This document shows, piece by piece, positions 1 to 64,000 of a stretch of 64,000 nt of DNA (the first letter of the stretch is position 1; the number at the start of each line of letters is the position of its first letter). Source of the stretch: Peptococcaceae bacterium (lineage in GTDB: Bacteria; Bacillota; Dehalobacteriia; UBA4068; JAAVYR01); contig JAAVYR010000002.1 of assembly GCA_022791255.1 (NCBI GenBank), positions 1 to 64,000 on the forward strand. The letters run 5' to 3'. A program made the position numbers and the translations under genes. The notes under the pieces are model-generated. The model was not told where the DNA came from and did not search any database. It saw only the letters and a program-made list of their open reading frames with translations.

Positions 1-11
1 GTCTTATCCTT

Positions 12-129
12 TCCTGGTGATGATTGTGAAGAGGCCACACCTGTTCCCATTCCGAACACAGTAGTTAAGCTCTTTCACGCCGATGGTACTTGGGGGTTAC
101 CCCCCTGGGAGAGTAGGTCGTTGCCAGGT
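12..129 (+). rRNA. rrf: 5S ribosomal RNA
   Basis: A 5S rRNA of about 118 nt. The ends pair (CCTGG at 13-17 with CCAGG at 124-128), and the internal segment CCGAACACAG-AGTTAAG at about 52-70 is the usual loop B/helix III core. The first 11 bases would be the tail of the 23S-5S spacer, so an rRNA operon presumably lies just left of the window. Confidence 0.95.
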
Positions 130-140
130 CTATTTTTTAT

Positions 141-171
141 AGAACTCCAGTTTTTCTGGGGTTCTTTTTTT
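141..171 (+). terminator. rho-independent terminator of the rRNA operon
   Basis: A 10-bp stem (AGAACTCCAG / CTGGGGTTCT) with a T-rich loop, followed directly by a run of T. It sits 12 bases after the 5S gene. Confidence 0.9.
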
Positions 172-255
172 ATCTGGTTTTCTTAAGGCACTTGTAGTAT
201 ACTGAATGTAAAAGGAAATCCTGTCAAAATAAAAGAGAATTTGGTGGTGGATGAT

Positions 256-888
256 ATGTTTACCTGTGCACAATGTGCTGTAAAGGCTTGTAGAACTAAT
301 GAATTAGAAAAAATGCCTAAAAACTGCCCTATGCATGATATGGCAAAACTAGAGAAAATGAAAGAAGAATATTTGACACCTGAACTACATGAATTCACAT
401 TAAAGGCTGCTCAGGTAGAGTGCGAGGGCTATTGTCAGTGGTCTCGTGTAGAAGAAACTATTCGTTTTGCCAAAGCTATGGGATACAAACGAGTTGGCAT
501 TGCTTTCTGTATTGCCTTGAAAAAAGAAGCGAAGATATTGGCTGAGTTGTTTCAGTATCATGGTCTGGAAGTGTCTTCTGTGGTTTGTAAATGTGGGGCT
601 TTTCCGAAAGAGTCCATTGGTATTCCCAAAGAACATAAGCTCAAACCGGAAGAATTTGAACCCATTTGTAATCCCATTGCCCAGGCAAAACTTTTAGAAG
701 AAGATGGCTGTGAGTTTTTGGTATTGTTAGGGCTTTGTGTGGGACATGACTCCTTATTTATCCAGGCTGCTACCAAAATGGTGACAGTGTTGGCTTCTAA
801 GGATAGAGTTCTTGCCAATAACCCTCTGGGAGCTATTTATTGTGCGGAAAGTTTTTATAATGCCAAACTACACCGAGAAATCGAATAA
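256..888 (+). CDS. DUF1847 family Cys-rich protein
   Basis: About 210 aa, recognised as the DUF1847 family, whose biochemical function is not established. The N-terminus carries a Cys cluster (C-x2-C-x4-C, then a Cys-Pro about 15 residues on), and more Cys occur at about residues 55-60, 85-90 and 115-120. This suggests metal or Fe-S binding. No signal peptide or membrane segment is seen, so it is probably cytosolic. The ATG at 256 is preferred over the in-frame TTG at 241 because GGTGGTGG lies just before it. It stands alone between the 5S terminator and a shared terminator with glnA. Confidence 0.85.
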   Translation: MFTCAQCAVKACRTNELEKMPKNCPMHDMAKLEKMKEEYLTPELHEFTLKAAQVECEGYCQWSRVEETIRFAKAMGYKRVGIAFCIALKKEAKILAELFQYHGLEVSSVVCKCGAFPKESIGIPKEHKLKPEEFEPICNPIAQAKLLEEDGCEFLVLLGLCVGHDSLFIQAATKMVTVLASKDRVLANNPLGAIYCAESFYNAKLHREIE

Positions 889-894
889 AAGATT

Positions 895-928
895 AAAAAA
901 GCAACTGATAAAAATCAGTTGCTTTTTT
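895..928. terminator. bidirectional terminator between DUF1847 gene and glnA
   Basis: An 11-bp inverted repeat (AAGCAACTGAT / ATCAGTTGCTT) with an AAAA loop and A/T tracts on both sides. It serves both convergent genes. Confidence 0.9.
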
Positions 929-947
929 ATTTTGATATAGCTGTTTA

Positions 948-2300
948 TCACACTTTAGAGAGATACTCGTCAATTTCCCATTGATGAACTTGTTTGTTGT
1001 ATTCACTCCATTCATGTTCTTTGCCCATGAGATAACGGCTGTAAATATGTTCGCCTAATGTTTCTCTGATGAGAGGGTCTTTTTTGAATTCGGCAATGGC
1101 TTCTAATAAGGTGGTAGGTAGACTATCAATACCAGCTGCTTTCCGCTCTTCCTCTGTCATCATAAAGATATTAGAGTCTTTTGGTTCTGGTGGTGTCAGT
1201 TTATTTTTGATACCATCTAACCCGGCAGCAAGGGCTACTGCTAATACTAAATAAGGATTTGCGGAAGGGTCGGGATTGCGTAATTCTGTTCTCGTACCGG
1301 CACCTCTGGCACTAGGAATACGAATGAGTGGGCTGCGGTTTTTAGCAGACCAGGCAATATAAACAGGTGCTTCATAGCCCGGAACCAATCGTTTATAAGA
1401 GTTAACAGAAGGATTAGTAATCAATGTCATGCCTTTGGCGTGTTTCACCAGGCCTGCGATGAAGTGAAGAGCGGTTTCACTGAGACCGAAGGTTTTACTT
1501 TCATCATAAAAAGCATTTTCTCCATTGTGGGAAAGTGACATATTGATGTGCATCCCGGAGCCGGCCTGACCAAAAACTGGTTTTGGCATGAAGGTTGCAT
1601 ATAAGCCGTGTTGCTGGGCGATAACTTTTACTACCAGCTTAAAGGTGAGGATATTATCTGCTGCATGAAGTGCAGAAGTGTATTTGAAATCAATTTCATG
1701 TTGTCCTGGTGCGCATTCGTGGTGAGAGGCTTCGATTTCAAAGCCTAATTGTTCTAAGCTGAGGCACATATCCCGGCGGGCGTTTTCACCGAGGTCGATG
1801 GGACCCAGGTCGAAATAAGCGGCGTCGTCGTGGGTCTTGGTGGTTGGTTTTCCTTCTTCATCGGTGTGAAAAAGGAAAAACTCACATTCCGGACCTACAT
1901 TCATAGCAAAGCCCATTTCAGCAGCTTCAGCTAAAACCTTTTTCAAGATATAGCGAGGGTCGCCGCAGAAAGGCTCTTTATCTGCATTGTAGACATCGCA
2001 GATAATCCGGGCAACTCTGCCCTGTTGGGGGTGCCAAGGTAAAATAGCGAAAGTATCTAAATCAGGGTAAAGATACATATCAGACTCTTCAATGCGGACG
2101 AACCCTTCAATAGAAGAACCATCGAACATGATTTGATTTTTTACTACCTTATCATATTGGCTGACAGGAATAGAAATATTTTTTAGGGTGCCATAAATAT
2201 CGGTAAATTGCAACCGCAGAAAGTCTACATCATTGTCGGCAATCATTTTACGGATTTCTTCGACTCTTGCATCTCTTGCCGCTTTCGCAGTATCTGTCAT
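948..2300 (-). CDS. glnA: type I glutamine synthetase
   Basis: Makes glutamine from glutamate, ammonia and ATP. At 450 aa it matches the short GSI-alpha type of Firmicutes. Visible are the N-terminal beta-grasp domain (residues 1-110, with the [10 protein letters not shown] loop near 70), the catalytic segment with GPECEFFLF around 140, the ATP/glutamate region (GSGMHINMS around 260, [10 protein letters not shown] around 310), and [11 protein letters not shown] near 345. The adenylylation Tyr loop of GSI-beta is not obvious. The start has AGAGAGG 8 nt upstream. No glnR homologue is next to it. It is transcribed alone from a strong promoter with a roughly 100-nt leader. Confidence 0.98.
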
Positions 2301-2408
2301 GGAAAAAACCTCTCTCTCATATCTAATTTACACAGCAAAACAAAAAAGACGCAACGATAAAGACATAGAAAAGTATGTTTTATCGGAACGCCTTTGCTCC
2401 ATAAATTT

Positions 2409-2438
2409 ATTATATACGAAGTCGGGAGAGAATTGCAA
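2409..2438 (-). promoter_or_regulatory. glnA promoter
   Basis: Minus strand: -35 TTGCAA (2433-2438), 18-bp spacer, -10 TATAAT (2409-2414). The leader between here and the start codon contains an imperfect hairpin (about 2351-2390, arms CGATAAA / TTTATCG) followed by a T run. This could be an attenuator, but no regulator is evident. Confidence 0.7.
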
Positions 2439-2441
2439 GGA

Positions 2442-3356
2442 TTATTTTTTCGCTAAGAGAAAGACTGTAGACATAATGAGGAGGAAGCCGATAAAGTCCA
2501 TAAAAACGAAGTTGGTACCCAGCCATAAAGCGGAGAATAGGGTTGCTGAAACTGGTTCTACGCTGGCTAGCATGCTGGCCTTGACGGCACCGATATCTTG
2601 AACGCCTTGCATATAGAGGGTGTAGGCTACTAATGTACCAATGAGGATAATACCGGCAAGGGCAAGGATACCTGCCATATCCAGGTGAATGGGGATTTGC
2701 CAGATGCGTATGGCGAGGGCGAGACAGCTGCCGCCAATGAGCATGCCGTAACCTGTAACGACCCAACTGCCAAATTTGGCGATGATACGGGTGGGGATTA
2801 GGGTATAAAAGAATAGGCCAATAGCAGCACCAATCCCCCAAAAGAGACCTTGACCGGAGATGACTAGGGTATGTAGATTGCCATGGGTGGCTAAGAGAAA
2901 TGTCCCCGCAAGGGCGAAAACAATGGCAAATGCTTCCCTTTTGCTGGGTAAGCGACTGCCTTTTATACAGGCATATATCATAATCAGAAGTGGTCCTAAG
3001 TATTGCAGTACTGTGGCTGTACCTGCATTGGTGTGTTCGATGGCCTTCAAATAAGTGAATTGGCAGGCGAGAAGTCCGATGATGGCAAAGAATAGTAATT
3101 GTCGAACATCCTGTTTATCTTGCCAGATTGTTTTCAGTTTTGCTGGTTGGGCGGCAAGAAGATAGCCTAGCAGCAGCAGACCAGAGATAAGCATGCGGGC
3201 GGCCGTCAGCCAGAAAGCGTCCATTTGGTATTCTTGAAATAAAAATTGTCCGCAGGCGCCAGAAAACCCCCAGCAAGTGCCGCCTGCCAGGGTACATAAG
3301 ATGCCTCTTACTGCTGTATTTTTTGTTGGTTGCGGGGTATCTATCGTTTTTTTCAT
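2442..3356 (-). CDS. EamA/DMT-family transporter
   Basis: A 304-aa inner-membrane protein with about ten hydrophobic segments arranged as two EamA repeats (residues ~17-145 and ~165-300). This is the usual length of drug/metabolite-superfamily exporters. The substrate cannot be told from sequence; family members export amino acids or small metabolites. It lies 46 bp downstream of the HxlR regulator on the same strand, so the two are probably co-transcribed. The ribosome binding site is weak. Confidence 0.88.
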   Translation of the reverse strand: MKKTIDTPQPTKNTAVRGILCTLAGGTCWGFSGACGQFLFQEYQMDAFWLTAARMLISGLLLLGYLLAAQPAKLKTIWQDKQDVRQLLFFAIIGLLACQFTYLKAIEHTNAGTATVLQYLGPLLIMIYACIKGSRLPSKREAFAIVFALAGTFLLATHGNLHTLVISGQGLFWGIGAAIGLFFYTLIPTRIIAKFGSWVVTGYGMLIGGSCLALAIRIWQIPIHLDMAGILALAGIILIGTLVAYTLYMQGVQDIGAVKASMLASVEPVSATLFSALWLGTNFVFMDFIGFLLIMSTVFLLAKK

Positions 3357-3402
3357 GGTAAACTGTAAAATCCCTTCTTAAAAAACAGATAAATTAGATA
3401 TC

Positions 3403-3750
3403 CTATATCTTACTATATTTGCCAGCGTTCGACAATGTTTTTTTATAGGCGATACCCCAGGCTTCCATGGAGGTAAGGATTGGCTTTAAGCTGTAGCCTA
3501 ACTCCGTCAAAGAATATTCTACTTTGGGCGGCACTTGGGGGTATACCTCTCTGTGAACTAGACCCGACGACTCCATGGCGCGGAGTTGGGCCGTGAGTAC
3601 TTTTTGGGTGACATTACCGATGGACCGTTTCAGTTCGCTGAAGCGTTTAGTACCGGTTAGCAAATCCCGTAAGATTAACACTTTCCACTTATCTCCGATG
3701 AGAGTGAGGGTGGTTTCTACTGGGCAGGGTGGCAATGTTTGTTCTGTCAT
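3403..3750 (-). CDS. HxlR-family transcriptional regulator
   Basis: A 115-aa winged-helix protein. It has the family hallmarks in order: CPVE at residue 8, IGDKWK near 20, RFSEL near 36, then PPKVEYSLTELG near 80. The N-terminal Cys is the position used as a redox or electrophile sensor in relatives such as HypR/YodB. AAGGAG precedes the start by 8 nt. It is divergent from the MBL-like gene and upstream of the EamA transporter, so it likely controls one or both through the palindrome-rich 185-bp interval. Confidence 0.92.
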   Translation of the reverse strand: MTEQTLPPCPVETTLTLIGDKWKVLILRDLLTGTKRFSELKRSIGNVTQKVLTAQLRAMESSGLVHREVYPQVPPKVEYSLTELGYSLKPILTSMEAWGIAYKKTLSNAGKYSKI

Positions 3751-3808
3751 GGTTAAAATCTCCTTTTATAAAACAAGATATCTCCTGTACTAATATGGTA
3801 TCTTTTAG

Positions 3809-3837
3809 GGTACTATACCACTTTTAAGTGCGTACTT
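3809..3837. promoter_or_regulatory. candidate HxlR operator cluster
   Basis: Overlapping inverted repeats lie between the divergent regulator and MBL-like gene: GGTACTATACC (3809-3819), CACTTTTAAGTG (3819-3830) and AAGTGCGTACTT (3826-3837). HxlR proteins bind short palindromes of this kind. The assignment is inferred from position. Confidence 0.45.
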
Positions 3838-3935
3838 CCTTTTTTGTTGCTTTGTGGTTATTATAAAGGCGAGGTAAGAAATTGTCAAACCTCAAAAATC
3901 ACAGGGGGACCTGTTTATCTCAGGAGGAATGAATT

Positions 3936-4736
3936 ATGAACAAAAACACATTTGAAAAAGTGACATTAAACAAAGGAGAAATGGCTGTCTATGATTTTGG
4001 CAATATGAAGCTACATGCTTATAAGACCAACGATTTTATTGATGATGAAGTTTTCATTGTAGAGAAGGATGGGCAGGCAGTCATCCTTGAGTCTCCTTGC
4101 TTCTTTGATAACAATGAAGAATTAACGGCATATCTTGCTGACTGTAAGTTAAATGTAGCCGGTATGCTTTTAGCCTATCATATGGCAGGGGCGACATTCT
4201 TGCCAGATGTAAAAAAATATGCTACCCAAAATGCTGACGAATATGGTCATACTGGGGGTGGTGCTGGATTAATCCAAAACTTTACAGCTGCTTTTGGGGA
4301 TATTTTTGATAGCAGTATTCATACGGTAACTGATTATTTAAAAGCGGGGGAAGTTACTATTGGCGGTATCCGCTTTGTTATCACCCAAACAGCGGAGGCA
4401 TTTGATATTGCTATCCCGGAAATCAATGTGGTATATACCCATATGCTGGGGCATGATTGTCACTCTATTGTAGCAGGTGAGGCGCATGCTGACGCTATCA
4501 TTGCACAACTAAGAGGATATATCGCCGATGGTGTGGATATGGTACTGACTTCCCACTATACACCAGAGGATTTAAAAGATGTAGAAACAAAAATTGCTTA
4601 TCTGGAAGAGTTGAAAAATATTGCGGCTACTAGTGCAGATGGTGTAGCATTTAAGGCAGCTGTAAAAGAAAAATATCCTGCTTATAGCGGAGAAAACTAC
4701 TTGGATATGACAGCAGGGATGTTTTTTCAAAAATAA
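3936..4736 (+). CDS. metallo-beta-lactamase-fold protein lacking the metal motif
   Basis: A 266-aa soluble protein whose overall pattern (beta-rich N-terminus, a VILESPC segment, a late LTSHYTPED segment followed by a helix) resembles MBL-fold hydrolases. At the place where HxHxDH should occur (about residue 80) it reads YHMAGATF, so most metal ligands are missing. It may bind a ligand rather than hydrolyse one, or belong to another fold. It has a good Shine-Dalgarno (AGGAGG). It is divergent from hxlR, suggesting control by that regulator, and ends in its own terminator. Confidence 0.6.
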   Translation: MNKNTFEKVTLNKGEMAVYDFGNMKLHAYKTNDFIDDEVFIVEKDGQAVILESPCFFDNNEELTAYLADCKLNVAGMLLAYHMAGATFLPDVKKYATQNADEYGHTGGGAGLIQNFTAAFGDIFDSSIHTVTDYLKAGEVTIGGIRFVITQTAEAFDIAIPEINVVYTHMLGHDCHSIVAGEAHADAIIAQLRGYIADGVDMVLTSHYTPEDLKDVETKIAYLEELKNIAATSADGVAFKAAVKEKYPAYSGENYLDMTAGMFFQK

Positions 4737-4748
4737 AAAAGCATAATA

Positions 4749-4779
4749 AAAAAGCAGCAGATTTACTGCTGCTTTTTTT
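4749..4779. terminator. bidirectional terminator (MBL-like gene / guaA)
   Basis: A 12-bp stem AAAGCAGCAG / CTGCTGCTTT with loop ATTTA and T tracts on both strands, between convergent genes. Confidence 0.9.
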
Positions 4780-4784
4780 GATTT

Positions 4785-6074
4785 CTATTCCCACTCGATA
4801 GTGGCGCAAGGTTTCGGAGAAAGGTCGTAGCAAACACGGTTGACATTTGGCACTTCTTCTAAAATACGCTTGGTAATTTTTTGTAACACTGGCCAAGGTA
4901 ATTCTTCAATGCTTGCTGTCATAGCGTCTACCGTATTAATGGCACGGAGAATGACCGGGTATTCAAAGCAGCGGGCGTTATCTTTGACGCCGACAGATTT
5001 GAAATCTGGTACGATGGTGAAATACTGCCATACTTTCTTATCTAGTCCGGCAATATGGAATTCTTCTCGAAGAATTGCGTCAGACTCTCTTACTGCTTCT
5101 AACCGTTCTCTAGTGATGGCGCCTAAGCAGCGGACGCCTAAGCCTGGACCAGGGAATGGTTGACGATATACCATTTCAGCGGGAAGTCCTAGCTCTACAC
5201 CGCAGGCTCGTACTTCATCTTTGAATAACATTTTTAATGGTTCTACCAGGTCAAAGTTTAGGTCTTCGGGAAGTCCTCCTACATTGTGGTGGGACTTTAC
5301 TACTTTGGCAGTTTTGGTGCCGCTTTCGATAATATCAGGATAGATGGTGCCTTGTCCCAAGAATTTAATGCCGTCTAATTTTTTGGCTTCTTCGGCAAAG
5401 ACATTGATAAATTCAGCTCCAATGATTTTCCGCTTTTGTTCTGGGTCGGAAACATTTGCTAGTTTTCCTAGGAAACGGTCGGTCGCGTCTACATAAATCA
5501 GGTTTGCGTTCAATTGATTTTTGAATACTTCAATGACGCTTTCTGACTCACCTTTGCGCATCAGGCCGTGGTTGACATGGACGCAAGTCAGTTGGTCGCC
5601 GATAGCGCGGATAAGAAGAGCTGCAACCACAGAGCTATCTACACCGCCGGAGAGTGCTAAGAGTACTTTTTCTTTGCCGATTTGTTGGCGTAATAATTCT
5701 ACTTGGTCAGCGATGAAATTTTTCATACTCCAGTTTGCTTCTGCTTTACAGGTATCAAAGATGAATTTTTTTAAAGAGCTTTGAGACCAGTTGGCAATCT
5801 TTTCTCCGCTGGTGGCTTTTGGGTGGTCGATAGCGAGAATAGGGAAGTTTGCTGTATAGATTTCTGGGGCGGCGTCAATGGCGATACCGTCTACTACCCG
5901 GTTTTCTCCGCCGTTTAAGATGATACCTTTTACATTTGGTAATGCATTCAATTCTTCTAAAGTAATATCATGGGGGTAGATTTCACTGTATACGCCCAGG
6001 TCGCGGATGGCGCGGGCGAGAACAGTATTTTTGGTGCTTCCTAGGTCCAGGATTACAATCATATCTTGTTTCAT
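4785..6074 (-). CDS. guaA: GMP synthase with a truncated glutaminase domain
   Basis: Converts XMP to GMP. The ATP-pyrophosphatase half is complete: PP-loop SGGVDSS at residues 142-148, GQGTIYPDIIES, KSHHNVGGLP, and the dimerisation end with ATIEWE. From the ATG at 6074 (AAGGAAG 6 nt before it) it is about 429 aa, some 80 short of the usual ~510. The loss is in the class I glutamine amidotransferase domain. Its first strands are present (LDLGS, GIILNGGEN), but the nucleophile segment reads LAIDHPK instead of GVCYGM. The Cys, the region carrying the catalytic His-Glu and about 80 residues are absent. The enzyme is therefore expected to use free ammonia or ammonia from a partner. The frame is open throughout, so this is not a simple frameshift. 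Confidence 0.95.
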   Translation of the reverse strand: MKQDMIVILDLGSTKNTVLARAIRDLGVYSEIYPHDITLEELNALPNVKGIILNGGENRVVDGIAIDAAPEIYTANFPILAIDHPKATSGEKIANWSQSSLKKFIFDTCKAEANWSMKNFIADQVELLRQQIGKEKVLLALSGGVDSSVVAALLIRAIGDQLTCVHVNHGLMRKGESESVIEVFKNQLNANLIYVDATDRFLGKLANVSDPEQKRKIIGAEFINVFAEEAKKLDGIKFLGQGTIYPDIIESGTKTAKVVKSHHNVGGLPEDLNFDLVEPLKMLFKDEVRACGVELGLPAEMVYRQPFPGPGLGVRCLGAITRERLEAVRESDAILREEFHIAGLDKKVWQYFTIVPDFKSVGVKDNARCFEYPVILRAINTVDAMTASIEELPWPVLQKITKRILEEVPNVNRVCYDLSPKPCATIEWE

Positions 6075-6105
6075 GGAATTCTTCCTTTCATATTTGTTTA
6101 TCAAG

Positions 6106-6138
6106 AAAAGCATAGGCAGAACATAAGCCTATGCTTTT
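6106..6138 (-). terminator. terminator downstream of pyrG
   Basis: A perfect 12-bp stem AAAAGCATAGGC / GCCTATGCTTTT with T-rich 3' side on the minus strand. It sits between the pyrG stop and the guaA ribosome binding site, so the two minus-strand genes are likely separate units or partly attenuated. Confidence 0.8.
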
Positions 6139-6140
6139 TG

Positions 6141-7742
6141 TTACCTTTGTTTCAGGGCAGCATCAATAAACCCTGCAAAAAGAGGGTGTGGCCGATTGGG
6201 GCGGGAAAGAAATTCTGGGTGGAACTGACCTGCTACAAACCAAGGGTGGTCTTTCAGTTCTACGATTTCTACCAAATCCCGTTGGGGGTTCACACCTGCA
6301 ATGACCATGCCAGCATCTATAAAGTCTTGGCGATATTTATTGTTGAACTCATAACGGTGACGATGACGTTCCATGACTTCTGGTTCACCATAAGCGGCAT
6401 AGGTTTTGGTACCCGGTTCCAGTTTGCAGGGGTATTGGCCTAGCCGCATGGTACCGCCCATTTGGGTGATGTTGTTTTGGTCTGCCATCAGGTCGATGAC
6501 AGGGTGCGTCGTTTGCTCATCTACTTCAGAAGTATTAGCGTCTTTCCAGCCTAATACATTGCGGGCAAACTCAATCACGACCATGTGCATGCCATAACAA
6601 ATGCCCAGAAGAGGTACTTTATGGGTGCGGGCAAACTGCGCGGCTAAGATTTTCCCTTCAATGCCACGCTTGCCAAAGCCGCCGGGAAGTAAAATGCCAT
6701 CCATGGCAGCAAGCATGTCCTCTGCTGTTTCTGGGGTAACATCTTCTGCTTGTACCCAATGGATATTGACCTTGCTTTGATAAGCGGCCCCTGCATGGGT
6801 CAAGGACTCTACAATGCTTAAGTAAGCGTCATGGAGCTCAATGTATTTGCCGACAAGGGCAATGTTTACTTCTTTTACCGGTTCTTTGATATTCTGGACG
6901 ATTTGCTTCCAGTTGCTTAAATCTGCAGGCGGCGTCTGGATACTGAATGTCTCTGTAACAATGTCGTCAATGCCTTGTTGGTGTAAGATGAGCGGCACTT
7001 CATAGATGGTTTCAGCGTCCGGACTTTCTAACACATGGCTGAGTTTTAAATTGCAGAAGTTGGCAATCTTTTGTTTTTGTTCTGGGCTTAAGGAGTGAGA
7101 GGTGCGGCAAACGACGATATCTGGCTGGATACCCATGCCTTGTAAGGTATTTACGCTGTGCTGGGTCGGCTTTGTCTTGGCTTCGCCGGCAGCTTCCAGA
7201 TAAGGTACTAAGGTAAGGTGAACGAAAAAGCAATTTTCTCTGCCCACTTCCCATTGAAATTGGCGCAAGGCTTCTAGATAAGGTTGTCCTTCTATATCGC
7301 CGACAGTACCGCCGATTTCTACAATATGGATGTCGGCGCCATTGGCATGGATGTTATCAAAAATTGCTTGTTTGATACGGTTGGTTACGTGAGGGACGAT
7401 TTGGATGGTTTCGCCGTTAAAATCCCCCTGGCGTTGTTTTTCAAATAAATCCCACATGATACGGCCTGTGGTGATAGTAGAAAGCTGGGACAGGGGTTCA
7501 TCGATAAACCGTTCATAGTGGCCTAAATCCAGGTCTGTTTCTGCACCGTCTGCTGTGACGAAAACTTCACCATGCTGATAAGGGTTCATGGTGCCAGGGT
7601 CCATATTTAAATATGGGTCCATTTTTTGCATGGAGACCTTTAAGCCTCTTGATTTTAATAGCCTTCCCAATGAGGAAGCTACGATGCCTTTGCCCAGGGC
7701 GGAAGCAACGCCGCCGGTGACAAAGATAATCCGTGTGTTCAT
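6141..7742 (-). CDS. pyrG: CTP synthase
   Basis: Amidates UTP to CTP using glutamine and ATP. About 533 aa, the normal length. The N-terminal synthetase domain begins IFVTGGVASALGKG and has the KMDPYLNMDPGTM and GGTVGDIEG motifs. The C-terminal class I glutaminase domain is intact, with LLPGGFG, the nucleophile in GICYGM and the QFHPE motif, in contrast to the neighbouring guaA. The second Met (7742) is chosen because homologues begin just before IFVTGG. An upstream in-frame ATG at 7754 is possible, and neither start has an ideal ribosome binding site. Confidence 0.97.
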   Translation of the reverse strand: MNTRIIFVTGGVASALGKGIVASSLGRLLKSRGLKVSMQKMDPYLNMDPGTMNPYQHGEVFVTADGAETDLDLGHYERFIDEPLSQLSTITTGRIMWDLFEKQRQGDFNGETIQIVPHVTNRIKQAIFDNIHANGADIHIVEIGGTVGDIEGQPYLEALRQFQWEVGRENCFFVHLTLVPYLEAAGEAKTKPTQHSVNTLQGMGIQPDIVVCRTSHSLSPEQKQKIANFCNLKLSHVLESPDAETIYEVPLILHQQGIDDIVTETFSIQTPPADLSNWKQIVQNIKEPVKEVNIALVGKYIELHDAYLSIVESLTHAGAAYQSKVNIHWVQAEDVTPETAEDMLAAMDGILLPGGFGKRGIEGKILAAQFARTHKVPLLGICYGMHMVVIEFARNVLGWKDANTSEVDEQTTHPVIDLMADQNNITQMGGTMRLGQYPCKLEPGTKTYAAYGEPEVMERHRHRYEFNNKYRQDFIDAGMVIAGVNPQRDLVEIVELKDHPWFVAGQFHPEFLSRPNRPHPLFAGFIDAALKQR

Positions 7743-7754
7743 TGCCTTACACAT

Positions 7755-8076
7755 CCTTACCGTCTCTCTTAAATTTCTTTCAAAAAGATACCTTTAACCT
7801 CATAATTTTAAATAATTTCTTGGGGTGGTGTCAATAGAAAAATAGAAAAATAGCAGGGAATTTTTGAGAATTTTTTATAATGTACAGTGAATTTGTGGAA
7901 AGCAAGGGAAAAATAGGGAATAAGAATTATAAAAGGGAAAAGAGTTTGCGTGCTAAGGGGGAAGGGACGGTCATATATTTAAAAGGCATATAACTCGGCA
8001 GCAGAAAATCATAAGGCTGTGGCAGTATTTGATAATGCTTTCTATGGTTTCTATGATATAAGGAGGAGTGGAAGGG
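7755..8076. other. intergenic region between divergent pyrG and deacetylase gene
   Basis: About 320 bp of AT-rich sequence with no credible gene. It contains a TATAAT at about 7877-7882 that could serve the deacetylase gene, though no good -35 box is seen, and the AGGAGGAG ribosome binding site at 8061-8068. Several A-rich direct repeats (GAAAAATAG) occur at 7838-7855. Confidence 0.5.
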
Positions 8077-8931
8077 ATGAAAAGATTATTTGGCTTTTGG
8101 GCGAAACGACCGCCGGTATCCCGTAAGCCGCGGCCATTAACGGCTTTTTGTGTGTTGGTGGTTTGCGGCGTCTTTCTGGGGGCATTGAGCAGTGTATATG
8201 GCGTGATGGCAAATGGTCTTTGGCGGACAGTGGGCGGTGTGGTGCAGCCGGCGCCCATTTCTCGGGTGGTGGATACCCCTGGGCAGGTGGGGTTAACCTT
8301 TGATGTAGCTTGGGGGGATGACCAGACAGAGGAAATCCTTGAGGTATTGGACATTTATGGCGTGCAGGCTACTTTCTTTGTAACCAATGCCTGGATGGCG
8401 GCATATCCGGAGCTAACTACTAAAATTAGCCAGCATGGCCATGAGCTAGGGTTGCACTCAGCTACACATCCTTATTTCTCTGCCCTGACCAAAGAGGGGA
8501 TGGCAAGGGAGCTAAAGGAGAACCAGAAAATGGTGGCGCAGCTTACTGGCCAGCAGGGAAAATTTTTCCGTCCGCCTTATGGTGACTATAATAACAATGT
8601 GTTGGCAGCAGCAGGAGAGATGGGGTTTGTTACTATTGGCTGGGCTGTGGACGGCGGCGACTGGCAGTCTATCTCTGCCGGGAAAATCTGTAAGAATGTG
8701 CTGGAACAGGCAAAAGCCGGAGATATTGTCATGTTGCAAAACAATAATCCGCAGACGGTAGCGGCCCTAAGAGAAATCTTCAACACTTGGCAGCAACAAG
8801 GGCTACGCCCGGTGCCATTAGGCGCTATGGTTCGCACCCAGGATTATTTTGTGGATTATGATGGGGTGCAAAAGGGTAGTAAAACACCTGGCCAAGAAGA
8901 TGCAAAAAATTTGATTGTCCGGGAAAATTAG
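8077..8931 (+). CDS. polysaccharide deacetylase (PdaB/NodB family), membrane-anchored
   Basis: A 284-aa protein with a basic N-terminus, one hydrophobic segment (about residues 22-45) and an outside NodB domain. Motif 1 reads TFDVAWGDD, the variant seen in PdaB-type sporulation deacetylases. Motif 2 HSATHPY supplies the two metal His, motif 3 is RPPYGDYN and motif 4 is VDGGDW. Motif 5, which normally ends in a catalytic His (LxH), reads VMLQNNN, so His is replaced by Gln. It probably removes acetyl groups from peptidoglycan or a related glycan, possibly with reduced activity. The start at 8077 follows AGGAGGAG. Confidence 0.88.
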   Translation: MKRLFGFWAKRPPVSRKPRPLTAFCVLVVCGVFLGALSSVYGVMANGLWRTVGGVVQPAPISRVVDTPGQVGLTFDVAWGDDQTEEILEVLDIYGVQATFFVTNAWMAAYPELTTKISQHGHELGLHSATHPYFSALTKEGMARELKENQKMVAQLTGQQGKFFRPPYGDYNNNVLAAAGEMGFVTIGWAVDGGDWQSISAGKICKNVLEQAKAGDIVMLQNNNPQTVAALREIFNTWQQQGLRPVPLGAMVRTQDYFVDYDGVQKGSKTPGQEDAKNLIVREN

Positions 8932-9074
8932 ACAGACACAATAGGGAAACTGCCACATAAGATAAAGCAGAATATATTTACCCCGTTTATTTTTGATGTA
9001 AAATGGGAAAACTAAAGAAAACGGTATTAGCTCGCTGGAGCTATGAAAAAATCAGTAATAAAGGCGGTGTCTCT

Positions 9075-9359
9075 ATGGAGCGGAAACAGGTAATGGTGGA
9101 TATGGGTACAGATTTGGTATTGGGGAACATTAACAAAGGGGCTTGTTCTTGTTGTCATAAGCAAGGTGAAGCTTCCCTTTTGCCACATTGTATCATTTGC
9201 GGGGAGGTTCCTGCGGGTGGTATTATGGATGGTATTTTTGTTCAGGGACAATTTCTTTGCACCGATTGTGAGCAGGATATCGTTGCCCTGGATGGCGACG
9301 CTGTCTCCCGCGAGGAATATTTGGCCATGGCGGAAAAGCTGAAGAAGATTATATCTTAA
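9075..9359 (+). CDS. Gin-like zinc-finger protein (anti-sigma-G family)
   Basis: A 94-aa protein with two pairs of CxxC: CSCC near residue 20, then CIIC and CTDC about 30 apart. The spacing and the surrounding residues (GIMDGIFVQGQFLCTDCE) resemble Gin/CsfB, the Bacillus inhibitor of sigma-G, which binds zinc through such Cys pairs. The N-terminal 30 residues are extra. ATG 9075 is preferred to the upstream in-frame ATG at 9003 because AAGGCGGTG precedes it. In an organism that may not sporulate its target is unknown. Confidence 0.6.
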   Translation: MERKQVMVDMGTDLVLGNINKGACSCCHKQGEASLLPHCIICGEVPAGGIMDGIFVQGQFLCTDCEQDIVALDGDAVSREEYLAMAEKLKKIIS

Positions 9360-9374
9360 ATACATCCCAACACT

Positions 9375-9410
9375 AAAAAGGACTTGCATTTTTATTTGCA
9401 AGTCCTTTTT
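9375..9410. terminator. terminator after the Gin-like gene
   Basis: A 14-bp perfect stem with an 8-base T-rich loop and a final T tract. A copy differing at one base out of 36 serves as the typA terminator at 50005-50040. Confidence 0.9.
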
Positions 9411-9464
9411 GTAATGCTATTCACTTTTAATAATAAGAATTTCTAAGTAGTGCCTAGTCGACTT

Positions 9465-9653
9465 GTCGGGGAAGGCAATCTATATATGCCACTGGGGAGG
9501 TTAGTTTTATTTTCTGCTTTTCCCAGTGAAGAAGTAGGTCAGAGTGCTTTTGCTGATAGTGGCACAATTTAGATTGCGATTTTGGTTCTTTTCTTAAAAG
9601 AACAGGCAAAGCGAGCCAAAGATAAATAATTCGTACTTGCCCAATTGTCAGAG
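9465..9653. repeat. 189-bp dispersed repeat, copy A
   Basis: Matches 49602-49790 over its full 189 bp in the same orientation, at roughly 85-90% identity by eye. Internal structure is conserved. An inverted pair (CAATCTATATATGCCACT at 9476-9493 versus AGTGGCACAATTTAGATTG near 9558-9576) could form a large stem. It is followed by a small palindrome GTTCTTTT-CTT-AAAAGAAC near 9586-9604 and GGCAAAGCGAGCC. No ORF of note. It could be a MITE-like element or a structured RNA. Confidence 0.8.
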
Positions 9654-9666
9654 GTTCTTTGTGGTT

Positions 9667-9700
9667 AAAAAGATCCTTCGCTTTCGCTCAGGATGACAAA
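9667..9700. repeat. short intergenic repeat (ATCCTTCGC...AGGATGACA type)
   Basis: AGATCCTTCG-CTTTCGCTCA-GGATGACA, one member of a family also found near 21252, 31861, 43846, 44608 and 49502-49589 in this window. It resembles REP-like intergenic elements common in gut bacteria. Confidence 0.7.
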
Positions 9701-9833
9701 AAGTGGTGCTTAAAAAGAAATCATATTTTGCAATTAAAATAAACATCAATTTTAGTATTGTTTTTATAGCCGCATTCTGACTCTATTTTTGGTGCGAAAA
9801 AACGAGTTATCCTCTTCTTAAGAGGTGAAGCGT

Positions 9834-10031
9834 GTGAGTGAATTTATTCCAAAAGAATATAAAAATGAGCAAGTTACCATTCGAGTGAGTAGAGAGCTTA
9901 TTAGAGAGATAGATAAAATTGCTACACGCTTCAATCTGAGTCGTAATAAATTCATCAATCAATGTATTGATTATGCTATGGCGCAATTAATTGAAGAAGC
10001 GACGGAGCAGCGTATGGCATTTAAGGAGTGA
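9834..10031 (+). CDS. ribbon-helix-helix DNA-binding protein
   Basis: A 65-aa protein with the CopG/Arc-like pattern: a short strand (QVTIRVS), a helix (RELIREIDKIATRF), the turn NLSRNKFI, then a second helix ending in an acidic tail. It likely binds DNA as a dimer. The GTG at 9834 is preferred because AGAGGTG lies 6 nt upstream; a GTG at 9825 is also in frame. It overlaps the ribosome binding site of the next gene by translational coupling. It could autoregulate or control the downstream islet. Confidence 0.75.
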   Translation: MSEFIPKEYKNEQVTIRVSRELIREIDKIATRFNLSRNKFINQCIDYAMAQLIEEATEQRMAFKE

Positions 10032-10036
10032 TTTAT

Positions 10037-10246
10037 ATGAATGACCGTGTAACTTGTGAAAATATCCGTTGTATCTTTCAAATAGAGGGCCGCTGCCGGA
10101 GTACAAAAGTCGTTATAACCGATAGGGGCGTCTGTGACAGCTGCTATCTGCTGCCGGTGGATAAGGCTTCCCTGGATAAGGTGAAGAACGAGGTGGATTG
10201 GGAACCGGAGCATCTGGAGTATCGAGTAATAAAAAGGAAGGAATAG
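10037..10246 (+). CDS. small Cys-rich protein of unknown function
   Basis: A 69-aa protein that I do not recognise. It has Cys at TCENIRC, GRC and VCDSC, a spacing able to hold one zinc or Fe-S site, and a charged C-terminus (RVIKRKE). No membrane segment. AAGGAG at 10023-10028 overlaps the end of the ribbon-helix-helix gene, so the two form a coupled two-gene operon. Confidence 0.65.
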   Translation: MNDRVTCENIRCIFQIEGRCRSTKVVITDRGVCDSCYLLPVDKASLDKVKNEVDWEPEHLEYRVIKRKE

Positions 10247-10513
10247 ACCTCGACACTGTTCGACAATCTATCCCTTGTTTCGTCACGGGTTGGCTATACT
10301 TTTTGCAGTCAGTTGCTTGTTATCATGTAGGTGTAGGGGGGAGATGATTTGCAGGACATCCTCCTCCCTCCCAACCCTTCCTTTTTAGGGTTGCGTGTTT
10401 TGTTATTTTCTAATTTTGATGAAAAGCATATCTGCTCTTTTCGAGGAAAAGCGGTCTGTTAATCTTACCAAGCAGCAGCCGCTATCAATGTGAAAACAGA
10501 AAGAGGCAACGAT
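10247..10513. other. intergenic region upstream of the modular toxin-like gene
   Basis: About 267 bp without a gene. It holds a G-rich/C-rich pair (GGGGGGAG near 10336 and CTCCTCCC near 10360) that could fold, and a 7-bp hairpin CAACCCT / AGGGTTG at 10372-10393 followed by a T-rich stretch, perhaps a weak terminator for the two small genes. A TATACT at about 10294 is the only visible -10-like box. Confidence 0.4.
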
Positions 10514-12010
10514 ATGCGAGTAAACAATGTAACGGATTGGTGTCGTGCGCTGGACGCCAATGACAGACAATATGGGGTAGCAAATCTAGCGATTTGCGAC
10601 CAGACAGCGCTTTTAGGGTATTTGCAGCGGCATAGTCACTTGCTGCCCCAGTGGGCCGGCGAGGTCTTTGCCAATGTAGAGCGGTATGACCGCTATGACC
10701 AGCTAGGGCTGGTAATGCGGTTTTATCAGTGCAATCCTACTTATTATGTAGACCATGTAGTGGCTAGCGGCGCGCTGGAAGCACCGGCTGCGTTGATTGG
10801 GACCTACCATACCACGGATGAAATCTTAAAACGGCTAAAGGGTGCGCCGCCACCGACAAACTATAGATTTGCGGTAGGGGAGCCGGCTGATGGCAGCTGG
10901 AGCAAGGCCATCGCCATGCTGCGGGAGAAAATTGGGCTTTCTCCTGAGGGCGGCTATGATATGGAAGCGGCAGAGAAGCTGTACCAGTATGGCCGTAACC
11001 GCTGGCGGACCGGCCGGGGCTATCTCTACTCCGACAACAACCCAGAGGTCCTTTTTGACGCGGGGTACAAGGAGTATGTGACGGTGGTCAACAGCGAGGT
11101 ATGGGTGCTTGCTGAGATGGATATTAACTATCTCCATGATAATGAACATGAAATCTGGAATAAAATTATACCAGAGGTATTAGATTTAAATAAGAGATTA
11201 GCCGAAAAAGATGAGTATCAAGGAGACGTTAAGGCAACTCTAAAAAGGATGTTATACGCAAATCCTGAGGCTTTTGAAAAGATAATTAATTCTCCAGACC
11301 CGGAATTAGGCTTGTCTGAAAATAATAAATTTTTCTTAAAAACAATTTCTGATGGTACTCAACGAGCGATATGGGCGGCTGGGGCTGAAGTTGGATATGG
11401 ATTAGGAACAGATTTGACATGGTATTTGTTGACCCATTCTTTAGCCGATAATCCAAATGATGTAATTATTGAAGAAAATGTAAATTATTTCTTTGATGAA
11501 ATTATTGAAAAAATTAAAAATAATGACTATTTTGTGAAAAAAATAAATAAGGCATTAATTAGAAAGAGGGTATCATTTCCTAAAGAGGAGGTAAAGGATT
11601 TTAATTTTAGGTATGCGGGAGATTTTGATTTAAAATCTGCTATTAATAAGTGTGGTCTGTTTGTAGCAGGAGATTTAAACGAAGATGGTACATGGAATCT
11701 AGAAATTGAAATGACTGATACCTATGATTTTACGGAGCATGAAAATATTTTTATTGGTTCTCGTTGGGTTGAAGATGAACAGTCAGGGAAAAAGCATAAG
11801 GAGTGGTATATCAGAAGCAAAGGCGATATGTTCGCTTGGGCTGCTAATAATGCAGCTCATTTTTCCCAAGAAACAGGTGCAATTCATCCATTTGAGCTAA
11901 AGATTTGTTTTACCATGGAGAATTTCGAGGTGAAAAGAGAATGGCTAACTGGGGAAGATTGGGAAAATATCTTAGACGGATTATCTCAACAGTTATCTGG
12001 GGACCAGTAG
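10514..12010 (+). CDS. modular protein, putative polymorphic toxin
   Basis: A 498-aa protein with no recognised domain. It divides sharply by base use. The first ~210 residues are encoded by GC-rich DNA; from about 11150 on the DNA is strongly AT-rich, as if a new C-terminal domain had been joined. The N-terminal part is Trp/Tyr-rich (motifs QYGVANLAI, RFYQCNPTYYVDHV). The middle is helical and charged. The last ~110 residues look beta-rich (GDLNEDGTWNLEIEMTDTYDF) and end in a helix-strand (FAWAANNAAHFSQ). The gene overlaps the next one by 70 bp. That arrangement, with a membrane-anchored partner downstream, is typical of toxin-immunity pairs. No signal peptide, so the export route is unknown. 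ATG 10514 is chosen (AGAGG upstream); a GTG at 10490 is possible. Confidence 0.6.
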   Translation: MRVNNVTDWCRALDANDRQYGVANLAICDQTALLGYLQRHSHLLPQWAGEVFANVERYDRYDQLGLVMRFYQCNPTYYVDHVVASGALEAPAALIGTYHTTDEILKRLKGAPPPTNYRFAVGEPADGSWSKAIAMLREKIGLSPEGGYDMEAAEKLYQYGRNRWRTGRGYLYSDNNPEVLFDAGYKEYVTVVNSEVWVLAEMDINYLHDNEHEIWNKIIPEVLDLNKRLAEKDEYQGDVKATLKRMLYANPEAFEKIINSPDPELGLSENNKFFLKTISDGTQRAIWAAGAEVGYGLGTDLTWYLLTHSLADNPNDVIIEENVNYFFDEIIEKIKNNDYFVKKINKALIRKRVSFPKEEVKDFNFRYAGDFDLKSAINKCGLFVAGDLNEDGTWNLEIEMTDTYDFTEHENIFIGSRWVEDEQSGKKHKEWYIRSKGDMFAWAANNAAHFSQETGAIHPFELKICFTMENFEVKREWLTGEDWENILDGLSQQLSGDQ

Positions 12011-12789
12011 TATTATTGGGTATTTTCTTTTTATCGTTCATTCTTTTGGGGATATTTGGTCTTATTCTTTATTGGGATCATCCAAATGTGGAATGGTATG
12101 GTAAAGATTATTATTTACAACAGCAGGTTTGTGGTGTATGGGAAAAGGAGCACAATCTGTTTTATCAAATTAATGGTGAAAAAGAATTGCTTTTACCTCA
12201 GGTGTACGGATATAAGAAGGACGGAAGCTTTGTTTATATAGCAGCTGTACAAGGTTATGCTGTTATTAATCTAAAAGATGGAACTTCTGATGTTATTGTA
12301 CGGGCTAAAGATATCCCGCAGATAAAAAATCCTACTATTTCTTATCATACGAGTTTGCTGATGTTGGATGAAAGTACACAAAAGATATTAACAAGTTTGC
12401 CGCATAGGATAACTGCATACTTTTTTGATAAAGATAGCAATAAAACTGTTGGTGATGGTCGGTTTCAATGTATGTATTTTTATGATGAAGATAGCAGTGG
12501 CAGCTATTCCTTAGAGGCATATAAGCCGTATATTAATAGTTGGTATGATACGCTACTCCCTCATCTTAATGGCTATCGTATGGAGAAAAGAACTCAAATA
12601 ATGTACGCCACCTCTCCTCACGGCTACGCCATCGTCGACGGTCCTAGCGGCACCTGCCGTGTCTACTTCACCGATCCTGAGTTGGCAGAGCAAGACTACC
12701 AAAAGGATATCTATGTGCTGGACAGTTTTGAAGATTTTACACCGGAGGAGCAGGAGCTGCTTCGTAAAGTAGAAGAAGAAGGTTTATAA
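11941..12789 (+). CDS. membrane-anchored protein, putative immunity protein (paralogue 1)
   Basis: A 282-aa protein with a basic N-terminus, one long hydrophobic segment (about residues 14-42) and a mostly beta domain predicted outside the cytoplasmic membrane. I do not recognise the family. It contains two GYA(V/I) repeats (VQGYAVINLKDG and HGYAIVDGPSG), GDGRFQ, and a C-terminal DSFEDFTPEEQELLRKV. The start is taken at ATG 11941 after GAGGTG, so it overlaps the upstream toxin-like gene by 70 bp. The 5' three quarters are AT-rich, but the last ~180 bp are GC-rich and nearly the same as in the next gene. A protective role is inferred from position and topology only. Confidence 0.6.
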   Translation: MANWGRLGKYLRRIISTVIWGPVVLLGIFFLSFILLGIFGLILYWDHPNVEWYGKDYYLQQQVCGVWEKEHNLFYQINGEKELLLPQVYGYKKDGSFVYIAAVQGYAVINLKDGTSDVIVRAKDIPQIKNPTISYHTSLLMLDESTQKILTSLPHRITAYFFDKDSNKTVGDGRFQCMYFYDEDSSGSYSLEAYKPYINSWYDTLLPHLNGYRMEKRTQIMYATSPHGYAIVDGPSGTCRVYFTDPELAEQDYQKDIYVLDSFEDFTPEEQELLRKVEEEGL

Positions 12790-12797
12790 AGAAAGAG

Positions 12798-12829
12798 AAG
12801 GAAGGGGAACAAGTGGCCCCTTCCTTCGT
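12798..12829 (+). terminator. hairpin after paralogue 1
   Basis: GAAGGAAGGGG / CCCCTTCCTTC stem with a short loop, just after the stop. It lacks a clear T tract, so termination may be partial. Confidence 0.5.
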
Positions 12830-12904
12830 CTAAGTTAAGAGAGAAATTAATTCGGTTCTCAGGAAAGAAAGTTATAATAACAGATGAAATAGGTGAAATA
12901 GAAA

Positions 12905-13783
12905 TTGGTTAAAATAGTCAACATGGATGAAATTTTACCTGAAGAAGCTACAAAAGCAGAAGTAAGAAGTTGTGTCGGTTGTTTTGGTTGTTTTAGTGGA
13001 TGTTTCATTGCATTTTTAGCATTTCCAGTAATTCTTTTTTATGGATGGTATTGGGCGGTGACTCATCCACCGGAGACAGAAGTTGTTTGGCAGAGTGGTC
13101 CATATTCTTTGCAATATGAACATGATGTTGCTACGACTTGGGGGCATTATCTTTCCTGTAATTTAAATGGAGAGCAGGTAAAAATTCTTCCTCATGTTTA
13201 TAACTATAAAGAAATAGATGATTATGTCTATATTGCCGCTACTGAGGGGTATGGAATTATTGATATCACAGACAATACAGCCGATATTGTCTTGCTTTCA
13301 GATACTATTTCCAAGCGGAACTTTCGAAACATTCGCTATCATGATAGTCTTGAAGTATTTAATTTTGTACATCAAAAGCGCTTAACAGAAATGCGTCATA
13401 TCTTATTGGCTTATGAGATATGCGTGTGGTCTGATGGTCATGATACGCCTATTGGTGATGGTCGATTTCAGGGATCTTTTTTCAATGATCCATATCTAAT
13501 GGTATATGGATTATATGGGGATTATGAAGTTAGAAACTTTTTATTGCAGGATTTAACTGGTTTTCAAAGAGGTGACAATGGCAAGTATTATGTTACCGCT
13601 CTCCAAGGCTACGCCATCGTCGACGGTCCCAGCGGCACCTGCCGCATCTACTTTACTGCCCCAGAGCTAGCAGTAAAGGAATACCAAGAAGACATCTATG
13701 TACTAGATAGCTTTGAAGATTTTACACCAGAGGAACAAGAGATGCTCCGTAAGGTAGAAGTAGAAGAAGAAGGACTAAAATAA
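12905..13783 (+). CDS. membrane-anchored protein, putative orphan immunity protein (paralogue 2)
   Basis: A 292-aa paralogue of the preceding gene, with the same plan: cytoplasmic N-terminus, one membrane segment (about residues 28-48), then an external beta-rich domain with YIAATEGYGIID, GDGRFQ and GYAIVDGPSG. The part before the membrane is Cys-rich (C-x2-C-x2-C-x3-C at about residues 21-31). The last ~55 residues are about 85% identical to paralogue 1, while the rest is much more diverged. TTG at 12905 is chosen because AGGTGA lies 8 nt upstream; ATG 12923 is the alternative. It has no toxin-like gene of its own, as expected for an orphan immunity gene. Confidence 0.6.
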   Translation: MVKIVNMDEILPEEATKAEVRSCVGCFGCFSGCFIAFLAFPVILFYGWYWAVTHPPETEVVWQSGPYSLQYEHDVATTWGHYLSCNLNGEQVKILPHVYNYKEIDDYVYIAATEGYGIIDITDNTADIVLLSDTISKRNFRNIRYHDSLEVFNFVHQKRLTEMRHILLAYEICVWSDGHDTPIGDGRFQGSFFNDPYLMVYGLYGDYEVRNFLLQDLTGFQRGDNGKYYVTALQGYAIVDGPSGTCRIYFTAPELAVKEYQEDIYVLDSFEDFTPEEQEMLRKVEVEEEGLK

Positions 13784-13828
13784 TCAGTATTTAGTGATGT
13801 TTCATATTTTAATTTTATGGTGAATAGG

Positions 13829-13860
13829 AAAAAGCAACAGCTAATGCTGTTGCTTTTCTT
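13829..13860. terminator. bidirectional terminator (paralogue 2 / degV)
   Basis: A perfect 12-bp stem AAAAGCAACAGC / GCTGTTGCTTTT with loop TAAT, between convergent genes. Confidence 0.9.
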
Positions 13861-13879
13861 GTTGCTAGAGGTTCTGTGC

Positions 13880-14731
13880 TTAATAGGAAATAATAATGCC
13901 ACCGTCATTGGCGTAAAGGGTGGAAAGCCCCCCTGTCTTGATAATATGAATTTGTTGAAAATTATAGCGTTTTTCTGCTTCTGTTTTGATATAGTTTGCC
14001 CGTTCTTCATTGTTGCAGTGGGCAATTACTAAAATTCGTTCGCTGATATTGCTGCAGGTTTCTCCAATGACAGTAATCATCCTGTCAATGGCCCGTTTGC
14101 TGCCACGGATTTTTTCTTTGAGACTGATTTGTCCGTCTTCGGCGTACATCAGCGGTTTAATGGCAAGAAGAGAGGCAAAATGTCCGGCTAGTTTACTCAT
14201 TCTGCCATTTTTTATGAGATTGCTTAAATCCTCTAACACAAAGAAAGTATTCATTTCTTTGCTGATAAAATGCTCTGTTTTTTCGATGATTGTGTGCCAA
14301 TCCATGCCTTGCTGCAAAAATTCTTTTAATTTTAAGTAGATAAGAACTTGCCCAGTGGAGGCGCTTAAAGAGTCAAAAATATGGATTTTCTTTTCAGGGC
14401 TTTCTTGTTCTACCATTTCTTTGGCGAGAAGTGCACTGTTATAAGCGCCGCTAAGATGACTGGTAATGGTGATGGCAAAGGTGTTCTTTGCCCGGCGAAA
14501 TTGTTCTGCAAAAAGTCCTGGTGCGGGACATGCAGATTGAGGTGGTTCACTGTGGTCCTTCATCTCTTGGATAAATTGGTTTAAATCCATCGTACCATCA
14601 TCTGTGAAAGATTTATCGGTAAAGGAAATGGAAAAGGGGACGGCATAGGTGGGGTATGGGTTTTTCATATCGTCATTTAAGTCGCAGCAGCTATCCACGA
14701 CAAATTGAAATTCCTGTTCGTGATTGGTCAT
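13880..14731 (-). CDS. DegV family fatty-acid-binding protein
   Basis: A 283-aa DegV protein. Members bind a fatty acid between two domains and, in some Firmicutes, serve as FakB, presenting fatty acid to the kinase FakA. Visible are the first strand with DSCCDL, the VPFSISF segment, the PPQSACPAP loop that contacts the carboxylate, and the later SAST near residue 125 and NGRMSKLAG near 175. The start at 14731 has GGAGGA upstream; the ORF's first ATG at 14737 is too close to that site. No fakA is nearby. Confidence 0.9.
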   Translation of the reverse strand: MTNHEQEFQFVVDSCCDLNDDMKNPYPTYAVPFSISFTDKSFTDDGTMDLNQFIQEMKDHSEPPQSACPAPGLFAEQFRRAKNTFAITITSHLSGAYNSALLAKEMVEQESPEKKIHIFDSLSASTGQVLIYLKLKEFLQQGMDWHTIIEKTEHFISKEMNTFFVLEDLSNLIKNGRMSKLAGHFASLLAIKPLMYAEDGQISLKEKIRGSKRAIDRMITVIGETCSNISERILVIAHCNNEERANYIKTEAEKRYNFQQIHIIKTGGLSTLYANDGGIIISY

Positions 14732-14825
14732 AATCATTCCTCCCTGTATCTGCCGATATCCATTTATGTTTTATAGTTAGCTCTATCATACAATGAAACG
14801 GGAAAAAGTGCAAATACCAGATGAT

Positions 14826-15710
14826 TTATTGCAAATAAATGGTAATAATCTCCGGCACATTGAGGAAGCGAATGGGTACTTGGGTGCTGCCAATGCCGGT
14901 GGTAACGAAAATCGGTGGCGCTTCTGCTGTAGCGTCCTCTTTGTGATACCAACCACGGATATAGTGTTTTGCATAGGGCGGTGTGATAAGCTGTTGCTGG
15001 AACGGCAGCCATACTTGCCCGCCGTGGCTGTGCCCTGCAATGAAGAGATGGACAGGTAGGGGCGCTTGGATTTCATCAATCATATCTGGTTCGTGGGCGA
15101 TGAGGATTTGTAAATCTCCAGCGTTAAGGTCAGCAAAAGCAGGTTCTGGGTCGGGATAACCTAGCATGCAGTCGTCCAGACCAATCATATGTACCTTATG
15201 TCCTGCAATAGTTAGGGTTGCGTGGTCATTTTGCAGCACGGTAAAGCCAGCCTCTGTCATGATTTTTGGGTAATCCCACTGCCCCATGGCGCCTAAGTCA
15301 TGGTTGCCAAATACGGCGAATTTTCCATATGTTGCTTGGGTTTTGCTAAGTGCTGTGACGATGGCAGCACGGTGTGCTTCACCTTCAGGGTTATCTTTGA
15401 TATAGTCTTGATAATTGTCGATTAAATCCCCTAAGAAAATAAGAATGTCATAGTTTTGCTCATTGATTTTTGCTGCTACTTTTTCCAGTTGTTCTGGGGT
15501 GTAGTAAAAGCCTAGATGGGTATCGGAAAAGACGCCAACCTTTAGTCCGGATAAATCTTGTGCAGTTGGCGGTAGTGAAAGAGTCGTTTCCTGGGTAATA
15601 AGGAGCTTGGGTTCTATATATCTGCCATAGAGATAAGCACTCGCGAGCAACAGACCACATAGGATAAATATATGAAAAAATAATCTTCTTCTTAATCGTT
15701 TAAATAACAT
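14826..15710 (-). CDS. membrane-anchored metallophosphoesterase (YkuE/YaeI type)
   Basis: A 294-aa protein with an N-terminal membrane segment (about residues 8-28) and an external calcineurin-like domain. Metal and active-site motifs appear in order: FSDTHLG near 65, GDLID near 95, GNHD near 140, AHEPD near 210 and AGHSHGGQ near 230. Relatives act on UDP-sugar lipids or other membrane phosphates; the substrate here is unknown. ATG 15710 has AGAGG 5 nt upstream and is preferred to the in-frame start at 15731. Confidence 0.92.
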   Translation of the reverse strand: MLFKRLRRRLFFHIFILCGLLLASAYLYGRYIEPKLLITQETTLSLPPTAQDLSGLKVGVFSDTHLGFYYTPEQLEKVAAKINEQNYDILIFLGDLIDNYQDYIKDNPEGEAHRAAIVTALSKTQATYGKFAVFGNHDLGAMGQWDYPKIMTEAGFTVLQNDHATLTIAGHKVHMIGLDDCMLGYPDPEPAFADLNAGDLQILIAHEPDMIDEIQAPLPVHLFIAGHSHGGQVWLPFQQQLITPPYAKHYIRGWYHKEDATAEAPPIFVTTGIGSTQVPIRFLNVPEIITIYLQ

Positions 15711-15961
15711 GACAACCTCTATTGTTTTCAAATATCTTGCCTGAATTGATTTTTTTATTTAGGGAAAAGGATAACTGTATATAAGTATATGGTGTTTTGA
15801 CTAAAATAGGAAGAAAAAAGTTTCTCAAAATAATCATATTTTTCTATTTATTTTTTTCAATTTTTTTGCAGGCTTTTCTTCCGAGGGGGAGCGGGCGCAT
15901 AGGCAAGATATTTGTAAGTAGGAATGTTTGACTTAAGAAGCAGGTAGGGAGGTGGGCTTTC

Positions 15962-16354
15962 ATGATGAAGCAAAAGATTGCAGATAGATATTTATGGGGG
16001 ATTGTTTTAGGTTGTTTTTTATATGGCATCAGCTTTCTTTTTTTGTTTTCTAGAGGGGCGTCTTTATGGGGGCGCTTGGCTAGCGGCTTTTTAGGTGTGG
16101 GGGCTATTACGCTGCTACCGGTGTTTTATGGTCTTTGCCTGCAGCGTCTTGCATCCTTTGATGGTGTGTCGTTAGGGGAACCTCTTTTATACAGCTTTTG
16201 TCTGATAGGGGGCTTTACGCTGTTTTCTTTGCCTTTGTGGTGTCTCTTTGCTGCTGAAGGAAGTGCTTTTTTTATTGGTTATACCTTGCTGGTTGTGTTA
16301 TTGTTTCATGCCGTGCTTTGGTATGCATGTTTTATGATGGGGGCAAAAAGATAA
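15962..16354 (+). CDS. small four-helix membrane protein
   Basis: 130 aa, almost entirely hydrophobic, with four predicted membrane helices (about residues 10-30, 36-58, 70-92, 100-125). No family recognised. GGGAGGTG precedes the ATG. It is followed at 113 bp by the YkgJ-type gene on the same strand, so they may be co-transcribed. Confidence 0.7.
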   Translation: MMKQKIADRYLWGIVLGCFLYGISFLFLFSRGASLWGRLASGFLGVGAITLLPVFYGLCLQRLASFDGVSLGEPLLYSFCLIGGFTLFSLPLWCLFAAEGSAFFIGYTLLVVLLFHAVLWYACFMMGAKR

Positions 16355-16466
16355 AAGGGGGAAAGGATGACGGCTCCTCTCTTTTATGCTACAATAAAAA
16401 TAAAGAAAAACACTGTTGTTGGGTTTTATCTTTTAAGCAAGAAAAGAGAGAAAAGGAAGAAATCAG

Positions 16467-17159
16467 ATGTCTGTTGATTGGCAAGAAGCCGTATTATTTC
16501 GTTTGGTACGATTAGACGAGCAAATCGGCTATGATGTAGAATTATTGCAAGAACAAGCAACTCTTGCTCAGTATTTAGCGGGGCTAAACGCTTTGCAGGA
16601 GGCTTATTTTGACCAATGTTATGGCTGTGATGGCTGCTGCTGGGAGCGGGCGCCTTTGAATGGGATTGATATTCTTCGCTATGTAAAAGCTATGTGGCCA
16701 GAAGAAGCAGAAAAAACACCTTATGGCTTTTTCCTGAGAAACTATGCCCATGTGCATAATGCTGGCGGCGTTTTAGATATCTCCTTGAAACGAGGAACAG
16801 ATGGTGCCTGTGTATTTTTGAATAAAGAAAAAAAGTGTTGTCATACCCATAAATGTCGTTCTCTTGTGTGTCAGAGTTATATCTGCATTCCGCAGACGGA
16901 GCGAGCGGAACTTTTGCGTCAGCAAATTGTTAATGCTGGCATTGATGACCTGGCAAGGCGCTTTTACTTGGAATGTGAAAAACAAGAAAAGCCGTTTTTT
17001 GTTCATAGTGGGGATGCTGGTGCTATTAATCTGGCTGACTACCCGGAAAATGGTTTTTCTGGAAAGACGGACTATGACCAAGTGTTGTTAAAAGATGTGA
17101 TTACAGCTGATTTATTGTCGGCTTTGCAAGCACCTTGTGTAGAACAGGAACTAAAATAA
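16467..17159 (+). CDS. YkgJ-family Cys-cluster protein
   Basis: A 230-aa protein with the CxxCxxxCC-type cluster (CYGCDGCCW near residue 52) and a second set (CVFL...CCHTHKCRSLVC...C near 112-138), the pattern of the zinc/iron-chelating YkgJ domain. Probably cytosolic and metal-binding; no enzymatic role is established for the family. AAGGAAG lies before the start. Confidence 0.85.
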   Translation: MSVDWQEAVLFRLVRLDEQIGYDVELLQEQATLAQYLAGLNALQEAYFDQCYGCDGCCWERAPLNGIDILRYVKAMWPEEAEKTPYGFFLRNYAHVHNAGGVLDISLKRGTDGACVFLNKEKKCCHTHKCRSLVCQSYICIPQTERAELLRQQIVNAGIDDLARRFYLECEKQEKPFFVHSGDAGAINLADYPENGFSGKTDYDQVLLKDVITADLLSALQAPCVEQELK

Positions 17160-17192
17160 TTTTTTTATAAAATAAAAGGAAAATGAAAAGAG

Positions 17193-17245
17193 AAATCGAT
17201 TGTGCGAAAACCAAAATAATTGGTGTAGGGCAATCGATTTTTTTG
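17193..17245 (+). terminator. terminator after the YkgJ-type gene
   Basis: Perfect 10-bp arms AAATCGATTG / CAATCGATTT separated by 28 bases, followed by a T run. Confidence 0.75.
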
Positions 17246-17391
17246 TTTCAGTAAAAAATATATTTACTTTTGTAGTAGTAGTTGTTGTTTCTTTTTCATC
17301 TTCTGGGGATAAAAAATTAATTTTGCCGCATACTAAGTTTGTAAAAAAATGAAAAAATTCTGTCGTAATTAGGAAAAGGAGGCATAAAACT

Positions 17392-18297
17392 GTGCGGCAA
17401 TCAAAAAGAAAAATAGTATTTTACGGGCTTACCTTATGGCTGAGTGTATATCTCGGGCTGGCACAGCCTGCTTTTGCTTCTGATGCTGAATATAAAATTC
17501 CCTATCGGGTAAGAACGGGAGACACTTTCCAATCTATTGGCAGTCGTTATGGTGTTTCCTGGGAATTGGTAGCGGCGATGAATAATATTTCTGCGCCCTA
17601 TGACTTAAAGCCGGGACAACAGATTTATATTCCCCGGGACCCGCAAACAGAAATCGTCGTGGCAAAAGGAGATACCTTGTGGGACCTTTCTCGGAAATAT
17701 GGTGTAGATTTAGGCACATTGATGGTCTATAATGGTCTTTATGCTGGTGATGTCCTCAGTGTGGGACAAGTCCTTTATGTGCCGGATAGTGCCAGTGTGG
17801 GAGAACCGGTGATTACAGCTTCTGCACAAGTTGTCGCCAGCCGCAGTGCTGCTACTGTAAACTATCGTCCTGTTACTGCAAAAAAAACTACATCGAATGC
17901 GAGTAGTGTGGTTTCTGCCAATAAGGGCGGTTGGACCCTGCCTATTAAAGGTACGGTCACTTCTGAATATGGCAAACGAAAAAGCGGTAGTCATCATGGC
18001 ATCGATTTAGCGGCGCCTAAGGGCACCACCATCAAGGCCGCAAAAGGCGGGACAGTGCTCCATAGCGGCTGGTATAATAGTATTTATGGTAATGCAGTAA
18101 TTATCGACCACGGTAATGGCGAGAAGACCCTTTATGGTCACTGCAGCAAAACAACAGCCAAAGAAGGAACCACTGTTGCAGCAGGGGAAGCTATCGCAAA
18201 AGTAGGCTCCACTGGTCGTTCTACTGGTCCACATGTGCACTTTGAGATTTATATTGACGGCAAGACGGTAAACCCCAGAAATTATTTAAAGTTTTAG
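17392..18297 (+). CDS. LysM-M23 peptidoglycan endopeptidase
   Basis: A 301-aa exported wall hydrolase. It has a signal peptide (residues 1-29, ending QPAFA), two LysM repeats (about 36-80 and 84-126), a Ser/Thr-rich linker, and a C-terminal M23 domain (about 185-301). The zinc ligands are visible: HHGIDLA (His and Asp) and HVHFE (HxH). It likely cuts peptide cross-links at sites chosen by the LysM domains. The start is GTG with AAAGGAGG upstream. It stands alone between two terminators. Confidence 0.95.
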   Translation: MRQSKRKIVFYGLTLWLSVYLGLAQPAFASDAEYKIPYRVRTGDTFQSIGSRYGVSWELVAAMNNISAPYDLKPGQQIYIPRDPQTEIVVAKGDTLWDLSRKYGVDLGTLMVYNGLYAGDVLSVGQVLYVPDSASVGEPVITASAQVVASRSAATVNYRPVTAKKTTSNASSVVSANKGGWTLPIKGTVTSEYGKRKSGSHHGIDLAAPKGTTIKAAKGGTVLHSGWYNSIYGNAVIIDHGNGEKTLYGHCSKTTAKEGTTVAAGEAIAKVGSTGRSTGPHVHFEIYIDGKTVNPRNYLKF

Positions 18298-18303
18298 ATT
18301 TAT

Positions 18304-18344
18304 AAAAAAGCGGAAGATTGTTCTTGACAACTTCCGTTTTTTTT
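18304..18344 (+). terminator. terminator after the LysM-M23 gene
   Basis: Stem AAAAGCGGAAG / CTTCCGTTTT followed by a T run. Confidence 0.88.
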
Positions 18345-18354
18345 GAGGGGAAAT

Positions 18355-18384
18355 TTGAAAATTAAGGAAGAATTGTAGTATACT
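18355..18384 (+). promoter_or_regulatory. promoter of the radical SAM gene
   Basis: -35 TTGAAA (18355-18360), 18-bp spacer, -10 TATACT (18379-18384). A second TATAAT lies 10 bp further on. Confidence 0.55.
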
Positions 18385-18480
18385 ATATTTATTATAATCG
18401 AACATAAAGCAACTGCTGCAAGGCAGCTTCTCTTTGTTTCTAATGATAATAATTTGCTGCTCAGAAAAGGGGACAGTGAT

Positions 18481-19743
18481 ATGATATCTTTACTTTTTGC
18501 TCAAGAAAACGGAGAACTTTTGGACTTTCCGGATTTACAAATGGTGGCTCGTCTGGGGGACGAGTTGGTTGTGCCAGAGGCGGACGAGCTTATCCCGCTG
18601 CCCGAGGGAGCTACTCTTACCATGGTGCCGGGGCGTTTTCCCATCGGCATCGATAAAAAGGGCAATCTGATGCCTCTAAAACACCATCCTTATCTGGAAA
18701 AACAAGAGCCTGTTTATGCGGTGGCAGCTCTTTTACCGCAGGGCTTTACGCGGACGCTCTTGCCTGCCATTGCTTCTGGTCATGGGGATAAACGGCTGCC
18801 TCTTCTTGGCTATACGGCGGTGGGTATAGATGAGAATGGCCAGTTTTGGATTGGGGCGAAACAGACCGACAGCTATGATTTGTGGCACCCTAAATTTTAT
18901 AACACACCGGACCTGCCACAGCTAGTAGAAAAGAAATGCGCTCAATTTCCAGGGAACCGTTTAATTCAGCAGTTGGGCAAGTGTGCGCTGGAATATGGCT
19001 GCTTTACGGCGCAAAACATGTTTTATGAGCGGTGGGAGGCGGGGCTGCCTGTGTCCCCTCGCTGCAATGCGAACTGCCTAGGCTGCATCTCTTTGCAGCC
19101 GTCAGAATGCTGTCCCTCTCCGCAAAGCCGTATTGATTTTATTCCAGAGACAGGTGAAGTAGCGCTGCCGGCCATTGCGCACCTGGAAAAGGACCAAAAC
19201 AATATTGTCAGCTTCGGTCAGGGCTGTGAAGGAGAACCATCTCTTTCTTATCCGTTAATTACTGCTGCTATCAAGGAAATCCGCAGCAAGGTGGGGCAGG
19301 GTACCATCAATATGAACACCAATTGCGGCTATACCAATGCAATTCGTCAGATTGTAGATGCAGGCATTGATACTATGCGTATCAGTCTTTTCAGTGCAGA
19401 TAAAGACCACTATGCTGCTTATCATCAGCCTTGTGAGTATGGCTTGGATACGGTAAGGGAAAATGCTGAGTATGCTCACGCAAAAGGAGTGACTCTCTCT
19501 ATGAACCTCCTGTGTTATCCGGGGTTTACAGATAGAGAAAGCGAAATCGAAAAAATTATTGATTTTGTCAGAGCCACTGGTATTTCTCTTATCCAAATGC
19601 GGAATTTGAATATTGACCCGGACATTATCAGTGAGAAATTTCCAGGCGATGCTGGACTGGGCGTCTTGCCCATGCTGGAAATTTTAAAGGACGAGCTGCC
19701 CGGCGTGGGTATTGGTAATTTTTCCCGGCCCAAAGAAAAATAG
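18481..19743 (+). CDS. radical SAM protein of unknown function
   Basis: A 420-aa cytosolic protein. The first ~190 residues form an unassigned domain. The radical SAM core starts with C-x3-C-x2-C (RCNANCLGC, about residues 194-202), which holds the 4Fe-4S cluster. It is followed by a GQGCEGEPSL stretch at the GGE position that binds S-adenosylmethionine and NTNCG further on. An extra Cys-rich loop (PSECCPSP) follows the cluster motif. The substrate is not predictable. The in-frame TTG at 18454 is less likely than the ATG at 18481, which has AAAAGGGGA upstream. Confidence 0.88.
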   Translation: MISLLFAQENGELLDFPDLQMVARLGDELVVPEADELIPLPEGATLTMVPGRFPIGIDKKGNLMPLKHHPYLEKQEPVYAVAALLPQGFTRTLLPAIASGHGDKRLPLLGYTAVGIDENGQFWIGAKQTDSYDLWHPKFYNTPDLPQLVEKKCAQFPGNRLIQQLGKCALEYGCFTAQNMFYERWEAGLPVSPRCNANCLGCISLQPSECCPSPQSRIDFIPETGEVALPAIAHLEKDQNNIVSFGQGCEGEPSLSYPLITAAIKEIRSKVGQGTINMNTNCGYTNAIRQIVDAGIDTMRISLFSADKDHYAAYHQPCEYGLDTVRENAEYAHAKGVTLSMNLLCYPGFTDRESEIEKIIDFVRATGISLIQMRNLNIDPDIISEKFPGDAGLGVLPMLEILKDELPGVGIGNFSRPKEK

Positions 19744-19764
19744 ATGAAAATTTTGAAAATATGG

Positions 19765-19793
19765 TTTACAAGGCTTTTTCTCTGTGGTATAAT
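19765..19793 (+). promoter_or_regulatory. rpmE promoter
   Basis: -35 TTTACA, 17-bp spacer, -10 TATAAT: a near-consensus housekeeping promoter, 72 bp before the L31 start. The leader contains a small hairpin (GCAGCAAGCACGCTGC). Confidence 0.8.
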
Positions 19794-19865
19794 ACTCCAA
19801 GTCAGTAGTTTATGCAGCAAGCACGCTGCTAACGATAGAACGAGAATGGGAAATGAGGTGACACC

Positions 19866-20069
19866 ATGAAAGAAGGTATTCATCCAAAATATGAAGAAGT
19901 AGAAGTAACCTGCTCTTGCGGGAATAAGTTCAAAACTTTTTCTACAAAAGACCATATTAAAGTGGAAGTTTGCTCTCAATGCCACCCCTTCTATACCGGC
20001 AGCAAACGCTTGTTGGTAGAACAAGGTGGTCAGATTGATAAATTCAAAAAGAAATATGGCATGCAATAA
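19866..20069 (+). CDS. rpmE: 50S ribosomal protein L31 (zinc-binding form)
   Basis: 67 aa. Cys at CSCG and CSQCHPF (about residues 16-18 and 36-39) mark the C+ type that holds a zinc ion, in contrast to the Cys-less RpmE2 used under zinc limitation. AATGAGGTG precedes the ATG. It begins the conserved Firmicute block leading to prfA. Confidence 0.98.
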
Positions 20070-20075
20070 GCAATC

Positions 20076-20107
20076 AAAACAGAGTAGTTTTTCTACTCTG
20101 TTTTTTT
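20076..20107 (+). terminator. rpmE terminator
   Basis: AAAACAGAGTAG / CTACTCTGTTTT stem with T loop and T run. Confidence 0.92.
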
Positions 20108-20249
20108 ATTGGGTGACAGATTATCAGACTATTCTCAGAAAAACAGGGTAAACTGAGATTGATAATATGATGAAAAAGATATTTCTTATTCTGCTCCTTG
20201 CTGAAAGAAGCGTAAGAGAGTATAATAGAAATATTAGCGAGGTGATATG

Positions 20250-21209
20250 ATGAATTATGGCGGGCAGGCAGTCATCGAAGGTGTGATGATGCAGGGACCG
20301 GAAGGCAATGCCATCGCTGTGCGGACTGCTGACGGGAATATAAAAACCAAAGTAACTAGGAGAAAGCCATGGCGGGAGAAAAATCGGTTTCTGAGTTTGC
20401 CTATTATCCGTGGCTGTGTGACGCTGGTTGACTCTATGGTCAATGGCATTTCTATCCTTACCTGGTCTGCAGCGCAAGCTGGTGAAGGCGAAGATGAAAA
20501 GCTGACGAAAAAAGATATTGCTTTTGCTCTTATTTTTGCAGCGCTGTTTTCCATTGGGCTCTTTATCGTCATTCCTGTTTTTGCCGCTTCTTTTTCTGTG
20601 GATAAAGTAGGCTCTTTTGGCAGAAGCTTTTTAGAAGGAATTTTGCGTATCGCTATTTTTCTCGGCTATGTGGTAATCGTAGGACAGATGTCTGATATGA
20701 AGCGGCTCTTTGGTTATCATGGCGCGGAGCATAAGACCATCGCTGCCTATGAAGCAGGTGTGGAACTAACCCCAGAAAACGCCAAGAAATATTCTCGTAT
20801 CCACCCACGGTGCGGCACTAGCTTTATTTTTATGACAATGATATTGATGATTATCGTTTTTTCTTTTGTGGGGCAGACCACGCCGGTGAAACGGATTTTC
20901 ATTAAAATCCTTTGTATGCCGCTGGTAGCGGGGATTTCTTTTGAAGTGTTCCGCTTGCCGTTGAAATTCCCCAATAGCATCCTTGTTAAAGCTCTAGTGG
21001 CGCCTGGGCTATGGACCCAGCGACTGACGACCAAAGAACCTACTGCCGACCAACTGGAAGTGGCTATTGCAGCGCTCACTGCTGTTCCGGGCTTTATGCC
21101 TTCTTTTGTACCAGAAGCAAAAGAGGTGCCAGCTGTGACAGAGACGATTTCAGAAAAGGAGAATACACCTGTGCAAACAACTGTAAATCCTAGCTTGCAG
21201 CATTTGTAG
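20250..21209 (+). CDS. DUF1385 membrane protein
   Basis: A 319-aa integral membrane protein of the DUF1385 family, which is commonly linked to prfA-prmC in Firmicutes; function unknown. It begins with the family signature GGQAVIEGVMMQGP. It then has a loop with LPIIRG and hydrophobic segments (about residues 85-125, 130-150, 190-240), with a conserved HGAEHKTIAAYE between them. The C-terminal 50 residues are low-complexity (Glu/Thr/Pro). ATG 20250 is 7 nt from GAGG; the ATG just before it (20247) is only 4 nt away. Confidence 0.9.
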   Translation: MNYGGQAVIEGVMMQGPEGNAIAVRTADGNIKTKVTRRKPWREKNRFLSLPIIRGCVTLVDSMVNGISILTWSAAQAGEGEDEKLTKKDIAFALIFAALFSIGLFIVIPVFAASFSVDKVGSFGRSFLEGILRIAIFLGYVVIVGQMSDMKRLFGYHGAEHKTIAAYEAGVELTPENAKKYSRIHPRCGTSFIFMTMILMIIVFSFVGQTTPVKRIFIKILCMPLVAGISFEVFRLPLKFPNSILVKALVAPGLWTQRLTTKEPTADQLEVAIAALTAVPGFMPSFVPEAKEVPAVTETISEKENTPVQTTVNPSLQHL

Positions 21210-21251
21210 CGGCGTCTTTTTATCATTAGAAATTCATTTTTTATGGGTGTT

Positions 21252-21321
21252 TGTCATCCTGGACGTTGGTGAAGGATCTGAAAAGATGCTTCCGTTTCTT
21301 ACGTTCCTCAGAATGACAGCA
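21252..21321. repeat. inverted pair of short intergenic repeats
   Basis: Two facing copies of the family (TGTCATCCTG...GAAGGATCT and GATGCTTCC...CTCAGAATGACA), between the DUF1385 gene and prfA. The facing arms could pair in RNA. Confidence 0.6.
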
Positions 21322-21356
21322 TGATTTGAGATTAAAAAAGAAACGAGGATAAAAAG

Positions 21357-22427
21357 ATGATTGAAAAATTAGCTGCTTTAGAAGAAAAGTATGATACCCT
21401 GACGGACCTGATTGCCCAGCCTGATGTCATTGCCGACCAGGAAGCTTGGACCAAGCATATGAAAGCCCATGCCGAACTGGAAGAGGTGGTATCTACTTAT
21501 CGTGAATATAAAAAATGTGTAGCGGGCATTGCTGATGCCAAGCTGATGATAGAAGATAAATCTGACCCGGAAATGGCCGAAATGGCTCAGTTAGAATTAG
21601 ACGAATTACTGCCATTAAAAGAGGAATTGGAGCGGAAACTTAACATCTTGTTGCTGCCGAAAGACCCTAACGATGATAAAAATGTGCTCCTGGAAATCCG
21701 TGCCGGTACCGGTGGTGATGAAGCCGGGCTTTTTGGCGGAGACTTGATGAAAATGTATATGCGCTATGCTGATAAAAACGGTTGGCGGACAGAAATGATG
21801 GAGTCTAATATTACAGACCTGGGCGGGGTGAAAGAAGCTGTTATCCTCATCGAAGGCCAGGGAGTATATAGTCGCCTGAAATTTGAAAGCGGCGTACACC
21901 GGGTACAACGGGTACCGGCTACTGAGTCCAGCGGCCGTATCCATACCTCTGCAGCAACGGTGGCAGTGCTTCCAGAAGCAGAAGAAGTAGAGGTGGAAAT
22001 CAACCCTAATGATGTGCGCATTGATGTTTTTTGCGCTTCTGGGCCGGGGGGACAATGTGTAAACACCACCCAATCTGCGGTGCGGGTGACACACCTGCCT
22101 ACGGGTATTGTTGTGTCTTGCCAGGATGAAAAATCTCAACACAAAAACAAAGACAAAGCTATGCGGGTATTGCGGGCTCGCGTCTTAGAAAAAATGCAGG
22201 CAGAAGCTGCAGGGGAACAGGCCAGCACCAGAAAAAGCATGGTGGGTAGCGGTGACCGTTCGGAGCGTATCCGCACTTACAATTTCCCACAAGGTCGGGT
22301 AACAGACCATCGTATCGGGCTTACCCTCCATAAATTAGAATGGATCTTACAAGGGGATTTAGATGAGCTTATTGACGCGCTGATTACCACCGACCAGGCA
22401 GAACGATTAAAATCTATGGATAACTAA
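21357..22427 (+). CDS. prfA: peptide chain release factor 1
   Basis: 356 aa. Releases the peptide at UAA and UAG. The RF1 stop-codon reading motif PAT is in RVPATES (about residue 183), and the GGQ motif that enters the peptidyl-transferase centre is in [10 protein letters not shown] (about 227). The residue after GGQ is Cys, where most RF1 have His. The GGQ Gln is the substrate of PrmC encoded next. GAGGA precedes the ATG. Confidence 0.98.
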
Positions 22428-22453
22428 GAAATAGCTTATCAGGTAGATCGTAT

Positions 22454-23365
22454 ATGAAAATAAAAGAAATCTGGCAGCAGCAGGCTTCCACCTTAGCAGC
22501 TGCGTTAATAGAAGAAAATCAAGAAGCCAAAGCAGCCGAAGCAGAGGAGATCTGTCGGTTGCTTTTGGCTTTCGTCTTACATTGTGAACCGAAAGAATTA
22601 CGGCTGCGGCAGGAAGAGGAATTAACTGCAGCAGCAGAAACAGAATTTCTTGTCTTGTGCGGAAGGGCTGCAGCTGGGTACCCGGTGCAATATCTAACAG
22701 GGGAACAAGAGTTTATGGGTCTTTCTTTTTTCGTCGGGGAGGGCGTGCTAATCCCTCGCTGGGAGACAGAACTTCTAGTGGAAAAAGCCTTGACGCTCTT
22801 GCCCAAGAAATCACCAGTAACTATTGCTGATATTTGTACTGGAAGCGGTGCCATCGGGGTGAGTCTATGCCACTACTTGCCGTTGTGTCATTGTTTTGCT
22901 GTGGATATTAGCGAGGCTGCCCTTGCCTATGCTGGCAAAAACAGCAGGAGAAGCCAGGTCGGGGAGAGAATGACTTTCTTACAAGGAGATTTACTGGCGC
23001 CGCTACAAGTGCTGCAGCAGCAGAATAGCGGCTTTGCTTTGGACATGATACTCTCTAACCCGCCTTATGTAACAGCTGCGGAAATGGCAAATCTGCCGGA
23101 AAATGTGCGCTATGAACCTTCGCTTGCTTTATATGGCGGTGAAGATGGGTTGTATTTTTATCGGCGTTTGGCATCGGAGGGGCCTGCTCTGCTCAAGGAT
23201 GAAGGCTGGCTTTGCGTCGAGTGTGGTTATACCCAGGGAGAGGCCATCAAAAAGTTGTGGCAGTTGGGTGGTTTGCAAAGTGTAGAAATTTGTCGGGATT
23301 ATGCAGGTAAAGATCGTATGGTTATCGGGCAAAAAATAGGAAGTAATAGGCAGGGAATAAAATAA
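22454..23365 (+). CDS. prmC: release factor glutamine methyltransferase
   Basis: 303 aa. Methylates the GGQ glutamine of RF1 and RF2. An N-terminal helical domain (about 1-90) is followed by an AdoMet-dependent methyltransferase fold with DICTGSGAIGVSL (motif I, about 126) and the catalytic NPPY (about 201). It lies 26 bp after prfA and is probably co-transcribed. Confidence 0.97.
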   Translation: MKIKEIWQQQASTLAAALIEENQEAKAAEAEEICRLLLAFVLHCEPKELRLRQEEELTAAAETEFLVLCGRAAAGYPVQYLTGEQEFMGLSFFVGEGVLIPRWETELLVEKALTLLPKKSPVTIADICTGSGAIGVSLCHYLPLCHCFAVDISEAALAYAGKNSRRSQVGERMTFLQGDLLAPLQVLQQQNSGFALDMILSNPPYVTAAEMANLPENVRYEPSLALYGGEDGLYFYRRLASEGPALLKDEGWLCVECGYTQGEAIKKLWQLGGLQSVEICRDYAGKDRMVIGQKIGSNRQGIK

Positions 23366-23366
23366 A

Positions 23367-24407
23367 ATGGAAACAAAATTTTGGAGATTGGACCGGGAGC
23401 ACCCGGACCAAGAAAAGATAAAAGCAGCGGCAGATTTTATCCGGAGTGGAGAAACGGTTGCTTTTCCCACGGAGACCGTCTATGGCTTAGGGGCTAATGC
23501 CTTAGATGACCAAGCTGTAAAAAAAATCTTTGCTGCCAAAGGCAGGCCTAGTGATAATCCACTTATCGTTCATGTGGCAAGTATTGCACAGGCAGAAGCA
23601 GTGGCAGAGGTAACGCCTCTTGCTCGTAAGCTGATGGCGGCTTTTTGGCCGGGTCCGCTATCTCTCGTCTTACCGAAAAAAGCAGGGGTAGCTCCTAGTG
23701 TGACGGCAGGACAAGCTACCGTTGCAGTGCGGATGCCTAACCATCCAGTGGCGTTGGCGTTGATTAAAGCGGCAGGAGTGCCTATCGCGGCTCCTAGTGC
23801 TAATCTCTCTGGGAAGCCTAGCCCGACAACGGCAGACCATGTGTATCATGACCTAAAGGGGAGAGTACCCTGTATCCTAGGAGCGGAAGATACCAAAGTA
23901 GGCGTGGAGTCTACGGTGGTACAAGTGGCCCAACAGCCTTGTGTGCTATTGCGGCCAGGGGCTATCACCCAAGAGCAGCTGGAGGCGTATTGTGGGAAAG
24001 TCCTCTTACCCAATAAACAGCAAATGGAAATTCCCCAGGCGCCTGGCATGAAGTATACCCATTATGCGCCAGAGGGAAAAGTTTACTTAGTGAAGAATAA
24101 ACAAGAATTACAAGAAGCCTATGCTCATTGGCAGGGACAAGGGAAAAAGGTTGTTTTGTTAATCCCTAAGCAGTGGCAGGGTATTCTTCCTGCTATTCCT
24201 GAAGAACAAGTGTTTTTATTGGGGAGTCAAGAGGATTTAAGAGAAATTGCAGCGGCGATATTTAAGGGGTTGCGCTATTGTGATGATATAGGCGCGGAAA
24301 TCGTCTTGGCTGCTTCCTTTGGCTTAGAAGGGATTGGCGCGGCTATCATGAATAGGCTGGGCAAAGCAGCGCAGAAGGAGGACTGGAACCGTGGAAAAAC
24401 AGAATAA
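23367..24407 (+). CDS. threonylcarbamoyl-AMP synthase (long Sua5 form)
   Basis: 346 aa, YwlC/Sua5 type. Makes threonylcarbamoyl-AMP from threonine, bicarbonate and ATP for the t6A37 modification of tRNAs. The YrdC domain (about 15-205) shows FPTETVYGLG, KRGRP-like AKGRPSDNPL and PIAAPSANLSG. The C-terminal SUA5 domain (about 240-340) marks the long form. It starts 1 bp after prmC ends and its end overlaps the phosphatase gene, so the block is translationally coupled. Confidence 0.96.
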   Translation: METKFWRLDREHPDQEKIKAAADFIRSGETVAFPTETVYGLGANALDDQAVKKIFAAKGRPSDNPLIVHVASIAQAEAVAEVTPLARKLMAAFWPGPLSLVLPKKAGVAPSVTAGQATVAVRMPNHPVALALIKAAGVPIAAPSANLSGKPSPTTADHVYHDLKGRVPCILGAEDTKVGVESTVVQVAQQPCVLLRPGAITQEQLEAYCGKVLLPNKQQMEIPQAPGMKYTHYAPEGKVYLVKNKQELQEAYAHWQGQGKKVVLLIPKQWQGILPAIPEEQVFLLGSQEDLREIAAAIFKGLRYCDDIGAEIVLAASFGLEGIGAAIMNRLGKAAQKEDWNRGKTE

Positions 24408-25089
24408 TCAACCAGTACCAGAACAGATAACAGAACATACAGAAGAAGTAAATTGCCAGGAAACACCAGAAAAGACTTATCAAAAAGAAGTGGGAAAAGT
24501 CAATCTCCTAGTAAACTATGCAGAGGACGCTATCCGCATCTTGTTTGTCTGCACTGGGAATACCTGTCGTAGTCCCATGGCAGAGGCGATCATGAAACAT
24601 ATGATCCAAAAAGACGGCAGAGAGCAAGATTTCGAAGTGCTTTCTGCAGGGCTCATGGCTCAAGCGGGCGCGGAAGCCTCCTCTCTTGCTTGGCAGACCA
24701 TGTCTGAGATGGGACTGGACCTAAGCTGGCACCGGGCAAGACAGCTAAATAGCTATATGGTTCGTGACGCACAGTTGATTTTTACCATGACGCGGGCTCA
24801 TAAGGAAATGCTTAGCTATCAGTACCCTGAGTCTAGTGGGAAAATCTGGTTGATTACGGAATATGCAGAAGCGATTAAAAATGGTGCTTTTGATAAACAA
24901 TTGCAAAAAACAGCAGATGGGGAAGATAAGACGGCGGCAGCAGCGGAAAGGCAAGAAGCGTCTACTCCTGCTCCGGAAATCTTTGACCCCTATGGCTATG
25001 ATATCGAGACTTATCGGCAGTGTGCTTATCAACTACAGGAAAACCTGACCATGATTTGGGATTTTTTCAAAGGGGCAAGAAAAGAATAA
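24391..25089 (+). CDS. low-molecular-weight protein-arginine phosphatase (YwlE type)
   Basis: 232 aa with the P-loop CTGNTCRS (about residue 54). The Thr in GNTCR is the residue that makes YwlE specific for phospho-arginine; tyrosine phosphatases have Ile or another residue there. The acid Asp is in DPYGYD near the C-terminus. Unusual features are a ~45-residue acidic extension before the domain and a low-complexity insert (about residues 170-195, rich in Ala, Glu and Lys). It starts with GTG 17 bp inside the Sua5 gene, with AAGGAGG upstream. No mcsB is in the window. Confidence 0.85.
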   Translation: MEKQNNQPVPEQITEHTEEVNCQETPEKTYQKEVGKVNLLVNYAEDAIRILFVCTGNTCRSPMAEAIMKHMIQKDGREQDFEVLSAGLMAQAGAEASSLAWQTMSEMGLDLSWHRARQLNSYMVRDAQLIFTMTRAHKEMLSYQYPESSGKIWLITEYAEAIKNGAFDKQLQKTADGEDKTAAAAERQEASTPAPEIFDPYGYDIETYRQCAYQLQENLTMIWDFFKGARKE

Positions 25090-25207
25090 CAGTATGTGCG
25101 TTAAAAAATTTTGTATTTTTCCAGTATTTTCTGAGGAGGGACTATGTTTTTTTCTCAGATTATGGTAAAATAGAAAAAATATGAAACTGATATAAGGAGG
25201 GGCTGCT

Positions 25208-25645
25208 GTGAAAATCGTATTAGGTTCTGACCATGCCGGTTTCTCATTAAAAGAAACCATTAAGGAGCATTTATCATCACAAGGCTTAGATGTTATAGAC
25301 TGCGGTACTGACAGCGAAGAAAGTGTGGACTATCCAGATTTCGCTGAAAAAGTAGGGCGTACCATTTGTGACGGTATTTGTGAAAAAGGTATTCTTGTTT
25401 GCGGCACGGGCATTGGTATCTCTATTGCTGCTAATAAATTGCCGGGCATCCGTGCAGCGGTGTGTCATGATGTATTTACGGCACAGGCTTCACGGGAACA
25501 CAACGACGCGAATATTCTGGCAATGGGCGCAAGGGTGCTCTCGCCTTCACTAGCGCTGGAGATGGTCGATACTTGGCTTGCAACACCGTTTTCAGGCGGC
25601 CGCCATCAAAGACGCATAGATAAAATCTCTGCATTAGAAAAATAG
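25208..25645 (+). CDS. rpiB: ribose-5-phosphate isomerase B
   Basis: 145 aa. Interconverts ribose 5-phosphate and ribulose 5-phosphate. It begins LGSDHAGF (substrate-binding Asp and His), and the catalytic Cys is in VCGTGIGISI (about residue 66). Other sugar-phosphate isomerases of the family (LacA/B) are possible but the context next to glyA is that of rpiB. GTG start with AAGGAGG upstream. Confidence 0.94.
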   Translation: MKIVLGSDHAGFSLKETIKEHLSSQGLDVIDCGTDSEESVDYPDFAEKVGRTICDGICEKGILVCGTGIGISIAANKLPGIRAAVCHDVFTAQASREHNDANILAMGARVLSPSLALEMVDTWLATPFSGGRHQRRIDKISALEK

Positions 25646-25691
25646 AAATAAGAAAAGTGAAAAATCTCATAAAGGGAAAGGTTGATTAATT

Positions 25692-26933
25692 ATGTTAGAA
25701 TGGAAATATTTAGGTACTGTTGACCCAGAAGTAGCGGAAATCATCCGCAAAGAAGATGGCAGACAACAAGGAAATATCGAGCTGATTGCTTCGGAAAACT
25801 TCACTAGCCTTGCTGTCATGGAAGCGCAAGGTTCTATTTTGACCAATAAATATGCAGAAGGGTACCCAGGTAAGAAATATTATGGTGGCTGTGAATTTAT
25901 CGATATGGTAGAAAATTTAGCTATTGACCGGGCAAAGAAATTATTCGGCGCAGACCATGCCAATGTGCAGCCTCACTCTGGTGCTCAGGCAAATACCGCT
26001 GTATACTTTGCCCTCTTAGAACCAGGGGACACTGTCATGGGTATGAGTTTGGACCACGGCGGTCACTTGACCCATGGTAGCCCGGTAAATCTTTCTGGGA
26101 AATATTTTAACTTCGTATCCTATGGGGTAGAAGCAGATACAGAAGTATTAGACTATAATCATGTACGGGAAATCGCAAAAGAATGCAAACCAAAAATGAT
26201 TGTAGCTGGTGGCAGCGCTTATCCTAGAACCCTTGATTTTAAGGCTTTGCGGGAAATCGCTGATGAAGTAGGGGCATACCTCATGGTAGATATGGCTCAC
26301 ATTGCTGGCATTGTGGCAGCAGGTCTTCACCCAAATCCTGTAGAATATGCTGATATCGTTACCACCACTACCCACAAGACATTGAGAGGGCCGCGGGGCG
26401 GTTTAATCCTCTGTAAAGAAGAATATGCTAAAGCCATCGACAAGGCTGTATTCCCTGGCATCCAGGGGGGACCGCTGATGCATGTTATTGCAGCAAAAGC
26501 TGTGGCTTTAAAAGAAGCTATGGACCCAAGTTTTGTGGATTATCAAAAACAAGTGATTGCCAATGCTAAAGCTATGGCTAAAGGCTTGCAGGAAAAAGGC
26601 TTCCGTATCGTCTCCGGTGGTACTGATACCCACAAAATGTTGGTGGACTTGAGAAGCAAAAATATTACCGGGAAAGAAGCAGAAAAGGCTTTGGATGAAG
26701 TAAGAATTACTTGCAACAAAAATACCATTCCTTTTGACCCGCAAAGTCCGTTTATCACCAGCGGCATTCGCCTAGGAACGCCTGCTATCACTACCCGCGG
26801 TATGAAGGAAGACGCTGTGGCTAAAATCGTCGAAGCCATCGACTTGACTCTATCTAACATGAATGACGAAGCAAAATGGGAACAGGCCAGAACCATTGTG
26901 AAAGAATTGACCGAAAAATATCCCTTGTATTAA
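25692..26933 (+). CDS. glyA: serine hydroxymethyltransferase
   Basis: 413 aa. Converts serine and tetrahydrofolate to glycine and methylene-tetrahydrofolate, the main one-carbon entry. The fold-type I PLP enzyme signature is complete: [10 protein letters not shown] near residue 32, HSGAQAN near 97, and [13 protein letters not shown] (about 222-234) containing the PLP lysine. Normal length. It is the glycine source next to rpiB, as in many Firmicutes. Confidence 0.98.
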
Positions 26934-26967
26934 TAAGAAAAATTCATTATCATATAACCAAGAGAAC

Positions 26968-27012
26968 AGCTATCTCTACTTGCGTACCCGCAGGTGGAGA
27001 TAGTCTTGTATA
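26968..27012 (+). terminator. terminator-like hairpin after glyA
   Basis: CTATCTCTAC and GTGGAGATAG arms around a 13-base loop, followed by a weak T-rich stretch (TCTTGTAT). Confidence 0.6.
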
Positions 27013-27034
27013 TGGGATAGGGAAGTGATATGTT

Positions 27035-27523
27035 ATGCGGCAAACCTGGGATGAATATTTTATGAATATTGCACACCAAGTAGCGACCCGGTCTACTTGT
27101 CTCAGACGGCAGGTGGGGGCGGTGGCTGTCAGTCGGGATAATCGCATTTTAGGTACTGGATATAATGGATCTTTACCGGGGACGCCTCATTGTGATGTAG
27201 TTGGGTGCTTGAGAGATGCTTTGGGGGTGCCCTCGGGACAGCGACAAGAGATATGCCGTGCCCAGCATGCAGAGGCTAATGTCTGCAACTTCGCTGCTCG
27301 TCATGGGGTAGCCCTAGAAGGCGCCACCATGTATGTGACGGCTCAGCCTTGTACCACTTGTGTGAAGGCCATGGCGACGACAGGTATCCGTCGGGTTATC
27401 TTTGACAGTGAATATCCTGATGAGCTAGCCTGTCAGCTGGCAAAGGAAGCGGGGATGGAACTGATTAGCTTCGGTGAGATGATGGTGCAGGCAGAAAAAG
27501 AGAAGGAAAACAGTGAGGAATAA
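27035..27523 (+). CDS. dCMP deaminase family protein (ComEB-like)
   Basis: 162 aa. The zinc-dependent deaminase motifs are present: HAEAN (about residue 81) and PCTTC (about 107), with an extra Cys/His-containing segment between (HCDVVGC). The family converts dCMP to dUMP for thymidylate synthesis. In Firmicutes this gene commonly follows glyA/upp, as here. It is followed after 8 bp by wecB. Confidence 0.93.
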   Translation: MRQTWDEYFMNIAHQVATRSTCLRRQVGAVAVSRDNRILGTGYNGSLPGTPHCDVVGCLRDALGVPSGQRQEICRAQHAEANVCNFAARHGVALEGATMYVTAQPCTTCVKAMATTGIRRVIFDSEYPDELACQLAKEAGMELISFGEMMVQAEKEKENSEE

Positions 27524-27531
27524 GAAAAATT

Positions 27532-28656
27532 ATGGCATATAAAGTATTGAGTATTTTTGGTACGCGGCCAGAAGCTATCAAAATGGCGCCTTTGGTGAAG
27601 GCGCTGGAAGAAGATGCGCGGTTTGAGAGCAAAGTGTTGGTAACGGCGCAGCATCGGGAAATGCTGGACCAGATTTTAGCTTGTTTTCACATTCAGCCCG
27701 ATTATGATTTGAATATGATGGAGCCGGGGCAGACCCTCTCCGGCATGACGGCCAAGGCCTTAAAAGGCATTGAAGAAGTGCTGAAGGTGGACAGGCCTGA
27801 TATCGTACTGGTTCATGGGGATACGACTACTACTTTTGTCGGGTCTCTGGCTGCCTTTTATCAGCAGGTAAAGTGTGGGCATATTGAAGCGGGCTTGCGG
27901 ACGGACTGCAAATATGCGCCTTTTCCAGAGGAGATGAACCGTCGCCTGACCGGGGTATTGGCCGATTATCATTTTGCGCCTACTATGACGGCAAGAGAAC
28001 ACTTGCTGCGGGAAAATATTTCTAATGATAACATCGTGGTAACGGGAAACACGGTTATAGACGCGCTTCTCAGTGTAGTGGATCAAGAGGTGGATTTGGC
28101 GGCATTAGGATTAGGTGATGTGGATTGGGGGAAAAAAGTTATCCTGATGACTTGTCATCGCCGGGAAAACTGGGGTGCTCCCATGGAAGAAATCTTTGCA
28201 GCTGTGGCCCAGGTGGTAAAGGAAAATCCTGATACGGAAGTCATCCTGCCTTGTCATAAAAATCCTTTGGTACGGGAAATCGCCTATCGTCATTTACAGG
28301 GGGTAGCTGGGGTGCACTTAGTGGAGCCTCTTGATTATCTGCCTTTTGCCAAAGTCATGTCCCAGTGTTATCTGGTGCTGACAGACTCTGGCGGACTCCA
28401 AGAAGAAGCACCCGCTCTGGGAAAACCAGTATTGGTGCTCCGGGATGTGACGGAGCGACCGGAAGCTATCGCTGCTGGCACAGCAAAGCTTGCCGGGACG
28501 AAAAGAGAAGAAGTACGAACCATGGTAAACCAGCTATTGCGAGATAAAACTGCCTATGAGAAAATGGCTCATGCGGCAAATCCTTATGGGGATGGTACCG
28601 CTTCTCGTCGTACCTTAGAGGCGCTATATGCTTTCTTGAATAGAGGTAATCAATAA
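27532..28656 (+). CDS. wecB: UDP-N-acetylglucosamine 2-epimerase (non-hydrolysing)
   Basis: 374 aa. Interconverts UDP-GlcNAc and UDP-ManNAc for surface polysaccharide synthesis. The GT-B-like fold is recognisable from FGTRPEAIKMAPL at the start, VHGDTTT near residue 92, HIEAGLRT near 117, PEEMNRR near 133, and GNTVID near 172. The nucleotide-binding C-terminal half has TDSGGLQEEAP near 284. In Bacillus-like genomes this gene stands just before the F-type ATP synthase operon; here lipoprotein genes follow instead. Confidence 0.96.
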   Translation: MAYKVLSIFGTRPEAIKMAPLVKALEEDARFESKVLVTAQHREMLDQILACFHIQPDYDLNMMEPGQTLSGMTAKALKGIEEVLKVDRPDIVLVHGDTTTTFVGSLAAFYQQVKCGHIEAGLRTDCKYAPFPEEMNRRLTGVLADYHFAPTMTAREHLLRENISNDNIVVTGNTVIDALLSVVDQEVDLAALGLGDVDWGKKVILMTCHRRENWGAPMEEIFAAVAQVVKENPDTEVILPCHKNPLVREIAYRHLQGVAGVHLVEPLDYLPFAKVMSQCYLVLTDSGGLQEEAPALGKPVLVLRDVTERPEAIAAGTAKLAGTKREEVRTMVNQLLRDKTAYEKMAHAANPYGDGTASRRTLEALYAFLNRGNQ

Positions 28657-28667
28657 AAATGAACGGA

Positions 28668-28717
28668 TAGACTGCTAAAGCGGGAACTTTTTTCTTGGGT
28701 TAGCGGTCTATTATTTA
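28668..28717 (+). terminator. terminator after wecB
   Basis: TAGACTGCTAA / TTAGCGGTCTA arms with a 21-base loop, followed by a T-rich tail. Confidence 0.75.
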
Positions 28718-28759
28718 TCCGGAGAAAATGATAGATATGAGATAAAGGAGAGAGCAGTT

Positions 28760-29332
28760 ATGAAAAAATATCCTTTACTGGCACTGGCGCTAGCTGGTGC
28801 AATGTTTGCAGCGGGCTGTGGGAATGGGGAAGAAGTGATAAAGCAGCCTGATAACCAGGGTGAAAGTCGAGAAGTGCTGAGTCAAACAGTGAATGATTGG
28901 ACCAAGCCTATTGGTATTTATGCCAATGCGTTGAACTTTTTATATCATCAAGACGAAGGGTTAAATGACGGCATCGAAATGGTGGCTTTTGATTTTAGCC
29001 ACTGTGAGAACTTAACTGCGGAAGAAAAAACAATGCTAATGGAATATCTGGCAGGAGAATGGGGCGTTCCCTACATGGAAAGCGACTATGAACAATTAAA
29101 AAAGGATAAATATATCCAGGTAGATGAGAACGGCTTTGCTAGCTTTGAGAAAGGAATTTTGGTATCTCTGGATGCAAAAGGTACGCTCGAGGACGCTGCA
29201 AAGGGAGAGGCGTTCCTATTTACTGTGCAGAAATATAGAACCAGTCTAGGTGCTTATTGGTTGGTGGATTGTTCTGCCCAATTTGACGGCAATGAATGGT
29301 CCTATAAAATAGGCAGTCAGGCTATCTCATAA
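28760..29332 (+). CDS. putative lipoprotein
   Basis: 190 aa with a lipoprotein signal peptide (MKKYPLLALALAGAMFAAGC; lipid-modified Cys at 20). The mature part is acidic and has no domain that I recognise. It has its own AAGGAG-type site and is bracketed by terminators, so it is probably a single-gene unit. Confidence 0.8.
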   Translation: MKKYPLLALALAGAMFAAGCGNGEEVIKQPDNQGESREVLSQTVNDWTKPIGIYANALNFLYHQDEGLNDGIEMVAFDFSHCENLTAEEKTMLMEYLAGEWGVPYMESDYEQLKKDKYIQVDENGFASFEKGILVSLDAKGTLEDAAKGEAFLFTVQKYRTSLGAYWLVDCSAQFDGNEWSYKIGSQAIS

Positions 29333-29352
29333 TTTGTTGACAGCAGCAGTGT

Positions 29353-29410
29353 AACACCTACTACTCCTTACCCGGGATAAGACGGTAAGTAAGTAGTAGG
29401 TGTTTTTTTT
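29353..29410 (+). terminator. terminator with ACCTACTA/TAGTAGGT arms
   Basis: 13-bp arms AACACCTACTACT / AGTAGTAGGTGTT and eight T. Two other terminators in the window (39875 and 40976) share the same arm sequence. Confidence 0.88.
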
Positions 29411-29580
29411 ATAGATGAAATGTGGGACAGGCGACAGAAAAAAAGCGATTTGGTTTGACGGTAAGGCCTGGTCTGTAGGAAGTAAAATTGATTTTCTGAA
29501 TTAAAAGGGCAGTACGCGTATATTTCTCGGTTCCTTTGGGAAAAAATAGAAAAAAGCCAAGAGAAAACGAGGAATTTACT

Positions 29581-30333
29581 ATGGCACAAAAAAGGAACCT
29601 ATTGTATCTAATGTTAATCAGTTTATTATGCTGTTTTTTGGTGGTGGGGGTTGCTGGTTGCGGCATAAGTGATGAGGTCTCTGCAGACCAATCCTTAGGG
29701 CCTTTGGAAACTGCTTTTGCTGCTGGCGGTGGGGAGTTTGCCAAATGGTATTTAGCCGGTTGGGGTAATCTTTCGCAAGCTGAATTAACAATAGATGAGT
29801 TAGCTGTGTTGGGAAAAGAAGTTTGTAAAGGGCTGGGAATAGAGATTACGGGGAATACCAGTCAGCAAACGGGGAATAGCACGACAATCTTATATACGGG
29901 AATAAAGGGAGCAAATCAATATGAAGTTCTTTTGCAACAGCTGCCTACAGAAACTTATCTAATCGTAAATATCGACTCCTCTAGTGGTGAAGGAGAAATG
30001 GGAAAAGAAGAAAACCTGTTGCGGGAAGTTCTCCTAACCTATACGGCAGAACCTGATATTAGCGCTATGATAAAAGGATATCTGCCAGGAAAATATACAG
30101 AACGTAAAGGCAAGAAAATCCTCACAAAAATGATAGAGGGGGCAAGTGGTATTGTAGTAGAGCGAACTATCGAAAGCGGCTATATGAGCTTTACGGGATT
30201 TACGGAGCGAGTAGAAAAGAGCGTCTTGGTGGGGGTGCAGAAGGTGAATTTGCAGTGTGCGCTTTCTTATGATGAAATCCAGGGAAAAACGCTGGTACTG
30301 CTTGCCACACCGCTGATATTTGCAGAATATTAA
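29581..30333 (+). CDS. YwmB-family (DUF1779) lipoprotein
   Basis: 250 aa. A hydrophobic leader ends in VAGC (lipobox Cys at about 27). The body has the YwmB pattern: an internal ~100-residue unit, then the C-terminal hallmark VNLQCALSYDE followed by ATPLIFAEY. In Bacillus ywmB lies directly upstream of murAA, exactly as here; its function is not settled. The start at 29581 is chosen because GAGGA precedes it and it gives a proper signal peptide. An in-frame start at 29536 would place 15 charged residues in front. Confidence 0.8.
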   Translation: MAQKRNLLYLMLISLLCCFLVVGVAGCGISDEVSADQSLGPLETAFAAGGGEFAKWYLAGWGNLSQAELTIDELAVLGKEVCKGLGIEITGNTSQQTGNSTTILYTGIKGANQYEVLLQQLPTETYLIVNIDSSSGEGEMGKEENLLREVLLTYTAEPDISAMIKGYLPGKYTERKGKKILTKMIEGASGIVVERTIESGYMSFTGFTERVEKSVLVGVQKVNLQCALSYDEIQGKTLVLLATPLIFAEY

Positions 30334-30458
30334 AGGATATGGCAGTAAACGCTACAGGAATATAACAAAAATAAATAAAGTTCTTCTCTTTTGATAAAAT
30401 AATATTTAAAAGAAACCGTAAGAAACTATAAGAAGATACTGCACAAAGAGAAAAAATT

Positions 30459-30467
30459 TGTTATAAT
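30459..30467 (+). promoter_or_regulatory. murA promoter (extended -10)
   Basis: TGTTATAAT, an extended -10 element with no clear -35, about 130 bp before the murA start. Confidence 0.45.
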
Positions 30468-30593
30468 AGTGATAATAGGCATCATGTATGACAAAATATC
30501 TCTCATGTGGTATCTTTTTCCTGGTTTTTGGGAAAGGAGATTTCCAAAAAATGTGGAATTATTTCCAGATATGTTTCTTGGGGAGGAACTATT

Positions 30594-31850
30594 TTGAAGC
30601 GAATTGTCATAGAAGGCGGTACGCCTTTACGGGGGATTGTTCACACCAGCGGTGCAAAAAATGCAGTGTTGCCCATTATTGCAGCATCTCTTTTAGCTGA
30701 GGGCGAGTTTACTATTTATGATACACCTTGGCTTGCAGATGTGGAAACCATGTGTGAATTATTAGACTCTCTTGGGGTTGCTAGTGATTTTCAGGATAAT
30801 ATCTTACGCATTGATACGACGAATTTACAAAAGACAGAAGCGCATTATGACTGTGTGCGGAAAATGCGGGCCTCTTTTTTAGTTATGGGGCCGCTGCTTG
30901 CGAAATATGGCCATGCAAAGATTTCTTTGCCTGGGGGCTGTGCCATTGGTTCCCGTCCCATTGATTTGCATTTAAAAGGCTTTGAGGCGTTGGGTGCTAA
31001 TGTAACATTTGGTGATGGCTATATTGTGGCCCAAGCGGCAAAGCTGAAAGGTAATAAAATTTATTTAGACTTTCCTAGTGTAGGTGCTACAGAAAATATT
31101 ATGATGGCGGCGGCTCTTGCCGAGGGGCATACAGTTATTGAAAATGCAGCGGAGGAACCGGAAATCGTTGATTTGTCTAATTTCTTAAATGCTATGGGCG
31201 CAAAAATCAAAGGTGCTGGTACCAGTGTTATCCGTATTGAAGGGGTAGCGCATTTGGCTGCTATCCGGCATACGGTCATTCCTGACCGTATTGAAGCTGG
31301 CAGCTTTATGGTCGCAGCTGCTATTACCAAAAGCGATGTGCTGATTACCAATATCATTGACGAACACTTGAAATCTGTGGCTGCAAAACTACAGGACGCC
31401 GGTGTCAATGTAGATATTAGCTATGATGGTGTGCGTATCCAGGGCACCGGGGAAATCTATCCGGTAGACTTGAAGACTTTGCCTTATCCTGGCTTTCCCA
31501 CAGATATGCAGGCACAATTTATGGCGCTATTGACTCTTGCTCGCGGTACCAGCATTGTGACAGAAACAGTCTTTGAAAATCGCTTTATGCATGTGCCGGA
31601 ACTCAGGAAGATGGGTGCTGATATTCGCATCGAGGATAGAAGTGCTGTCATCTCCGGTGTGGACAAACTTCAGGGTGCTGATGTGCGCTCTACAGACCTT
31701 CGCGCTGGGGCTGCCCTTGTTATTGCAGGCCTTGCTGCAGAAGGTATTACTAGGGTCAGCCATATTCATCATATTCTACGGGGGTATGAAAACTTCTGTG
31801 AAAAACTGATGGCCCTAGGTGCCAAAGTAAAAATGGTGGATGAGCCATAA
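30594..31850 (+). CDS. murA: UDP-N-acetylglucosamine 1-carboxyvinyltransferase
   Basis: First committed step of peptidoglycan synthesis. 419 aa from the TTG at 30594, which has GGGGAGGA about 7 nt upstream. The longer in-frame start at 30507 would add 29 residues unlike any homologue. The catalytic Cys, the fosfomycin target, is at residue 116 in [10 protein letters not shown]. Other hallmarks are [10 protein letters not shown] near the start and the repeated EPT-fold blocks. Followed by spoIID, as in Bacillus. Confidence 0.97.
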
Positions 31851-31860
31851 ACATAACAGT

Positions 31861-31897
31861 GAGCTTCTTTGTCATAGCTTTCCTCAGAATGACAGCA
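31861..31897. repeat. short intergenic repeat, degenerate copy
   Basis: GCTTTCCTCA-GAATGACAGC, a member of the same family as the copies at 21252 and 44608, between murA and spoIID. Confidence 0.5.
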
Positions 31898-31961
31898 AAG
31901 TATACATGAAACCAATCCCTACTGCATATAGATGGAGTATCTATATCAGGGGGATTTTTTT

Positions 31962-32969
31962 ATGTCTATCAAAGGTTTATATTCTTCCCATTGCTATGAC
32001 CGTAATGACAAGAGAGGAAAATATTTTTCCTTTTTGAAGGGAGGGGTTTTGCTACTGCTTTTTGTTTTTGCTTTACCCCTTTATCTAGTTTTGACCAGAG
32101 GAGCGACGCTACCTGAGCCGATTGTCTTCACCGAAAATCTGGAAATACCTGTGCTGATTACTGCAGAAAATAAAGTGGTAAACATGTCTTTAGAAGAGTA
32201 TTGTGTGGGAGTTCTGGCGGGGGAAATGCCGGCAAGCTTTGAACCGGAGGCATTAAAAGCCCAGGCTATGGCAGCTCGTACTTTTACGGTGCGGCAATAT
32301 CTGGCTATGGGCAAGCACGACGGCAAAGCTGCTGTCTGCACCGATTACCACTGTTGTCAGGCTTGGCAGAGTGATGCAGCGCTTCGAGAGAAGTGGGGTG
32401 GTGCTTATGAAGTAAACTTAGCCAAAATCCGTCGGGCTGTGGCAGATACAGAAGGGCAGATTATCACCTATGAAGGGGAACCTATTAGCGCGGTCTATCA
32501 TTCTACTTGTGGGGATAAGACAGAAAATGCTGGGGATTATTGGCAGAGCGATGTGCCGTACTTAAAAAGCGTGGCTTGTGGGTATGACGGCGACGCGCCA
32601 AAGCTTCATACAGAGGCTTTTTTCTCCTATGAGGACTTAGCTCAGCGGTTGGGCGTAAAAGAGGAAGCAGTGGCGGCGATGGCGCCTATTGCTTACAGTG
32701 ATAGTGGCCGGGTAAAAGAGGTTGCTTTGGGGGCGCAGCATATGAGTGGTGTGGATTTGCGGGAGCAATTACAGTTGGCGTCTACTAACTTTTCTATCGA
32801 AAAAAAGGAAGGCGGTATTGCCTTCCAGGTGCAGGGCTATGGACATGGGGTAGGGTTGTGTCAATATGGCGCCAATGGCATGGCAAAAGCAGGCTTTACT
32901 GGAGAGGAAATCGTGAAACGGTATTATACAGGGGTGGATATCCAAAATATTTATACCCAGGAAAAATAA
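31962..32969 (+). CDS. spoIID: SpoIID/LytB domain protein
   Basis: 335 aa with one N-terminal membrane segment (about 28-48) and an external SpoIID domain. In Bacillus SpoIID is a lytic transglycosylase needed for engulfment; family members also occur in non-sporulating bacteria. Key parts are visible: the MSLEEYCVGVLAGEMPASFEPEALKAQ region, written here as LAGEMPASF at about residue 80 (catalytic Glu), STCGDKTENAGDYW near 180, and GYGHGVGLCQYGA near 295. ATG 31962 follows GGGGGA. It ends base-to-base with the convergent carboxypeptidase gene. Confidence 0.93.
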   Translation: MSIKGLYSSHCYDRNDKRGKYFSFLKGGVLLLLFVFALPLYLVLTRGATLPEPIVFTENLEIPVLITAENKVVNMSLEEYCVGVLAGEMPASFEPEALKAQAMAARTFTVRQYLAMGKHDGKAAVCTDYHCCQAWQSDAALREKWGGAYEVNLAKIRRAVADTEGQIITYEGEPISAVYHSTCGDKTENAGDYWQSDVPYLKSVACGYDGDAPKLHTEAFFSYEDLAQRLGVKEEAVAAMAPIAYSDSGRVKEVALGAQHMSGVDLREQLQLASTNFSIEKKEGGIAFQVQGYGHGVGLCQYGANGMAKAGFTGEEIVKRYYTGVDIQNIYTQEK

Positions 32970-33983
32970 TTAATTTGGGGTGCCGCTGAGCTGGCTATAG
33001 ATAGTAATGGCATCTGAGATATGTAGGTTTTCTGTTTTTGGGTCTCCTGCCGCACCGGCTGTGACCAGGATATATTCTTTGCCATTAATCTTGGCAAGGC
33101 TCGCTAGGCACTGGCCGGCCTCTGTGGTATAACCAGTCTTCCCGCCGATGATATCGCCGCCAGGGATGACGATGCCATCTAGATAGGTAAACATGGTGCT
33201 GCTGATAGCAACGCCATCTGGATGTTCGGTAGTGGCGTGGCTGGTATAATTCTTTGTGGTAAAGGCTTTGTAGAAAGTCTTGTTTTCTAAGGCATAACTT
33301 AATAAAATCGCCATATCCTCTGTGGTGGAATAATGGGCAGTGTCATGAAGACCAATGGTATTGGTAAAATGGGTATTTTTCATGCCGATTTTCTTTGCTT
33401 TTTTATTCATCAGCTCAACGAAGTCTTTTTCGCTGCTGCTAATATCTGTGGCAAAAGCCAGGCAGCATTCTGCGCCGGAGGGCAGCAGGATGCCATACAG
33501 CAAATCGTCTTTGCGGACTTTTTCACCAGGGGAGAAGCCGGCAATAGAGGCATGGTTAATATAAAGAGGGGTAAACATTTCTTCGGTAAGGGAAATGGTT
33601 TCTTTGAAATTTTTCGTCTCTTCAATGGCAACGATTGCGGTCATCATCTTGGTAAGGGAAGCGGGATAAATCTGCTGGGTGCTATTTTTCTCTGCTAAGA
33701 CCGTATGTTTATCCATATCTATCAAAATAGCATAAGGGCTATGGACCCCCTCTAAGCTAATGGAGAGATTGGGTTTGCTACTGAAAGAAGGTTTGGCGGT
33801 GGTTACCACATCGTCCCCATTTTTAATATGAATGAGAGATGGCCAGGAAAAGGAAAATTCTCCGCTAAAAAGATGGGTAACCAATGGCTTGCCATAGAAA
33901 AATGCTGCTGCTATGAGGCAAAAAAGCACCATGACGGGGAATATGCGTAATTGTCTTCTTGGTCTTCTTCTTTGTGGTGTCAT
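32970..33983 (-). CDS. D-alanyl-D-alanine carboxypeptidase (S11 family)
   Basis: 337 aa with one N-terminal membrane segment (about 15-33). Trims the terminal D-Ala of peptidoglycan stem peptides. Active-site SxxK is SLTK (about residue 106) and KTG is in GGKTGYTTEAG. The second motif, normally SxN, reads PSGAEC, so the Asn is replaced. The C-terminal anchor helix of PBP5 types is absent. It follows the VanS-like kinase by 28 bp in the same direction, so it is probably the output gene of that system. Confidence 0.92.
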   Translation of the reverse strand: MTPQRRRPRRQLRIFPVMVLFCLIAAAFFYGKPLVTHLFSGEFSFSWPSLIHIKNGDDVVTTAKPSFSSKPNLSISLEGVHSPYAILIDMDKHTVLAEKNSTQQIYPASLTKMMTAIVAIEETKNFKETISLTEEMFTPLYINHASIAGFSPGEKVRKDDLLYGILLPSGAECCLAFATDISSSEKDFVELMNKKAKKIGMKNTHFTNTIGLHDTAHYSTTEDMAILLSYALENKTFYKAFTTKNYTSHATTEHPDGVAISSTMFTYLDGIVIPGGDIIGGKTGYTTEAGQCLASLAKINGKEYILVTAGAAGDPKTENLHISDAITIYSQLSGTPN

Positions 33984-34011
33984 CTAGGGGGGTACCTGCC
34001 TTTCTGTTTTG

Positions 34012-35160
34012 TTATAAAGGGAGCGTCACGGTGAAGGTAGTTTTTTCATCTGCACTGGTGGCGGTAATCTCGCCGCCATGGAGAGTGACGATTTCTTTGG
34101 CAATAGCAAGGCCTAAGCCTGCGCCGCCTGTATTGGTTGTTCTTGCTTCGTCTAAGCGGAAGAACTTTTCAAAAATCATGTCTAGCTTGTGTTCAGGGAT
34201 GGTTTTCCCTTGATTGGAGAAAGTGACGGTTACACTTGCCTCATCGCATACAGCGGTAATATGGATGACCGTATCGGGATAGCTATAGGAAATAGCATTT
34301 TTAAATAAATTCTGGAAAACCCGAGCCAGCTTAATGGAGTCCCCAGTTATCATAATATTTTCTGCGGTGTCTAATTGGGCTGTATTGCCGTGGGCTTGAA
34401 GAATAGGATAAAATTCATCGGTCATTTGCATCAGCATATAAGAAAGGTCGATGGACTCTTTCTCCAGATAAATCTGTTGTAAATTATATCGCGTAATGTC
34501 GAAAAATTCATTAATTAATTTTTCCAGCCGCAAAGATTTTTCTAAAGTGATTTTGGTATATTTTTGTTTCTGGGCGTCGGGCATATCAGATGCCTCATCT
34601 AACAAGCTGAGATAGCCAATGATAGAGGTAAGCGGCGTTTTCAGGTCATGGGCCAGATAAGTAATCAGGTCGTTTTTCCGGGCGGCTTCTTCTTTTAAGA
34701 TTTGTTCATTACGCAGCATTTGAGATTTGATTTCTACCATTTGGGTAGAGATTTCGCTGTATTCTGGAGGGAAAATATCGGTAGCTTCTTTGTTTTCTGC
34801 CATATAGTTTCGCATCATGGTGCTGATTTCACTGATGGCATTTTGCGTATGGCGGCGACTGTGGGTTGCTGTCACATAGAGGATGATGGCGAGACTAACA
34901 AAGACAACGCCAATGAACAGCTGTAAAAACAGCGTCTTAATGGCGGGCCAGTTGGGGCGCTGTACCCACATTTCCCTGCCGGAGGTGGGATTGGTGGAGT
35001 TGTATTCAAGGATATAATGCTTGTTAAACCAATCTAAGAAAACACCATTAAAGGTATTATCTACCAGGGCATAGAGAATGAGACAGAGGAAATAGGCTGT
35101 TAGGAAAATAAGAAGAATGCGCAGAATGGGTTGTAATCGAATATTGATTTTAGCCTTCAA
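34012..35160 (-). CDS. VanS-like sensor histidine kinase
   Basis: 382 aa. Two membrane segments (about 12-32 and 76-98) flank a ~45-residue external sensor. The dimerisation domain has HDLKTPLTSIIGYLSLLDEA (phospho-His about residue 168) and EFFDITRYNLQ. The ATPase domain has NLFKNAISYS and GGAGLGLAIAKEI. These stretches match VanS of VanA-type glycopeptide resistance more closely than general kinases, as judged from memory. TTG start, overlapping the regulator gene by 11 bp. No vanH, vanA or vanX is in the window. Confidence 0.92.
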   Translation of the reverse strand: MKAKINIRLQPILRILLIFLTAYFLCLILYALVDNTFNGVFLDWFNKHYILEYNSTNPTSGREMWVQRPNWPAIKTLFLQLFIGVVFVSLAIILYVTATHSRRHTQNAISEISTMMRNYMAENKEATDIFPPEYSEISTQMVEIKSQMLRNEQILKEEAARKNDLITYLAHDLKTPLTSIIGYLSLLDEASDMPDAQKQKYTKITLEKSLRLEKLINEFFDITRYNLQQIYLEKESIDLSYMLMQMTDEFYPILQAHGNTAQLDTAENIMITGDSIKLARVFQNLFKNAISYSYPDTVIHITAVCDEASVTVTFSNQGKTIPEHKLDMIFEKFFRLDEARTTNTGGAGLGLAIAKEIVTLHGGEITATSADEKTTFTVTLPL

Positions 35161-35845
35161 TTTTATAGCCTACCCCCCAAACAGTTTTGATATATTTTGG
35201 TTGATCAAAAGAGTCGCCCATTTTTTCCCGCAAATGGCGGATATGGACGGTGATAGTGTTGTTCTGCTTAGAGAAATATTCTTCTCCCCAAATGCCGTGG
35301 AACAGCTCTTCGGCGCTGACTACTTTTCCTTTGTTTTGCAGGAGAATGCGTAAAATAGAAAACTCTGTAGGTGTGAGATTAAGGGGTTTTTCATTGACGG
35401 TACATTCATGGGTTTTGATATTCAGCACCAATCCTCTATGGATGATAAAATCCTCTTCTGTATCTGCACCTACATTATAGCGTTTATACCGTCTCAGTTG
35501 GGCTTTCACTCTGGCGACTAGCTCCAGGGGAAGAAAGGGTTTGGTCATGTAGTCGTCGGCGCCTAAGGTAAGGCCGGTGATTTTGTCTATTTCTTCTCCT
35601 TTGGCTGTCAGCATGATGACGGGATAATTATGGTGTTCTCGAATGATTTTGCAAATTTCAAAACCATTTTTATCAGGAAGCATTACATCTAAGATAGCTA
35701 AGTCCAGCTTTTCCCTGGAGATACAATCCAGAGCGTCGGCAGCATTATAAAATTTAAAAACAGTGAAGTTTTCATTTTCTAAGTATAAAGAGACCAGGTC
35801 GGCGATTTCTCGTTCATCGTCAACGATTAAGATTTTCTCACTCGC
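35150..35845 (-). CDS. VanR-like response regulator with no canonical start codon
   Basis: OmpR-type regulator: receiver domain with DD pair and phospho-acceptor Asp (AILDVMLPD), Lys in TKPF, and a winged-helix domain ending WGVGYKIEG. Homology to VanR extends back to SEKILIVDDEREIADL, which would require a start codon directly before the Ser. The sequence there is GCG (35843-35845), with GGAGGAG ideally placed 6 nt upstream (35852-35858) and an in-frame stop just before it. Counting from that GCG gives 231 aa, the VanR length. The only in-frame ATG (35683) lies after the phospho-Asp and would destroy the receiver. Either GTG has mutated to GCG, a non-standard start is used, or there is a base error. 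Confidence 0.88.
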   Translation of the reverse strand, partial: ASEKILIVDDEREIADLVSLYLENENFTVFKFYNAADALDCISREKLDLAILDVMLPDKNGFEICKIIREHHNYPVIMLTAKGEEIDKITGLTLGADDYMTKPFLPLELVARVKAQLRRYKRYNVGADTEEDFIIHRGLVLNIKTHECTVNEKPLNLTPTEFSILRILLQNKGKVVSAEELFHGIWGEEYFSKQNNTITVHIRHLREKMGDSFDQPKYIKTVWGVGYKIEG

Positions 35846-36048
35846 GGCAGACTCCTCCTATCCTCTTCTATCTTAGCAAATTTATTGTATCAGATTTTTT
35901 ACTTTTTTATCGATAAAAAATTAAGATTTTCTTAATGATGCTTATTTTCTAAAGTTTCTTTACTTTTGTAGCAAGTGGCAAAGAGTAGGTATTTAGGTAT
36001 ATTTTTTCTCCTTTGGGGCAATATTAGCCATATGGAGGTGGAATGTTT

Positions 36049-36804
36049 ATGAGTGAGAAGATGAATGATTTTTGGGAAAATAAACCCAATAAAAACCGTT
36101 GGTGGGTATATGGATTGGTCATTGCGTTAGGTCTTTCTGTAGGTGTGTGGCAGGGTGTAGCAGAGAAAACACCGGCAGAAGAGAATGTTAATCCATCTTC
36201 CCCCCAATTGATTGGTGCAGAAAATAGTAGCTTTACGCCAATCACAGAAAACGGCATGCGACAAATGGTTGGACAATTATCAGAGCTGCCCAAAAAGCAG
36301 GCACCGGAAAAAACAACTGTAACAACAGATAATCCGGAAAAGCAGACAGCAGAAGAGGATTTAGGCGGTATCATGGAAGGGGAGCCGGCTGCTACCAATG
36401 TAGCAGCTACTGTACCCAATCTCTTAATCCCAGCTAGTGGCAAATGGGAGCGGACCTTTGGCTATGGCTATGATGATACCTTAGAAGATTTTCGTTTTCA
36501 TAATGGGGCGGACATGCCTCTCTCTCTGGGAGAGCTGGTTTATTGTGCCTTAGATGGTAAAGTAACTGCTGTAACAGAAGACGACTATGAAGGACAATCT
36601 GTAACGATAGAACATGCAGACCAGATTGTTACCAAGTACTATGGTATCGAAACAGATTTAGCAGTTGGTGATACCTTAAAAGCTGGGGAGGTAGTAGGTC
36701 AGATTGCTGCCAGTCCTTTATTTGAAACAGAACAAATCCCACATCTACACTTTGAAGTGTGGGTAGACGGAGTTGTTACCGACCCGCTTGCCTATATTAA
36801 ATAA
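36049..36804 (+). CDS. SpoIIQ-like M23 peptidase
   Basis: 251 aa with a short cytoplasmic N-terminus (MNDFWENKPNKNRW), one membrane segment (about 20-38), a low-complexity linker and a C-terminal M23 domain (about 135-251). The zinc ligands are kept: HNGAD and HLHFE. In Bacillus SpoIIQ one ligand is lost, while clostridial SpoIIQ keeps them. The N-terminal FW-K-RWW pattern and position near spoIID support the SpoIIQ comparison. ATG 36049 is 7 nt from GGAGGTGG; the ATG at 36043 is too close. Confidence 0.85.
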   Translation: MSEKMNDFWENKPNKNRWWVYGLVIALGLSVGVWQGVAEKTPAEENVNPSSPQLIGAENSSFTPITENGMRQMVGQLSELPKKQAPEKTTVTTDNPEKQTAEEDLGGIMEGEPAATNVAATVPNLLIPASGKWERTFGYGYDDTLEDFRFHNGADMPLSLGELVYCALDGKVTAVTEDDYEGQSVTIEHADQIVTKYYGIETDLAVGDTLKAGEVVGQIAASPLFETEQIPHLHFEVWVDGVVTDPLAYIK

Positions 36805-36807
36805 AAC

Positions 36808-36843
36808 AAAAAAGCTGCGCTTTTTAGCGCGGCTTTTTATTTT
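36808..36843. terminator. bidirectional terminator (spoIIQ-like / pyridoxamine kinase)
   Basis: AAAAGCTGCGC / GCGCGGCTTTTT stem between convergent genes. Confidence 0.88.
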
Positions 36844-37688
36844 AAATGCAGGCGATTGATGAGACAGGGTAATATTCTTTCAAAAGCAACGCCTTCTCTG
36901 GGGGCAGTGCCGATTTCTTTGGTAATGACGATAGCGTCATAGGTTAGGTCTACAGCGATATGGATGCTTTCTTCTAGGGTGCAATCATTTAAGATAGCTG
37001 CTAAAAGAAGGCTGGAAAATACATCTCCTGTGCCATGGAACATGCCGGAAACTTTTGGCGAGAAGGCATAGGAGGTTTTGTCTTCTTCCCTGCTCATGGC
37101 GGCGGCGCCTAGGTGTTTTTCTTCCAGCCAAACACCAGTAAGAACGGCGGTTTTTGCGCCCAGGTCAAGGAGTCTTGTCAATATATATTGAATATAATCT
37201 TTGCTGTAGGGGCCTGGCTGGTAGGGGATATCTAGTAAAAAGGCAGCTTCGGTCATATTGGGTACCAGGATATCTGCTTCAGCTGCCAGCTGTTTCATCT
37301 CGGCACAAATCTCTGGTGTATAGACGGAATACAGTTTACCATTATCCCCCATGACGGGGTCTACAAAGACCAAAGTGTTTTCCTCTCGAAACTTCTTGCA
37401 GAAATCTTTTAAAATAGCTATCTGTTGCTTGGAGCCCAAGAAGCCGCTATAAATGGCGTCAAAGTGTAAGCCCAACGTCTGCCAATGGTGAATATAGGCC
37501 GGTAAATCTGTGGTCAAATCTCGATAGGTAAAGCCGGTAAACTCTCCAGTGTGGGTAGAGAGAACTGCTGTGGGCACGGGACAAGTCTCGATGCCGGCAG
37601 CAGAAAGCACTGGCAAGGCCACTGTAAGGGAACATTTGCCGAAGCCTGATATATCATGAAGGGCCGCCACTCTTTTTAAGGGTAACAT
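36837..37688 (-). CDS. pyridoxamine/pyridoxal kinase
   Basis: 283 aa of the ribokinase-like PdxY/PdxK group. Phosphorylates pyridoxamine or pyridoxal to feed PLP-dependent enzymes. It begins HDISGFGKCSLTVALP. VFVDPVMGDNGKLY (about residue 120) is the metal/substrate loop, and FHGTGDVFSSLLL (about 228) carries the anion hole and catalytic Asp. The ATG at 37688 is assumed; a GTG at 37697 is possible and neither has a good ribosome binding site. Confidence 0.9.
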   Translation of the reverse strand: MLPLKRVAALHDISGFGKCSLTVALPVLSAAGIETCPVPTAVLSTHTGEFTGFTYRDLTTDLPAYIHHWQTLGLHFDAIYSGFLGSKQQIAILKDFCKKFREENTLVFVDPVMGDNGKLYSVYTPEICAEMKQLAAEADILVPNMTEAAFLLDIPYQPGPYSKDYIQYILTRLLDLGAKTAVLTGVWLEEKHLGAAAMSREEDKTSYAFSPKVSGMFHGTGDVFSSLLLAAILNDCTLEESIHIAVDLTYDAIVITKEIGTAPREGVAFERILPCLINRLHLK

Positions 37689-37892
37689 AAAAACCACGCT
37701 CTTTTATTCTTAGTCTTTCAATTCTAATATAAATCCAGGAAAAAAGCAAATACCTATCTGTGGGACAGCGATTACTTTGTTTGACTTTTTTCTGGTAATC
37801 ATATAAACTTAATATTATCTAAGATTGCATATGTCAAATGAAATATGACCATAGGTTTAATCGGATTTTGTAGAGTTTAGGAGGGGTTTTTG

Positions 37893-38273
37893 ATGCAAAG
37901 ATATGTAACAGAAAATGCACCGGCACCAGTTGGTCCTTATTGTCAAGCCCTTAGTGTGGGTAATTTATTATTTATTTCCGGACAAATGGGCATCGACCCG
38001 AAAACGGGTGCATTTGTTTCCGGTGGTGTGGAAGCCCAGGCAGAACAAGTAATGAAAAATTTAGATGCTATTCTTACAGAAGCTGGCAGCTGCTGGTCTA
38101 GTGTGGCAAAGGTGAACATATATTTGAAAGATATGAATGATTTTGCTGCAGTAAATCAAATCTATGCAGGTTTCTTTGACCAGGCGTTTCCTGCCCGTTG
38201 CTGTGTGGAAGTAGCAAGACTTCCTAAAGACGCGCTGGTAGAAATCGAAGCCATTGCAGTGATTGGGGCATAA
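37893..38273 (+). CDS. ridA: RidA family enamine/imine deaminase
   Basis: 126 aa. Hydrolyses reactive 2-aminoacrylate and similar intermediates to keto acids, protecting PLP enzymes. The active-site Arg is in PARCCVEV and the C-terminal VEIEAIA motif is present. AGGAGGGG precedes the ATG. It lies 30 bp upstream of cysK, a PLP enzyme that forms aminoacrylate, which fits its protective role. Confidence 0.95.
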   Translation: MQRYVTENAPAPVGPYCQALSVGNLLFISGQMGIDPKTGAFVSGGVEAQAEQVMKNLDAILTEAGSCWSSVAKVNIYLKDMNDFAAVNQIYAGFFDQAFPARCCVEVARLPKDALVEIEAIAVIGA

Positions 38274-38303
38274 ACAGCCTTTGCAGCAAGGGAAAGAGGC
38301 GCT

Positions 38304-39242
38304 ATGATGAAAATAGCAAATAGTATTACAGAACTAATCGGGAATACGCCATTATTGGCCTTAAACGGCATTGTAGAAAAGCGTCAGCTTACTTGTTCTA
38401 TCTGGGGGAAGTTAGAAGGTTTTAACCCCATGGGTAGCATTAAGGACCGGGCAGCTTATGCTATGATAGTAGATGCTGTAGATACTGGTAGCCTAAAGCC
38501 CGGGGCGACTATCGTGGAAGCCACCAGCGGGAATACCGGTATCGGTATTGCTTTTGTTGGTCGGGTGCTGGGCTTTTCTGTGGTAATCGTTATGCCGGAC
38601 TCTATGACCAAAGAACGGATTGCCTTATTAGAAAGTTTAGGGGCAAAGGTAATATTGACACCGGGGAAACTGGGGATGTCTGGTGCTATTGCTGAGGCGG
38701 ACCGGCTTTTGAGCGAAATTCCTGGTAGTATTAGTTTGAAGCAATTCGAGAACCCGGCTAATCCTCGTATCCATAGGCAAACCACTGGTGAAGAAATTTG
38801 GCGGGATACAGATGGACAGGTGGATATTTTAGTGGCTGGTATCGGTACTGGCGGCACTATTACAGGGATAGGAGAATGCCTTAAGGCACATAAACAGGCA
38901 GTACAAGTATTTGGCGTAGAGCCTGTGGACTCCCCTGTATTAAGTGGCGGCAGCGCGGGGCCTCATGGTTTGCAAGGCATTGGTGCAGGGTTCGTACCTA
39001 AGGTGTTAAATCAAGAAATATTAGACGGTGTGCTTACTGTATCCACGGAAGAAGCTTATGACTGCTGCAGACAGTTGGCCGCAGAAGAAGGGATATTGGT
39101 TGGTATTAGCTCTGGTGCAGCTTTAGCCGGTGCTTTGCGGTTAGCGGCTAGAGAAGAAAACCATGGAAAGCGGATTGTAGTGATTTTCCCTGATGGGGGA
39201 GAACGATATTTATCCTTGCCCTTATTTCATGGGCAAGATTAA
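38304..39242 (+). CDS. cysK: cysteine synthase (O-acetylserine sulfhydrylase)
   Basis: 312 aa. Makes cysteine from O-acetylserine and sulfide. The PLP lysine is in GSIKDRAA (about residue 44), the substrate loop is EATSGNTGIGIAF (about 72), the phosphate-binding loop is GTGGTITG (about 178). The SSGAA near the C-terminus completes the fold-type II pattern. No cysE is adjacent. Co-directional with ridA and a DUF1648-like membrane gene. Confidence 0.96.
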   Translation: MMKIANSITELIGNTPLLALNGIVEKRQLTCSIWGKLEGFNPMGSIKDRAAYAMIVDAVDTGSLKPGATIVEATSGNTGIGIAFVGRVLGFSVVIVMPDSMTKERIALLESLGAKVILTPGKLGMSGAIAEADRLLSEIPGSISLKQFENPANPRIHRQTTGEEIWRDTDGQVDILVAGIGTGGTITGIGECLKAHKQAVQVFGVEPVDSPVLSGGSAGPHGLQGIGAGFVPKVLNQEILDGVLTVSTEEAYDCCRQLAAEEGILVGISSGAALAGALRLAAREENHGKRIVVIFPDGGERYLSLPLFHGQD

Positions 39243-39254
39243 TGGGGGCAAAAA

Positions 39255-39854
39255 ATGAAGCAAAATAACAAGAAAAAAGAAGAAGTAAAAGCATCAAAAG
39301 GTGCTGCACGGAAAAATATCTTTGTACAAAAAAGTGATAACCGCCCGGTGATGGTCATAGAGCGGTCTGCCTGGGAAAAGCGCATCGATATGTGCTGTAT
39401 GTTGTTTTTAGTTATGATGACGCTGCGCATCAGCACTACTTGGAAGTCGTTACCAGCAAAGATAGATACAGCTTTTGCGCTTTCGGGGCAGGCTATGAAT
39501 ACTTCTAGCAAGGGCACGCTTCTGATTGTGCTGGGGATTTCTATCTTTTTGTTCATGTTTCTCAGCTTTTTTAGTCGGCATCCATACGGCTTTAATTACC
39601 CGGTGGCTGTTACCAAGAAAAATGCCAAGAGCTTATATCAATTAGGCAGTATGATGATGGCATGGATTAAGCTACTTATCATGATTTTATTTGCCAATGT
39701 GGTCTTTTCTGCCATTGAATTAGCATTAGGCGGTGATCCGACTACTAGTGTATATATTACCTTTGGGGTCAGTGCAGGCTGTATTATCGTACTGATTTAT
39801 TTTCTCTTGCAAATGCGGAAACTAAAAGACGAGACTGTAGACGCTGGGAAATAA
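39255..39854 (+). CDS. membrane protein, possibly DUF1648-type
   Basis: 199 aa. A basic, Lys-rich N-terminus (residues 1-40) is followed by four membrane segments (about 45-62, 88-108, 133-155, 165-187). The stretch LPAKIDTAFALSGQAMNTSSK after the first helix resembles, in its first part, the external LP-x-IP-HF motif of DUF1648/SdpI-like proteins. Confidence in the family is limited. It starts 12 bp after cysK and likely shares its transcript. Confidence 0.6.
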   Translation: MKQNNKKKEEVKASKGAARKNIFVQKSDNRPVMVIERSAWEKRIDMCCMLFLVMMTLRISTTWKSLPAKIDTAFALSGQAMNTSSKGTLLIVLGISIFLFMFLSFFSRHPYGFNYPVAVTKKNAKSLYQLGSMMMAWIKLLIMILFANVVFSAIELALGGDPTTSVYITFGVSAGCIIVLIYFLLQMRKLKDETVDAGK

Positions 39855-39874
39855 GATAACTTTTCTGAAAAAGT

Positions 39875-39932
39875 AAATACCTACTATCTCTTGCCAAACT
39901 GATTTTCTGGCTAGGTAGTAGGTATTTTTTTT
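39875..39932. terminator. bidirectional terminator with ACCTACTA/TAGTAGGT arms
   Basis: 12-bp arms AAATACCTACTA / TAGTAGGTATTT around a 29-base loop, with a T run on the plus strand, between the convergent DUF1648-like gene and manA. Confidence 0.85.
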
Positions 39933-39933
39933 A

Positions 39934-40890
39934 TTAAATGGGGGAGGCTGTTAATAAAATCAAAGGGGTATTTTGCTGCTTATTTTCTAGGGTGTACTCA
40001 CCTAGATAGGCTGGCAGCAGTAAGGTATCTCCCTTCTCTAGGGGGAGATTGCCTTCTTGCCAATGGAGAGTGCCGCTACCAGCTACGCAAAGCAAGGTGG
40101 TAAAGCGCTCCTTTTCTGTTCTTTGAGTAAGTGTTTTATGGATGGTCAATGTGGAAAAATAAAAACTGGGTCTGGTATCGTAAATTTCTTGGGTATATGC
40201 AGTCGTTTCTTGCTGCCAAAGAATAGGGGTTTGGGGCGACTGATTTTTTCTCCAGTCGAGGGCAGCAAGAGCTTCCTTGATATGCAAAGGACGAAAATTG
40301 CCGTTAGCGTCTTTGCGGTTGAAATCATACAGGCGGTAAGTAATATCAGAGCACTGCTGGACCTCTGCTGCAACAATGCCGGCACCTAAGCTATGGATAA
40401 CCCCAGGGGGAATATAGTAAACCTCACCGGCAGCAACGGGCACGCTCTGGCATAAATTAGTAAGTTGCGGGGTATTTAGTCGTGTAATCATATCGGCGGC
40501 AGTTACGCCTTGCTGCACTCCATAAATGATTTTTGCACCAGGTTGGGCGGAAACAATATACCAGACTTCGCCTTTACCGCCTTCTCTGGGCTGCGGGTGG
40601 ACTTGGATAGACAGTTGTTTTTCGGCGTCTAGGAATTTTACTAACAGTGGACAAGGAGCCTTTGCATAATAATGGCCGAATAATTTTTCCTGCCAAAGAT
40701 TTCTTACCTCTGTTAGTGTTTTATTCTGGAAAGGACCATTGTCGATGAGAGAAACAGCCTGGGGATGTTCTGATAGTTCCCAGCTTTCTCCCGTATGAGA
40801 AAGAGGGGAGTGCTTGCCTAATGCGCTTAGGTTTTCACCGCCCCATAAATATTGTTTATAAGTAGGACGCAATTTCAGCGGATAAACCAT
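39934..40890 (-). CDS. manA: mannose-6-phosphate isomerase, class I
   Basis: 318 aa, the short Firmicute form. Interconverts fructose 6-phosphate and mannose 6-phosphate. Cupin-fold zinc ligands are visible: QVHPQ (about residue 97), GEVWY (about 110) and IHSLG (about 169). The C-terminal cupin domain ends in ILLTA. Single-gene unit between two terminators; no other mannose genes nearby. Confidence 0.94.
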   Translation of the reverse strand: MVYPLKLRPTYKQYLWGGENLSALGKHSPLSHTGESWELSEHPQAVSLIDNGPFQNKTLTEVRNLWQEKLFGHYYAKAPCPLLVKFLDAEKQLSIQVHPQPREGGKGEVWYIVSAQPGAKIIYGVQQGVTAADMITRLNTPQLTNLCQSVPVAAGEVYYIPPGVIHSLGAGIVAAEVQQCSDITYRLYDFNRKDANGNFRPLHIKEALAALDWRKNQSPQTPILWQQETTAYTQEIYDTRPSFYFSTLTIHKTLTQRTEKERFTTLLCVAGSGTLHWQEGNLPLEKGDTLLLPAYLGEYTLENKQQNTPLILLTASPI

Positions 40891-40975
40891 AGGATACCTC
40901 CAAAGAATTGGTTTGGTATCTATAATTTATGCGGGAGGTTTTGTCCTTGTTCAAACATCGTGATGATAGATGTGA

Positions 40976-41030
40976 AAATACCTACTGTTCTTGACGCAAA
41001 TAAGCGGTAAGAGATAGTAGGTATTTCTTT
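40976..41030 (-). terminator. terminator downstream of the second two-component system
   Basis: Arms AAATACCTACT / AGTAGGTATTT, the same family as at 29353 and 39875, downstream of the histidine kinase gene on the minus strand. Confidence 0.7.
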
Positions 41031-41101
41031 TGGATGAAGAATTTGTGGAGAAGATGCGTTGGGAGTGGTAGTAACTTATTTCTGGGCAGAGAGTGTGATA
41101 T

Positions 41102-42484
41102 CTATTTTTGTTTGACAGCAGTCAGCTCTACGAAAAAGGAAGTACCTTTGCCTGGTTCGCTCTCTACTGTGATTTTGCCGTTGTGGGTTCTGGCAATCCA
41201 CTGGGCGATGGAGAGACCTAATCCTGTACCGCCTTGGCTCCGGGAGCGAGCCTTATCTACCCGATAGAACCGTTGGAATAAATGCTTTTGGTCTTCTTTG
41301 GCAATGCCAATGCCGCTGTCTTTAACTTGGAGAATGATTTTATCTCCTTTTGTTTGTAAGGAGACGAATGCATCACCTTTGCCAGGGGTATATTTAATGG
41401 CATTATCTAAGAGGATAATCAGTACTTGTTTGAGGCGAGAACTATCACCAAGACAATGAACATTTTCCGCAATGTCCCAGGTGAGATTAATATTGGCGTC
41501 TTTGAATAGGGGCTCCATTTGTAAAACGGTATCCTCTACTACAGTGGAAAGATTGATGGCTGTCTTTAGGTTAATATCCTGTCCGGCATCTGCTTTTGCC
41601 AGGAACAGCATATCATTTACTAATTGAGACATGCGTTTACATTCTTTTAAGGCACTATTGAGCCAGTAATTGGTTTCTTTGGCGCCGAAATCTTCTGGAG
41701 GTTCCGTGTCTGTGCTTTCTGCTGTTGCTTCTGTTGTTTCTGTGGCGGTTTTATCCGGAGCGTTGTGTTCTTGTTGCTCTTGCGCTTTCCAATAATCATT
41801 CAAATCATCCTGCAGTGTTTCTAGGGTTGCCTGGATGATGGCGATGGGGGTACGCAGTTCGTGGGAAGCGTTGGCCACAAATTCTTGCTGTTGCCGCCAA
41901 GCATTATCCACTGGTATCATCACCTTTGCTACTAACACACAACCCATAAAGATGGCAATAATACCGCCAGTGATAGCGATAATCAAGAGAGCGCTGAGTA
42001 AGCTGGTAAGCAGTGCTTTTTCCCAAGAGATATTTACAAATACCTGGAGATAAACATCTTGGTCGGTAAGGGAGAGCTTCACCGTATGGATGCGCAGGAA
42101 GCTTTCAAAAAATTGGGTATTGTTTTTGACAATACCGGATTTGTCAGCATTTTTTCCCACCACACCTTGTAAGAGAGAGAGTAAATCATCATCATAAAAA
42201 TTTAAATAATAAATAGAGCCATCCCCATGCCAAATGGCTACATAAATATTTTGCTCTGCTAGCTTTTGGATATCTTCCTTCATCAGTGCCTCTGTGCGAT
42301 AGATAGGTGGGGTATTCTGCAAGGTGCTTGCGATGTTTTTCTGGGTGAAGGTGAGACGGGTGTCGATATTTTCCATGGTGGAATAATTGGCAAAAGAGAA
42401 GGTCATTACCGTGAGAAAAATGATGAAAATAAGAATAGAGGCTGCGGTGGCAAGAGTCAAACGCAGCCGTACATTTTTTAACAT
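41102..42484 (-). CDS. sensor histidine kinase with an insertion in the dimerisation domain
   Basis: 460 aa. Membrane segments at about 10-32 and 157-186 flank a ~120-residue external sensor. The phospho-acceptor is His208 in ASHELRTPIAII. ATPase motifs are LLDNAIKYT, VKDSGIGIA and GTGLGLSIAQW. Between the two helices of the dimerisation hairpin there is a ~40-residue low-complexity insert (about 231-270, rich in Thr, Glu and Ala) where relatives have a short turn. It lies 2 bp after its response regulator. The signal sensed is unknown. Confidence 0.93.
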   Translation of the reverse strand: MLKNVRLRLTLATAASILIFIIFLTVMTFSFANYSTMENIDTRLTFTQKNIASTLQNTPPIYRTEALMKEDIQKLAEQNIYVAIWHGDGSIYYLNFYDDDLLSLLQGVVGKNADKSGIVKNNTQFFESFLRIHTVKLSLTDQDVYLQVFVNISWEKALLTSLLSALLIIAITGGIIAIFMGCVLVAKVMIPVDNAWRQQQEFVANASHELRTPIAIIQATLETLQDDLNDYWKAQEQQEHNAPDKTATETTEATAESTDTEPPEDFGAKETNYWLNSALKECKRMSQLVNDMLFLAKADAGQDINLKTAINLSTVVEDTVLQMEPLFKDANINLTWDIAENVHCLGDSSRLKQVLIILLDNAIKYTPGKGDAFVSLQTKGDKIILQVKDSGIGIAKEDQKHLFQRFYRVDKARSRSQGGTGLGLSIAQWIARTHNGKITVESEPGKGTSFFVELTAVKQK

Positions 42485-42486
42485 AA

Positions 42487-43161
42487 TTATTTTTTCTCTC
42501 TTTCTTGGAGAATATAACCGATGCCACGCATGGTGACGATTTCAACAGAGCTTTCCGCTAGCTTTTTGCGGAGCATATGGATATAGGCTTCGATACTATT
42601 TTCACTAATATCTGCTTCATATCCCCAGACTCTGTCTAAAATATATTCCCGGCTAAAGGTCTGTCCAGGACGGCGCATAAACATTTCCATGAGTTGGAAC
42701 TCTCTGGCGGAAAGGCGCACTTCTTTTTCGCCAATCAGCAGGCTTACCTTTTGCATATCCAGAGTGATATCGCCAACTGTTAAAAATTCTCCTGCAATAG
42801 CAGGCAGCCGTCTACCTAATGCTTTTACCCGAGAAATTAACTCTTCCATGGCAAAAGGCTTTACTAGATAATCGTCAGCGCCGGCATCTAGTCCTTCTAC
42901 CCGATGTTGGATAGAGTCTTTGGCAGTGAGTAAAAGCACGGGGGTAACCATCCGTTCTTTGCGCATGGCTTTTAAGATATCCATGCCGCTTTTACCGGGC
43001 AGCATAATATCTAAGACGACCACATCATAAATGTCTTTTAAGGCAAGAAGCATACCTTCGTCGCCATCCAGAGCAATATCTGTTTCAATATTTTGTTTCT
43101 TTAACATATGACGAACTGCTTCTGCCAGCATTTGTTCGTCTTCTACTAACAGGACTCTCAT
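42487..43161 (-). CDS. OmpR-family response regulator
   Basis: 224 aa. The receiver domain has the acidic EDE pair near residue 8, phospho-Asp in VVLDIMLPG (about 51) and Lys in VKPF (about 101). The C-terminal winged-helix DNA-binding domain (about 130-224) ends RGIGYIL. Normal start. Operon with the kinase that follows. Confidence 0.95.
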   Translation of the reverse strand: MRVLLVEDEQMLAEAVRHMLKKQNIETDIALDGDEGMLLALKDIYDVVVLDIMLPGKSGMDILKAMRKERMVTPVLLLTAKDSIQHRVEGLDAGADDYLVKPFAMEELISRVKALGRRLPAIAGEFLTVGDITLDMQKVSLLIGEKEVRLSAREFQLMEMFMRRPGQTFSREYILDRVWGYEADISENSIEAYIHMLRKKLAESSVEIVTMRGIGYILQEREKK

Positions 43162-43241
43162 GTGCTGCCTCCTTTATCTTTGGTATTCTTTTTTCAAACA
43201 TTCTATATTAAAAAACAATATCCTGTTTTTTCTATGCAGGG

Positions 43242-43279
43242 AAATCAAAGGCGGGGGGATACCCACCTTTGATTTTTTA
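43242..43279 (+). terminator. terminator-like hairpin in the gcvH upstream region
   Basis: AAATCAAAGG / CCTTTGATTT stem with a G-rich loop and a T run on the plus strand. No plus-strand gene ends here, so it may act in the gcvH leader or stop an unannotated transcript. Confidence 0.55.
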
Positions 43280-43285
43280 GGGAGA

Positions 43286-43314
43286 GTATCAAAAATAAAA
43301 ATTATTTTTGATAC
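43286..43314. promoter_or_regulatory. perfect 13-bp inverted repeat (candidate operator)
   Basis: GTATCAAAAATAA and TTATTTTTGATAC separated by AAA, between the divergent response regulator and gcvH. It could be a binding site for the regulator or an RNA hairpin. Confidence 0.45.
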
Positions 43315-43462
43315 CGTCTTCAGTATAACATGAGGGGACTGAAAGGAAACTTAAAGAGAGAAAAAAACAGGAAAAAGAAGGATTTATCTCATCTATCGCT
43401 AATTATAAACGGAAAATATCCTTTTCGGAAAAGCGATGGAAAAGTATTTAAGGAGAGACGAT

Positions 43463-43843
43463 ATGGAAATTCCTGGTAATTTGAAATATACGGGAGACCA
43501 TCACTGGGTACAGATAGATGGGGATAAAGTTTTTGTCGGAATTACAGATTATGCGCAAAAAGATTTAGGAGAAATGGTATTTCTGGACATGCCGGAGACG
43601 GGGACCATTGTTTTTGTTGGCGATGTGGTAGGAGCGCTAGAGTCTGAAAAAACTACGGCGGATTTCTGCGCGCCTATTTCCGGAGAAATCTTGGAGGTCA
43701 ATGATGAGCTGGCGGAGGCGCCAGAGGCAGTCAATAGTGCTCCCTATGAAAACTGGCTAATAGCTATGTCCATCTCTGATGAAGGTGACTTGGAGGCGCT
43801 TATGGATGCGGAAGAGTATGCGGCCTATTGCAGTGCATTATAA
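43463..43843 (+). CDS. gcvH: glycine cleavage system H protein
   Basis: 126-aa lipoyl-carrier protein. The lipoyl-lysine motif reads ALESEKTTADF (Lys at about residue 61), slightly off the usual ESVKA. The surrounding hammerhead fold (HHWVQIDGDKVFVGITDYA; APISGEILEVN) is clear. No gcvT, gcvP, lplA or lipoamide dehydrogenase is nearby, so it either works with distant genes or acts as a lipoate relay. ATG 43463 follows AAGGAGAG. Confidence 0.93.
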   Translation: MEIPGNLKYTGDHHWVQIDGDKVFVGITDYAQKDLGEMVFLDMPETGTIVFVGDVVGALESEKTTADFCAPISGEILEVNDELAEAPEAVNSAPYENWLIAMSISDEGDLEALMDAEEYAAYCSAL

Positions 43844-43845
43844 CG

Positions 43846-43877
43846 AAAAAGTCCTTTACATTTGTTCAGGATGACGA
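43846..43877. repeat. short intergenic repeat, degenerate copy
   Basis: AAAGTCCTTTACATTTGTTC then AGGATGACG, a divergent member of the dispersed short-repeat family, just after gcvH. Confidence 0.4.
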
Positions 43878-43965
43878 GCAGGCGGAAATTTGGAACAGTA
43901 AAGATATAAAAAAATAAAACTTTCTACGCCTTATTTGATATAAGGGCAGTAGAAAGTTTTTTTAG

Positions 43966-44469
43966 TTAATCCTGTGAGGCATATGTTCTTAAAGGGTAGA
44001 TATAGTCGGCAATGCTCAGCCAGGTGTTATTTTTATAGCCTACATTTGGGTAAACGCCTACCAGCTGGAAGCCAAAGGCTGTAACCATTTTTTCACTGGG
44101 GGGATTGGGGTGGGTGATGCAGGCAATGGCAGTGTAAAAGCCCATTTCTTTTAATCTCTCTATGAGGGCAGTAAGGAGAGCGGTGCCCCGGCCTTTGCCG
44201 CAATGGTCTCTATCCAGGTAGATAGCAAGCTCTGTTGTTTTATCATAGGCGGCGCGGGATTTGAAGGGACTGGCATAAGCATAGCCTACCACTTTGCCCT
44301 TTTCCTCTAATACCAGATAAGGATATTTAGGGGTATAAGCAGCAATTCTCCTAGCCATTTCCTCCGGTGTTGGTGGCGTCACTTCAAAGGTTACATTGGC
44401 ATTTGTTACATAATGGGCATAAATCTCTGCAATGGCGGCACTATCCTCGATGCGGACATCTCTAATCAT
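43966..44469 (-). CDS. GNAT N-acetyltransferase (Pat/phosphinothricin acetyltransferase-like)
   Basis: 167 aa. The acetyl-CoA loop is in DHCGKGRGTALL (R/Q-x2-G-x-G/A pattern, about residue 87). MIRDVRIEDSAAIAEIY at the N-terminus and the TPPTPEEM segment are as in amino-acid or phosphinothricin acetyltransferases. The natural substrate is unknown. The ATG at 44469 is preferred over the ORF's first Met at 44547, which would add 26 residues foreign to the family. Confidence 0.9.
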   Translation of the reverse strand: MIRDVRIEDSAAIAEIYAHYVTNANVTFEVTPPTPEEMARRIAAYTPKYPYLVLEEKGKVVGYAYASPFKSRAAYDKTTELAIYLDRDHCGKGRGTALLTALIERLKEMGFYTAIACITHPNPPSEKMVTAFGFQLVGVYPNVGYKNNTWLSIADYIYPLRTYASQD

Positions 44470-44549
44470 GGTATCGCTTCTTTCAAAAAATAAAGTTTCA
44501 ACTAAAAAAGTTTTTCTTATCATACTGCAAAAATAATTGGTTTGCAAGT

Positions 44550-44585
44550 AAAAAAAGACCAGGGCGAAACGCCTTTGGTCTTTTT
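44550..44585 (-). terminator. terminator downstream of carB
   Basis: AAAAAGACCAGGGCG / CGCCTTTGGTCTTTTT stem with AAA loop; T tract on the minus strand. Confidence 0.85.
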
Positions 44586-44607
44586 CTGTTTTATTGTTCT
44601 TATCTCT

Positions 44608-44675
44608 CTTGTCATTCTGCGCGTTAGCGAAGAAATTAAAAAGATTCTTCGTCGTTTCACTCCTCAGAATGACAA
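44608..44675. repeat. inverted pair of short intergenic repeats
   Basis: TTGTCATTCTGCGCGTTAGC and AAGATTCTTC...CTCAGAATGACA face each other between the carB stop and its terminator, the same arrangement as at 21252. Confidence 0.6.
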
Positions 44676-44702
44676 TGGGGGATAAACGATAAGATTTTGT
44701 AT

Positions 44703-47700
44703 TTATTGTTTGTCTTTGATGGATTTATGATAATCCTGTAAAGATTTTACCTGGCAGGTTGGGTTATCGTGGGCTGCTTTAATGCCGATGATGGCAGCTT
44801 TGGCTGCTGCCATGGTGGTAACATAGGCAATCTTATTACGGATAGCTGCTTTTCTTACCAAAGCATGGTCGGCAGCGTTTTCTTTCCAGTCTGCTGTATT
44901 AATGAGGATATCTACGGTACCGCCGTTCATAGCGTCTAAGATATGGGGCGCACCTTGATAAATCTTATTAATATAAGTGCTGGGGATGCCATGTTCTTGG
45001 AACAGATTATGGGTCTTTTCTGTAGCAAGAATAGTAAAGCCTAAATCCACAAAGCCGCGGGCTACTTCTACAGCCGCGTCGTTATCTCTGGACTTCACAC
45101 TCATGAGTACAGTACCTGAGAGAGGTAGATTATTCTTGGCGGCTTCTTCTGCCTTATAGAAGGACTCGCCGAAGGTTGGAGATAAGCCTAATACTTCCCC
45201 GGTGGAGCGCATTTCCGGCCCTAAGACTGGGTCTACTTCTGGGAACATATTGAAGGGGAATACTGCTTCCTTCACGCCATAATAAGGAATATCTTTTTGT
45301 TTTAAGGTCGGCACGGGAGAAGTCACACCAGTTAAATCTTTGGTAATGATTTCTGTAGCGATAGGTACCATCTGGATGCCGCAAACTTTAGAAACCAGCG
45401 GTACTGTCCGAGAAGCTCTGGGGTTTGCTTCCAGCACGAATACTTTGCCGTCTTCGATAGCATATTGCATATTCATGAGGCCTTTTACCTTGAGAGCGGA
45501 AGCGATTTGTTTGGTATAGGTTTCGATAGTTTTGATTTGTTCTGGGGTAATATTCACTGCTGGCAATACACAAGCGGAGTCGCCGCTGTGGATGCCGGCA
45601 AGCTCAATGTGTTCCATAACAGCAGGAACAAATACATGTTCGCCGTCGCTGATGGCGTCCGCTTCGCATTCGATAGCGTTATTGAGGAAACGGTCGATGA
45701 GGATAGGCCGTTCTGGGGTAACATCGGTAGCAGCCGCCATATATTTCTTTAGGCTTTCTTCTTCGTATACTACTTCCATGCCTCTGCCGCCCAATACATA
45801 AGAAGGACGCACCATTAATGGATAACCTAATTTATTGGCTGCAGTAATGGCTTCTTCTACGGTAGATACCATTTCAGACTCTGGCATAGGGATATTCAGT
45901 TCTTCCATGATTTCCCGGAAGCGGTCTCTGTCTTCTGCTAAGTCGATAGAGTCTGGGGAAGTGCCAAGAACCCGAACCCCTGCTTTTTCTAATTCAGAAG
46001 CTAAGTTCAACGGGGTTTGTCCGCCGAACTGGCTGATGATACCTGCCGGTTTTTCTTTGTGGTAAATGCTCAGCACATCTTCGGTGGTTAAGGGTTCAAA
46101 GTACAATTTATCGGACGTATCATAGTCGGTAGATACAGTTTCTGGGTTACAGTTGACCATGATGGTTTCCACGCCCAGTTTCTTTAAGGATAAGGCTGCG
46201 TGAACACAGCAATAGTCAAACTCGATGCCTTGACCGATACGGTTTGGGCCGCCGCCTAAAATCATTACTTTCTTACTGTTAGCGCTGGCAGGTGCGGTGT
46301 CGGGCGCATTATAGGTGGAGTAGTAATAAGCGTTTTCTTTGGTACCGCTGACATGGATACCTTCCCAGCTTTGGGTGAGGCCTGCTGCAATCCGTTTTTC
46401 TCGTACTTCTGTTTCGGTAAGACCGGTAAGCATAGAGATGTAGCGGTCGGAGAAGCCTTCCTTCTTGGCGGTGATTAACAAATCATTGCTGATGCCTTTG
46501 CCTGCAGCGATGATTTCATTTTCTCTATCTACCAATTCCTTCATTTGTTCGATGAAGTAGGCTTTAATTTTGGTGAGGTTATGGAGCTCTTCGATGGTCG
46601 CGCCTTTTTTCAGTGCTTCATACATGATGAATTGCCGTCTGCTGGAAGCAACACGGAGCATGCCCAAAAGCTCTTCTTTGGTATTCATCATCAAGTCTTT
46701 TACTTGACCGAGACCATATGCGCCAATTTCTAAGCTGCGAATGGCTTTTTGCAAGGCTTCTTTATAGGTTTTGCCGATGCTCATAACTTCGCCGACAGCT
46801 TTCATCTGGGTGCCTAAGATATCTTGGGCAGCAGGGAATTTTTCAAATGCCCAGCGAGCGAATTTGATAACGATGTAGTCGCCGCCTGGTACGTATTTGT
46901 CCAGAGTGCCGTATTTGCCGCAAGGGATTTCGTCTAAGGTAAGACCAGCTGCAAGGAGAGCGGAAACCAGAGCGATAGGGAAGCCTGTGGCTTTAGAGGC
47001 AAGGGCAGAGGAGCGGGAAGTCCGCGGGTTAATTTCGATAACCACAAATCTGCCGGTGTCTGGATTATGGGCGAACTGTACATTGGTGCCGCCAATAACT
47101 TCGATTTCTTCGACGATTTTGTAGGCTGCCTCTTGCAATTTCTTCTGAGTTTCTTCGCTGATGGTCAGCATTGGCGCGGAGCAGAAGGAGTCCCCGGTGT
47201 GCACGCCGGTAGGGTCGATATTTTCAATGAAGCAAACGGTAATCATCTGGTTTTTGGCGTCGCGAACAACTTCTAATTCTAGTTCTTCCCAACCGAGAAC
47301 AGACTCCTCGATGAGGACTTGTCCAATCATGCTGGCGCTAATACCGTTTTGCACGATGATGCGTAATTCTTCGGGATTATGAACGAAGCCGCCGCCGGCG
47401 CCGCCCATGGTATAAGCGGGACGAACGACCACCGGATAGCCCAATTCATTGGCGATGGCTTCCGCTTCTTCTACGGAATAGGCAGGCTTAGACTTTGCCA
47501 TTTCGATGCCCAGTCTATTCATGGTTTCTTTGAAGATAATGCGGTCTTCGCCTTTTTTAATGGCGTCTAGCTGCACACCGATGATTTTCACACCGTATTT
47601 GTCTAAGACGCCGGCTTCGGCTAATTCTGAACAAAGATTAAGCCCAGACTGACCTCCTAAATTTGGTAGTAAGGCATCGGGCTTTTCAATACGAATAATT

Positions 47701-47927
47701 TCTTTTAAACGATTTAAATTTAAAGGTTCAATATATGTCGCGTCTGCAATTCCGGGGTCTGTCATAATTGTAGCGGGATTTGAATTGACAAGTACAATTT
47801 CATAACCGAGATTTTTCAATGCCTTGCAGGCCTGGGTACCGGAATAGTCAAACTCACAGGCTTGACCAATAATAATAGGACCAGAGCCAATAACCAAAAT
47901 TTTGTTAATTCCTTCTAATTTAGGCAT
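44703..47927 (-). CDS. carB: carbamoyl-phosphate synthase large subunit
   Basis: 1074 aa. Makes carbamoyl phosphate for pyrimidines and arginine. Two homologous ATP-grasp halves are clear: the first begins GSGPIIIGQACEFDYSG and the second at about residue 550 begins GGGPNRIGQGIEFDYC. The allosteric MGS-like domain forms the C-terminus (about 930-1074). ATG 47927 has AAGGAGTGA upstream. The small subunit carA, which supplies ammonia from glutamine, is not adjacent. Confidence 0.98.
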   Translation of the reverse strand: MPKLEGINKILVIGSGPIIIGQACEFDYSGTQACKALKNLGYEIVLVNSNPATIMTDPGIADATYIEPLNLNRLKEIIRIEKPDALLPNLGGQSGLNLCSELAEAGVLDKYGVKIIGVQLDAIKKGEDRIIFKETMNRLGIEMAKSKPAYSVEEAEAIANELGYPVVVRPAYTMGGAGGGFVHNPEELRIIVQNGISASMIGQVLIEESVLGWEELELEVVRDAKNQMITVCFIENIDPTGVHTGDSFCSAPMLTISEETQKKLQEAAYKIVEEIEVIGGTNVQFAHNPDTGRFVVIEINPRTSRSSALASKATGFPIALVSALLAAGLTLDEIPCGKYGTLDKYVPGGDYIVIKFARWAFEKFPAAQDILGTQMKAVGEVMSIGKTYKEALQKAIRSLEIGAYGLGQVKDLMMNTKEELLGMLRVASSRRQFIMYEALKKGATIEELHNLTKIKAYFIEQMKELVDRENEIIAAGKGISNDLLITAKKEGFSDRYISMLTGLTETEVREKRIAAGLTQSWEGIHVSGTKENAYYYSTYNAPDTAPASANSKKVMILGGGPNRIGQGIEFDYCCVHAALSLKKLGVETIMVNCNPETVSTDYDTSDKLYFEPLTTEDVLSIYHKEKPAGIISQFGGQTPLNLASELEKAGVRVLGTSPDSIDLAEDRDRFREIMEELNIPMPESEMVSTVEEAITAANKLGYPLMVRPSYVLGGRGMEVVYEEESLKKYMAAATDVTPERPILIDRFLNNAIECEADAISDGEHVFVPAVMEHIELAGIHSGDSACVLPAVNITPEQIKTIETYTKQIASALKVKGLMNMQYAIEDGKVFVLEANPRASRTVPLVSKVCGIQMVPIATEIITKDLTGVTSPVPTLKQKDIPYYGVKEAVFPFNMFPEVDPVLGPEMRSTGEVLGLSPTFGESFYKAEEAAKNNLPLSGTVLMSVKSRDNDAAVEVARGFVDLGFTILATEKTHNLFQEHGIPSTYINKIYQGAPHILDAMNGGTVDILINTADWKENAADHALVRKAAIRNKIAYVTTMAAAKAAIIGIKAAHDNPTCQVKSLQDYHKSIKDKQ

Positions 47928-47957
47928 ATTATCACTCCTTCTTGCATATTTCATATT

Positions 47958-47987
47958 ATTATATCTTGTCCGACTGCTTTCTTGCAA
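47958..47987 (-). promoter_or_regulatory. carB promoter
   Basis: Minus strand: -35 TTGCAA (47982-47987), 18-bp spacer, -10 TATAAT (47958-47963), giving a leader of only about 25 nt. No room for a pyrR-type attenuator. Confidence 0.72.
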
Positions 47988-48027
47988 GAGTCTTTTGTAA
48001 AAAAATTACAAATTTTTTAGGGCGTAT

Positions 48028-48063
48028 AAAAAGAGACTGCAAATGATTTGCAGTCTCTTTTTT
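48028..48063. terminator. hairpin between divergent carB and HTH gene
   Basis: AAAAAGAGACTGCAAAT / ATTTGCAGTCTCTTTTT stem with T/A tracts on both sides. It lies upstream of the carB promoter and of the HTH gene, with no gene ending into it; it may insulate the two. Confidence 0.65.
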
Positions 48064-48195
48064 ATTTTGTTTTTAAGCGGGGCAGCAGTCGTAGCCCAGG
48101 TTGAAAAATTTTCTTTCCTGATTAAATAATCATTAATATGAAGAAGAAAGGTATTAAACTATGACTACCGATAAAAGGAATGAGGAGGTAGTCGT

Positions 48196-48462
48196 ATGCA
48201 AGAAGTAGACCAGAACCAAGTGATAGAAAAAATGCAGAGAATTTTGACAGGAAGACTCAATCAGCTTTGCCATAATCAGCATATTAGTTTGCAAGATTTG
48301 TCTCGCAGGTCGGGCGTTTCTCTTTCTACTGTTAGAAAAATATCTCAAGGCAGACATTGTAATGTGGGTATTGCTGTGGTTATCAAGTTGAGCCATGTTT
48401 TCGGAGTCACGCCCAGCCAATTTGTGGACGAAAACCTGTTGCGGGCAGAGGATAAGTTTTAG
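48196..48462 (+). CDS. XRE-family helix-turn-helix regulator
   Basis: 88 aa. The HTH spans about residues 18-72: ISLQDLSRRSGVSLSTVRKI (helices 2-3) and an FGVTPSQFVDEN end typical of XRE proteins. GGAGGTAG precedes the ATG. It heads a run of small genes in the 48-49.5 kb islet. Confidence 0.88.
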   Translation: MQEVDQNQVIEKMQRILTGRLNQLCHNQHISLQDLSRRSGVSLSTVRKISQGRHCNVGIAVVIKLSHVFGVTPSQFVDENLLRAEDKF

Positions 48463-48476
48463 GCGGTGAAAAATTG

Positions 48477-48716
48477 ATGAGCAAAAAATATGAACAAATC
48501 TTGTTAGAAGAATTTGAGAAGTTGTCTCCTAAAGCACAAGAGGGATTTCTTACATTGGTAATGAATATTGAAGTTGCAAAAGAATTATGTAAAGGATCAA
48601 AGATGATAGAAGAGAAGATAGACAAGTTTTCTCAAATGGCGTTAGAGAAAGAGGACTATATAACTTTTTGGCTTCTTCAATTCAAAAGAGCCATAGACCG
48701 ATTAGGTAAAAACTGA
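48477..48716 (+). CDS. small helical protein of unknown function
   Basis: 79 aa, no recognised family. Predicted mostly helical and charged (EQILLEEFEKLSPKAQEGFL; EEKIDKFSQMALEKED). The ATG at 48477 follows GGCGGTG and lies 14 bp after the XRE gene, so the two are probably one operon. It may be a partner of the regulator. Confidence 0.65.
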   Translation: MSKKYEQILLEEFEKLSPKAQEGFLTLVMNIEVAKELCKGSKMIEEKIDKFSQMALEKEDYITFWLLQFKRAIDRLGKN

Positions 48717-48728
48717 GGGGCTTTTCTT

Positions 48729-48911
48729 ATGTTGTTGGGTTCGCCGCTTAGCTGTGATGGCTATGCAAATATTGAAACAGGCAGCGCCAATATTTTTGAT
48801 AGTGACTTGGTGGCATTGAAGCAAATATTTGATGTGGATTTTGATGAGTTTTTCGAGGGTATTCCTACTTCCCGGAAGTTGCAACACCGTGGCAGAAAAA
48901 AGGAAGAATAG
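48729..48911 (+). CDS. small ORF, possible HTH-gene remnant
   Basis: 60 aa with GAGGGG before the ATG. The segment DSDLVALKQIFDVDFDEFFEG resembles, in part, the C-terminal dimerisation end of XRE regulators (LAKIFDVSLDEFF), without the HTH in front. It could be a genuine small protein or the tail of a decayed regulator gene. Confidence 0.4.
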   Translation: MLLGSPLSCDGYANIETGSANIFDSDLVALKQIFDVDFDEFFEGIPTSRKLQHRGRKKEE

Positions 48912-48932
48912 CAACACTCTTTTTTATTATAA

Positions 48933-48952
48933 GCATATTTATGCTAATATGC
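48933..48952. promoter_or_regulatory. inverted repeat upstream of the tandem HTH genes (candidate operator)
   Basis: GCATATT and AATATGC, a perfect 7-bp inverted repeat with a 6-bp spacer, about 60 bp before the first HTH gene. Its AT-rich centre also offers a -10-like box (TATGCT). Confidence 0.45.
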
Positions 48953-49008
48953 AATCCTTATCTTTCATTTGATAATGTAAGCATGGATTAAAAAAGGGGG
49001 TATGTGGA

Positions 49009-49230
49009 GTGCTTAGCTATGGCCCATTGTGGAAAACAATGAAAAATAGAAAAATTACTACATATACCCTCATTTATAAATTGGGTTTTAGTGCAAATAC
49101 GATTACCAGTTTGCGAAGAAATAAATCTATTACTTTATATACGGTAGAGAGGCTATGCAAAATTTTAGATTGTACGCCTAACGATATCGTAGAAATTTTA
49201 CCAGATGAAGATGAAGCAGGGAATGGTTAA
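49009..49230 (+). CDS. Cro/CI-type HTH protein (tandem copy 1)
   Basis: 73 aa. A compact HTH of the YozG/HTH_26 type: LWKTMKNRKITTYTL, GFSANTITSLRRNKSI, then YTVERLCKILDCTPNDIVE, the conserved end of this group. GTG start with a G-rich site upstream. Paralogous to the next gene. Confidence 0.85.
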   Translation: MLSYGPLWKTMKNRKITTYTLIYKLGFSANTITSLRRNKSITLYTVERLCKILDCTPNDIVEILPDEDEAGNG

Positions 49231-49241
49231 AGAGGATTTAT

Positions 49242-49454
49242 ATGATAAGTTATGCCCCATTGTGGCGAACAATGAAGCAAAAAAATATTACAACATATAC
49301 GCTTATTTTTAAAGAGGGTTTTAACTCACATACTATTCACAACCTGAAACATAATCAGTCTATTACTGCTTATACGATGGAACGACTGTGTAAGATATTA
49401 GATTGCACGCCCAATGATATTATTGAGTTTCTGCCAGATGAAGATGAAAAATAA
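49242..49454 (+). CDS. Cro/CI-type HTH protein (tandem copy 2)
   Basis: 70 aa, about 60% identical to the gene before it. It shares LWRTMKQKNITTYTLIF, the second HTH helix with changed recognition residues (NSHTIHNLKHNQSI), and ERLCKILDCTPNDIIEFLPDEDE, of which only the start is quoted as a match. It starts 11 bp after copy 1 in the same operon. The likely DNA-contact residues differ most, which suggests different sites. Confidence 0.85.
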   Translation: MISYAPLWRTMKQKNITTYTLIFKEGFNSHTIHNLKHNQSITAYTMERLCKILDCTPNDIIEFLPDEDEK

Positions 49455-49493
49455 AAGTCAAAGAACATTTATTTTTGTTCTTTGGCTTTTTTA
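49453..49493 (+). terminator. terminator of the tandem HTH genes
   Basis: AAAAGTCAAAGAACA / TGTTCTTTGGCTTTT stem followed by T. Confidence 0.85.
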
Positions 49494-49501
49494 GATTGGG
49501 A

Positions 49502-49589
49502 AAGGATCCTTCGTCACTATGTTCCTCAGGATGACAATTAGAAGCACTTACTGCCTCTATATGTCATCCTGAGCGAAAGCGAAGGATCT
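49502..49589. repeat. inverted pair of short intergenic repeats
   Basis: AAGGATCCTTCG...CTCAGGATGACA (49502-49533) faces TGTCATCCTGAGCG...GAAGGATC (49562-49588). This is the best-conserved pair of the family in the window, directly before the 189-bp repeat. Confidence 0.7.
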
Positions 49590-49601
49590 TTTCCCCATTT
49601 G

Positions 49602-49790
49602 GTCGGGGAAGGCAATCTATATATGCCACTGGGGATGGTTCGTTTTATTTTCTATTTTTCCCAGTAAAGAAGTACAAAAAAGTGCCTTTCTGATAGTGGC
49701 ACAATTTAGATTGCGATTTTGGTTCTTTTCTTAAAAGAACAAGCAAAGCGAGCCTAAGGTAAATAATTTGCACCTGCCCGGCTGTCAGAG
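49602..49790. repeat. 189-bp dispersed repeat, copy B
   Basis: Same orientation and length as the copy at 9465-9653. Conserved core: GTCGGGGAAGGCAATCTATA at the left end, the TGATAGTGGCACAATTTAGA block in the middle, the AAAAGAAC palindrome and a TGTCAGAG right end. Confidence 0.8.
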
Positions 49791-50004
49791 ATGGATAGTG
49801 ACTTTTTGATAAAATAAATTCTATCTCTTACAGAAGGGCAAGTGCTATGAGTTTCTTTGGGTAAGTCTTTAACTTCTTTTTGAAAAAGAAGCAAAACTGC
49901 CGCCTGGTTGACCAAGTAACAGCCTCGCCACTACTTGCCGTTCCCCGCGTCAAACAGGCGGCGAGTCCCCGATGAATTTTATTATTATTCGGAAAGATTT
50001 AATT
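49791..50004. other. non-coding region between repeat copy B and typA
   Basis: About 210 bp with no gene. It contains CTTCTTTTTGAAAAAGAAG (a 9-bp palindrome at about 49871-49890) and CCGCCTG / CAGGCGG arms about 60 bp apart (49902-49961). It could be an extension of the repeat element. Confidence 0.45.
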
Positions 50005-50040
50005 AAAAAGGACCTGCATTTTTATTTGCAAGTCCTTTTT
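50005..50040 (-). terminator. typA terminator
   Basis: 14-bp stem with T tracts on both strands, one base different from the terminator at 9375-9410. Confidence 0.9.
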
Positions 50041-50042
50041 GC

Positions 50043-51857
50043 TTATCTCTTATTGGATTTTGCTCTTTGGTTGTGGTCGAGGATTTTCTTGCGGATACGG
50101 AAGTTTTCTGGGGTGACTTCTAAGAGCTCGTCTTCACCTAAAAACTCCAATGCTTCTTCTAAGCTCATTTTCCGGGCGGGAACGAGGCGTAATGCTTCGT
50201 CGCTGCCGGAAGCCCGCATATTGGTGGCTTGCTTTTTCTTGCAAACGTTAATGACCAAATCTTCATTCTTTGGGTTGGAGCCAACTACCATGCCCATGTA
50301 CACGGCGTCACCTGGTTCTACGAAAAGGGTGCCTCTGTCCTGAGCATTAAAGAGGCCATAGCCGACAGCTTCCCCTGTTTCAAAAGCTACAAGAGAGCCT
50401 ACGTTTCTGGTGACCATTTCGCCTTTATATGGTCCGTAACCATGGAAGATAGAGTTCAAAATCCCTTCCCCTTTGGTGCTGGTAAGGAACTCACTGCGGT
50501 AACCAAAAAGACCGCGAGCTGGAATGATATACTCTAGACGCATGCGGGAGCCTTGAGGGTTCATAGCTTGGAGCTCTGCTTTCCGGGTGCCCATGGCTTC
50601 CATAACGCTGCCTTGATAGTCTAATGGCACATCAATAACCAAGTATTCCAGTGGTTCGCTCTTTTTACCGTCGATTTCCTTATATAATACGCGAGGGGTG
50701 CTTACTTGGAATTCATAGCCTTCCCGACGCATATTTTCGATTAAAATAGATAAGTGCATTTCCCCTCTGCCCAACACGCGGAAAGACTCGGCGCTTTCTG
50801 TATCCTGAACCACTAAAGAAACGTCTTTTAACAATTCTTTATAGAGACGGTCCCGTAATTGACGGGAGGTAACGAATTTTCCTTCTTTGCCGGCGAAAGG
50901 ACTATCGTTGACAGAGAAGGTCATCTCTACGGTAGGTTCGGAAATCTTTACAAAAGGAATTGGTTCGATGGCTTCTGGGCTGCAAACAGTGTTGCCGATA
51001 TTGATGTTTTCGATACCAGAGAAGGAAACGATGTCCCCGGCCATGGCTTCCTGTACCGCTTCTTTATTTACCCCGCTAAATTGATAGATAGCGGTGATTT
51101 TGGCTTTACCAGACAGGTCTTCTTTATGATAATCGCAAATGGCGACTTCTTGGTTGACCTTCATGCGGCCCCGTTCGATTTTCCCAACGGCAATTCTACC
51201 TACATATTCGTTATAGTCAATAGAAGAGATGAGAACGGCGAGAGGTGCGTCTACTTCTACTTCTGGTGCTGGGATATAGTCGATGATGGTTTCAAATAAT
51301 GGCTTTAAGTCGGTGCCGGCTACATCCTGACTGAGGGAAGCGGTACCGGCTCTGCCGGAGCAGTAGAGGATAGGGCTGTCCAACTGTTCGTCGGTGGCGC
51401 CTAAGTCTAACAACAACTCTAATACTTCGTCAATGACTTCATCAATACGAGCGTCGGGACGGTCGATTTTATTGATTAAGATGACAACTTTGTGATTTAA
51501 TTCTAATGCTTTTTGCAGCACAAAGCGGGTCTGTGGCATAGGGCCTTCGGCAGAGTCTACCAAAAGCAATACGCCGTCTACCATCTTTAATACCCGTTCT
51601 ACTTCGCCGCCAAAGTCAGCGTGACCTGGGGTGTCTACGATGTTGATTTTTACACCGTTATATTCTGCAGATGCGTTTTTGGCTAGGATGGTAATGCCGC
51701 GTTCCCGTTCGATATCGTTAGAGTCCATGACTCTTTCTTGTACTTGTTGGTTTTCACGGAAGATACCGCTTTGCTTTAACATACCGTCTACCAGGGTGGT
51801 TTTACCATGGTCTACGTGGGCGATAATAGCGATATTTCTGATTTCTTCTCTTTTCAA
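50043..51857 (-). CDS. typA: ribosome-associated GTPase TypA/BipA
   Basis: 604 aa. A translational GTPase acting in ribosome assembly and stress or cold adaptation. G motifs: [10 protein letters not shown] (G1), RGITI (G2), DTPGHADF (G3), NKIDRPDAR (G4). These are followed by the beta-barrel domain II, EF-G-like domains III and V ([21 protein letters not shown]), and the BipA-specific C-terminal domain. AGGAGGAA precedes the start. Single gene. Confidence 0.98.
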
Positions 51858-52006
51858 AGTTCTTCCTCCTAGCGTATTTCAATCTGATTTTATATCATTT
51901 AAATAAATAGAAAAAATAAAACAGCTTTTATTATAATAACCTAAAAGCTTATTGGCAAGTAAAAGCGGAAATATTTTTAAAATTTCTATGTTTTTTTACC
52001 ATTCTT

Positions 52007-52015
52007 TGCTATAAT
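52007..52015 (+). promoter_or_regulatory. azlC promoter (extended -10)
   Basis: TGCTATAAT, an extended -10 with no good -35, about 67 bp before azlC. Confidence 0.4.
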
Positions 52016-52081
52016 AAATAAGTTATTTATCAGGGACAAGTTTTTTTATATGAAAATGGTGCTTAAAGAAAGTAGGGTTTT

Positions 52082-52867
52082 GTGTTGTTTACAAAGACAT
52101 TGAAGGCGGCATTTCTGACGACGACACCGGTACTCATGGGCTATGCGGCTATCGGTTTTGCCTTTGGGGTATTGATAGGGGCCGGTGGTTACAGCGGTTT
52201 TTGGGCGGGGATTATGAGTCTCTGCATTTATGGGGGTGCACTGCAATATTTAGCCGTGGACTGGTTTATTCATGGTGCAGCCATTGCTCAAGTGGTGACT
52301 GTTTCTATCATTATCAATATTCGTCATATTTTATACGGGTTGACATTATTTGACAAATTACGAGGTATGGGACCTCTGAAACCCTATATGATGTTTTCTC
52401 TGACTGACGAGACCTATGCTCTTTTAAGCTCTACTCAGGCACCCGTTGGCGTTAATGAAAAGCTGTACTATTTCTTTATTGGGGCGTTGAACCATTCTTA
52501 TTGGATTATTTTCTCTATGATTGGAGCCTTTTTAGGGTCGGCTATTACCTTTGATGTAACGGGAATGGAATTTGCTATGACGGCTTTATTTATCGCTATT
52601 GCAGTAGAACAATGGCAGACCTTTCCTACGAAAAAACCGGCGCTTATCGGCTTTGGTTGCACGCTGATTGCTACTATATTTTTTGCACCAGAACAGATTT
52701 TAATTGTTTCCATGGTTTTGATTTTGATTTCCTTATTTAGCTGTCGTTCTATGATAGAAGAGGAAATGGGGATGGGCAGTAACCTCACGGCGGCAACCGC
52801 TGCAGATGTATTTATGGATGAAGGAATGCTGGATGCAATCCAAGAGGAAAGGACGGTGGAAAAATAA
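52082..52867 (+). CDS. azlC: AzlC family branched-chain amino acid exporter subunit
   Basis: 261 aa with about seven membrane segments. AzlC works with the small AzlD protein to export branched-chain amino acids and analogues. Typical elements are the GYAAIGFAFG start region, the SLCIYGGALQYL stretch and NIRHILYGL. It starts with GTG; the upstream site is weak. Its stop overlaps the azlD start. Confidence 0.9.
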   Translation: MLFTKTLKAAFLTTTPVLMGYAAIGFAFGVLIGAGGYSGFWAGIMSLCIYGGALQYLAVDWFIHGAAIAQVVTVSIIINIRHILYGLTLFDKLRGMGPLKPYMMFSLTDETYALLSSTQAPVGVNEKLYYFFIGALNHSYWIIFSMIGAFLGSAITFDVTGMEFAMTALFIAIAVEQWQTFPTKKPALIGFGCTLIATIFFAPEQILIVSMVLILISLFSCRSMIEEEMGMGSNLTAATAADVFMDEGMLDAIQEERTVEK

Positions 52868-53223
52868 TGGGGACGACTGTATTACCTATACAACAATTGG
52901 TTTTAATGATTGTTGTGATGGGGGGTATTACCCTTCTTTCTCGGGCATTTCCTTTTGTGTTGTTTGATAGAAAAGGTAACCCGCCGCGAGCTGTTTTGTA
53001 TATTGGTAAGGTGCTACCGCCGGCGGTCATTGCTATGTTGGTGGTATATTCTTTTAAAGATGTTGATTTTCTCTCGGCTCCTTTTGGGGTTAATGAGATT
53101 GCAGCAGGGCTTCTTGTGGTGGTACTCCATGGGAAATTTAAGAACAGTCTGATTAGTGTATTTGGCGGCACGGCCTTTTACATGTTTCTAGTCCAAGAAG
53201 GGTGGAAAATTTTTCTGGGGTAG
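52867..53223 (+). CDS. azlD: AzlD family branched-chain amino acid exporter subunit
   Basis: 118 aa, four membrane helices, with the TLLSRAFPFVLF and GKVLPPAVIAMLVVYSF stretches of AzlD. Translationally coupled to azlC by a one-base stop/start overlap. The stop codon lies inside the terminator stem. Confidence 0.9.
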   Translation: MGTTVLPIQQLVLMIVVMGGITLLSRAFPFVLFDRKGNPPRAVLYIGKVLPPAVIAMLVVYSFKDVDFLSAPFGVNEIAAGLLVVVLHGKFKNSLISVFGGTAFYMFLVQEGWKIFLG

Positions 53224-53246
53224 CGGAGGCTACCCTTTCTTTTTTG
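53218..53246 (+). terminator. azlCD terminator
   Basis: GGGTAGC / GCTACCC stem with loop GGAG and a T-rich tail; overlaps the azlD stop. Confidence 0.82.
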
Positions 53247-53406
53247 TCGTTTCGGGAGAGAAAAGAGGCGTATTTGTCAGTTTATATAACACGCCGAACA
53301 GCAGTTTTAAGAAAATCTACTGATTATAATAGCGGGATAATAACGAAAGAAAGAGAAACCTAAGAAAAACTTGGGTCCACCAGGGCTTTTATTTGAGAAT
53401 AATTGG

Positions 53407-53435
53407 TTGACGGAAGGCGCTTTTTATGATAAGAT
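53407..53435 (+). promoter_or_regulatory. promoter of the V-type ATPase operon
   Basis: -35 TTGACG, 17-bp spacer, -10 TAAGAT, about 50 bp upstream of the first operon gene. Confidence 0.65.
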
Positions 53436-53484
53436 TTTTCATTGAAATGGAGTTATTTATTTTAATATAAAAGGCGGTGAAAAT

Positions 53485-53798
53485 ATGTCGCTTGATGCGG
53501 TAAAACAGGTTGCTGCAGCGGAAGCAAATGCGGAACAACAAATCGCAAATGCAGCTGCGGAAGCCAAGAAAATCCTGGCTGAAGCCGAACAACAAGGGAA
53601 AAAGCTGGTAGAAAATGCCGTTTCTGAAGCAAACCTTTTGGCGAAAGACTTGATGGGGAAAGCTGAAGAAAAAGGCAGTGCCGCGGCGCAAGAAATTGCA
53701 GGGCGTGCGATGAATGAATGTGAAGCTATGGAAAAGACAGCGCAAGGTAAAATGGATCAGGCTGTCGCAATAATTCTCGGAAGGATAGTGAACGGATA

Positions 53799-53799
<1 letters not shown>
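53485..53799 (+). CDS. V-type ATPase peripheral stalk subunit (G/H, NtpF-like)
   Basis: 104 aa, almost wholly a right-handed coiled coil, rich in Ala, Glu and Lys (AEANAEQQIANAAAEAKKI). Forms the peripheral stalk together with the E subunit, which holds the catalytic head still. First gene of the operon, as ntpF in Enterococcus hirae. AAGGCGGTG precedes the ATG; the last base overlaps the next start. Confidence 0.88.
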
Positions 53800-56248
<2,449 letters not shown>

Positions 56249-56267
56249 TTAAAAGAGGTATCGTAAT

Positions 56268-56867
56268 ATGAACGGTATTGAAAAAATTACAGAAAAAATT
56301 CTCGGTGATGCACAGGCTGAAGCTGCTAGCATTCTCGCTGACGCTAAAAAAGAAGCTGACGGTATTGTTGCTTCTTATCAAGCAGAAGCTGCTGAGAAAA
56401 AACAAAAGATGGCAGAAATGGCAGAAATCCAAGCTGCTGAACAGGAAAGAAGAATTATTTCTTCTGCTGAATTAGATGCTCGGAAAGCCATCCTTGCCAG
56501 AAAACAAGCATTAATTGCTAAGGCTTTTGATGCTACTAAGAAAAAAATAACTACAATGGATGAACCATCCTATATTGATTTTTTATGCACACTTGCTGCA
56601 CAATCCGTCCTTGACGGTAAAGAAGAAGTAGTGCTTTCTGCTGAAGACAGCCAGAAATTTGGTCAAAAAGTAGTTGATGGTGCTAATAAAATTTTGCAAC
56701 AAGCTGGAAAAGTCGGAGAATTAACTCTCTCTGGTGAAAATCGTCCTATTGTTGGCGGTTTGGTATTAAAAGGCCGTGATTTAGAAATCAATTGCGCTTT
56801 GGATACTGTTATCAGCTTATTAAAAGATGATTTATCTTCAGAAGTAGCTGCAGCTCTTTTGAACTAG
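56268..56867 (+). CDS. ntpE: V-type ATPase subunit E (peripheral stalk)
   Basis: 199 aa. The N-terminal ~90 residues form a coiled coil that pairs with the G/H subunit. The C-terminal globular domain (about 100-199) contains GGLVLKGRDLEINCALD, close to the family's GG(V/L)-(V)-(D)-I-x-N-T pattern, which binds the top of the catalytic head. Confidence 0.93.
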   Translation: MNGIEKITEKILGDAQAEAASILADAKKEADGIVASYQAEAAEKKQKMAEMAEIQAAEQERRIISSAELDARKAILARKQALIAKAFDATKKKITTMDEPSYIDFLCTLAAQSVLDGKEEVVLSAEDSQKFGQKVVDGANKILQQAGKVGELTLSGENRPIVGGLVLKGRDLEINCALDTVISLLKDDLSSEVAAALLN

Positions 56868-56927
56868 TTGCGGGTTTTATTTTCACACCTCATCATTTTG
56901 TCCTAACTGGCAAAAGGAGTGTGGGCT

Positions 56928-57926
56928 TTGAAGAAAATTAAAGATACCGATTATTTATATGCGAGCTCACGGATAAGAGTTTTAGAAAAAGGCTTGCTTA
57001 CTCGTGATATGATGACTCGCATGTGTGATGCAAAGACCATTGACGAAGCGGAAAAAATCTTAGTGGAATGTGGTTATGTTGATTTTAACCCTAATAGTCT
57101 GGAAGATTTGGAACGGGCACTGGCTACAGAACGGACTAGAGTGGTAGATGCGTTGGTAGATATGACGCCGGATAAAAATTTAATTGAAATTTTTATGGTG
57201 AAATATGACTATCACAACATTAAATCCTACTTAAAAGCGGTAGCTATGGGTGAAGATTATCTTGACCTGATGATTAAAACAGGCCTCATTCCAATTCAAA
57301 AATTGGTAAGTGCATTGCAGGAAGAAGACTATAGTCAGTTTAGCCCTGTAATGGCAAAAAGCATTATCGCAGCAAAGCAGATTTTGGCGGATACTCGCGA
57401 CCCTCAAAAAATGGATGCAGTGCTTGACAAAGCTTGTTATGCAGAAATGCTAGAATTTGCCCAAAATACAGGCAGTAGCTTCTTAACTGATTATGTGAAA
57501 TTATTGATAGACAGTGCGAACCTGAGAGCAGCAATTCGATTGACTAGAATGGGGAGAGAAATCTCCAGCATCAAAGAATTTGTCATTGACGGCGGCAACA
57601 TTTCTATTGATAAATTTATGGTAGACTTAACTCCGGATGTAATCGAACGGATTTATGACAGCAGCCTTTTAAAAGCTGCTGCTGAAGCTGGTGCGAAAGC
57701 ATTAAAAGGAGAAGAAGGTTTAAGCCGGATGGATCTTTTGTGTGATGATGCTGTGATGGCATACTTAAAAAAAGCAAAATATGTATCCTTTGGCGAACAA
57801 CCAGTCGTTGCTTTTATTGCAGCAAAGGAAAGTGAGTTGACTGCCGTAAGAACCATTATGGCGGGTAGACTTGCCGGGCTGAAACCGGAAATGATTATGG
57901 GAAGGTTGAGAGAAGCCTATGTATAA
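56928..57926 (+). CDS. ntpC: V-type ATPase subunit C (d-type, central connector)
   Basis: 332 aa, helical funnel protein that links the central shaft to the K ring. Begins YLYASSRIRVLEKGLL; internal threefold repeats are typical. The TTG at 56928 is preferred, 8 nt after AAAGGAG; the GTG at 56919 overlaps that site. Ends 8 bp inside the next gene. Confidence 0.93.
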   Translation: MKKIKDTDYLYASSRIRVLEKGLLTRDMMTRMCDAKTIDEAEKILVECGYVDFNPNSLEDLERALATERTRVVDALVDMTPDKNLIEIFMVKYDYHNIKSYLKAVAMGEDYLDLMIKTGLIPIQKLVSALQEEDYSQFSPVMAKSIIAAKQILADTRDPQKMDAVLDKACYAEMLEFAQNTGSSFLTDYVKLLIDSANLRAAIRLTRMGREISSIKEFVIDGGNISIDKFMVDLTPDVIERIYDSSLLKAAAEAGAKALKGEEGLSRMDLLCDDAVMAYLKKAKYVSFGEQPVVAFIAAKESELTAVRTIMAGRLAGLKPEMIMGRLREAYV

Positions 57927-58227
57927 AATAGCTGTTATTGGAGATCGCGATAGCGTTTTAGGTTTTAAAGCCTTAGGTCTTCATGTAGTTTTTGCTGAGG
58001 AATTGTTGGAAGCAAGACGCGCCCTTCATGAACTGGCAAAAGAAGACTATGCAGTCATTTATATTACAGAGGACTTGGCTGTAAATATGAGCGCTGATAT
58101 TGATCATTATAAAGACGCCGTAACACCGGCTATCATCTTGATACCCGGGAAAACCGGCAGCTTAGGAATTGGTCTTGAACAAGTAAACAATTCCGTAGAA
58201 AGAGCCGTTGGTGCAAATATTCTGTAA
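57919..58227 (+). CDS. V-type ATPase subunit F (central shaft, NtpG-like)
   Basis: 102 aa with a Rossmann-like fold: IAVIGDRDSVLGFKALGL at the N-terminus, AVIYITEDLA, and a C-terminal helix expected to contact the D shaft. Called NtpG in E. hirae. Overlaps the end of ntpC by 8 bp. Confidence 0.94.
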   Translation: MYKIAVIGDRDSVLGFKALGLHVVFAEELLEARRALHELAKEDYAVIYITEDLAVNMSADIDHYKDAVTPAIILIPGKTGSLGIGLEQVNNSVERAVGANIL

Positions 58228-58291
58228 TTGTTGTTGTATTTTAGATAGATAAAATACGCTATTCTGAAGATGAAAGAAGGTCGAGACTGGA

Positions 58292-60067
58292 ATGGGTAAA
58301 GGTAAAATTATCAAGGTTGCCGGTCCTCTGATCGTAGCTGAAGGCATGAACGAAGCAAACATGGCTGATGTAGTTCGTGTAGGGGATCAGCGCTTGATTG
58401 GTGAAATCATTGAAATGCGTGGCGACCGCGCATCCATCCAAGTTTATGAAGAAACTGCCGGCATCGGACCTGGTGCTGAAGTAGAAACGACCGGGGTTCC
58501 TCTTTCTGTTGAATTAGGACCTGGTTTGATTGGTACGATTTATGATGGTATTCAACGGCCATTGGAAGCAATCCGCTCCTTGGTGGGGAATAACATTACA
58601 CGCGGTATCGAAGTAGCTTCTTTGGACCGCAAAGCAAAATGGGACTTTGTTCCATCTGCAAAAGTTGGCGATAAAGTATCTGCTGGGGATATTATCGGTG
58701 CTGTACAAGAAACAGTTGTTGTAAGCCATAAAATCATGGTTCCAAACGGCGTTTCCGGTACCATTGAAGATATTAAATCCGGCAGCTTTACCATCGAAGA
58801 TGTGGTAGCTATCGTTAAGGATGATAAAGGCGAAAAACATGAATTGACCATGATGCAAAGATGGCCGGTTCGTCGTGGTCGTCCTTATCAAGAAAAATTG
58901 GCTCCGACTATTCCGATGATTACCGGTCAAAGAATTATTGATACCGTATTCCCTGTAGCAAAAGGTGGTACTGCTGCTGTTCCTGGTCCTTTCGGTAGCG
59001 GGAAAACAGTTGTACAGCACCAATTAGCAAAATGGTCTGATGTGGATATTGTTATCTACATTGGCTGTGGTGAACGCGGTAACGAAATGACCGACGTATT
59101 GAGAGAATTCCCAGAATTGAAGGACCCTCGTACTGGCGAAAGCTTGATGAAACGTACTGTCCTCATTGCAAATACTTCCGACATGCCGGTAGCGGCTCGT
59201 GAAGCATCTGTATACACTGGGATTACGCTGGCTGAATATTTCCGCGATATGGGTTATGATGTAGCGGTAATCGCTGACTCTACTTCCCGTTGGGCAGAAG
59301 CACTCCGTGAAATGTCCGGTCGTTTGGAAGAAATGCCTGGTGAAGAAGGTTATCCTGCATACTTAACTTCTCGTATGGCTCAGTTCTATGAACGGGCAGG
59401 GCGAGTTGTATGTAAATCTTCTAATGGAGACCGTCAAGGTTCTCTGTCTGCAATCGGTGCAGTATCCCCTCCGGGCGGTGATATTTCTGAACCGGTATCC
59501 CAGGCAACACTGCGTATCGTAAAAGTATTCTGGGGCTTGGATGCTTCCCTTGCTTCTCGTCGTCACTTCCCATCTATTAACTGGTTAACAAGTTATTCCT
59601 TGTATTTAGACCGGTTATCTGGTTGGTTCAGTGAACATGTAAATCCAAACTTCACTGCACAACGCCACCAAATGATGGATATTTTACAAGAAGAAGACCA
59701 ATTAAACGAAATCGTTCGTTTGGTAGGTATCGATGCATTGTCTCCAAAAGACCGTGTAACCATGGAAGTAGCTCGGATGTTCAGAGAAGACTTCTTACAA
59801 CAGGATGCTTTCTCTGATACTGACTCTTATTCTTCTGTAGAAAAACAATTCTTATTGGTAAAAATGATTTTGGCTTATGGAGATTTGTGCCGCAAAGCCA
59901 TTGCTAACAATGTTTCCATTGAAAAATTATTCAATTTACCTGTATGTGAAAAAATCGGCCGTGCGAAGAACATCGTAGAAAACTTTAGCGATGCTGTTGC
60001 TGCTATCGAAAAAGAAATGGTTGATGAAATCGAAGCTGCTATTGCTGAAGGAGGGGAACTGTTATGA
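58292..60067 (+). CDS. ntpA: V-type ATPase catalytic subunit A
   Basis: 591 aa. Carries the ATP-hydrolysing sites. Walker A is GPFGSGKTV (about residue 230), Walker B region is [11 protein letters not shown] (about 325), and the A-specific non-homologous insert lies between the barrel and the nucleotide fold (about 115-190). The catalytic Glu is in GCGERGNEM. Overlaps ntpB by 4 bp. Confidence 0.98.
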
Positions 60068-61437
60068 TTAAAGAATACCGCACAATCCGCGAAGTAACCG
60101 GTCCTTTGATGATGGTTGACGGCGTTGAAGGCGTTACTTACGACGAATTAGGTGAAATCGAATTACAAAGCGGTGAACTCCGTCGTTGCCGGGTATTGGA
60201 AGTAAACGGCGACCGTGCAGTAGTACAATTATTCGAAAACTCTGCTGGGATTAACTTGGAAGACTCCAAAGTTCGGTTCTTGGGACACAGCTTGGAATTA
60301 GGCGTATCTGAAGATATGTTGGGCCGTGTATTCGACGGTTTGGGTCGTCCCATTGACGGTGGCTCTGATATCTTGGCTGACAAACGCTTAGACATCAATG
60401 GCCAACCAATGAACCCAGCAGCTCGTGACTATCCTTCCGAATTTATTCAAACAGGGGTTTCCTCTATTGACGGTTTGAATACTTTGGTTCGTGGTCAGAA
60501 ATTGCCGATTTTCTCCGGCTCTGGTTTGCCTCACGCTGACCTTGCTTGTCAGATTGCTCGTCAAGCAAAAGTATTAAAGGCTGACTCCAAATTCGCAGTA
60601 GTATTTGCTGCTATTGGGATTACCTTCGATGAAGCTGACTTCTTTATCAGCGACTTTAAGAAAACAGGGGCTATTGACAGAACAGTTCTCTTTATGAACT
60701 TAGCTGATGACCCTGCTGTAGAACGTATCGCTACCCCTCGTATGGCTTTGACTGCTGCTGAATACTTGGCATTTGAAAAAGGCATGCAGGTATTGGTAAT
60801 CCTCACTGATATTACCAACTATGCAGAAGCATTGCGTGAAGTATCTGCAGCTAGAAAAGAAGTACCGGGCCGTCGTGGTTATCCTGGTTACTTATATACT
60901 GACCTTGCAACCCTTTATGAACGGGCAGGTCGTCAGTTAGATAAAGATGGTTCTATTACCATGATCCCGATTTTGACCATGCCGGAAGATGATAAAACTC
61001 ACCCAATTCCTGACTTAACTGGGTACATTACCGAAGGTCAGATTGTACTTGCTCGTGAGCTCTATCGTAAAGGCTATGCGCCTCCGGTAGATGTATTGCC
61101 ATCTCTTTCCCGTTTGAAAGATAAAGGGATTGGGAAAGGCAAAACTCGTGAAGACCATGCAAACCTTGCCAGCCAGATTTTTGCATCCTATGCTCGTGGG
61201 AAAGACGCAAAAGAATTAATGGCTATTATGGGTGAAGCAGCTTTATCCGAAGTAGATAAACTTTATGCAAAATTCGCTGAAGAATTTGAAAAGCAATATG
61301 TAGACCAAGGTTATGAAACCAACAGAACCATTGAAGAAACACTTTCTTTGGGTTGGGAATTGCTTTCCATTTTACCGAAATCCGAATTAAAGCGTATTAA
61401 ACCGGAATTCATTGAAAAATATTTGCCGGTTAAATAA
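60064..61437 (+). CDS. ntpB: V-type ATPase regulatory subunit B
   Basis: 457 aa. The non-catalytic partner of A in the A3B3 hexamer. As expected it has a changed P-loop (GSGLPHADL instead of GxxxxGKT), [20 protein letters not shown], of which the first part is diagnostic, and [14 protein letters not shown]. Start overlaps the A gene stop (ATGA). Confidence 0.98.
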
Positions 61438-61451
61438 GGGAGGGACAGAAA

Positions 61452-62099
61452 ATGGCCCGACTAAATGTAAACCCAACTCGGATGGAGTTAAGTAAGTTAA
61501 AAGGTAGAATTAAATCCGCGCGCAGAAACCATAAATTGCTCAAAGATAAACGAGACGAATTGATGAAACAATTTTTGGAAATCGTACGGCAGAACAGGGA
61601 TTTACGTATTAAAGTGGAAGAAGCTTTGATGCGTGCCCATGGTAGCTTTACTGTTGCTTCTGCGGTAATGAGCCCAGAAATGTTGGAACAATCTTTGATT
61701 TATCCGAAACAATCTGTTTCCTTGGGGATCTCTTATAAAAACATCATGTCTGTAGATGTACCTCGTTACGATTACAAAACAGAAAATGATGACCCTTCGG
61801 AAATCTTTCCTTATGGGTTTGCTCAAACTTCTGGGGAATTGGATGACGCTGTATCGGAGTTATCCCAGATTTTAACAGATATGTTGAAGCTGGCTGAAAT
61901 CGAAAAAAGCGTGCAATTGTTGGCGCAGGAAATCGAAAAAACTCGCCGTCGGGTAAATGCGCTGGAATATGTAATGATCCCGCAGCTTAACGAAACAATC
62001 AAATATATCAAAATGAAATTGGATGAAAACGAACGGAGTAACACCATTCGCTTGATGAAGATTAAAGATATGATGATTGAAGAAACGCGGGGCAAATAA
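61452..62099 (+). CDS. ntpD: V-type ATPase subunit D (central shaft)
   Basis: 215 aa, long antiparallel coiled coil (about 1-75 and 130-205) with a short middle domain. NPTRMELSKLKGRIKSARR at the N-terminus and VNALEYVMIPQLNETIKYI near 170 are family hallmarks. Last gene of the operon; no ntpH or ntpJ (potassium transporter) follows, unlike E. hirae. Confidence 0.97.
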   Translation: MARLNVNPTRMELSKLKGRIKSARRNHKLLKDKRDELMKQFLEIVRQNRDLRIKVEEALMRAHGSFTVASAVMSPEMLEQSLIYPKQSVSLGISYKNIMSVDVPRYDYKTENDDPSEIFPYGFAQTSGELDDAVSELSQILTDMLKLAEIEKSVQLLAQEIEKTRRRVNALEYVMIPQLNETIKYIKMKLDENERSNTIRLMKIKDMMIEETRGK

Positions 62100-62107
62100 T
62101 ACCGATG

Positions 62108-62141
62108 AAAAGAGACTAGATTTAATCTGGTCTCTTTTTTT
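62108..62141 (+). terminator. terminator of the V-type ATPase operon
   Basis: AAAGAGACTAGAT / ATCTGGTCTCTTT stem with TTA loop and T run. Confidence 0.9.
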
Positions 62142-62298
62142 ATGTCTGGTGGGTTGGTAAAGGATTTTTACACTAGATATCGAATAAAGAAGATAGTAAA
62201 AATTAGCTTGGAAGGGTAGTAGCCAAAAAGAGAAAATTTTGATATGATAATAACAATATGAGCGCGTGTATAGATGATAATCGTAAGGAGTGAAACGG

Positions 62299-63096
62299 AT
62301 GGTGTTATCTGTAAAAGGACAAGTCCTAAAAAACGAGCCTGTCCAACCTGGCATTTATGAAATGACCATTGCTGCACCGCAAATAGCAGAGCAGGCAGCG
62401 CCAGGACAGTTTGTTATGGTGCGTCCTATTTATCGCAGTTTTGAACCGTTCTTAAATCGTCCCTTTGGCATTAGTGATATTGATACTATTAGAGGTACTA
62501 TCAATATTCTCTATATTGTAGTGGGGAAAGGTACCGATCTGATGAGCGAAATGCAGGTCGGCGATGATGTGTTTCTTATTGGACCGGTGGGCAATGGGTT
62601 TACTGTTGCGCCGGAAGGGAAAAAAGTGGCTCTTGTGGCTGGTGGCATGGGGATTGCACCGTTATTGCCTCTGGCAAAAACATTACAGGACAAGGGCGTT
62701 ATCACTTATGGACTCATGGGGGCAAGTAAGGCTACTGCATTAGTGGGGATGGATAGTTGGCGAGAAGCTGGTGTGCAGGTGCAAATCGCTACCGACGATG
62801 GCTCGGTAGGTGCAAAAGGCTTTGTGACTGCTTTGCTGGAGGATTTATTAAAGGAGGAAACAATAGACTACATCTATTGCTGCGGTCCTACTCCTATGAT
62901 GGCGCGGACAGTAGAAATCGCTGGGAAATATGGCGTACCTATCGAAGTGTCGTTGGAAAAGCGGATGGGGTGTGGCATCGGCGTCTGCATGGGGTGCATT
63001 TGCAAGCTGAAACAAGCCGATGGCTCGGTAAAGCAATACCGGGTTTGTTATGACGGACCAGTGTTCCGTGGGGAAGAGGTGGTTTTTGATGACTAA
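62299..63096 (+). CDS. pyrK: dihydroorotate dehydrogenase electron transfer subunit
   Basis: 265 aa. The FAD and 2Fe-2S subunit that passes electrons from PyrD to NAD. FAD site RPFGISD (about residue 55), nucleotide-binding GGMGIAPLLPLA (about 115), and the cluster motif CGIGVCMGCICK plus a fourth Cys in YRVC (about 225-255). ATG 62299 is 8 nt after AAGGAG; the GTG at 62290 is too close. Overlaps pyrD. Confidence 0.96.
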   Translation: MVLSVKGQVLKNEPVQPGIYEMTIAAPQIAEQAAPGQFVMVRPIYRSFEPFLNRPFGISDIDTIRGTINILYIVVGKGTDLMSEMQVGDDVFLIGPVGNGFTVAPEGKKVALVAGGMGIAPLLPLAKTLQDKGVITYGLMGASKATALVGMDSWREAGVQVQIATDDGSVGAKGFVTALLEDLLKEETIDYIYCCGPTPMMARTVEIAGKYGVPIEVSLEKRMGCGIGVCMGCICKLKQADGSVKQYRVCYDGPVFRGEEVVFDD

Positions 63097-64000
63097 GACA
63101 GCTGTGAATATTGCCGGCATTGCTATGAAAAATCCAGTGTGCACTGCATCTGGTACCTTTGGTTATGGGGAAGAGTTTGGCAAGTTTTATGATATCAGCC
63201 GCTTGGGCGGCATCATGGTCAAAGGGGTATCAGCAGAACCTTGGCTAGGCAATCAAGGGGTGCGTATCGCTGAAACTGCTTCTGGTATGCTCAATAGTGT
63301 GGGCTTGCAAAATCCTGGCGTTGATTATTTTCTGGAACATTATTTACCAGAGCTGCGGAAGAAGGACCTGGCTGTCATTGTCAACATGGTGGGGCACTCG
63401 GTAGAAGAGTATGTAGCTGCTGTGGAAAAACTGGATGGACACGCGGGCATTGCAGGGCTCGAAGTAAACATCTCTTGCCCTAACTTAAAAGCTGGCGGGC
63501 TGGCTTATGGTACAGACCCAAAGATGGCGGCAGAAGTAACAACAGAAGTACGGAAACGGACTAAGCTACCGGTAATTATGAAGCTATCGCCGAATGTAAC
63601 TAATATTGCGGAAATTGCGAAAGCCGTGGAAGCGGCAGGGGCAGACTGCGTATCTCTCATTAATACTTTGCTGGGGATGGCCATCGATGTAAAAACTCGT
63701 CGGCCAATCTTAGGCAATATAGTAGGGGGCTTATCTGGCCCAGCTATTAAACCAGTAGCGCTGCGCATGGTATGGCAGGTCCATCAAGCAGTACAAATCC
63801 CCATTATTGGCATGGGCGGCATTGTGACGGCCACTGACGCCATTGAATTTATGCTGGCCGGGGCTACTGGCGTTGCCATTGGCTGTGGTAATTTCATTAA
63901 CCCTATGACTGCCATAGAAGTGATAGACGGTATCGAGGAATGGCTGGATAAAGAAGGGGTAGCCGATATTCATGAGATTATCGGCGGACTGCGTATTGGA
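63089..64000 (+). CDS. pyrD: dihydroorotate dehydrogenase, catalytic subunit (partial)
   Basis: Runs off the end of the window after 304 codons, almost complete. FMN enzyme of the 1B class, which pairs with PyrK to oxidise dihydroorotate with NAD. It begins AVNIAGIAMKNPVCTASGTF. NSVGLQNPG and VNISCPN (1B-type catalytic Cys, about residue 130) and KLSPNVTNI are present, and GMGGIVTATDAIEFMLAGA holds the FMN phosphate region. The start lies 8 bp inside pyrK with GGAAGAGGTGG upstream. Confidence 0.96.
   Translation, partial: MTKTAVNIAGIAMKNPVCTASGTFGYGEEFGKFYDISRLGGIMVKGVSAEPWLGNQGVRIAETASGMLNSVGLQNPGVDYFLEHYLPELRKKDLAVIVNMVGHSVEEYVAAVEKLDGHAGIAGLEVNISCPNLKAGGLAYGTDPKMAAEVTTEVRKRTKLPVIMKLSPNVTNIAEIAKAVEAAGADCVSLINTLLGMAIDVKTRRPILGNIVGGLSGPAIKPVALRMVWQVHQAVQIPIIGMGGIVTATDAIEFMLAGATGVAIGCGNFINPMTAIEVIDGIEEWLDKEGVADIHEIIGGLRIG

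What the first reader, a model, noticed from the sequence alone, without database searches (positions are those of the whole stretch)
9465..9653. 189-bp structured repeat in two copies, each beside an accessory islet
Copies at 9465-9653 and 49602-49790 have the same length and direction and conserve internal inverted arms (CAATCT...GCCACT versus AGTGGCA...AGATTG) and a palindrome. One borders the toxin-like islet, the other the HTH islet. No ORF is inside. It may be a MITE-like element, an insertion hot spot, or a structured RNA.
Basis: seen in the sequence. Interest (0 to 1): 0.6.

Follow-up and report, generated by a model that had tools for sequence, protein, structure and literature searches.

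The report
REP-bounded hairpin repeat at regulator islets
The two 189-base copies are arms of a larger, two-hairpin, non-coding repeat known so far only from one genus of uncultured gut Clostridia; it is scattered between genes beside small regulator genes, where short flanking repeats seem to let DNA be gained, lost and rearranged.

Summary
The repeat is real (89% identical), but it is half of something larger. Copy 2 is a complete 369-bp element (49603-49971): a left arm (L) facing an inverted right arm (R). Copy 1 is a lone L arm. The genome holds 25 arms at 15 intergenic sites. Each arm folds into two local hairpins, supported by covariation (63 double-changed cells versus 24 in shuffles), and carries one of two interchangeable tips, A or B. 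Both window L arms carry the rarer tip B. Arms occur in all three held species of the genus and in none of 32 other genomes of the order. No Rfam family, phage, plasmid or Y1 transposase matches.

All 15 sites have a REP-type repeat within 600 bp. Nine of 15 lie within 1 kb of an XRE-HTH gene (about 4% expected; 2 of 30 for element-free REPs). At one site a relative lacks the element and keeps a single REP whose two flanks match the outer flanks of the two REPs bracketing it: gain or loss by REP-REP recombination. Both window copies lie where gene order differs between species.

Verdict: a lineage-specific REP/BIME- or MITE-like structured repeat in mosaic islets. How it first spread, and whether it is transcribed, is not shown.

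The parts
9466..9653 (+). Copy 1: lone L arm with tip B
   Evidence: 89% identical to copy 2; arm model R1 hit 9466-9612, E 1e-8
9475..9577 (+). Hairpin 1 of copy 1: GCAATCTA (9475-9482)/TAGATTGC (9570-9577), inner TGCCACT (9487-9493)/AGTGGCA (9558-9564)
   Evidence: fold, z -2.9; the outer stem covaries across arms
9585..9603 (+). Hairpin 2 of copy 1: GTTCTTTT-CTT-AAAAGAAC
9672..9698 (+). REP directly after copy 1
   Evidence: pattern hit
9375..9410 (+). Perfect 14-bp inverted repeat AAAAAGGACTTGCA, terminator-like, before copy 1
9834..10031 (+). RHH (CopG-like) gene, start of the islet beside copy 1
   Evidence: PF01402, E 3.8e-4
49603..49971 (.). Copy 2: complete element, L arm facing an inverted R arm
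49603..49791 (+). L arm of copy 2, tip B
49864..49971 (-). R arm hairpins of copy 2, tip A
   Evidence: arm model R1, E 3.1e-26; fold z -4.9
49505..49536 (+). REP left of copy 2
49562..49588 (-). Second REP left of copy 2, inverted to the first
48196..48462 (+). XRE-type HTH gene of the islet beside copy 2
   Evidence: PF13443 and PF01381
48477..48716 (+). Small islet gene, no Pfam match; sits with the same XRE family in G002 and G001
49009..49454 (+). Tandem HTH_26 genes 49009-49230 and 49242-49454; their counterparts in G002 are upstream of another core gene

Best explanation
A genus-restricted, non-coding, non-autonomous dispersed repeat. Its unit is an arm of about 150-190 nt with two local hairpins; two arms, L and R, usually face each other, and lone arms also occur. 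It behaves as part of REP-bounded mosaic islets: recombination between REP or arm copies at different places adds, removes and reassorts blocks made of arms, terminator-like hairpins and small XRE/RHH/DUF6809 genes, and sometimes rearranges the flanking chromosome. The hairpins are kept (or were shaped) as single-strand structures, most simply because they form in single-stranded DNA. Shown: copy number, structure and covariation, tip exchange, the association with REPs and XRE genes, one REP-bounded empty site, and changed gene order at several sites. Inferred: that REP/arm recombination is the cause, that the structure acts in DNA rather than RNA, and that a lost or unrecognised transposase made the first copies.
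For: Twenty-five arms at 15 sites in the own genome: 17 with tip A, 7 with tip B, 1 with the tip deleted. Covariation: 95.5% of cells paired, 63 double-changed cells against 24.1 +/- 3.8 in shuffles; one position is C-G, A-U or U-A. Where both arms are type A, local pairs are kept 23-26 of 26, while arm-to-arm pairing at the same columns is 19-22 of 26. Tips A and B occur on both L and R arms. All 15 sites have a REP within 600 bp (about 4% expected) and 9 of 15 an XRE gene within 1 kb (p 5e-10); element-free REPs 2 of 30 (Fisher p 2e-4). Empty site: G000 has REP-element-terminator-REP-spacer-REP and G002 one REP, with flanks matching the two outer ones. Changed neighbours at sites L081, L088, L093 and L094. 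Two sites share one deletion derivative of the L arm.
Against: Only one clean empty site, and its polarity (gain or loss) is unknown. At three decidable sites gene order is conserved (L084/L095, L085/L105 and the empty site itself), so the elements do not always rearrange. A 20-kb control stretch has about one break of its own in G001, so the breakpoint enrichment is suggestive only. G001 and G002 are fragmented metagenome assemblies, and repeats are where such assemblies break. The covariation rests on few independent changes: L versus R arms and three species. The XRE association could be passive, both kinds simply collecting in tolerant islets.
Confidence: 0.6

Rival explanations
1. A classical MITE: an internally deleted transposon spread by a transposase acting in trans on its terminal inverted repeats.
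For: Short, non-coding, ends CGGGGA...TCCCCG, arms as long imperfect inverted repeats, long copies 87-100% identical within the genome, dispersed between genes.
Against: No target duplication at the empty site; its junctions are REPs. Lone arms and inside-out L/R arrangements are common. No Y1 transposase in the genus. Other transposase families were not searched.
Confidence: 0.2
2. A REPIN-like element: inverted hairpin units moved as single-stranded DNA by a REP-associated tyrosine transposase (RAYT).
For: Two hairpin units in inverted orientation, singlets as well as doublets, compensatory changes in stems, as described for REPINs (PMC3116915).
Against: PF01797 (Y1_Tnp) gives no match in any of the three genomes, while the control rings in 10 of 14 reference genomes. 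Copies are few, and units are several times longer than REPs.
Confidence: 0.07
3. A structured RNA, cis-acting or free-standing, perhaps regulating the neighbouring small regulator genes.
For: Covarying stems, conserved loop sequences (GCGGGGA, GRCGAGGC), positions next to XRE genes.
Against: No fixed position or orientation relative to genes; no Rfam match; tips are exchanged wholesale; hairpin deletions are tolerated; the near-palindromic layout gives similar folds on both strands.
Confidence: 0.13
4. A DNA site bound or used by the islet proteins: XRE or RHH proteins recognise the arms, or an integron-like enzyme uses the folded hairpins to move gene cassettes.
For: 9 of 15 sites beside XRE genes, and 12 of 15 if RHH and DUF6809 genes are counted; the same XRE families recur at different element sites.
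Against: The neighbouring XRE proteins belong to many families with no common partner; some elements have none nearby; G002 has XRE islets without an element (L145, L153). The GTT...AAC arrangement in the tip is the reverse of attC.
Confidence: 0.1

Closest known systems
REP sequences and BIMEs (PMC2817692, PMC3733652)
   Same: Intergenic palindromic units in alternating orientation, mosaic clusters, singlets and doublets; true REPs lie beside every site here.
   Different: The arm is about 150-190 nt with two hairpins and exchangeable tips; few copies; no RAYT; a GTAG/CGTC tag was not looked for systematically.
REPINs (PMC3116915)
   Same: Two inverted hairpin units with compensatory changes form the usual unit.
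   Different: Local hairpins within each arm are the better-kept structure, not one long hairpin; no Y1 transposase.
Bacterial MITEs (e.g. Correia, RUP, Nezha; from general knowledge)
   Same: Short, non-autonomous, inverted-repeat, intergenic.
   Different: REP-bounded junction instead of a target duplication; no parent IS identified.
Integron attC sites (general knowledge)
   Same: Folded imperfect hairpins next to small accessory genes.
   Different: Single dispersed copies, core triplets in the opposite arrangement; an integrase was not sought.

Membership tests
REP/BIME | Short palindromic intergenic units in mosaic, alternating arrangement | tested here: met
   L, R and REP units in several arrangements at 15 sites, but the arms are much longer than REPs
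REP/BIME | High abundance (usually >100 per genome, PMC2817692) | tested here: not met
   25 arms in 1.56 Mb; the flanking REPs have 58 exact pattern matches
REPIN | Cognate RAYT (Y1 transposase) in the genome | tested here: not met
   PF01797: 0 of 3 genomes; genomes 75-97% complete
MITE | Terminal inverted repeats, no coding capacity | tested here: met
   CGGGGA...TCCCCG ends, arms inverted; recurring ORF not conserved as coding
MITE | Target-site duplication at the insertion | tested here: not met
   One empty site; junctions are REPs. A single case
MITE | Related autonomous transposon | not tested
   Only PF01797 was searched; no match on phages or plasmids
Structured RNA family (Rfam) | Match to a curated covariance model | tested here: not met
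   No gathering-level hit and none near threshold
Structured RNA | Discrete transcript | not testable with these tools
   No RNA-seq
Integron attC | RYYYAAC...GTTRRRY core arrangement | tested here: not met
   Tip reads GTTTGNC...GNCAACC, the reverse order

The most novel reading that the evidence does not exclude
The arms are folded-DNA docking or recombination sites of a dedicated cassette-shuffling system: islet-encoded XRE/RHH proteins (or an unknown enzyme) act on the covarying hairpins, with swappable tips setting specificity, so that small regulator cassettes move between fixed chromosomal sites.
Probability: 0.08. Interest if true: 0.75.

Novelty: new variant of a known kind. Interest (0 to 1): 0.4.

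Why it matters
It adds a well-delimited repeat to a lineage seen here only as metagenome assemblies, with two uncommon features: two-hairpin arms whose tips are exchanged as modules, and strong co-location with REPs and small XRE regulator genes. If the REP-recombination reading holds, it gives a transposase-free route by which accessory regulator islets and gene order diverge between species, testable in closed genomes. It also warns annotators that a recurring short ORF in these repeats is not a gene.

Tried and rejected
Chance segmental duplication: rejected by 25 arms at 15 sites. RAYT-driven REPIN: no Y1 transposase in the genus. One long cruciform as the conserved fold: local hairpins are kept better than arm-to-arm pairing. 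Hidden protein on the R strand: changes by codon position 24/39/35, no third-position excess, frames broken. Phage or plasmid origin: no match. Known RNA family: none. blastn over relatives found no other convincing genome (one weak 29-bp hit), and model R1 none in 32 other genomes of the order. Two false arm calls from the loose pattern (C10:108.9k, C23:79.7k) were removed; still counts them in its 17 sites, one search uses 15. A paper search for the REP core sequence found nothing.

Full report
OBSERVATION. The two copies are real: 9466-9653 and 49603-49791, 89% identical, same direction. The reported inverted arms are present and fold better than shuffles. In copy 2 the sequence continues through an AT-rich centre into an inverted, related arm and ends TCCCCG at 49971; copy 1 is a lone left arm followed by a REP-type repeat at 9672-9698.

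COPY NUMBER AND RANGE. blastn against the own genome (G000, 1.56 Mb, 24 contigs) gave 3 near-full matches and about a dozen partial ones, because most copies carry a different tip. A covariance model built from 34 arms (R1) finds 25 arms at E below 1e-5 in G000, at 15 sites: 17 with tip A, 7 with tip B, 1 with the tip deleted. All three held genomes of the genus have arms; none of 32 others of the order does. No match was found in viral contigs (tip-A pattern), phages or plasmids.

ANATOMY. An arm reads CGGGGA, a stem (GGCAATCT in L, CCGCCT in R), a tip, the closing stem, then a second hairpin (GTTCTTTT/AAAAGAAC or CTTCTTTT/AAAAGAAG) and a tail. Tip A is CTGTTTGNCG.GGGGA...GRCGAGGC...GNCAACCAG; tip B is a longer stem with TTTTCCCAGT..GAAGTA in its loop. 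Tips A and B occur on both L and R arms in several combinations: A/A, B/B, L-B with R-A (copy 2), L-A with R-B. Covariation: 95.5% of cells paired versus 87.0% shuffled, 63 double-changed cells versus 24.1, covariation score 0.238 versus 0.105, and the position next to the tip is C-G, A-U or U-A. These cells are not independent events; they reflect L versus R arms and three species. Where both arms of a site are type A, local pairs are intact in 23-26 of 26 cases and arm-to-arm pairs at the same columns in 19-22, so the two local hairpins are the better-kept structure. A recurring ORF on the R strand shows no third-position excess and is broken by frame shifts.

SURROUNDINGS. REPs of the form GATCCTTCG...CTCAGGATGACA number 58 exact pattern matches. 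All 15 element sites have one within 600 bp, about 4% being expected. XRE-type HTH genes lie within 1 kb of 9 of 15 sites, 3.7% expected at random, p 5e-10; element-free REPs are within 1.5 kb of one in 2 of 30, Fisher p 2e-4. RHH or DUF6809 genes flank three further sites. Random positions were drawn from contigs of known length, not from intergenic DNA only, which is why the REP control matters.

HOW IT CHANGES. At G000 C23:63 kb the order is REP - element - terminator - REP - spacer - REP - XRE gene. G002 is colinear there but has a single REP whose left flank matches that of the first G000 REP and whose right flank matches that of the last. That is what recombination between the two direct REPs, in either direction, would leave; no other target duplication is seen. 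Gene order differs at both window copies. In G000 copy 2 lies between carB and typA; in G002 typA is joined through an element and an XRE islet to another gene, carB is beside argH, and the tandem HTH_26 genes are upstream of the gene for a large 2-oxoacid oxidoreductase-like protein (the gene names are my reading of the sequences). At copy 1, G001 has a different islet after the deacetylase-like gene, and the genes on the other side are elsewhere. Sites L081 and L088 are also changed; L084 and L085 are conserved with their elements. A 20-kb control stretch showed about one break, in G001. This makes breakpoint enrichment likely but not proven, since the relatives are draft MAGs.

INTERPRETATION. 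The best reading is a lineage-specific structured repeat that lives in REP-bounded mosaic islets and is gained, lost and reassorted by recombination. The recombination step is inferred from one empty site, from a shared deletion derivative at two sites, from tip exchange and from changed gene order. The first spread may have needed a transposase: the Y1 type is absent, and others were not tested. Whether the fold acts in DNA or RNA is open.

NOVELTY. It works like a REP/BIME or MITE mosaic and fails defining tests of the named families (RAYT, target duplication, Rfam match). REPs, BIMEs and REPINs are described in papers read here. I found no published description of this element in two literature searches aimed at such repeats, in a library that lacks most subscription papers. 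I call it a new variant of a known kind.

Noticed in passing
window 9672-9698, 49505-49536, 49562-49588; L154-L233: The REP pattern GATCCTTCG...CTCAGGATGACA has exact matches in at least 120 stretches of the IMG/VR viral contig collection (scan stopped at its limit), so this short palindrome is very widespread, unlike the element.
   Followed up: no
window 10037-10246; L086 6088-6321: Two small cysteine-rich islet proteins that look similar by eye sit next to element sites; the window one has no Pfam match.
   Followed up: no
window 10514-12010 and 12923-13783: Large islet ORFs beside copy 1 with no Pfam match.
   Followed up: no
L083, L084, L092, L095, L097, L147: A DUF6809-family protein recurs next to element sites in two species.
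   Followed up: partly
L007, L012, L015: Arms with the tip or both hairpins deleted between short repeats; L012 and L015 share the same deletion, which looks copied between sites.
   Followed up: partly
window about 17160-17390: Gene order appears to break here in G001 with no element nearby.
   Followed up: no
L143 4691-6199: G001 carries a second CTP-synthase-like gene (53% identical to the window one) close to the site-1 region.
   Followed up: no
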